Of a stretch of DNA of 20,526 nucleotides, positions 1-20,526 are shown piece by piece. The position numbers and the translations under genes were made by a program. Location of the stretch: positions 1-20,526 of IMG/VR virus record IMGVR_UViG_3300050027_000104; one strand, written 5' to 3'. The DNA is from a virus. A model generated the notes under the pieces. The model worked only from the letters and a program-made list of their open reading frames with translations. It did no database searches and had not been told where the DNA came from. Position 1 is the first letter of the stretch; each line of letters begins with the position of its first letter.

Positions 1-159
1 ATCGGCGAGTACGAAGCCGGCGTCGATCATCCGCTGGATGTTGTCCTGCGAAACCTGGGCGTCGCCCGTTTCCAGGGCAAGGTCTTGGATCGCCGGCTGG
101 TAGCTCGTCACGCCGTCGCGGAAAGCCTGCAACATGGGACTAATCGGATCGAGCAGCAT
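1..159 (-). CDS. Unknown protein, N-terminal fragment running off the left edge
   Basis: An open frame reads leftward from an ATG at 159-157 through 53 codons to position 1 without a stop, so only the N-terminus is in the window. It begins MLLDPISPMLQAF and looks soluble and mostly helical. There is no signal peptide, membrane segment or motif that I recognise. A good ribosome binding site (AGGAG, about 8 nt upstream) and a promoter-like element at 192-219 on the same strand support this start. It is divergent from the recombinase-like gene at 297, so the two share a 137-bp control region. The function is unknown. Confidence 0.6.
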   Translation of the reverse strand, partial: MLLDPISPMLQAFRDGVTSYQPAIQDLALETGDAQVSQDNIQRMIDAGFVLAD

Positions 160-191
160 GGTACAGTCTCCTGGGTCCTACCCAATTGCCA

Positions 192-219
192 ATCATAGCA
201 CCGCTCCGAAGAAATGCAA
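192..219 (-). promoter_or_regulatory. Promoter-like element for the leftward gene
   Basis: On the - strand TTGCAT (219-214) and TATGAT (197-192) lie 16 nt apart, upstream of the ATG at 159. The flanking 15-mer GACTTGCATTTCTTC (222-208) matches GACTTGCATCTCTTC in the promoter at 1632-1646 at 14 of 15 positions, so the two sites may bind the same regulator. Confidence 0.45.
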
Positions 220-238
220 GTCGAGAAACGAAAGTGCC

Positions 239-276
239 TTGACTTCGCTTTAATGTGGTGTAAGGTTGAGGTAGAC
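239..276 (+). promoter_or_regulatory. Promoter-like element P1 upstream of the first recombinase
   Basis: TTGACT at 239-244, a 16-nt spacer and TAAGGT at 261-266, followed by GTAGAC starting at 271. The distance from TTGACT to GTAGA is 32 nt, exactly as in the two elements at 1555 and 1630. The -35 box is strong and the -10 box weak. The gene starts at 297. Confidence 0.5.
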
Positions 277-296
277 ACCGAAACCACGAGGAACAC

Positions 297-1046
297 ATGA
301 AGCGTTACATCGCCTATTTCCGCGTTTGGCCCAAGAAGAGCCCTTCTTTCGTGGAGCTTTCCGCTCAAGTCCTGGAAGCCGACCGTTTCGTCAGCTACAA
401 CAAGGGCGAACTTCTGGCCACCTACACCGATCACGAAACCCCCAAACCCGGCCACCGGCCGGAATTCGCCAAGGCCATCGAGCACGCGATTCGGTCTGAG
501 GCTGCGTTAGTCATTGTTCACCTGGGGCGGCTCGCCCGCAATGTCACGGTCACGCGGATGTTGCTGGAGAGCCATGTTGATTTCGTGTGCCTGGACGCCC
601 AGGAGATCAACAGCCGGACCATCCACATCATAGCAAACGTGGCCGAGGAGGAAACCCGCAAGGTCAGCGACCGGGCCAAAACCGCCTTGGCGGCGGCGAA
701 GGCGCGGGGCGTGAAACTCGGCTCCGCCGATCCTCGGGTCAAGAAGGCGAACTACCGAAAGGGGACTTTCAAGGCCATCGCGGCGGCGGCCAAGAAGAGA
801 CACGAGCAGACCAAGTTGACCTACGCCTACCTGATGCCGGAGATTCGGACGCGGCGGGAACGGGGCGAGACGCTGCCGGAGATCATGGACTGGCTGAACG
901 CGGCCGGCCACAAGACCACGGCCGGCAAGCCCTTCACCCAGACGGCCGTGTGGCGGCTGATCGACCGCTACCTGGGCAAGGAATGGCTCGGCAACATCAA
1001 GAAACAGACCCACGGGCACAAGGTCAAGCTGAGGGTTGTTTCCTAA
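297..1046 (+). CDS. Degenerate serine recombinase (resolvase family) lacking the catalytic serine
   Basis: A 249-aa protein of the small serine recombinase family. The N-terminal catalytic fold is recognisable from IAYFRV at residues 5-10, GRLARN at 77-82 and the long helix region ALAAAKARGVKLGS. A C-terminal HTH-like region follows (GETLPEIMDWLNAAGHKTT, then a WRLIDRYLGK segment). In resolvases the serine nucleophile follows Y-x-R-V. Here that position is Trp11 (codon TGG), and the conserved Asp of the D-R-L-A-R motif is Gly77. The arginines equivalent to the active-site ones (Arg9, Arg78, Arg81) are kept. The paralogue at 1685 keeps the Ser and Asp. The start has GAGGA 4 nt upstream. I infer a DNA-binding protein that cannot cut, perhaps a regulator or a partner of the intact recombinase. 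The family call is sure; the role is not. Confidence 0.85.
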   Translation: MKRYIAYFRVWPKKSPSFVELSAQVLEADRFVSYNKGELLATYTDHETPKPGHRPEFAKAIEHAIRSEAALVIVHLGRLARNVTVTRMLLESHVDFVCLDAQEINSRTIHIIANVAEEETRKVSDRAKTALAAAKARGVKLGSADPRVKKANYRKGTFKAIAAAAKKRHEQTKLTYAYLMPEIRTRRERGETLPEIMDWLNAAGHKTTAGKPFTQTAVWRLIDRYLGKEWLGNIKKQTHGHKVKLRVVS

Positions 1047-1066
1047 CCTTCTCGACCCACAGAAAC

Positions 1067-1489
1067 ATGAAACCGAAACGCAAAGGTGAAACGCGGGCGA
1101 CGATGGCGGCGAAGTTCCCGCCGCCGGACGAGTTCCATTGGCGGGCCGGCCCCTACCGCGCCCCCAAGGTCAAGGTCGGCGCAGTCCTGCGCGACGAGTA
1201 TCGGGGCGAGAACGTGCGGGTAGAGGGCATGACCGAGGCACCCATTCCCTGGCCGGGGATCGACTACAAAAGGGGCGAACGCCTGCTGCCGGTCCTCTGC
1301 GGCGACCTGGTGCGGGCCGTCTGCGAGGAGGATGAATTGACGGTCGCCTACTACTGGAACGTGACCCGCTACATGGTCGAGCAGTGGAAGCGGGCGATCT
1401 CCAAGGCCCACACGTCCAACGGCGTCTTCGCCGGCCTGGCGCTGAAGCGGAACGATCCCGAGTTCCGCCAGCGGTTCGGGTACAAGTAA
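1067..1489 (+). CDS. Hypothetical protein with a helix-turn-helix-like C-terminus
   Basis: A 140-aa protein if the ATG at 1067 is used. An in-frame ATG at 1103 is an alternative, since AAAGGTGA lies about 13 nt before it. The middle holds a Pro/Gly-rich segment (APIPWPGIDY), then LLPVLCGDLVRAVCEED. The segment ELTVAYYWNVTRYMVEQWKR has the spacing of a helix-turn-helix (an Ala-containing first helix, a WNVT turn, a VEQWKR recognition helix). From memory this layout resembles short proteins seen repeatedly in planctomycete genomes that end in a homeodomain-like HTH, but I cannot verify that. It lies 20 nt downstream of the degenerate recombinase and probably shares its transcript. A DNA-binding role is inference. 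Confidence 0.7.
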   Translation: MKPKRKGETRATMAAKFPPPDEFHWRAGPYRAPKVKVGAVLRDEYRGENVRVEGMTEAPIPWPGIDYKRGERLLPVLCGDLVRAVCEEDELTVAYYWNVTRYMVEQWKRAISKAHTSNGVFAGLALKRNDPEFRQRFGYK

Positions 1490-1554
1490 TTCTGACAACT
1501 GGGCCTGTATTTCAGGGCATCGAGCAGGTAGTTCGCTGGAAACGGCCTTTTCGC

Positions 1555-1592
1555 TTGACTTTCTCATCTTCTGTGATATGATTGATGTAGAG
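1555..1592 (+). promoter_or_regulatory. Promoter-like element P2
   Basis: TTGACT at 1555-1560, a 16-nt spacer and TATGAT at 1577-1582 make a near-consensus sigma-70-type promoter. GTAGAG follows at 1587, 32 nt after the start of the -35 box. It is the upstream member of a tandem pair before the second recombinase. A 10-codon ORF without a visible ribosome binding site (1601-1633) lies between P2 and P3. Confidence 0.6.
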
Positions 1593-1629
1593 CCCCACCG
1601 ATGAACACCCTCGAACGCTGTTTTGCTGC

Positions 1630-1667
1630 TTGACTTGCATCTCTTCTATGATATGCATGGTGTAGAC
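1630..1667 (+). promoter_or_regulatory. Promoter-like element P3 upstream of the second recombinase
   Basis: TTGACT at 1630-1635, a 16-nt spacer and TATGCA at 1652-1657, with GTAGAC at 1662, again 32 nt from the start of TTGACT. P2 and P3 resemble each other along their whole length, including a TCTTCT tract and GATATG, so this is probably a duplicated control element. The GTG start of the recombinase is at 1685. Confidence 0.6.
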
Positions 1668-1684
1668 AACCGGAGATCGCCCCC

Positions 1685-2461
1685 GTGAACAAGAAGCTCG
1701 TCCAGATCGTGGCTTATTATCGCGTGAGTACGAAGCGGCAAGGCAAGAGCGGCCTGGGCCTGGAAGCCCAGAAGGAAATGGTCCGCCAGTTGGTCTTGGC
1801 CCACGGCGCAAGTATCGTTGCCGAGTACATCGAAGTCGAGACGGGCAAATCGGCGACCCGGCCGAAGCTCTTGGAGGCGATCCACCACGCGCGGCTGACC
1901 AACTCGACGCTGGTGGTCGCCAAGCTGGACCGTCTCGCCCGCAATGCCGTTTTCCTGCTCACCCTCCGCGATTCCGGTCTTCCGCTGGTCTTCTGCGATC
2001 TGCCGGACGCCAACGAATTGACCGTGGGGATCATGGCCGTCGTCGCCCAGGCCGAGGCCAAGATGATCTCGGAGCGCACGAAGGCGGCCTTGGCCGCCGC
2101 GAAGGCGCGGGGCGTGCTGCTGGGGTCCGCCCGGCCCGGCCACTGGGACGGCCGCGAACAACTGCGGGGCATCAAGAAAGCGCAGCCCTTGGGCTCGGCC
2201 GCCAACGCCCAGCGGGCCAGGGACCGCTACCAGCAGGCGCTCATCCCCGAGATCAAGCGGCGGCGCGAGGCGGGCCAGACGCTCGACGAGATCGTGACCT
2301 GGCTCAACGGCCAGGGCTTCAAGACGCGGCCGACGAAACGCCGGCCCGAGGGCGGCGTCTTCACGCACATGACGATCTGGCGGCTGATCGACCGTTATCT
2401 GGGCAAGGACTTGCTGGGCAACGTCGCGCTGAGAATTCCAGCCTGCGCCGCCTGCAACTGA
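1685..2461 (+). CDS. Serine recombinase, resolvase/invertase family
   Basis: A 258-aa serine recombinase that would cut and rejoin DNA through a phosphoserine link. The active site is complete: AYYRVS with catalytic Ser15 and Arg13, and KLDRLARN with Asp82, Arg83 and Arg86. The long dimer helix follows (ISERTKAALAAAKARG). The C-terminal part (AGQTLDEIVTWLNGQGFKT, then a WRLIDRYLGK segment) resembles the first part of the Recombinase domain of larger enzymes, but the protein is much shorter than large serine integrases (450 aa or more). GTG is used as start, with GGAG 9 nt upstream. It is a paralogue of the degenerate protein at 297 and has its own tandem promoters. It could invert, resolve or integrate the element. 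The target site is not visible. Confidence 0.88.
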   Translation: MNKKLVQIVAYYRVSTKRQGKSGLGLEAQKEMVRQLVLAHGASIVAEYIEVETGKSATRPKLLEAIHHARLTNSTLVVAKLDRLARNAVFLLTLRDSGLPLVFCDLPDANELTVGIMAVVAQAEAKMISERTKAALAAAKARGVLLGSARPGHWDGREQLRGIKKAQPLGSAANAQRARDRYQQALIPEIKRRREAGQTLDEIVTWLNGQGFKTRPTKRRPEGGVFTHMTIWRLIDRYLGKDLLGNVALRIPACAACN

Positions 2462-2471
2462 GAGCGACACC

Positions 2472-2564
2472 ATGAACAGAGAACAATGGCTCAGCGAGTG
2501 CATCCAGAAACTCCGCCCCGACTTCGGTGGCCTGGTGGAGGAGGAAGGCAATGAAGGTCGGTGA
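2472..2564 (+). CDS. Short ORF (30 aa), possible truncated remnant or coupling peptide
   Basis: This ORF starts with ATG 10 nt after the second recombinase and reads MNREQWLSECIQKLRPDFGG, ending in an acidic tail. Its stop lies 14 nt inside the next gene (start 2551). The opening MNREQWL..LRP.F resembles, from memory, the start of longer SprT-like phage or planctomycete proteins, so it may be the stump of a truncated gene. Alternatively it may couple translation to the zinc-ribbon gene. No good ribosome binding site is visible. Confidence 0.4.
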   Translation: MNREQWLSECIQKLRPDFGGLVEEEGNEGR

Positions 2565-2826
2565 CACATTCGGGACTCTTGAAGTGGTGGGTATCTGGTA
2601 TCGCACGCGAAGGGACGGAATGCAGGGAGCGTCTGTGCTGGTGGACGTGCAGTGCAAGTGCGGGGCCGAAAGGACGGTGCTGCCGGCGACTCTGACCCGC
2701 ACAAAGAACGCCCTGAAATCCTGCGGCAAGAAGGGCTGCCGGACCCGGCGGCCCTCGCCCCGCAAGTCAAAGGAAATCTGGTACTGCAAACGGCGCGGGG
2801 CGGTGGACGGCTTGGTGTCAGAGTGA
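2551..2826 (+). CDS. Small zinc-ribbon protein
   Basis: A 91-aa protein. The start at 2551 is chosen over an in-frame ATG at 2527 because GGAGGA sits about 8 nt before it. The N-terminus (KVGDTFGTLEVVG) and the cysteines Cys35, Cys37, Cys58 and Cys63 (QCKCG, then SCGKKGC) match the layout of short phage proteins with a G-x-F-G-x-L-x-V opening, a CxCG pair and a terminal SCG. Such proteins often occur near HNH or AP2 genes and probably fold around one zinc ion. The tail is strongly basic, consistent with nucleic-acid binding. The exact function is unknown. Confidence 0.65.
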   Translation: MKVGDTFGTLEVVGIWYRTRRDGMQGASVLVDVQCKCGAERTVLPATLTRTKNALKSCGKKGCRTRRPSPRKSKEIWYCKRRGAVDGLVSE

Positions 2827-2843
2827 CGCAACAGTGACGCAAC
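2822..2843 (+). repeat. Tandem 11-bp direct repeat
   Basis: AGTGACGCAAC occurs twice in direct succession at 2822-2832 and 2833-2843. The first copy contains the stop codon of the zinc-ribbon gene. The second contains a GTG that is in frame with the next gene but is less likely to be its start than the ATG at 2861. Confidence 0.85.
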
Positions 2844-2860
2844 ATCGAAAGGTCAATTCC

Positions 2861-4291
2861 ATGTATCTGCTCATTCAGAATCCCGGCGCAGCGCCGGTGG
2901 AAGGCTATACTCTGCTCGGCGTCAGCACGACGCGCAACTGCGGCGTGGCCGGCACCATCGGCCAGTTCGGCAGCGGGGCCAAACATGCCATCAACACCCT
3001 GCTCCGCGCGGGATTGAAGCTGTTGATCTACTGCGGCAAGACCCGTTTGGAATTCACGACCCGCGAGGAGACGGTCAACGACGGACTGGTCAGCAAGCCG
3101 ATCAAGCGCGTGGTCTGCAAACTCGGCGGCACCAGCAGCAAGACGCTCGACATGGGCTGGTGCCTGGACTTCGGCGCGATCGACTGGACCGACCTTTCGA
3201 TGGCCCTGCGGGAATTCGTGGCCAATGCCATCGACCGCACCGTGCGGGAGCACGGCGACTTCGTTCCTTCTTTGCTGAACGAAGAATTGCGGGTAGCGGT
3301 GGTCGAAGACAGTGCCGTCCGTGCGCGGGACGGCTTCACCCGAGTCTACGTCGAAGTCAACGACGCCGTGCAACGGTTCTACGGCGAGTTGCCCCGCCGC
3401 TTCCTGCACTTTTCCAGCAAGCCACAACTGGTCAAGGAATCCTTGTTGCCCAAGGCCGACCGGAACCTCAACGGCAAGCGGACGGCGATGATCTACAAGG
3501 AGGGCGTGCTGGTCCGCGAGATCGAAGAGGCGGAAGAGGCGTCGGTGTACGACTACAACTTCCACGAGGGCGAGTTGAAGCTGGACGAGTCGCGTAATTC
3601 GAGCGAGTACGAGATCAAGGGCGCGGCGGCCCGGCTCTTCCGCAAGGCCACGCCTCAGCAGCTTGCCCCGGTGTTCAAGAGCCTGGTCGCCCAGGAACCG
3701 AGCTACGAGGCGACCTTCGATTCGTACTACATGGCCCCGTCGTACTCGGACCCCGAACCGGGGCAGAAGGAAGCCTGGCAGCAGGGCTGGGAGTTGGCGG
3801 CCGGGCCGAACGCGGTCCTCTGTGACGCCAGCCTGGGCCACACGGCCGAGTTCGTCGAGAAGAAGGGCTTTTGCCCCAAGCCGACGAAGGCTCCATCCTG
3901 GGTCACGGCCGCCGCCCGTTGCGGCGTCAAGACGGCCGCCTCGGTCCTGGACGGCCACGAGAGCAACGGCAAGCAGATTCTCCCGGCGACCGACGCGACA
4001 ATCGAGGCGGTGGACATCGTGTGGTCGTGGCTGCAACAGGCAAACATGACGCAGGGCAAGAAGAAGCCAATGGCGGCGTGCTTCAAGGAGTGTATGCAGG
4101 CCGGCAGCGAGACGATGGGTTTTTGCCGCGATGGCATGGTCTACTTCAAGGAGGACATTGCCACGGCGGTGAACAAGTACCTCCTGCAAACGGCTGTGGA
4201 GGAGGTCGCTCATTACGTCACTGGGGCGACGGATATGTCGCGGGACTTCCAGAACTTCCTCATCCAGATCATCGTGGAGATCAAAGGGTAA
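2861..4291 (+). CDS. GHKL-like ATP-binding protein with C-terminal EExxH motif
   Basis: A 476-aa protein. ATG 2861 is preferred over the in-frame GTG at 2834 because AAAGG lies about 9 nt upstream. GQFGSGAK (residues 34-41) resembles the glycine-rich lid motif of GHKL ATPases. LREFVANAID (116-125) resembles their N-box, where Glu118 and Asn122 would act in catalysis and Mg binding. In standard GHKL proteins the N-box comes before the glycine motif, so the order here is reversed. No DxGxG G1 box is obvious. The C-terminus has EEVAH (447-451) and then TDMSRDF, like the zinc helix of a metalloprotease but with Glu in place of the first His. I have an unverified memory of similar ATP-binding proteins in phage accessory regions. 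The role is unknown; chaperone-like or anti-host functions are possible. Confidence 0.6.
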   Translation: MYLLIQNPGAAPVEGYTLLGVSTTRNCGVAGTIGQFGSGAKHAINTLLRAGLKLLIYCGKTRLEFTTREETVNDGLVSKPIKRVVCKLGGTSSKTLDMGWCLDFGAIDWTDLSMALREFVANAIDRTVREHGDFVPSLLNEELRVAVVEDSAVRARDGFTRVYVEVNDAVQRFYGELPRRFLHFSSKPQLVKESLLPKADRNLNGKRTAMIYKEGVLVREIEEAEEASVYDYNFHEGELKLDESRNSSEYEIKGAAARLFRKATPQQLAPVFKSLVAQEPSYEATFDSYYMAPSYSDPEPGQKEAWQQGWELAAGPNAVLCDASLGHTAEFVEKKGFCPKPTKAPSWVTAAARCGVKTAASVLDGHESNGKQILPATDATIEAVDIVWSWLQQANMTQGKKKPMAACFKECMQAGSETMGFCRDGMVYFKEDIATAVNKYLLQTAVEEVAHYVTGATDMSRDFQNFLIQIIVEIKG

Positions 4292-4297
4292 GCGACG

Positions 4298-4369
4298 GTG
4301 CCGGTAGTCCAATGCAGAGACCGCCCGACAAGGGAAGGAATGTGCGCCCTTCGAGTCCCGCCCGGCTCC
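4298..4369 (+). other. tRNA-like relic
   Basis: This 72-nt stretch has tRNA spacing. An acceptor 5' arm (4298-4304) pairs with 4362-4368 at 6 of 7 positions. T8, A9, G10 and A14 equivalents are at 4305, 4306, 4307 and 4311. A three-pair D stem is possible, and a perfect T-loop TTCGAGT (4350-4356) sits exactly 5 nt before the acceptor 3' arm. However, the T-stem 5' arm (CGCCC) and the anticodon stem cannot pair, there is no T33, and the D-loop lacks GG. It is therefore not a working tRNA. It may be a decayed tRNA, a tRNA fragment captured at an attachment site, or chance. Confidence 0.35.
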
Positions 4370-4408
4370 CTCAGAAAACGTGGTAAGATTTCAATGGCAG
4401 CTAATCAC

Positions 4409-4427
4409 CGAGGCCGATCGCGCCTCG
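4409..4427 (+). other. Short inverted repeat
   Basis: CGAGGC (4409-4414) and GCCTCG (4422-4427) form a 6-bp stem with a 7-nt loop. No T-run follows. It lies in the 244-bp gap between the GHKL-like gene and the gene at 4536, where I see no protein gene. Confidence 0.35.
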
Positions 4428-4472
4428 ACCGGTATCTTGCTCCCCGACGAATTCGGAGCTAGAATGACCCCG

Positions 4473-4501
4473 CTGAGAAGCCGCTTGCCACCCCTTCTCA
4501 G
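4473..4501 (+). promoter_or_regulatory. Inverted repeat upstream of the 4536 gene
   Basis: CTGAGAAG (4473-4480) and CTTCTCAG (4494-4501) are perfect 8-bp arms around a 13-nt loop, 35 nt before the next ATG. Lack of a T-run argues against a simple terminator. An operator or leader hairpin is possible. Confidence 0.4.
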
Positions 4502-4535
4502 ATGCGGATGGCGTGACCAGACAGGAGGCTGAATC

Positions 4536-4871
4536 ATGGCAAAACGGCAGGCGAAGCACACAACTCCGGCCGAAAACGACCCGCAGGAACCCGTGATCGA
4601 CCGTGAGGCGTTCGACTGGGGCGTTCGTTTGACGGCCACCCCCTTTCGCGGGACAGATAAGCACGCCCTGGTGATCCGCGCCGAGGTCAGGAACTACCGG
4701 GCGGGCCGGGGCTCGGAGGTGTATATCACCTTTCCGGCCGCCTCCTTACAGACCCCCCTTCGGCTGCTTGATGCCCAGACGTGGCACGCGGCCCTGGGAG
4801 CCATCATTGACGCCACGCGCGTCGCGCAGTCTGAGTTGCGCGCGGCGGCAACCGGCGAGAAGGGCGGCTGA
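4536..4871 (+). CDS. Hypothetical protein
   Basis: A 111-aa soluble protein with a basic, disordered N-terminus (MAKRQAKHTT), a predicted beta-rich middle (WGVRLTATPFRG, ALVIRAEVRNYRAG, SEVYITF) and a C-terminal helix ending in an Ala/Glu/Gly tail. AGGAGG 8-9 nt upstream makes the start convincing. I recognise no family. It stands alone between two intergenic regions, so it may have its own promoter. I cannot assign a function. Confidence 0.65.
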   Translation: MAKRQAKHTTPAENDPQEPVIDREAFDWGVRLTATPFRGTDKHALVIRAEVRNYRAGRGSEVYITFPAASLQTPLRLLDAQTWHAALGAIIDATRVAQSELRAAATGEKGG

Positions 4872-5161
4872 ACCAGGGCCGGCGGCGGGCTTTGGTTCTG
4901 AACTTCTGTTTCGGAGGGCGTCTGGCCCTCTCTGGGCTTTCTCTGGCCCCTTTCTGGGTTTTCTCTGGCCCTTTGGCCCTCTTTGGTTGCCTTAGCGCGG
5001 CCAGCACAGGGGCTCGATCTTGGTAGGGCGTATAAACGTCCTGCCCTCGGCCGCTAAGCGCCTTGCCCGGCCGCTGGGCCGCATCGTCGAAATTCGAGGA
5101 ACCCTGAAAAAAAATCCGATTTTGGGGGTCATGTATAGGGTAAGCAGTTCGGGCGCAAGCA
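4872..5161 (+). other. Intergenic region with low-complexity tract and GC-rich repeats
   Basis: This 290-bp gap has no convincing gene. It holds the CTCTGG tract at 4921-4990, an imperfect small hairpin around GGGCGTATAAACGTCC near 5026-5041, two copies of CGGCCGCT about 5050-5080, and an A-run followed by TTTTGGGGG just before the next gene. It separates the accessory arm from the late block, so a late promoter or a recombination boundary could sit here. No clear -35/-10 pair stands out. Confidence 0.4.
4921..4990 (+). repeat. Degenerate CTCTGG/CTTTGG tandem tract
   Basis: About 70 nt built from imperfect repeats of the type TTTCTCTGGCCC. The 12-mer TTTCTCTGGCCC occurs twice (near 4938 and 4960), with shorter variants around it. 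The + strand is nearly free of A across the tract, which makes a strong base-composition asymmetry. Confidence 0.7.
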
Positions 5162-5716
5162 ATGAGTATGCAACGTGTCACCGACTTGGCCGACCCCCGC
5201 CGTTGCAAGGGCGCAAGCCTGGACGGCCAGTGCCAGAACTTCGCGGAAGAGGGGTCGGACTACTGCCGCGTCCACGGCGGCAAAGACCTGGTGCCCGCTC
5301 GACGCCTGAAGCAATACCTCTTGACCAAGGCCCAGGACCGCGAGCGGCTGGCCCAGTTTGCGGAAAACGACGCGCTGAAAACGCTGCGGGAAGAGGTCGT
5401 CGTCCAACTGGCCCAACTGGAACGGCGGCTTAGCCTCGCCAATCGGTCGGACGCCGAGTTCCTGGCCGCCTATCCCGAGGTCGAGAAGTCGCTGAAAACT
5501 CTCGCCTCGCTGAAGAAGGACAATTTCTCCCTGGAAACGAAGGCGGGAGCCACGCTCTCGCGGGAACAGGGCTTCGCGCTGGTCCGGTTGATGCTTGAGA
5601 TCATCGTGGACGAGTTGGAGGGCGTCCCGGACTACGAGCGGATCGTCGAGCGAATCACCGAGCGAATCCTGCCCACGGTCGAAGCGGCCGGCCACTCTGA
5701 AGTCGATCCCGCATGA
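5162..5716 (+). CDS. Zinc-binding helical protein, possible terminase small subunit
   Basis: A 184-aa protein. The N-terminus has a compact Cys/His cluster: RCKG, GQCQNF, then DYCRVHGG, giving three cysteines and a histidine that could hold zinc. This RC...C...YCR.HGG signature is common in phage proteins encoded just before the large terminase. The rest is strongly helical with charged repeats (ALKTLREEVVVQLAQLERR) and a long C-terminal amphipathic helix (YERIVERITERIL), consistent with an oligomer. I infer a DNA-recognition role in packaging, but seven genes separate it from the large subunit at 9494, so this is not certain. No strong ribosome binding site is seen. ATG at 5168 is an alternative start. 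The stop overlaps the next gene by 4 nt. Confidence 0.65.
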   Translation: MSMQRVTDLADPRRCKGASLDGQCQNFAEEGSDYCRVHGGKDLVPARRLKQYLLTKAQDRERLAQFAENDALKTLREEVVVQLAQLERRLSLANRSDAEFLAAYPEVEKSLKTLASLKKDNFSLETKAGATLSREQGFALVRLMLEIIVDELEGVPDYERIVERITERILPTVEAAGHSEVDPA

Positions 5717-5943
5717 ATCTCGTCTGGTGTCGCGTCTGTCGCGTCCAGCCCGCGATGTTCAACGAAGACCGTTGCGAGAATTGCTGGGCCGACGACCAGG
5801 ATCACTGCGACCGGCGACGGCCGGCCAACATCCACACAACGGTCAACTGTTCGCGGGAGGTGAACGATGTCCCAGTGCCGGCAAAACCCGTTCGTCCCCG
5901 ACGAGTTGAAGGCGGGGGACATCATCGGATTCAGCGGCGATAG
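5713..5943 (+). CDS. Small zinc-ribbon protein
   Basis: A 76-aa ORF starting inside the stop of the preceding gene (ATGA overlap, 5713-5716), a sign of translational coupling. The N-terminus carries two CxxC pairs (WCRVC, then RCENCW), enough to bind one zinc ion. The second half is basic and low in structure, and its last 77 nt overlap the next gene, whose own ribosome binding site lies inside this frame. Only the first 40 or so residues look constrained. The function is unknown. Confidence 0.5.
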   Translation: MNLVWCRVCRVQPAMFNEDRCENCWADDQDHCDRRRPANIHTTVNCSREVNDVPVPAKPVRPRRVEGGGHHRIQRR

Positions 5944-6469
5944 CTGGATCAGCGCGCTAGTGAACCTGGCGACCTATGGCATCCCGTTTTGGAGCTTGAG
6001 CCACGTCGGCGTTCTTGGGCACGCGGACGACGGACGACTGCTGCTCTTCGAGTCCACGCAACTTGACGGCCTGCCCTGCGAAATCACCGGCGAAGTGTTT
6101 CTGGGAACCCAGGCCCACAAGTTGGAACACGTCGTTGAGGTCTACAAAGGAAAGGTCTGGCGATACCCGCTCTACCGCCCGCTCTATCCGACCGAAGACG
6201 AACGACTCACCGAGTTTCTCATGGGGACGATCCACATGCCCTACGACAAGCTGGGGGCGATCCGTGCGGCGGGTGTTGGCCTTTCCTTTGTCGAGTCGTT
6301 GCTGCACCCCGACAACCTCAACTCCATCTTCTGTTCCGAGCTAACGGCTGCCGCTTACGCCGACGTTGGCCTCTGGGCGACCGCGAACGTGGCACGCTGG
6401 AGCCCCAATCTCTTGGCTCGGTGCCTGCGCTCTGGCGGGGTTTTACGCAGGCCGAGGAGACTGAAGTAG
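5867..6469 (+). CDS. Permuted papain-like hydrolase (YiiX/NlpC-P60 type)
   Basis: A 200-aa protein with the motif order of circularly permuted NlpC/P60-like enzymes. LKAGDIIGFSG (14-24) is the beta-barrel opening, LSHVGVL (44-50) carries the catalytic His46, and LFES (60-63) carries a likely acidic partner, Glu62. FCSELTAAAY (155-164) carries the nucleophile Cys156. Members of this superfamily cut amide bonds in peptidoglycan or act on lipids and other amides. In a phage, peptidoglycan cleavage during lysis or entry is the first guess. No signal peptide is seen, so export would need a holin-like partner. The start has a strong AGGTGA 5 nt upstream. The stop overlaps the next GTG by 1 nt. Confidence 0.75.
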   Translation: MSQCRQNPFVPDELKAGDIIGFSGDSWISALVNLATYGIPFWSLSHVGVLGHADDGRLLLFESTQLDGLPCEITGEVFLGTQAHKLEHVVEVYKGKVWRYPLYRPLYPTEDERLTEFLMGTIHMPYDKLGAIRAAGVGLSFVESLLHPDNLNSIFCSELTAAAYADVGLWATANVARWSPNLLARCLRSGGVLRRPRRLK

Positions 6470-6960
6470 TGAAGACAATCCCGCTGACGCAAGGCAAAGA
6501 GGCGCTGGTGGACGACTGCGACCATGAGCATCTAATGCAATGGAAGTGGCAGTACACTCAGCGGGTGGGAACGGGTTACGCGGAACATCAGCAAGCGGTT
6601 GACGGGCAGCCACGAACAATTCGTATGCACAGCCTTGTTGCAAAGCGGTGCGGACTCACTCGCAGCAAGAGCGTGGAGGTCGATCATCAAAACGGTGATG
6701 GCCTGGATAACCGCCGGGCTAATCTACGTCTTGCGACACGGGCGCAGAATCTAGCCAACAAGGGGCGTCTTCGGAATAACACGTCGGGCTTCAAGGGCGT
6801 CTATCCGCATTCACAGGTGGACAAATGGTGTGCCCAACTTGGGGTCGGCGGCCGGCGTCTTTACTTGGGCATATTCAGTGACCCGCGTGACGCCGCAAGG
6901 GCCTACAACGAAGCCGCGCTGAAGCACTACGGGGAGTTTGCATGTCTCAATCCGCTCTAA
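6469..6960 (+). CDS. HNH homing endonuclease with AP2 DNA-binding domain
   Basis: A 163-aa free-standing homing endonuclease starting at a GTG that overlaps the upstream stop (TAGTG). An HNH nuclease core is seen in RMHSLVA (52-58), VDHQNGDGLDNRRANLR (71-87, with Asp72, His73 and Asn81) and the following ATRAQNLAN. A C-terminal AP2 domain runs from SGFKGVY (106-112) through YLGIFSDPRDAARAYNEAA and would bind the target DNA. This HNH-AP2 pairing is a standard phage mobile gene. Base composition is visibly less GC-rich than the neighbours, consistent with recent arrival. The last 19 nt overlap the next gene. Confidence 0.92.
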   Translation: MKTIPLTQGKEALVDDCDHEHLMQWKWQYTQRVGTGYAEHQQAVDGQPRTIRMHSLVAKRCGLTRSKSVEVDHQNGDGLDNRRANLRLATRAQNLANKGRLRNNTSGFKGVYPHSQVDKWCAQLGVGGRRLYLGIFSDPRDAARAYNEAALKHYGEFACLNPL

Positions 6961-7514
6961 CACGAACCCTCCTCGCTTTGATGCTGCTTGCGTCCACCGC
7001 CGGATGCAGAGTCAGCGGAGATTTTGGAATCTCAGCGGCCAAGAAGGAACGGCCGACAGTCAACGTCCCGGAAGTGCTGCGGCAACGCAACTGGATCGGC
7101 GACCAGGGCATGGGGTCCTGCGTTCACGCCACCATGATTTCGCTGCTCCGCTGGCAATACCGGCTCAAGACGGCCGATCACTGGCGACAGACCTACGGCG
7201 ACGGCGAGCAGCCGGAAGACCTGGCCGCGAAGTTCGATCAGGAAGGAATCCGCTACGCCTACGTCACCAACGGCGACGTTCGCTTCTTGGAATGGGCCTG
7301 CCGCACGAGGCGAGGCTGCGGCATCACGATCATGGGCGGAGCCCACATGGTCGCACTTGTGCATCTCGACGACAAGTGGGCCGCGATCCTCGACAACAAC
7401 AAGGTCGAGAACTTCATCTGGGTTCCGCGAGAGACGCTGATTGCCGAATGGAAGGCGAGCTATGGATGGGCGGTCACACCGATTTACGCCCCTGCGGCTC
7501 CGCTTCCGCAATAG
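6942..7514 (+). CDS. Lipoprotein with C39/papain-like cysteine peptidase domain
   Basis: A 190-aa protein. The N-terminus is a lipoprotein signal (a hydrophobic LLALMLLASTAGC with the lipidated Cys at residue 22). The mature part has the layout of a C39-like peptidase: GDQGMGSC (53-60) gives oxyanion Gln55 and nucleophile Cys60, GGAHMVALVH (132-141) gives His135, and ILDNN (149-153) gives the third residue, Asp151 or Asn152. It is therefore probably an active, membrane-anchored cysteine peptidase outside the cytoplasm. GGGGAG 5 nt upstream supports the start, which lies inside the end of the homing endonuclease gene. A lipoprotein peptidase in a phage late operon is unusual. Roles in lysis or in blocking superinfection are possible. 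Confidence 0.72.
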   Translation: MSQSALTRTLLALMLLASTAGCRVSGDFGISAAKKERPTVNVPEVLRQRNWIGDQGMGSCVHATMISLLRWQYRLKTADHWRQTYGDGEQPEDLAAKFDQEGIRYAYVTNGDVRFLEWACRTRRGCGITIMGGAHMVALVHLDDKWAAILDNNKVENFIWVPRETLIAEWKASYGWAVTPIYAPAAPLPQ

Positions 7515-7550
7515 TCCCTGAAACACGTTTTGCAACGAAAGAGGAAAGCC

Positions 7551-8243
7551 ATGAACAGACTGCTCCTGAGTATGCTTTGCCTGCTCGCGGTGCTCGCGGC
7601 CGTCGCGCCCTGCCTCGCCGATACCGTCAACGGTGTCCTGGCCGAGGAGCGGGTCGTGAACCTGCCGCAGGACCAGGGCAAGTGGTACGTGAGCGTAGTC
7701 GGTAGCGCGACCGACTCCCGCTACAACGAGATCGTGGGCTGGTTCGACTTCAACACCAGCCTGAAGAAGCTGAAGGACCAGGTTCACTTTTGTCCGGTCA
7801 CGAGCGACACGGCCATTTACGAGGCCCGCTATGCCTGCAACGTGAAGGGCCTGCCCACCGTGCGGATGCAAAAGGCGGACGGCACCGTAGTCTACGAAGC
7901 GGCCGGGAAGAACCTGCCTATGACGGCGGCCGGCTTGAACGGAGCCTTGGCGGGTGCGGTCAGTACGGCCTCGGGAATTCGGCCGATCCTGCCCTGGCGA
8001 CGGGACATGGAGCGCCGCTGCCCCGGCCCATGCCCGAATCCGCAACCCAACCCGCAGCCGCAGCCGGACCCCACGCCGCAGCCGATTGACGATGGCGGCA
8101 CGCCGATCGTCGATCCCGACGCGCAGGCGGAGCCGCCGCTTTGGGCGTTGGCTCTGCTGTGCATTGCCGGCGTGCTCGGCGGCATTGGTTGCGGCTACGG
8201 CAAGAAGCTGTACGCAAAGTTGAATCCGCCCGTGAAGTCCTAG
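7551..8243 (+). CDS. Exported, membrane-anchored thioredoxin-fold protein without CxxC
   Basis: A 230-aa protein. ATG 7551 with GAGGAAA upstream is chosen over an in-frame TTG at 7530. A signal peptide (residues 1-24 or so, MNRLLLSMLCLLAVLAAV) leads to a domain ending in VKGLPTVRMQKADGTVV, which looks like the cis-Pro loop and last strands of a thioredoxin fold. I find no CxxC redox pair at the expected place, so it is probably not an oxidoreductase. A Pro/Gln/Asn linker (PNPQPNPQPQPDPTPQP) then leads to one membrane helix (PLWALALLCIAGVLGGIGC) and a short basic tail. The domain would face outward on a flexible stalk. Confidence 0.65.
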   Translation: MNRLLLSMLCLLAVLAAVAPCLADTVNGVLAEERVVNLPQDQGKWYVSVVGSATDSRYNEIVGWFDFNTSLKKLKDQVHFCPVTSDTAIYEARYACNVKGLPTVRMQKADGTVVYEAAGKNLPMTAAGLNGALAGAVSTASGIRPILPWRRDMERRCPGPCPNPQPNPQPQPDPTPQPIDDGGTPIVDPDAQAEPPLWALALLCIAGVLGGIGCGYGKKLYAKLNPPVKS

Positions 8244-8269
8244 CGTTGTTGCCCTTTCCCTGAACATCC

Positions 8270-8287
8270 GGCTGTCGAAGGACAGCC
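8270..8287 (+). other. Intergenic hairpin
   Basis: GGCTGTC (8270-8276) and GACAGCC (8281-8287) form a perfect 7-bp stem with the tetraloop GAAG. It sits between two membrane-protein genes, about 25 nt before the start at 8313. There is no T-run, so an mRNA stability or processing element is more likely than a terminator. Confidence 0.5.
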
Positions 8288-8312
8288 ACCAAAGAAACCC
8301 GGAGAAGAAAAG

Positions 8313-8795
8313 ATGAACCCCACCGTCGTGATCTGGATTCTGGCCGCTGTGGTCGCCGTGCTGGTCGGTCGTGAAATCGGCAAGCGCCTCTTCGACGTGA
8401 ACGCCAAGCTGATGGCGAAGAAACGCGCCGCCCAAGTGCTGGCCGCCAAGCTGCGGGACAATGGCCTGAAGCTGTTGCCCTCCCTGTTGGAAGACTTCGC
8501 CGTGGGCGACGTGGAGGACATGGTGGAGAAAATTCACGATGTCGCCAAGCTGGTCGAGTCCGGCAGTGACGCCATCGAGAAGGAATTGGAGCAGACCTAC
8601 GAGAACGTGCTGGACCGGAAGCTCGCCACGCCCGAGGGTTTGGCCCTGATTAAGGCCAAGATCGCCGAGATCGAGGGTGCCCCGGCCGCTGCATCGGCTC
8701 CCGCGCCGGCATCGGCTGCTGCGCCGACTACGGCCGCTGCGCCGGCTGCCGCCCCGGCTGTGGCCCTGACTCCCGCCGCCCCCGCCAAGTCGTAG
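8313..8795 (+). CDS. Single-pass membrane protein with Ala/Pro-rich tail
   Basis: A 160-aa protein with an N-terminal membrane helix (VVIWILAAVVAVLVG, about residues 5-19), a long charged helical region (20-122) likely to form coiled coil, and a low-complexity tail of Ala/Pro repeats (123-160) encoded by GC-rich degenerate repeats (about 8680-8790). GGAGAAGAAAAG precedes the ATG. The topology resembles some phage spanin-like or holin-associated proteins, but no family is recognised. Its place among exported proteins suggests an envelope role. Confidence 0.6.
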   Translation: MNPTVVIWILAAVVAVLVGREIGKRLFDVNAKLMAKKRAAQVLAAKLRDNGLKLLPSLLEDFAVGDVEDMVEKIHDVAKLVESGSDAIEKELEQTYENVLDRKLATPEGLALIKAKIAEIEGAPAAASAPAPASAAAPTTAAAPAAAPAVALTPAAPAKS

Positions 8796-8803
8796 GCCAA
8801 CAC

Positions 8804-8938
8804 ACCGGCCGCACCGCTCCCCTCGCGGGTGACGTGCATCAAGGGCCGGTAGGAAACGGGTCGGTCCTGCGGTCCCACGCAGGACCGATTCTCCGGCGGC
8901 TCCCGCAGTGCCGGCGCGAACCGCCCGAGAATCGGAGG
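8804..8938 (+). promoter_or_regulatory. Structured leader with alternative hairpins over the thioredoxin-gene ribosome binding site
   Basis: Three stems fill the 146-nt gap. ACCGGCC (8804-8810) pairs with GGCCGGT (8844-8850). Stem A has 11 pairs (8861-8871 with 8878-8888) and a 6-nt loop. Stem B has 14 pairs and one C-C mismatch (8885-8899 with 8921-8935). Stems A and B share 8885-8888, so they compete at that point. The 3' arm of B covers the first two bases of the GGAGG ribosome binding site (8934-8938). This geometry fits a translational switch or attenuator, although no ligand or regulator is evident. Confidence 0.5.
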
Positions 8939-8941
8939 CCC

Positions 8942-9298
8942 ATGATGAAAGCCAAGTTGTTTCTGCTGACCGTGGTGCTGTTGGCGCTCGTCGCCGGCTG
9001 CGAACAGTCGCAAGCCCCGGTGCCGCCCGGCCATCCGTGCGAGCGGCCGATGATGCTCGTCTTCACGGCGGCCTGGTGCGGCCCGTGCCAGGCGCAGAAA
9101 CCGCTGGTGGCCCAGATCGCGTCGGCCGGCGTCGATGTGCGGGTCTATGACATCGACGAGAGCCCCGAAATGGCAAGGAAGTACGACATCACGGCCACGC
9201 CGACCTACATCTTCTGCCTTTGTGGACGCGAGCCGCTTCGGACCCATGATGCCAACGAAATCCTGACGATCATCCACAACGGCTGGGGTTGCAAGTGA
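8942..9298 (+). CDS. Thioredoxin-like lipoprotein
   Basis: A 118-aa protein (ATG 8942; the adjacent ATG 8945 has better spacing to GGAGG). A lipoprotein signal ends in LALVAGC, with the lipidated Cys at residue 20. The mature domain has the classical thioredoxin active site AAWCGPC and the cis-Pro loop ITATPTY, so it should be redox-active in the periplasm or on the outer face of the membrane. It could maintain disulfides in the exported cassette proteins or in tail or host-envelope proteins. Thioredoxins are known in phages, but lipid-anchored ones in a late operon are unusual. The start of this gene is framed by the structured leader at 8804-8938. Confidence 0.82.
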   Translation: MMKAKLFLLTVVLLALVAGCEQSQAPVPPGHPCERPMMLVFTAAWCGPCQAQKPLVAQIASAGVDVRVYDIDESPEMARKYDITATPTYIFCLCGREPLRTHDANEILTIIHNGWGCK

Positions 9299-9477
9299 GT
9301 CGTCGCTGCCGCAACTGCGACGAGCCCAAGCCAGCGCCGCAGCCGACGCCCGCGACGACGGCCAGCACCCGTCGCCGCCGGGAACGAGACATGAGGTTGC
9401 GCCGGGCCGAACGCCGAAGCAACCAGCGCGCCGCACTCGCCGCTGACCCACGCGAACCCGAGACGCAGCCTCACTAA
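9295..9477 (+). CDS. Small basic protein with CxxC
   Basis: A 60-aa ORF starting at a GTG that overlaps the stop of the thioredoxin gene (GTGA). It begins with SRRCRNCDEPKPAPQPTP and continues as an Arg-rich helix (RRRRERDMRLRRAERRS). The overlap and the position suggest translation, but there is no recognised family and high-GC DNA easily yields Arg-rich frames, so it remains tentative. It ends 16 nt before the terminase gene. Confidence 0.4.
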   Translation: MSRRCRNCDEPKPAPQPTPATTASTRRRRERDMRLRRAERRSNQRAALAADPREPETQPH

Positions 9478-9493
9478 AACATGACACTGCCCC

Positions 9494-11167
9494 ATGAAGT
9501 TTGTGGACGAGTTGCGACAAGCCTTGGGAAAGGGATTAGAGAGCAGGAACCTGCGGTCGTGCAGCCGGTGGTCCGAACACCGGCGGGTGATGGGGGCACC
9601 CTTCAACGGTCCTTACCGCTTTAGCCGGCACCCCTGGTGCCGCGCGATCCACGACAGCAAGGCCGCCTGGACGATTGCCATGAAGGCCGCCCAGTTGGGC
9701 GTCACCGAGACGGGGATCAATCGGGCCTTCTTCACGCTTGACCAATTGAAGCGGGATGTGCTCTACGTGCTGCCCACGGCGGTGAACGCGGGCGACTTTT
9801 CCAAAGCCCGCTTCGCCACCGCGTTGAAGCTCAGCCCCTACCTGAAAGACCTGTTTGTTGACACGAATACCGTGGGGCTGAAATCGACCGGCACCAACGT
9901 CCTCTACATCCGTGGGAGTCGCGGCGACAGCAACTTGAAGTCCATCCCGGTGTCCGAGTTGGTCTTGGACGAGATGGACGAGATGGACACGCATTCGGTG
10001 TGGCTGGCGCTGGAGCGGTTGTCGGGGCAGATCGAGAAGCACATCCTGGCGATCTCGACGCCGACCGTGCCCAAGTACGGCATCCACAAGCTGTACCTGA
10101 CCAGCACTCAGGAACACTTTTGTTTTCAGTGTCCGCATTGCGGTCGTTGGACGGAGTTGGTCTGGCCGGATTGCGTGGAGATCATTGGCGAATCGGTCAA
10201 CGACCCGCGCTGCAAGGAATCGTTCCTCAAGTGCCGCGAGTGCAAGCACAAGCTGGAGCAGGAGGCCAAGCCGGAGTTCCTGGCCGGCGGCCGGTGGCAG
10301 GTGACGGAGCCGAACGTCTCGGCCGAGGAGTCGCGGGGCTTTTACATCAATCAGCTTTACTCGTCCACCGTGACGCCCTGCGAACTGGTGATCGCCTACC
10401 ATCGCGGATTGGGGGATGAAGCGGCGAACACGGAGTTCCATTGCAGCAAACTGGGCGTGCCGTTCATCGGCGAGGGTGCCCAGGTCACGGACGAGATGAT
10501 CGAGAACTGCATCAAGTCGCACTCGATCAACGACGCCCGGCCGCAGATCGGCGGCGACCGGCTGATAACGATGGGCGTGGACCAGGGGAAGACCGGCTAC
10601 ATTTCGGTCGTGGACTGGCTGTTCGACAGGCACCCCGGCACCGACATCAATGCGGCGGCCATCGGAAAGCTGTTGTGGTTCGGCAAGTTCTCCGGCGAGG
10701 AGTGGGGGTATCTCGACGAATTGATGCGGGAGTGGCAGGTCTTGGCCTGCGTGGTGGACGCCGACCCGTTCACCAACGATGCCCGCCGCTTCGCCAAGAA
10801 GTTCCACGGCTATGTGTGGCTGACGCGATACCGGCGGGGCCAGACCGCCAAGGAAATCTCGCTGAGCGAGGAAGAGACGGGAGCCCCGTTCGCCACGGTA
10901 GATAGGACGAACTGGCTCTCGTGTACTCTCGGTCGCTTCAAGAGCAATCCGCCACGCATCCTGCTGCCGCGCGACATTTCGATGACCTACCGCGAGCACG
11001 TAAAAAACCTAGTTCGCACGTACAAGAAGGACGACCGGGGCAATCTGGCGGCCGAGTACGTCAACACGGGTGCCGACCACTTTGCTCACTCGCTGTGCTA
11101 CGCCGACATCGGCCTGTCGCTGGCACCGATTTCGTCCGGCGGCGAGAACATCGGAAAAGTGACGTGA
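9494..11167 (+). CDS. Terminase large subunit, GpA (lambda-like) family
   Basis: A 557-aa DNA-packaging motor and nuclease. The ATPase half has a deviant Walker A, KAAQLGVTE (64-72), with the lysine at the front as in lambda gpA. It also has Walker B ELVLDE (155-160) and the coupling motif LAISTPT (185-191). A zinc finger is inserted (CPHC at 213-216, CREC at 247-250), typical of the GpA family. The RNase H-like nuclease half shows MGVDQGK (Asp363) and VVDADPF (Asp422), then GADHFAHSLCYADIGL near the C-terminus. It would act at the portal vertex. The length fits, if a little short for the family. No strong ribosome binding site is seen, so translation may be coupled to the ORF before it. Confidence 0.93.
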   Translation: MKFVDELRQALGKGLESRNLRSCSRWSEHRRVMGAPFNGPYRFSRHPWCRAIHDSKAAWTIAMKAAQLGVTETGINRAFFTLDQLKRDVLYVLPTAVNAGDFSKARFATALKLSPYLKDLFVDTNTVGLKSTGTNVLYIRGSRGDSNLKSIPVSELVLDEMDEMDTHSVWLALERLSGQIEKHILAISTPTVPKYGIHKLYLTSTQEHFCFQCPHCGRWTELVWPDCVEIIGESVNDPRCKESFLKCRECKHKLEQEAKPEFLAGGRWQVTEPNVSAEESRGFYINQLYSSTVTPCELVIAYHRGLGDEAANTEFHCSKLGVPFIGEGAQVTDEMIENCIKSHSINDARPQIGGDRLITMGVDQGKTGYISVVDWLFDRHPGTDINAAAIGKLLWFGKFSGEEWGYLDELMREWQVLACVVDADPFTNDARRFAKKFHGYVWLTRYRRGQTAKEISLSEEETGAPFATVDRTNWLSCTLGRFKSNPPRILLPRDISMTYREHVKNLVRTYKKDDRGNLAAEYVNTGADHFAHSLCYADIGLSLAPISSGGENIGKVT

Positions 11168-11179
11168 GAAGGGCCAGTC

Positions 11180-12979
11180 ATGCCTGACAGTGCGGTCATC
11201 AATCTGGTCGATTCGCGCCACCCCGGCTACCTCTCGGGGATGACCGACTGGCGCAAGTGGCGCTTGACCTACGATGGCGGCGACGAGTTCCGTCAAATCT
11301 ACCTGGAGAAGTTTTCCGGGCGGGAAGACCAGTTGGAGTTCAACGCCCGCCTCCAGGTGACGCCCGTTCCCAGGTTTGCCGGGGCGGCCATCAACGACAT
11401 CCGCAATGCCATCTACCAGCGGATGAGGGACATCACCCGCAGGGGCGGCAGCAAGGCTTACCAGAATGCCGTCGCTGGATTGAACCTCGGCGTGGACCGG
11501 CGCGGCTCGACGATGAACGCCTTCGTGGGCGTAAAGGTCTTGACGGAGTTGCTGGTCATGGGCCGGGTGGGCATCTTCGTCGATGCCCCCTGGGTTCCAC
11601 CGACTGCGACGCTGGCCAACACCGGCAACGTCGCGCCGTACCTCTATCGGTACGACATCGAAGACATCCTTAGCTGGACCTGCTCGAAGCCAGAAGCCCC
11701 CTCCGAGTTCCAGGCCGTGCTCTTACGCGACACGGTGATGCAGTTCGACCAGAGCTACTTCCTGCCGACTGTCCAGGTGCAGCGGTATCGCTACCTGTGG
11801 ATCGACCAGAACACCGGCAAGGTCAACTTGCAGTTCTACGACATCCAGGGAGCGCCGGTCGATCAAAACGGCCAGCCCGGCGGGGCTGTCGAGTTGGAAC
11901 TCAGCCGCATTCCGTTCGTGATGCTGGACATCGGCAACAGCCTCATCAAGGACGTATGCGGCCACCAGATTGCTTTGCTCAACCTCGGTTCGAGCGACGT
12001 GAGCTACGCCTTGCGGAGCAACTTTCCCTTCTACATCGAGCAGAAGGACTTGCGGGCGGTGGGTGCTCACTTGAAGCACGCCGCCACGGCGGACGGCACG
12101 GCCACCACGGGCGGCCAGGGCGCGGCTGAGACGGACATTCAGGTCGGCGCGACCCACGGCCGCAGCTACGACAAGGGAATGAATCCACCCGCCTTCATCA
12201 ATCCGTCCGCCGAACCGCTGCGGGCGAGCCTGGACTTGCAGGAGCGGCTCAAGCAGGACATCCGCGAACTGGTCAACCTGGCCGTGTCGAGCCTGGCGGT
12301 GCGGGCCTCGGCCGAGTCGAAGGTGATGGACAACCAGGGCCTTGAAGCGGGCCTGAGCTACATCGGCCTGTTGCTGGAAAGCGCCGAGCGGCAGCTTTGC
12401 GAGCACTGGGCGGCCTACGAAGAGCGAGTCGTCTCGAAACGCGAGATCGCCACGATCAAGTACCCGGATCGCTATTCGCTCAAGACTGACGCCGACCGGA
12501 TCAAGGAGGCGACCGACCTGACGAAGCTGATGAATTCGGTCCCCGGCCGCAAGGTCAAGCGCGAATTGTCGAAAGGGATCGTCCAAGCCCTCCTCGGCGG
12601 GAAGGTCAGCGTGGACGACCTGGCCGCGATCAACGAAGAGATCGACAACGCCCATTACACCAACGGCGACCCGCAGACGATCATCCTGGCGGCCCAGGCG
12701 GGACTGGTCGGCGAGAAGACGGGCTCCGTGGCCCTGGGCTTCGACGACGACGAATATCTGGCAGCCCGCGCGGACCATGCCGAGAGGCTGAAGGTAATCG
12801 CCGAGAGCCAAGGCGCGGCCGGAAGCAAGGGTGGCAGTGATCCGGCGGCGCGGGGCGTCCCGGACTTGTCGGCCGATCCCAATGCCGGGTCCGAAGAGAA
12901 GGCGGCCAGCCGCAACACCGATCTCAAAGGCACTACGGCCCCGCCGGTGCGCGGCCGAGGCCGCTTTGCGGGAGAATAA
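11180..12979 (+). CDS. Phage portal protein
   Basis: A 599-aa protein directly after the large terminase, where portals are found. The N-terminal third (GMTDWRKWRLTYDGG through DIRNAIYQRMRDITRRGG), the IPFVMLDIGNSL strand region and the long helical stem-like section (RASLDLQERLKQDIRELVNLA) fit portals of siphoviruses of the DUF4055-like kind. The C-terminal 60 residues are disordered and polar. The portal forms the dodecameric ring through which DNA is packed and which binds terminase and neck proteins. AGAAGG sits about 8 nt before the ATG, and the next gene starts 3 nt after its stop. Confidence 0.85.
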   Translation: MPDSAVINLVDSRHPGYLSGMTDWRKWRLTYDGGDEFRQIYLEKFSGREDQLEFNARLQVTPVPRFAGAAINDIRNAIYQRMRDITRRGGSKAYQNAVAGLNLGVDRRGSTMNAFVGVKVLTELLVMGRVGIFVDAPWVPPTATLANTGNVAPYLYRYDIEDILSWTCSKPEAPSEFQAVLLRDTVMQFDQSYFLPTVQVQRYRYLWIDQNTGKVNLQFYDIQGAPVDQNGQPGGAVELELSRIPFVMLDIGNSLIKDVCGHQIALLNLGSSDVSYALRSNFPFYIEQKDLRAVGAHLKHAATADGTATTGGQGAAETDIQVGATHGRSYDKGMNPPAFINPSAEPLRASLDLQERLKQDIRELVNLAVSSLAVRASAESKVMDNQGLEAGLSYIGLLLESAERQLCEHWAAYEERVVSKREIATIKYPDRYSLKTDADRIKEATDLTKLMNSVPGRKVKRELSKGIVQALLGGKVSVDDLAAINEEIDNAHYTNGDPQTIILAAQAGLVGEKTGSVALGFDDDEYLAARADHAERLKVIAESQGAAGSKGGSDPAARGVPDLSADPNAGSEEKAASRNTDLKGTTAPPVRGRGRFAGE

Positions 12980-12982
12980 GTC

Positions 12983-13882
12983 ATGCTAATAACGAGGATC
13001 GTTCGTGAGTCCCAGCCGAGTTTTCGCACCGGCAGCGGCACGGTCGGCACCGACGTGGTGCGACTGGACTGCGGGGACGCCCAACAGACCGTGACGGTGG
13101 CGGCCAGCGACGGCAGTTTCACCCTCGCCCTGGCCGGCGGGGTGACGGCCGCGATCGCCTTTAGCGCTGCGGCGGCCGACGTGCAGACAGCCTTGGAGGC
13201 GGTTGTCGGCAGCGGCAACGTCGCCGTGTCGGGCAGCGCCGGCGGCCCGTGGACGGTGAGCTTCAAGAACGCCCAAGGCGGCCAGCCGCAGCCGGCGATG
13301 GTCGGCGATGCGAGCAAGCTAACCGCCGCCAACGCCCAGCAGACTGTGACCGTCACTGCGGCCACGGGCGGCCACTTCACCCTCTCCCTGGGTGCCGAGA
13401 CGACGGTGAACATCACGTACAACGCCGCCGCTGCGGACGTTCAAGCCGCTTTGGTAGCCCTGGTCGCCGTAGGAGCCGGCAACGTGGCTGTCACCGGCGC
13501 TGCCGGCGGCCCCTGGACCGTGGAGTTCAAGGGTGCCCTGGCCGGGCAGCCCGTAGAGACGATGGCGGCGACCGACGTGGACCTGGCGGGCACGGGCCAT
13601 GCCGTGGCCGTGGCCGTCGCTCAGGTCGGCGGCGCGGCGGTCTCGGTGGCCATTGTCGCGCCAGGTCAGGACGTGGGCGGCGAAGTCAATAAGTACGTGG
13701 TCGTCCGGGCGAACGGGGCCAACACGGGCATCATCTTGATTGGAACCGCGGTAGCCAACGTCGGCGACGGCTTCATCCTCTCGGCCGGTCAGGTCTCACC
13801 GCCGATCTACGTGGACCAGTTGAATAAGGTCTACATGGTCGGTGGGGCGGCGGGGCAGGGCTACTCGTGGATCGCTTGCTAG
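12983..13882 (+). CDS. Repeat-containing structural protein, probably capsid decoration or head fibre
   Basis: A 299-aa protein rich in Ala, Gly and Val. Two homologous repeats (about residues 32-108 and 117-195) share AQQTVTV, an AAADVQ.AL segment, GNVAV and GGPWTV.FK. This beta-rich repeat is one I remember from phage and planctomycete surface or structural proteins. The C-terminal part (GANTGIILIGTAVANVGDGF, then a VDQLNKVYMV segment) resembles short phage proteins that decorate heads or tails. GGGAG upstream overlaps the end of the portal gene. Its position between portal and connector supports a virion role. The exact site on the particle is inference. Confidence 0.65.
   Translation: MLITRIVRESQPSFRTGSGTVGTDVVRLDCGDAQQTVTVAASDGSFTLALAGGVTAAIAFSAAAADVQTALEAVVGSGNVAVSGSAGGPWTVSFKNAQGGQPQPAMVGDASKLTAANAQQTVTVTAATGGHFTLSLGAETTVNITYNAAAADVQAALVALVAVGAGNVAVTGAAGGPWTVEFKGALAGQPVETMAATDVDLAGTGHAVAVAVAQVGGAAVSVAIVAPGQDVGGEVNKYVVVRANGANTGIILIGTAVANVGDGFILSAGQVSPPIYVDQLNKVYMVGGAAGQGYSWIAC
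13076..13567 (+). repeat. Two tandem coding repeats (about 230 bp each)
   Basis: The repeat units at 13076-13306 and 13331-13567 encode matching beta-rich modules. GCCCA[AG]CAGAC[CT]GTGAC opens both, and GCCGGCGGCCC[GC]TGGAC occurs in both. They have diverged well beyond a recent duplication but are aligned without large gaps. Confidence 0.8.
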
Positions 13883-13892
13883 GGAGTGGGCA

Positions 13893-14453
13893 ATGGCGCT
13901 CAATTTCGATTACTACGGCAAGCAAGAGGGCGACACGCCGGCCGAGCGGATCGCCGAGGCGACGAACTACTTTTCTTACCGGCTCCACGAAGTTGCCTGG
14001 AGCGCCGCTTCCGACTCAGACCGCGAAAAGGCGTTGATTGCCGCCCGAGGAATCATCGACGCGCTGAATTACAAAGGGGTCAAAGCGAGCGTTTATACGG
14101 TCTGCGGCTCGTCGGACCCGGACTCGTCCGGCGTGGACCTGACAGTTATTCAGGCCGCCGAGGCAAGCCAGCCCTTGGAGTTTCCGCGCGGCACGGACAC
14201 GGAGGTGCCCGAGGCCATCCGCATCGCTGAATACGAGATCGCCTACGCCCTCTTGGACGGCAAAGACCCGGAGATCGAACTGGAGAACCTGGCCATCAGT
14301 GCGATGGGCTACGGCACGGTCAAGACGACTTACGAGCGGGCGCAACTGCCCATCGAGCACATTATAAACCTCTGCCCCTCGTCAACGGCTTGGCGAATTC
14401 TGCGACCTTTTCTCAGGGACAGTGATGCCCTCCATTTGAGCCGCATGTCGTAA
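13893..14453 (+). CDS. Head-tail connector protein (DnaT-like/gp6-like)
   Basis: A 186-aa protein. ATG 13893 with GGGAG about 9 nt upstream is preferred over earlier in-frame codons. The pattern is that of adaptor proteins often annotated as DnaT-like: an N-terminal helix, ALIAARGIIDALNYKGVKA, then LEFPRG, AIRIAEYEIAYALLDG, DPEIELE and VKTTYERA. It ends in AWRILRPFLRD followed by LSRMS. Such proteins bind under the portal and start the neck. Its stop overlaps the start of a homing endonuclease by one base (TAATG). It lies upstream of the scaffold and coat genes, whereas connectors usually follow the coat gene. Confidence 0.75.
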   Translation: MALNFDYYGKQEGDTPAERIAEATNYFSYRLHEVAWSAASDSDREKALIAARGIIDALNYKGVKASVYTVCGSSDPDSSGVDLTVIQAAEASQPLEFPRGTDTEVPEAIRIAEYEIAYALLDGKDPEIELENLAISAMGYGTVKTTYERAQLPIEHIINLCPSSTAWRILRPFLRDSDALHLSRMS

Positions 14454-15088
14454 TGCACCACTTGTATCTCATTACCAATCTCGTCAACTGGAAGACGTAT
14501 GTTGGTATTACGACGAATCCACGGTTGCGTTGGACGAAACACAAGTACGGGCACGGCTCGCGTCTCGTGAGATTGGCGATTGCGAAGTACGGCATCGAAA
14601 ACTTTCGCTTTGCCGTGATTTTCAAGAGTCCTGATCGTGCTTGTGTTGAGTGGATGGAGCGACACGCAATTTCGGAGTGGAAGACAGAATCGCCACTCGG
14701 CTACAACCGCAATCCCGGTGGCGGTGGACCGCCTGTTGGACTTAAGCACTCTGCCGAGACTGTGGCGCGTCGCGCAGCCGCCAATCGGGGCAAGAAGCGA
14801 GAGCCAGGCTTCGGGCAACGCATGAGTGCTGTCAACAAAGGCCGGAAAAGAACGCCGGAGGTCCGACAACGCTGGTCTGAGTCGCGTCGTGGGCATTCAG
14901 CCTATCCACGACAACAAGAGACCGCGAGCCGTCTTCATAGCCGACCGGTCTCGGTTGAAGGCATTGCTTACCCCTCATTGAAGATGGCGTCGGCGCGGAC
15001 GGGCCTATCCTACTCGTCGCTAAAGAAGAGGTTTCGACGCTATGCAGAGTCCAACTCGTTTCCTACGGGTTGGGCGTACTTGTCTTAG
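14453..15088 (+). CDS. GIY-YIG homing endonuclease (first copy)
   Basis: A 211-aa free-standing GIY-YIG endonuclease. The nuclease domain shows LYLI (4-7), TYVGIT (15-20), Arg26, His30, metal-binding Glu69 and GYN (83-85). The middle has basic NUMOD3-like repeats (GLKHSAETVARR, KGRKRTPEVRQR). The C-terminus is a NUMOD1-like helix-turn-helix (AYPSLKMASARTGLSYSSLK). It would nick or cut intron-less alleles to spread itself. The start sits on the stop of the connector gene (TAATG). Lower GC and AT-rich codons (for example TATGTTGGTATTACGACG) differ from the neighbours, fitting horizontal arrival. Confidence 0.92.
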   Translation: MHHLYLITNLVNWKTYVGITTNPRLRWTKHKYGHGSRLVRLAIAKYGIENFRFAVIFKSPDRACVEWMERHAISEWKTESPLGYNRNPGGGGPPVGLKHSAETVARRAAANRGKKREPGFGQRMSAVNKGRKRTPEVRQRWSESRRGHSAYPRQQETASRLHSRPVSVEGIAYPSLKMASARTGLSYSSLKKRFRRYAESNSFPTGWAYLS

Positions 15089-15093
15089 TCACG

Positions 15094-15138
15094 AATGAGC
15101 TAGGCGAGTGTCCTGGCTCCCTTTCACTGGCGCTCATT
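15094..15138 (+). other. Imperfect inverted repeat between endonuclease and scaffold genes
   Basis: AATGAGC (15094-15100) pairs with GCTCATT (15132-15138), and AGTG (15107-15110) pairs with CACT (15125-15128) inside. It follows the endonuclease stop by a few bases. It may be a weak terminator or a scar of the insertion. The rest of the 125-bp gap (15089-15213) shows nothing clear except the scaffold ribosome binding site near 15200. Confidence 0.4.
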
Positions 15139-15213
15139 GCCGGGTCGGACGCCGCTGATACCGAATAGGCGGATGCTCTGTGATGTTCCTGTCGGGCGTA
15201 AGGAAATGTTTGC

Positions 15214-16068
15214 ATGTCCACGTCTCTGTACCTGTCCCGTCCGTGGTCCGCTTGTTTCGAGGGCGAAGACGAGGCGGCCAAGGCCGCCGCCGACAAGGCC
15301 GCCGCCGATGCCGCTGCTTCGAGCGCTTCCGCCGCCGCTGCTGCCGCCGCCGGCAAGACGTTCACCCAGGAGGAAGTCAACCGGATCGTCGCCACCGACC
15401 GCCGCAAGCTGGAAGACGCGCTGAAGAAGACCGAGAAACAGTACCAGGACTTGCTGGCCAGCCAGAGTCTCACCGAGCAGGAGCGGAAGGCCCTGAAGGC
15501 GAACCTGGAGATGGTCCAAGGCCAACTCCGCAGCAAGGAAGAACAGCTTCTGCTGGAAAAGAAACAGGTCGAGGAGGCTTACGCCGGCAAGTTGCAGGAG
15601 GTGGAAAAGAAGGCGTCCTTCTTCGAGACGCTGTTCCGCGATTCCACAATCGAGCGGGCGCTGCAAGATGCCGCCGTCAGGCACGAGGCGTTCAGCCCCT
15701 CGCAGATCGTCACGCAACTGCGCCAGCAGACGAAGATGCTGGAGGAGACGGACCCCAAGACCGGCCGCTTGACCGGCAAGTACAAGCCGATGGTCGAGAT
15801 GCTGACGGTCAATCCGACCACCGGCGAGACGGAGACCAAGGCGTACACGCCCGAGGAGGCGGTGAAGAAGATGAAGGACGACCCCGACACCTGGGGCAAT
15901 ATGTTCCGCTCCGGCGTGGTCTCGGGCATCGGATCAGGTTCGGCCACCGGCGGCCTCATGCCGGGTCAAGGCGGCAAGATCGACGTGCGGAAGCTCACGC
16001 CCACGCAGTATCGGGAAATCCGGGCCAAGAACCCTGAATTGCTCGGATTGAAGCCCATCAGCCGCTAG
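15214..16068 (+). CDS. Phage scaffolding protein
   Basis: A 284-aa protein directly before the coat gene. An Ala/Lys-rich N-terminus leads into a long heptad-like coiled coil (about 60-140, for example KLEDALKKTEKQYQDLLAS and ANLEMVQGQLRSKEEQLLLE), then a more globular C-terminus with a basic end (KIDVRKLTPTQYREIRAKN). Composition and position fit an internal scaffold that directs capsid assembly and then leaves. AAGGAA 8 nt before the ATG sets the start. The first 15 residues contain LYLSRPWSAC, matching LYLSQPFVAC at the start of the coat protein, which is unexpected. No separate protease gene is evident nearby. Confidence 0.82.
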   Translation: MSTSLYLSRPWSACFEGEDEAAKAAADKAAADAAASSASAAAAAAAGKTFTQEEVNRIVATDRRKLEDALKKTEKQYQDLLASQSLTEQERKALKANLEMVQGQLRSKEEQLLLEKKQVEEAYAGKLQEVEKKASFFETLFRDSTIERALQDAAVRHEAFSPSQIVTQLRQQTKMLEETDPKTGRLTGKYKPMVEMLTVNPTTGETETKAYTPEEAVKKMKDDPDTWGNMFRSGVVSGIGSGSATGGLMPGQGGKIDVRKLTPTQYREIRAKNPELLGLKPISR

Positions 16069-16171
16069 TGCCTCTCAGGGGTCGGTGAAAGGTCGCTTGT
16101 GGCGGCCGGCTGGTCGTGGTGACTCGCCAGCGCCCTTGCGCAGAATCAACCCATCAGTTCGGAGAACAACG

Positions 16172-17560
16172 ATGAATCGTCTCTACCTCAGCCAGCCCTT
16201 CGTGGCTTGCTACGACAACAATCTCGACGCCTACATCCCCGAGTTGTGGGCGCAAGAGGGCCTGGCCATTCTCGAAGAGAACATGGTCATGGCCAACCTC
16301 GTCCACCGCGATTTCGAGAACGAGATCGCCAAGTTCGGCGACGTGGTGAACACCCGCAAGCCGGGCGAGTTCAAGGTACGCCGCAAGGTCGATGGAACTC
16401 CGCTGGCCTACCAGGACGCCACCGCCACTAACGTGGCCGTGCCCTTGGACCAGTGGTTCTACGAGTCCTTCATCATCCGGGACGGCGAGGGGAGCAAGTC
16501 CTTCCAGGAGTTGAAGGACATCTACCTCCACCCGGCGATGCTCTCCATCGCTCGTGGCGTGGACCGCTGCCTCTTGGGCCGCATCCCCGCCTACTTCGGC
16601 GGCCCCGCCAACCGCGTCGGCCGGCTCGGTGCGCTCGATGAGACGACCGCCAAGGACTACGTGCTGGACGCCCGCGAGGTGCTCAACGTCAACAAGGCCC
16701 CCCTGGACGGCCGCCGGTTGGTGATGTCGCCCACGGCGGAGACCGCCATGCTCAAGACCGAACTGTTCGTTGCCGCCCAGAAGCGCGGCGACGGTGGTGC
16801 GGCCTTGACGAACGCCGCGCTGGGCCGCATCCTCGGCTTCGACACCTTCATGTGCCAGAACGTCAACTGCATCCTGAGCGCCGACAGCGAGGCCCTCGCG
16901 CTGAGCGGGGCGCACGCGGCCGGCGACACCAGCGCGCTGAACGTCACCATCACCGGGACGGCCGGGGAGTTCCTCAACGTGGCCGGCAACGATCAGCCGA
17001 CGTGGATGACCGACGCCACCACGGGCGCGATCGTGCTGAACGAGCCGCTGAAGTACGGCGTCGTGGACGGGGCGGTCGTGACGCACTACAAGAAGTGCGC
17101 CACTGCTGCCGCCTACGTCGCCGGCTACAGCCAGGCCCTCACCCTGACCGGCTACACCGCCGGCAAGGCCCCGCAGGTGGGCCAGTTGCTCGCCTTCGGC
17201 ACCGGCGCAAGCCGCGCGGTCTATACCGTCATCGAGTCGGAAGACGCCGGCACGACCTGCAACGTTGCGCTGGACCGGCCGCTGGACGCGGCCGTCGCCT
17301 CCGGTGCCCCGGCCTTCCCCGGCCCGACCGGCTCGATGAACCTGGCGTTCCACCGGGACGCCCTGGCCCTGGTGACTCGGCCGCTGGCCTTGCCGGACAG
17401 CCGGATGGGCGTCATGGCCGCCGTGGTCCCCCACAACGGCATCGGGATGCGCGTCTGTATGCAGTACGACATCAACGCGGGCGGCACCGTGGTGAACTGC
17501 GACATCCTCGCGGGTGTGGCGGTCCTCCAGCACGGCTCCTGCGTGGCCATGCTCGGCTAA
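16172..17560 (+). CDS. Major capsid protein, P22-coat-like (HK97 fold)
   Basis: A 462-aa coat protein. ATG 16172 is chosen because GGAG lies 9 nt upstream; an in-frame codon at 16085 would add 29 unlikely residues. The early part (LVHRDFENEIAKFGDVVNTRKPG, an N-arm and E-loop-like region) and DRCLLGRIPAYFGG through NKAPLDGRRLVMSPTAETAM fit the P22 gp5-like coat family. An insertion domain (about 230-390, with VGQLLAFGTGASRAVYTV) interrupts the core before SMNLAFHRDALALVTRPL and a final strand-rich segment typical of the family. It forms the icosahedral shell. Family placement is from pattern memory. The large size and insertion agree with P22-like coats. Confidence 0.85.
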   Translation: MNRLYLSQPFVACYDNNLDAYIPELWAQEGLAILEENMVMANLVHRDFENEIAKFGDVVNTRKPGEFKVRRKVDGTPLAYQDATATNVAVPLDQWFYESFIIRDGEGSKSFQELKDIYLHPAMLSIARGVDRCLLGRIPAYFGGPANRVGRLGALDETTAKDYVLDAREVLNVNKAPLDGRRLVMSPTAETAMLKTELFVAAQKRGDGGAALTNAALGRILGFDTFMCQNVNCILSADSEALALSGAHAAGDTSALNVTITGTAGEFLNVAGNDQPTWMTDATTGAIVLNEPLKYGVVDGAVVTHYKKCATAAAYVAGYSQALTLTGYTAGKAPQVGQLLAFGTGASRAVYTVIESEDAGTTCNVALDRPLDAAVASGAPAFPGPTGSMNLAFHRDALALVTRPLALPDSRMGVMAAVVPHNGIGMRVCMQYDINAGGTVVNCDILAGVAVLQHGSCVAMLG

Positions 17561-17584
17561 TCCTGTCCGTAGCGAGCGAAAGGT

Positions 17585-17615
17585 CGCCCGTCCGGGTCAA
17601 GCGCCCGGACGGGCG
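17585..17615 (+). terminator. Strong hairpin after the coat gene
   Basis: CGCCCGTCCGGG (17585-17596) and CCCGGACGGGCG (17604-17615) form a perfect 12-bp stem with a 7-nt loop, 25 nt after the coat stop. No T-run follows (GCCCTCTACC), so it may end only part of the transcripts or protect the abundant coat mRNA from decay. Confidence 0.6.
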
Positions 17616-17658
17616 GCCCTCTACCATCTACTGCCCTGCCGGCGGATGGAGATGCCTC

Positions 17659-17979
17659 ATGGATTTTCTACTTTTGGCACAAGCGGGTGACACGTTTGCC
17701 GATGGCGTGGCCCTCCTCTCGCTACTCAAGCAGTACGGCCCGCTGGTCCTGGTCATGGCCTTTCTGCTTTGGCAAGGCTGGGTCCGCGAGGGCCGCATGA
17801 GCAAGCGGATCGTCAGGCTGGAAGACGAGCAGCGGAATGTTTTGATGCCACTGGTCGAGCGTTCCGCTGACGTGATCGCCCAGAACACCTTGATGATGGA
17901 GCGGTTGGAGAAGGCCCTGGACGCGCGGTTCGATTGCCCGTGGCGACCAACCTGCGCCGAACAGCGGAAACGAGGCTGA
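17659..17979 (+). CDS. Small single-pass membrane protein with coiled-coil tail
   Basis: A 106-aa protein with an N-terminal stretch MDFLLLAQAGDTFAD, one membrane helix (YGPLVLVMAFLLWQG, about residues 29-43), and then a charged helix (SKRIVRLEDEQRNVLMPLVE, then a LMMERLEKALDARF segment) that should form a coiled coil. This outline occurs in small phage proteins sometimes suspected to be holins. Its place between coat and neck genes is also common for short membrane proteins of unknown role. Two cysteines near the end (DCPWRPTC) could pair. GGAG lies about 8 nt before the ATG. Confidence 0.62.
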   Translation: MDFLLLAQAGDTFADGVALLSLLKQYGPLVLVMAFLLWQGWVREGRMSKRIVRLEDEQRNVLMPLVERSADVIAQNTLMMERLEKALDARFDCPWRPTCAEQRKRG

Positions 17980-17983
17980 CGGC

Positions 17984-18502
17984 ATGACCTACCCCGCGAA
18001 CTACAGCTTGAATCAGCAGCTTCGTCGAGTGCTCTATGCCCTGAAGCGGCAGTATGGCGGCGCAATCGTCATTTACCAGAACGGCGCGGTGACGACGGAC
18101 ACGAAGACCGGCGAAGCGGCCCGCACGAAGACGGCAACCCGCATTCAGCGGGCCATTATTCTGCCGGTAAAGATCAGCGCCGAAGTGAAGCACACCGTCG
18201 CGCTGATCTCCGCCAACAAGCAGATGCTCACCGGGGCGGGCGGCGGCTTTGAGACGGGCCAGCGGTTGTTCATCATCGAGCGCCGCGACTGCCCCAATCT
18301 CGTGCTGCACAAGACCGATTGGGTGGGCTACAACGGCCGCAAATACGCCATCGAGAACTACGAAGAGTACGAGTTCGACGCGGCGTACCTCATTACCGGC
18401 AAGGAACTGCCGGCCGAGTCCCTCGGCGTGGCCGGCTCGATTGTCGAGATTTCGGCCGCCGACGCGCTGGTTCTAAATGCTCAAGCCGGGGCGGGAGGTT
18501 GA
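17984..18502 (+). CDS. Probable head-closure (neck) protein
   Basis: A 172-aa protein starting 4 nt after the previous stop. It is beta-rich (IVIYQNGAVTT, RAIILPVKISAEVKHTV, QRLFIIERRDC, VLHKTDWVGYNGRKYAIENY). The closing pattern of a small barrel with D.V...G..Y.I and EEYE.DAAY is what I expect of stopper-like neck proteins, which plug the head after packaging. The position after the coat gene and before the tail-terminator candidate supports this. The call rests on order and fold impression, not on a decisive motif. Confidence 0.55.
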   Translation: MTYPANYSLNQQLRRVLYALKRQYGGAIVIYQNGAVTTDTKTGEAARTKTATRIQRAIILPVKISAEVKHTVALISANKQMLTGAGGGFETGQRLFIIERRDCPNLVLHKTDWVGYNGRKYAIENYEEYEFDAAYLITGKELPAESLGVAGSIVEISAADALVLNAQAGAGG

Positions 18503-18505
18503 GCC

Positions 18506-18997
18506 ATGTCCGCCAATCCCAATTGGGCGCGCTGGGTGTTCGCCTCGGTGGCCACCTACTTGAAGGAAGTCGCCCTGGAGGCGGAACTACCGGCCATCGT
18601 CGAAGGTCTGGACGACCGGACCACCGAGTTCATGGAGGCCCCGGATCGCTGCGAAATCCGCATCACCGGCCCGTTCACCAGGGAGGCCAGCCACAACTAC
18701 TTCTACGTCGAAGTCGTGGTGAACGTGTTGTTCGTCAGCCACTACGAAGAGTCGAAGAACCAGTACGCCATCATCCAGAAGATGGGCGTATTCCAGGAGG
18801 CAATGGACGGACCCATCGCCGTCCGTCAGTACGGAAACCAACCCGGCGACGACGAACAGGTGCTCGTGGGTTGCCTCAAGCCGGTCCAAGGACGCAACGA
18901 CACGATCCGCGTCCTGCACTTCGGACAGGTCGATCCGACCCACCGCCTGAAGCAGAGCATGGTGGATGCCCGTTACCGGATGGAGGTTAGCGAGTAG
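18506..18997 (+). CDS. Probable tail terminator or tail-completion protein
   Basis: A 163-aa protein with GGGAGG about 9 nt upstream. It opens with WARWVFASVATYLKEVA and has alternating strands and helices (EIRITGPFTRE, YFYVEVVVNVLFVSH). It ends in a strand plus helix (DTIRVLHFGQVDP, RLKQSMVDARYRMEV). Size and position just before the major tail protein fit the tail terminator of siphoviruses, which ends tail polymerisation and joins the neck. The stop (18995-18997) is followed after one base by the ATG of a homing endonuclease that has inserted between this gene and the tail gene. Confidence 0.55.
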   Translation: MSANPNWARWVFASVATYLKEVALEAELPAIVEGLDDRTTEFMEAPDRCEIRITGPFTREASHNYFYVEVVVNVLFVSHYEESKNQYAIIQKMGVFQEAMDGPIAVRQYGNQPGDDEQVLVGCLKPVQGRNDTIRVLHFGQVDPTHRLKQSMVDARYRMEVSE

Positions 18998-18998
18998 C

Positions 18999-19586
18999 AT
19001 GTTCCTCTACGTGATAACCAACCGTGTCAACGAGAAGCAATACGTTGGTATTACAGACGATGTTGCTCGCCGAAGGCGATTCCACCTCTCTGGACACGGA
19101 TCGAAGCTGGTGTACCAGGCGGCCAAGAAGTACGGCAAAGATAACCTTCAATTGGAAGTCTGGTACGAAGGCGACGAGGACTGGATCAAGATGATGGAGT
19201 ACCGGGCCATTGTGATGCTCGAAACGCGAGCACCGCATGGCTACAACCTGACGCTCGGTGGGGATGGAACATGGGGTTTACGGCCAACTGCCGAGACACG
19301 CAAGAAGTTGAGCATGGCGCATACGGGTCAGGTGCCTTGGATGTCCGGGCGGCATCATTCTCCCGAGGCACGGCAGAAGATGAAGGAGGCATGGAGCCGC
19401 AAATCCAAGACAGGTGCCAGAAATCCGCGCGCCTGTTCTGTCGTGGTTGAAGGCACCGAATACGGGTGTATCAAGGATGCGGCTCTTGCTACCGGCATCA
19501 ACGTGAACACCCTCTACAACCAACTACGGCGTTATCAAAGGTCCGGCCTCTGGCCGGTTGGTTGGGGTTTCAAGACCCCAGTTTGA
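18999..19586 (+). CDS. GIY-YIG homing endonuclease (second copy)
   Basis: A 195-aa GIY-YIG endonuclease. ATG 18999 is used rather than 18966, which would overlap the upstream gene. GGAGG lies 12 nt upstream, still inside that gene. Motifs are FLYVI (2-6), QYVGIT (14-19), Arg24 and His29 in the next helix, Glu67 and GYN (81-83). A NUMOD3-like basic region (PTAETRKKLSMAHTG, SPEARQKMKEAWSRK) and a C-terminal NUMOD1-like HTH (CIKDAALATGINVNTLYNQL) follow. It shares architecture and scattered DNA identity with the copy at 14453 but is clearly diverged, so the two probably have different targets. Lower GC than its neighbours suggests horizontal spread. Confidence 0.92.
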   Translation: MFLYVITNRVNEKQYVGITDDVARRRRFHLSGHGSKLVYQAAKKYGKDNLQLEVWYEGDEDWIKMMEYRAIVMLETRAPHGYNLTLGGDGTWGLRPTAETRKKLSMAHTGQVPWMSGRHHSPEARQKMKEAWSRKSKTGARNPRACSVVVEGTEYGCIKDAALATGINVNTLYNQLRRYQRSGLWPVGWGFKTPV

Positions 19587-19611
19587 TTCCTCAACAAGAA
19601 AGGCAATCCAG

Positions 19612-20406
19612 ATGGCCAGAATCGAACTACGAGACTGCACCGTGTACATCAAGGACGGGTTGGGGGCGCACCCCGACATCTATCCTTGCACGGCGCTGGG
19701 CAACAAGACCCTCGGCACGCCGAACACGGCAGTGGCCGTGGGCGACACCACCTGCAAGGTGTCGAGCACGAGCATTCCCACGGCGGTCGCTGGAAAAACG
19801 CAGAAGATTCCCGTCGGCGCTCGTTTCACCATTGCCGGTGAGACGGCCGCCACGGTCCACGTCGTCACGGCGCGGACCCAGGACGGGACCAACGTGGACG
19901 TGACCACCGACATCACCTTCTCGCCCGCCCTCGGGGCCGGCACCTACGCCGTGGACGCGGCGATCACTTTCCTTTCGCAGCAGCTCGAAGTGAAGATCGG
20001 TGAGGGGAACATCACCTACACCGAGAAGACGGATTACACCTACCTGCTCGACCGGGACAACCTGGACACGGTGAAGGAAGGCAAGGAGGTGCCGCTGGAC
20101 GTGAAGTGGGACAGCGTGTACGAGTTCATCACCACCGGCACCAGCGAGGAGATCACGCCGATGGACGCGCTGAAGGGGATCGGGGCGGCTGCGGAATGGA
20201 TCACCTACGCCAAAGACCCCTGCGAACCCTACGCCGTGGCCATCGAGGTGGAGCAGGTTGCGCCTTGCGCAACCGCCGAAAGTGAAATCACGCTCTTCCC
20301 CGACTTCCGCTCGGAGCAGCGCGAGGTGAACTTCAAGGACGCCGTGATTGCCGTCAATGGCAAGTGCAATGTCACCCAGCCCATCGTGACGCGCGTGGGT
20401 TCGTAA
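19612..20406 (+). CDS. Major tail (tube) protein with inserted domain
   Basis: A 264-aa protein starting 25 nt after the endonuclease, with AAAGG about 9 nt before ATG 19612. An earlier in-frame codon at 19558 lies inside the endonuclease and is rejected. The start (ARIELRDCTVYIKDG) and the C-terminal two thirds (LEVKIGEGNITYTEK, KEGKEVPLDVKWDSVYEFIT, EITPMDALKG, then VNFKDAVIAVNGKCNVTQP) fit a siphovirus tail tube protein. A domain of about 80 residues is inserted near residues 30-115 (VAVGDTTCKVSS, IPVGARFTIAGET, TFSPALGAGTYAVD). It would form stacked hexamer rings. Two hairpins and a perfect palindrome follow its stop. Confidence 0.75.
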   Translation: MARIELRDCTVYIKDGLGAHPDIYPCTALGNKTLGTPNTAVAVGDTTCKVSSTSIPTAVAGKTQKIPVGARFTIAGETAATVHVVTARTQDGTNVDVTTDITFSPALGAGTYAVDAAITFLSQQLEVKIGEGNITYTEKTDYTYLLDRDNLDTVKEGKEVPLDVKWDSVYEFITTGTSEEITPMDALKGIGAAAEWITYAKDPCEPYAVAIEVEQVAPCATAESEITLFPDFRSEQREVNFKDAVIAVNGKCNVTQPIVTRVGS

Positions 20407-20415
20407 GACGACTGC

Positions 20416-20440
20416 CCGGCCCTCTTTAGCAAAAGGCCGG
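20416..20440 (+). terminator. First hairpin after the tail gene
   Basis: CCGGCC (20416-20421) and GGCCGG (20435-20440) form a 6-bp stem with a 13-nt loop, followed by TTTCT. It is a weak terminator on its own, 9 nt after the stop. Confidence 0.45.
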
Positions 20441-20444
20441 TTTC

Positions 20445-20464
20445 TCTGGTCTCACAGGACCAGA
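20445..20464 (+). other. Second hairpin after the tail gene
   Basis: TCTGGTC (20445-20451) and GACCAGA (20458-20464) form a perfect 7-bp stem with the loop TCACAG, immediately between the first hairpin and the 28-bp palindrome. Confidence 0.5.
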
Positions 20465-20467
20465 TAT

Positions 20468-20519
20468 GCGGTGCCGGCAGCGCTGCCGGCACCGCCCCGG
20501 TCTCTTTCTCATTCCTTTC
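20468..20519 (+). terminator. Perfect 28-bp palindrome followed by a pyrimidine tract
   Basis: GCGGTGCCGGCAGC (20468-20481) is followed directly by its exact reverse complement (20482-20495). In RNA this gives about 12 bp with a tetraloop. The next 24 nt are rich in C and T (CCCGGTCTCTTTCTCATTCC). It is a likely rho-independent terminator, or a protein-binding palindrome, at the end of the head-tail block. The remainder of the window (20407-20526) holds no visible gene start. Confidence 0.65.
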
Positions 20520-20526
20520 AGCGAGG

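Follow-up and report, generated by a model that had tools for sequence, protein, structure and literature searches.

We analyzed a 20.5-kb stretch of viral DNA, positions 1-20,526 of the virus record IMGVR_UViG_3300050027_000104, hereafter called the window. Its genes include terminase, portal, scaffold, major head and tail-like genes, a set that identifies the window as tailed phage DNA. Close to its beginning lie two genes for small serine recombinases, which we call A and B, with the gene orf140 between them and the start of a divergent gene, rev161, upstream of A (Table 1). A and B are each preceded by their own promoter-like site. The product of orf140 has no match in Pfam, PHROGs or NCBIfam, and the window contains no Rfam matches and no tRNA. 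Small endonuclease-like genes are scattered amid the phage genes, at 6421-6960, 14453-15088 and 18966-19586; one encodes an HNH endonuclease (E 8.5e-37), and two ORFs resemble GIY-YIG homing endonucleases by eye.

Table 1. Features of the recombinase locus and the terminase gene, with coordinates in the window unless another contig is named.
Feature	Position	Strand	Details
rev161, divergent gene (3'-truncated, start only)	1..159	-	tblastn with the complete L003 copy: 70% over 54 aa
Promoter-like sequence of A	239..266	+	TTGACT-16-TAAGGT, extended -10 (TG)
A, predicted catalytically dead small serine recombinase	297..1046	+	Trp11 at 327-329, Gly77 at 525-527
orf140, conserved small protein between A and B	1067..1489	+	accompanies A at each of the 15 loci
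Conserved non-coding box, (A)AGGGCATCGAGCAGGT	1513..1529	+	upstream of the B-side promoter-like site
Copies of the box in other contigs	L003 6235-6251 and 4225-4243; L030 1007-1025; G004 11247-11265		
Promoter-like sequence 1 of B	1555..1582	+	TTGACT-16-TATGAT, CTTCTG in spacer
Second promoter-like copy before B	1630..1657	+	39-nt direct repeat (1628-1666), 79% identical
B, catalytically intact small serine recombinase	1685..2461	+	GTG start; every catalytic residue present
Terminase large subunit	9494..11167	+	marks tailed phage; links all 18 contigs as one phage group

The frame of A is intact and encodes 249 amino acids. The original prediction, made from the sequence alone, was that this protein keeps the fold and arginines of a resolvase, that Trp11 and Gly77 stand in for the catalytic Ser and the conserved Asp, and that the neighboring enzyme at 1685 is intact; all of this is borne out. 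Residues 5-139 match the Pfam Resolvase family (PF00239; E 2.5e-12, 47.6 bits, cut-off 23.3), the AlphaFold2 model adopts a serine-recombinase fold (pLDDT 88.9), and the solved structures closest to that model are serine recombinases, including TP901-1 and resolvase catalytic domains. The arginines equivalent to gamma-delta resolvase R8, R45, R68, R71 and R125 are retained. A is 40% identical to B, and in the alignment of the two, codon 11 of A (Trp) falls on the catalytic Ser15 of B, the equivalent of gamma-delta S10, and codon 77 (Gly) falls on the conserved Asp of B, the equivalent of gamma-delta D67. With the residues needed for cleavage absent, A is predicted to be unable to cut DNA. Its C-terminal region contains predicted helices at 180-188, 193-202 and 215-225 with high pLDDT, and a match to the Pfam Recombinase family (PF07508) reaches 17.5 bits, under the cut-off of 21.1. 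The model of B likewise has the serine-recombinase fold (pLDDT 90.3).

To collect homologues, we used A, B and alignments of each as queries against viral contigs. The resulting A set comprises 15 distinct proteins, including that of the window, from 14 distinct contigs; one contig contributes two A-B pairs, and the near-copy contig L122 was left out of the count. No relatives of A were found in the bacterial genome contigs scanned. All A-bearing contigs and three others encode a terminase homologous to that of the window (61-94% identity), which places them in one phage group. The 103-kb contig G009 (IMGVR_UViG_3300050333_000165) carries A-B pairs at 1-2818 and 88944-92019, together with two related terminases, the second in two pieces, and is perhaps two phages joined in one contig. 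In G010, the terminase homologue at 68502-70157 has a single in-frame TGA inside a long frame, which may reflect an error or stop-codon recoding.

Across the A set, the conserved Asp is replaced by Gly in 15 of 15 proteins. At the nucleophile position, nine have Trp, two Gly and one Ser; the other three have a deletion of the active-site loop. The Gln of the Ser loop (gamma-delta Q14) is missing from every A and present in the B of the same contigs. The B partners retain Ser, Asp, Arg8, Arg45, Arg68, Arg71 and Arg125, each in 15 of 15. The nine Trp-type proteins come from the contigs with the closest terminases (85-94%). The single Ser belongs to L029, a protein that nonetheless shows the Asp-to-Gly change and no longer has the Gln. 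We infer that Asp was probably lost first and the nucleophile afterwards. R125 is kept in 15 of 15 A proteins, and R8 and R45 are kept in 12; both are lost in L042, L044 and L067. In three lineages A is without the active-site loop as well as two pocket arginines, which means that its function cannot depend on the pocket. The original prediction had asked whether homologues with the same neighbors conserve the Ser-to-Trp change or keep the serine. The loss is conserved, with Ser gone in 14 of 15, but Trp itself is confined to nine of 15. A sequencing error or lone mutation in the window is excluded by the conservation of the loss in 15 sequences.

Among six plasmid and phage relatives picked without selecting for motifs, Ser and Asp are kept in all six. 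A wider scan for B used patterns that contain the Ser and Asp motifs and is thus no basis for judging the rarity of dead copies. Some contigs additionally encode a tyrosine integrase or a large serine recombinase, making it doubtful that B is the only integrase. L042 has a third recombinase fragment (4662-6378) beside A and B, fused to a short upstream stretch with Cys/His motifs.

The 15 A proteins form one clade (support 99/91, recovered in 99% of 200 bootstrap trees) that is nested within the diversity of intact recombinases, and an intact B lies downstream at every A locus. The usual order is divergent rev161 followed by A-orf140-B, with A-B-orf140 in L029 and L031. rev161 flanks A in all contigs that reach far enough and occupies the same position in L003, L005, L006, L007, L025, L027, L029, L030, L042, L044, L067 and L121. 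Upstream of rev161 in L003 is a G+C-rich tandem repeat (3103-3550), in a stretch without genes common to the other phages. Two contigs, L043 (terminase 66%) and L047 (61%), have the lowest terminase identity to the window among the contigs compared, and each carries a single recombinase beside rev161 with all catalytic residues present. L041 has one intact recombinase near the contig end, with neither rev161 nor orf140 detected there. The simplest reading of these arrangements is that A arose by duplication, and that the copy in the old slot lost catalysis while the second copy, B, kept it.

The original prediction also took the intact frame of A as a sign that it is kept for a purpose, and named neutral decay as an observation that would count against this. 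Such decay is rejected: the frame is intact in all 15 proteins, and A is under purifying selection, with dN/dS of 0.19-0.45 (36 pairs, nine A genes) compared to 0.14-0.49 for B. The distribution of constraint in A is reversed relative to B. Over the nine closest pairs, mean identity in A is 0.57 in the catalytic N-terminal core and 0.82 in the C-terminal DNA-binding end, compared to 0.70 and 0.66 in B; in the recognition-helix region it is 0.93 in A and 0.80 in B. The core is thus the least and the DNA-binding end the most conserved part of A, suggesting that A is kept mainly to bind one particular DNA sequence. We therefore classify A, by its residues and their conservation, as a putative pseudo-recombinase that has been retained. 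Distances between A copies correlate with those between B copies (Mantel r 0.68, 0/5000 permutations), a result that is no proof of protein interaction since linked genes are co-inherited.

The promoter-like sites of A are of the extended -10, TGTAAGAT type and score 10-12 of 12 in 12 of the 13 A genes with upstream sequence, the exception being L044 with 9; the best scores in shuffled sequence were mostly 7-9. Most B promoter-like sites have the CTTCTG spacer. The 17-bp box between orf140 and B has the consensus AAGGGCATCGAGCAGGT, from which the window copy differs by one mismatch, and is present in all nine Trp-type phages with at most one mismatch in a 14-bp core. Three of these nine have a related copy beyond rev161. 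The box is a candidate binding site that we assign to neither A nor B. We do not claim that it bounds an invertible segment: the left copy has inverted orientation in two contigs but direct orientation in another, and none showed a flipped arrangement. We also set aside a palindrome beside the box, with a 2-bp center, which some contigs have and the window lacks. No dyad repeats occur in the window at 150-300 or 1480-1690, where the sole repeat is the 39-nt direct repeat. We could assign no DNA site to A or B with confidence and saw no recombination product.

A shares with the small serine recombinases (gamma-delta/Tn3 resolvase, Sin, Gin and Hin) the catalytic fold, helix E, the PF00239 match and, by prediction, a C-terminal helical region that would bind DNA. 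Like these enzymes, B has all catalytic residues. A differs from them in the loss of the nucleophile, the conserved Asp and the Gln, and in its constant pairing with an intact paralogue. In the Sin system, the dimer at regulatory site II is catalytically inactive, and synapsis at site II occurs via the DNA-binding domains (PMC2428073). The protomers bound at Sin site II, and at gamma-delta sites II and III, bind DNA and steer the reaction without cutting, and their DNA-binding domain matters most. A catalytically dead paralogue whose DNA-binding end is highly conserved would suit such a role. In Sin and gamma-delta, however, one active protein fills both roles; in the phages described here the dedicated non-cutting subunit could be the product of its own gene. 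We found no accessory site of the Sin/gamma-delta type at the A-B locus, where the box at 1513-1529 is only a candidate.

The original prediction proposed for A the role of a DNA-binding regulator or of an inactive heterodimer partner of B. The sequence evidence supports this in part and is compatible with a repressor, an accessory-site subunit and a mixed dimer alike. We judge the chances to be about even that A is a pseudo-recombinase derived by duplication that binds regulatory sites, controls B in the form of a dedicated non-catalytic dimer and probably has an effect on nearby promoters as well. A phage small serine recombinase would have duplicated, the copy beside rev161 losing Asp67 and then the nucleophile, and the second copy, B, retaining catalysis. 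A would still fold and very probably dimerize via the long helix E, and the constraint on its C-terminal domain suggests that this domain binds a fixed DNA sequence. The dimer would most likely occupy regulatory sites in the control region that spans from rev161 and A to B, where it may help or block assembly of the B synaptic complex, and it probably acts on local promoters too. A further reading, that these phages have split a homomeric recombinase into a catalytic B and a dedicated dead protomer A on accessory DNA sites, is tentative, and we place it somewhat below an even chance.

Alternatively, A could be purely a transcription regulator, a repressor or switch at the rev161-A region and the B promoter that stands outside the B recombination complex. 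In its favor, the control region at which A lies is divergent and has strong promoter-like sites, the DNA-binding end is the best conserved part of A, and the loop-deleted proteins are still retained; given a function that does not need the pocket, a plain repressor fits at least as well. Tn3-type resolvases repress their own promoters, which offers a precedent. However, an intact B from the same family accompanies every A, and the main lineages keep phosphate-binding arginines (R8, R45 and R125) that a plain repressor would not need. We consider a regulator-only role rather unlikely, if a serious contender. The retained fold and helix E, along with the 40% identity of A and B, would also allow A to be a poison subunit, forming mixed A-B dimers that bind the crossover site without strand exchange and hold recombination at a low rate. 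The recognition-helix regions differ, however (FTQTAVWRL in A and FTHMTIWRL in B), and the recognition helix varies more between phages in B than in A, so the two proteins need not share sites. Their separate promoter-like sites further suggest separate control, and we regard a poison subunit as improbable.

It is very unlikely that A is what is left of a duplicated recombinase undergoing decay. Its catalytic residues have been lost in several ways (Trp, Gly and deletion), as decay might produce, but the frames are intact across phages down to 72% terminase identity, dN/dS shows constraint, and the DNA-binding end is more conserved in A than in B. Equally hard to credit is an A that remains catalytic via a substitute residue. 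Some A copies have a Ser at position 15 or 17, and that of L029 has one at the canonical position; against this, the A proteins share no conserved Ser in the vicinity of the loop, all of them have Gly in place of Asp67, and the loop itself is missing in three.

The nearest dead relative of A known to us comes from another viral context. Vaccinia virus F16 is a serine recombinase for which catalytic inactivity has been predicted (Senkevich et al. 2011, cited in PMC11980589), and this poxvirus protein is reported to be targeted to nucleoli. F16 resembles A as a virus-encoded serine recombinase reported to be inactive, a likeness drawn from its description in the literature. We know of no paired active paralogue of F16. 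XerC and XerD, like A and B, are two paralogous recombinase subunits, but they are tyrosine recombinases and both are catalytic. In the literature that we searched, with incomplete coverage, poxvirus F16 was the only inactive serine recombinase found, and we came across no account of phages that pair a dead serine recombinase with a live one. In serine recombination the same protein normally cuts DNA and builds the regulatory complex. If the roles of A and B are indeed split, serine recombination would here show a natural division of labor. With a stable natural pair of this kind, cutting and regulation could be studied separately, and the pair would show how a recombinase becomes a regulator. 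The 15 pairs, together with the two phages with a single intact copy, provide a ready evolutionary series.

A is close to the upstream end of its contig, at most 2 kb away, in 7 of 15 cases (the window, L005, L006, L026, L029, L030 and L031), compared to 0.76 expected, and two contigs start exactly at the A start codon. This pattern suggests either provirus trimming at recombinase genes or assembly breaks.

Follow-up and report, generated by a model that had tools for sequence, protein, structure and literature searches.

A conserved, envelope-directed gene block as the probable lysis module of Planctomycetota phages

A block of five co-directional genes on the plus strand (positions 5867–9298) of the viral DNA analysed here (20,526 nucleotides, IMG/VR record IMGVR_UViG_3300050027_000104; hereafter the window) is kept together among its relatives, and it probably serves Planctomycetota phages as a lysis, that is envelope-breaching, module, whose exported lysin would be a papain-fold protein resembling C39 peptidases. 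The sequence-only reading of this DNA had described the five proteins on one strand, all of which were confirmed by open reading frames and family checks, and had offered three functions for them: of these, lysis is the best supported, superinfection exclusion fits the data less well and redox control of exported peptidases is not supported as a core function.

Results

The first gene of the block (5867–6469, plus strand) encodes a permuted papain-like hydrolase of the C92/YiiX type, in which no signal peptide was seen. Its catalytic residues follow the permuted order His, Glu, Cys when aligned to the permuted papain-like peptidase 3kw0, which the YiiX profile matches in the PDB (E = 2e-4); H46 and C156 are invariant among 46 relatives and E62 is present in at least 90% of them. 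Pfam Peptidase_C92 (PF05708) matches five of the 46 members (best 4.6e-6), the window copy remaining without a match. The YiiX and C39 genes overlap by 4 nt in 53 of 68 distinct pairs, which is the usual state where nothing is inserted between them. The earlier list of module genes had overlooked that in the window, as in some relatives, the two are separated by a gene for an HNH/AP2 homing-type endonuclease (6421–6960, plus strand, with a start that may lie downstream of 6421; Pfam HNH_3, 1.4e-8; PHROG HNH endonuclease, 8.5e-37). Most relatives are without this gene, which is an insertion within the module and not a working part of it.

The candidate exported lysin (6942–7514, plus strand) is a lipoprotein with the lipobox TAGC in the window copy and a lipobox in most family members. 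Its catalytic Cys and His do not vary: C60 and H135, together with N153 as the putative Asx of a Cys-His-Asx triad, are invariant in 55 of 55 proteins. As candidates for the oxyanion Gln position, Q48 is found in 44 of the 55 and N50 in all 55, at a spacing to C60 that exceeds papain's. In Foldseek searches of the PDB, its AF2 model (pLDDT 89.8) matched the C39 peptidase domains 6mpz (4e-5) and 3erv (6.8e-4) as well as PeiR, a wall peptidase of a methanogen virus, and among named BFVD entries the best were the endolysin of Gordonia phage OneUp (1.2e-4) and the lysozymes of cyanophages S-RIM14 and S-CBP1, the S-N03 endolysin and mycobacteriophage Lysin A standing further down, these fold matches being moderate, with a TM-score of about 0.5. 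At the level of sequence, Pfam PF13529 matches none of 52 members (the copy at locus L034 reaches 0.24, under the cut-off), a PDB search with the family profile gave nothing significant (3erv at 0.2), and tblastn of two of the proteins against 50,697 phage records returned no relative. Since the match is one of fold and not of sequence profile, we call the protein C39-like by fold rather than a family member by profile.

The next gene (7551–8243, plus strand; its start is an ATG within a longer TTG ORF) encodes a protein, here called Trx0, with a signal peptide, a thioredoxin fold, a Pro-rich linker and a C-terminal transmembrane segment. Foldseek finds its AF2 model to resemble thioredoxins, and a CxxC active site was looked for and is absent from the fold. 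Most relatives have two hydrophobic segments, and there is no clear lipobox. It is followed by a single-pass membrane protein with a helical cytoplasmic domain (TM; 8313–8795, plus strand). In all tested copies with a detected segment, no Lys or Arg precedes the segment and four to eight occur in the next 20 residues, from which an N-out/C-in topology is predicted; such a topology is at odds with an i-spanin carrying a periplasmic coil, and Pfam and PHROG gave no holin match for TM. The last gene (8942–9298, plus strand; an ATG within a longer GTG ORF beginning at 8834) encodes an accessory thioredoxin lipoprotein with WCGPC (Pfam Thioredoxin, 1.4e-11). The gpA-type terminase large subunit (TerL; 9494–11167, plus strand; Pfam GpA_ATPase, 5.9e-30) is an anchor neighbour outside the module.

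At loci found through the terminase only, and scoring a gene wherever the locus has room for it, YiiX was present in 19/19, C39 in 23/23, Trx0 in 27/27, TM in 32/33 and the thioredoxin in 36/36 cases; at loci anchored on YiiX, the remaining genes follow in order in 69 of 71. In one of the two exceptions (L230), the C39 gene is broken and runs on into the region of the thioredoxin, for which a deletion or a faulty assembly is the probable cause. At another locus (L237), YiiX and thioredoxin are kept and an unrelated gene with Cys/His/Asn-type motifs replaces the C39/Trx0/TM trio. These motifs are retained in a 58% relative (L255), whose neighbours are a Pro-rich exported protein on one side and a hydrophobic protein of small size on the other, next to an integrase. 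Neither Pfam nor the PDB yielded a match for the L237 protein, and the label 'papain-like' would therefore be motif-based only; the replacement is counted in favour of the lysis reading. Values of dN/dS for the module genes are mostly 0.08–0.27, with one thioredoxin pair at 0.45. Purifying selection and strict synteny together point to more than chance. The neighbourhood survey thus found the genes travelling together in relatives with their motifs conserved, and the earlier idea of a co-travelling, undescribed, envelope-directed set is supported.

The core trio also occurs, with its order kept, on at least two further phage backbones with unrelated terminases, those of the window, G005 and G401/G012 having no mutual BLAST similarity. 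It lies either beside TerL or at the late-gene end behind a giant virion-type protein; in one backbone the block comes directly behind a giant LPD38-type virion protein of about 1230–1570 residues. The position 'just before the terminase' given by the sequence-only reading is thus correct for some backbones, including the window, where the block is flanked by a TerS-like gene and TerL, but not for others, in which it is far from TerL. In prophages G005 and G409, variable genes adjoin the trio, one of them a TIR-TM defence homologue. Named genomes matching the module are Planctomycetota only, as expected for an envelope-specific function.

Discussion

The block is most likely a lysis kit because a standard cell-wall-cutting enzyme was looked for and not found in four complete or nearly complete genomes, the 35 kb prophage G005, the prophage G401, G012 (50 kb) and G001 (82 kb). 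With simple ORF calls, a Pfam threshold of 1e-5 and family tables complete for all four, no other peptidoglycan hydrolase family was found in them and the module contains their only recognisable lysin candidates, although a lysin of an unknown kind could escape such a scan; a search for Amidase_2 in 16 phage records found none. The late-gene position and the closeness of the C39 model to phage lysins favour lysis as well. Against it, a lipid-anchored endolysin is unusual, and none of the module proteins can be recognised as a classical holin or spanin.

We infer lytic activity on a peptidoglycan substrate and a division of labour, including any holin- or spanin-like roles, as follows. The core would consist of C39, Trx0 and TM, in which C39, a papain-like hydrolase that leaves the cytoplasm through the Sec pathway and in most cases carries a lipid anchor, would be a secreted rather than a holin-released lysin. 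Trx0 would place its redox-dead thioredoxin-fold domain above the inner membrane, on a Pro-rich stalk with a C-terminal transmembrane segment, and would most likely bind, position or restrain the C39 enzyme, and the cytoplasmic helices of the small N-out/C-in protein TM would be the likely trigger, acting like a holin or antiholin. YiiX may be a second, cytoplasmic cell-wall hydrolase that is freed on membrane failure, and the CxxC thioredoxin may be an accessory that keeps periplasmic cysteines usable. A lysis system dedicated to the Planctomycetota envelope, with a lipid-anchored papain-like lysin exported in advance and controlled, not through membrane release, but by a membrane-stalked, catalytically dead thioredoxin-fold partner and an N-out trigger, is a tentative proposal and rather doubtful. 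Control of a lysin by such a partner and trigger would be a principle undescribed for phage lysis.

It could also be that lysis is redox-controlled, the thioredoxin and the thioredoxin-fold protein activating the exported cysteine peptidases by disulfide reduction or isomerisation, in principle comparably to P1 Lyz. The CxxC motif and a later Pro of the thioredoxin are invariant in 35 of 35 proteins, about half of the Trx0 proteins have a cysteine pair within the linker region, and C39 enzymes have been described as requiring reducing conditions (PMC6189367). However, the thioredoxin was undetected in 12 of 70 sampled cassettes, in which C60 and H135 of C39 are still invariant, and redox control is for that reason unsupported as a core function. 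The number of cysteines in C39 does not differ with thioredoxin presence (3.21 versus 3.17), nor do Trx0 cysteine counts to any extent of note; Trx0 has the fold without the CxxC, and the thioredoxin evolves fastest of all module members (dN/dS up to 0.45). We therefore consider this explanation unlikely.

Another possibility, and an improbable one, is a superinfection-exclusion or envelope-modifying module, whose exported proteins would give lysogens or infected cells an altered surface at which further phages could neither attach nor inject. The module proteins are indeed exported and anchored, and the variable genes next to the trio in G005 and G409, with their TIR-TM homologue, would suit such a function. 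Exclusion genes are usually sporadic, whereas the module is nearly invariant in related phages, with a fixed order and a late-gene position; PADLOC gave no match for any module protein, and exclusion would leave genomes without a recognised lysin. Virion or DNA-entry proteins, packaged hydrolases that open the envelope at infection rather than at exit, are a very improbable explanation: the placement behind the LPD38-type virion protein in one backbone would agree with it, but the signal peptides, lipoboxes and transmembrane anchors would direct these proteins into the envelope of the host while they are being made, and the window block lies between the TerS-like gene and TerL, outside the tail genes. 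That the block is a chance gathering of accessory genes (morons) with no relation to one another, as the HNH insertion might suggest, is scarcely conceivable in view of the gene order, the 4-nt translational overlap and the co-transfer among backbones, and the synteny counts refute it.

The way in which phages open cells of Planctomycetota is apparently undescribed in the literature searched. If the lysis reading is true, the module would provide a mechanism of lysis in these hosts that can be put to the test, cell-wall enzymes of a new class, a marker by which Planctomycetota phages could be recognised in metagenomes, and an example of a thioredoxin-fold partner controlling an exported cysteine enzyme.

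Among known systems, the lambda-type lysis cassette (holin, endolysin, spanins) is likewise a compact set of co-directional late genes, often near the terminase, that joins a hydrolase with membrane proteins; unlike there, searches of Pfam and PHROG matched no module component to a known holin, lysozyme or spanin. Peptidase family C92 (YaeF/YiiX, BcPPNE 3kw0) shares the permuted H-E-C arrangement and sequence similarity with the phage YiiX, which differs in being phage-encoded and coupled to a C39 gene, most members falling below Pfam detection. C39-like domains are present in mycobacteriophage LysA (PMC3314691), and C39-like lysins such as the LysA N5 domain, PeiR (PMC6189367) and cyanophage lysozymes have a papain fold and are among the structural matches of the C39 model; in contrast to them, the module protein is a separate exported lipoprotein without detected sequence similarity and without a cell-wall-binding domain. 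Secreted (signal-peptide) and SAR endolysins, for example fOg44 Lys44 and P1 Lyz, have been reviewed (PMC6116005), and a Sec-exported lysin held in the envelope until triggered is what we propose for C39 too. The module enzyme differs from these in its C39-like papain fold and in having, in most members, a lipobox in place of the uncleaved, weakly hydrophobic N-terminal anchor of a SAR domain, which was not found, and it is accompanied by a thioredoxin-fold partner and an N-out membrane protein.

Gene content and synteny of the module

The window, listed as a virus record, covers 20.5 kb of the genome of an uncultivated tailed phage and encodes terminase, portal and major capsid proteins. The sequence-only reading had placed a block of five genes at 5867-9298, and these stand, all on the + strand: a C92/YiiX-like hydrolase (YiiX, 5867-6469), a C39-like papain-fold protein (C39, 6942-7514), a thioredoxin fold without CxxC (Trx0, 7551-8243), a single-pass membrane protein (TM, 8313-8795) and a WCGPC thioredoxin lipoprotein (Trx, 8942-9298, counted from an internal ATG). 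It had missed, however, a sixth ORF between YiiX and C39, encoding an HNH/AP2 endonuclease (6421-6960, + strand; HNH_3, 1.4e-8). This gene is absent from most relatives and found in some (e.g. L002, L011, L018, L025 and L070). Where it is missing, the end of YiiX and the start of C39 usually share 4 nt (53/68 distinct pairs; the separation exceeds 300 bp in 12/68), and the HNH gene is hence an intruder in a translationally coupled YiiX-C39 pair. Two GIY-YIG-type endonuclease-like ORFs were noted by eye among the head genes (14453-15088 and 18966-19586), so that, counting the HNH gene, this phage may harbor three homing-type endonucleases within 20 kb. Two differing serine-recombinase genes with a resolvase N-terminal domain, each short at ~250 aa, lie in tandem at 297-1046 and 1685-2461.

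Synteny was assessed from three anchors, the terminase large subunit (TerL), C39 and YiiX, and the genes do travel together. In loci found via TerL alone, where the DNA reaches far enough, YiiX is present in 19/19, C39 in 23/23, Trx0 in 27/27, TM in 32/33 and Trx in 36/36, the sole TM gap falling in a locus with a 56% TerL relative, where 1.7 kb of upstream DNA is available; of 71 distinct loci anchored on YiiX, 69 keep C39-Trx0-TM in that order, and among the C39-anchored loci listed Trx0 and TM follow in order, these counts including closely related contigs and thus not being independent. Trx, present in 58 of the 70 cassettes sampled, is an accessory member. The 103 kb record IMGVR_UViG_3300050333_000165 (L010 and L022) carries the whole module twice, in divergent versions, and two terminases, reflecting either tandem prophages or a chimeric assembly.

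Phage backbones and hosts

The core trio (C39, Trx0 and TM) was found on three backbones, represented by the window, by prophage G005 and by G401/G012, whose TerLs have no meaningful mutual BLAST similarity; the G401 and G012 TerLs are related (30%, 3e-69). The location just before the terminase noted from the sequence alone holds for G005 and G409, where the order is a 90-residue coil-plus-TM gene, C39, Trx0, TM and TerL, but not for G401 and G012, where the trio comes after a giant virion-type protein (of LPD38 type in G012) and is remote from TerL. A C39-Trx0 pair in G377 is more divergent still. All four matches among genome contigs are Planctomycetota MAGs, and the C39 protein occurs in at least 5 of 392 genomes sampled from Planctomycetota, with scoring limited to 8 candidates per genome. 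It had no match in 50,697 phage records at tblastn sensitivity, and no description of such a module was found in the open-access literature.

In two related prophages, differing genes adjoin the trio (L034, 8166-9041, - strand; L154, 2525-3442, + strand), one being a TIR-TM defence homologue (PADLOC, 3e-47); possibly, a variable defence slot lies next to the module.

Features of the encoded proteins

The peptidase and thioredoxin motifs read from the sequence alone proved to be conserved. H46 and C156 are kept across 46 YiiX relatives and E62 in at least 90%; the YiiX profile search retrieved 3kw0, a papain-like peptidase of the permuted type (E=2e-4), 5 of the 46 members match Pfam C92, and no signal is evident. 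In C39, C60, H135 and N153 are invariant in 55/55 sequences, very divergent copies included. Because Q48 varies while N50 is likewise invariant, the oxyanion residue is uncertain. Whereas no C39 profile match was obtained in Pfam or PDB, the AlphaFold2 model (pLDDT 89.8) aligns with C39 peptidase domains such as 6mpz (4e-5), with the C39-like 3erv and with PeiR, so that the protein is C39-like by predicted fold and not a C39 member by profile. Most C39 copies have a lipobox, and the most divergent ones a signal or anchor without it.

Trx0 consists of a signal peptide, a thioredoxin fold devoid of CxxC, a Pro-rich linker and a C-terminal hydrophobic segment. TM has a single N-terminal hydrophobic segment; since relatives with a detected segment have no K/R before it and 4-8 in the next 20 residues, the positive-inside rule predicts an N-out/C-in orientation. 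Trx matches Pfam Thioredoxin, with CxxC and a later Pro invariant (35/35) and a lipobox in most copies. dN/dS was 0.08-0.27 in most comparisons of module genes, with a maximum of 0.45, for Trx.

A probable role in lysis

We favor lysis as the role of the module. Phages require an exit route from their host, and no Pfam peptidoglycan hydrolase was detected at 1e-5 in four complete or near-complete genomes (G005, the G401 prophage, G012 and G001), for which the Pfam family lists are complete (18, 9, 14 and 18 families, respectively). YiiX and C39 are the sole lysin candidates in these genomes, and in G005 and G401 only C39 is. The module would act on peptidoglycan with a lytic outcome, C39 being restrained or scaffolded by Trx0, with TM as a putative trigger, YiiX as a second hydrolase and Trx as a keeper of cysteines. 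A version of lysis governed by a redox switch, akin to the redox control of the peptidases proposed from the sequence alone, is weakened in that some cassettes have no detected Trx and cysteine counts are equal with and without it.

At L237 (6608-9023), YiiX and Trx are retained and an unrelated set occupies the place of the trio: a small coil protein, an exported protein rich in Pro and a protein of 338 residues with Cys/His/Asn-like motifs retained in a 58% relative. Since the last has no signal peptide or family match, this replacement is only suggestive as support for lysis. At L255, relatives of two of these genes have as neighbors an integrase-like gene and a gene for a small hydrophobic protein.

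No classical holin or spanin was identified. At ~17659-17979 of the window, after the capsid gene, lies a protein of 106 residues that has a single transmembrane segment and a coiled, charged tail, is conserved in relatives and has no Pfam match; it is a possible holin outside the module.

In a viral fold search with the C39 model, phage lysins rank first among the named matches. C39-type lysins are known from mycobacteriophages (PMC3314691) and from a methanogen virus (PMC6189367), and holding exported lysins waiting in the envelope is an established strategy (PMC6116005).
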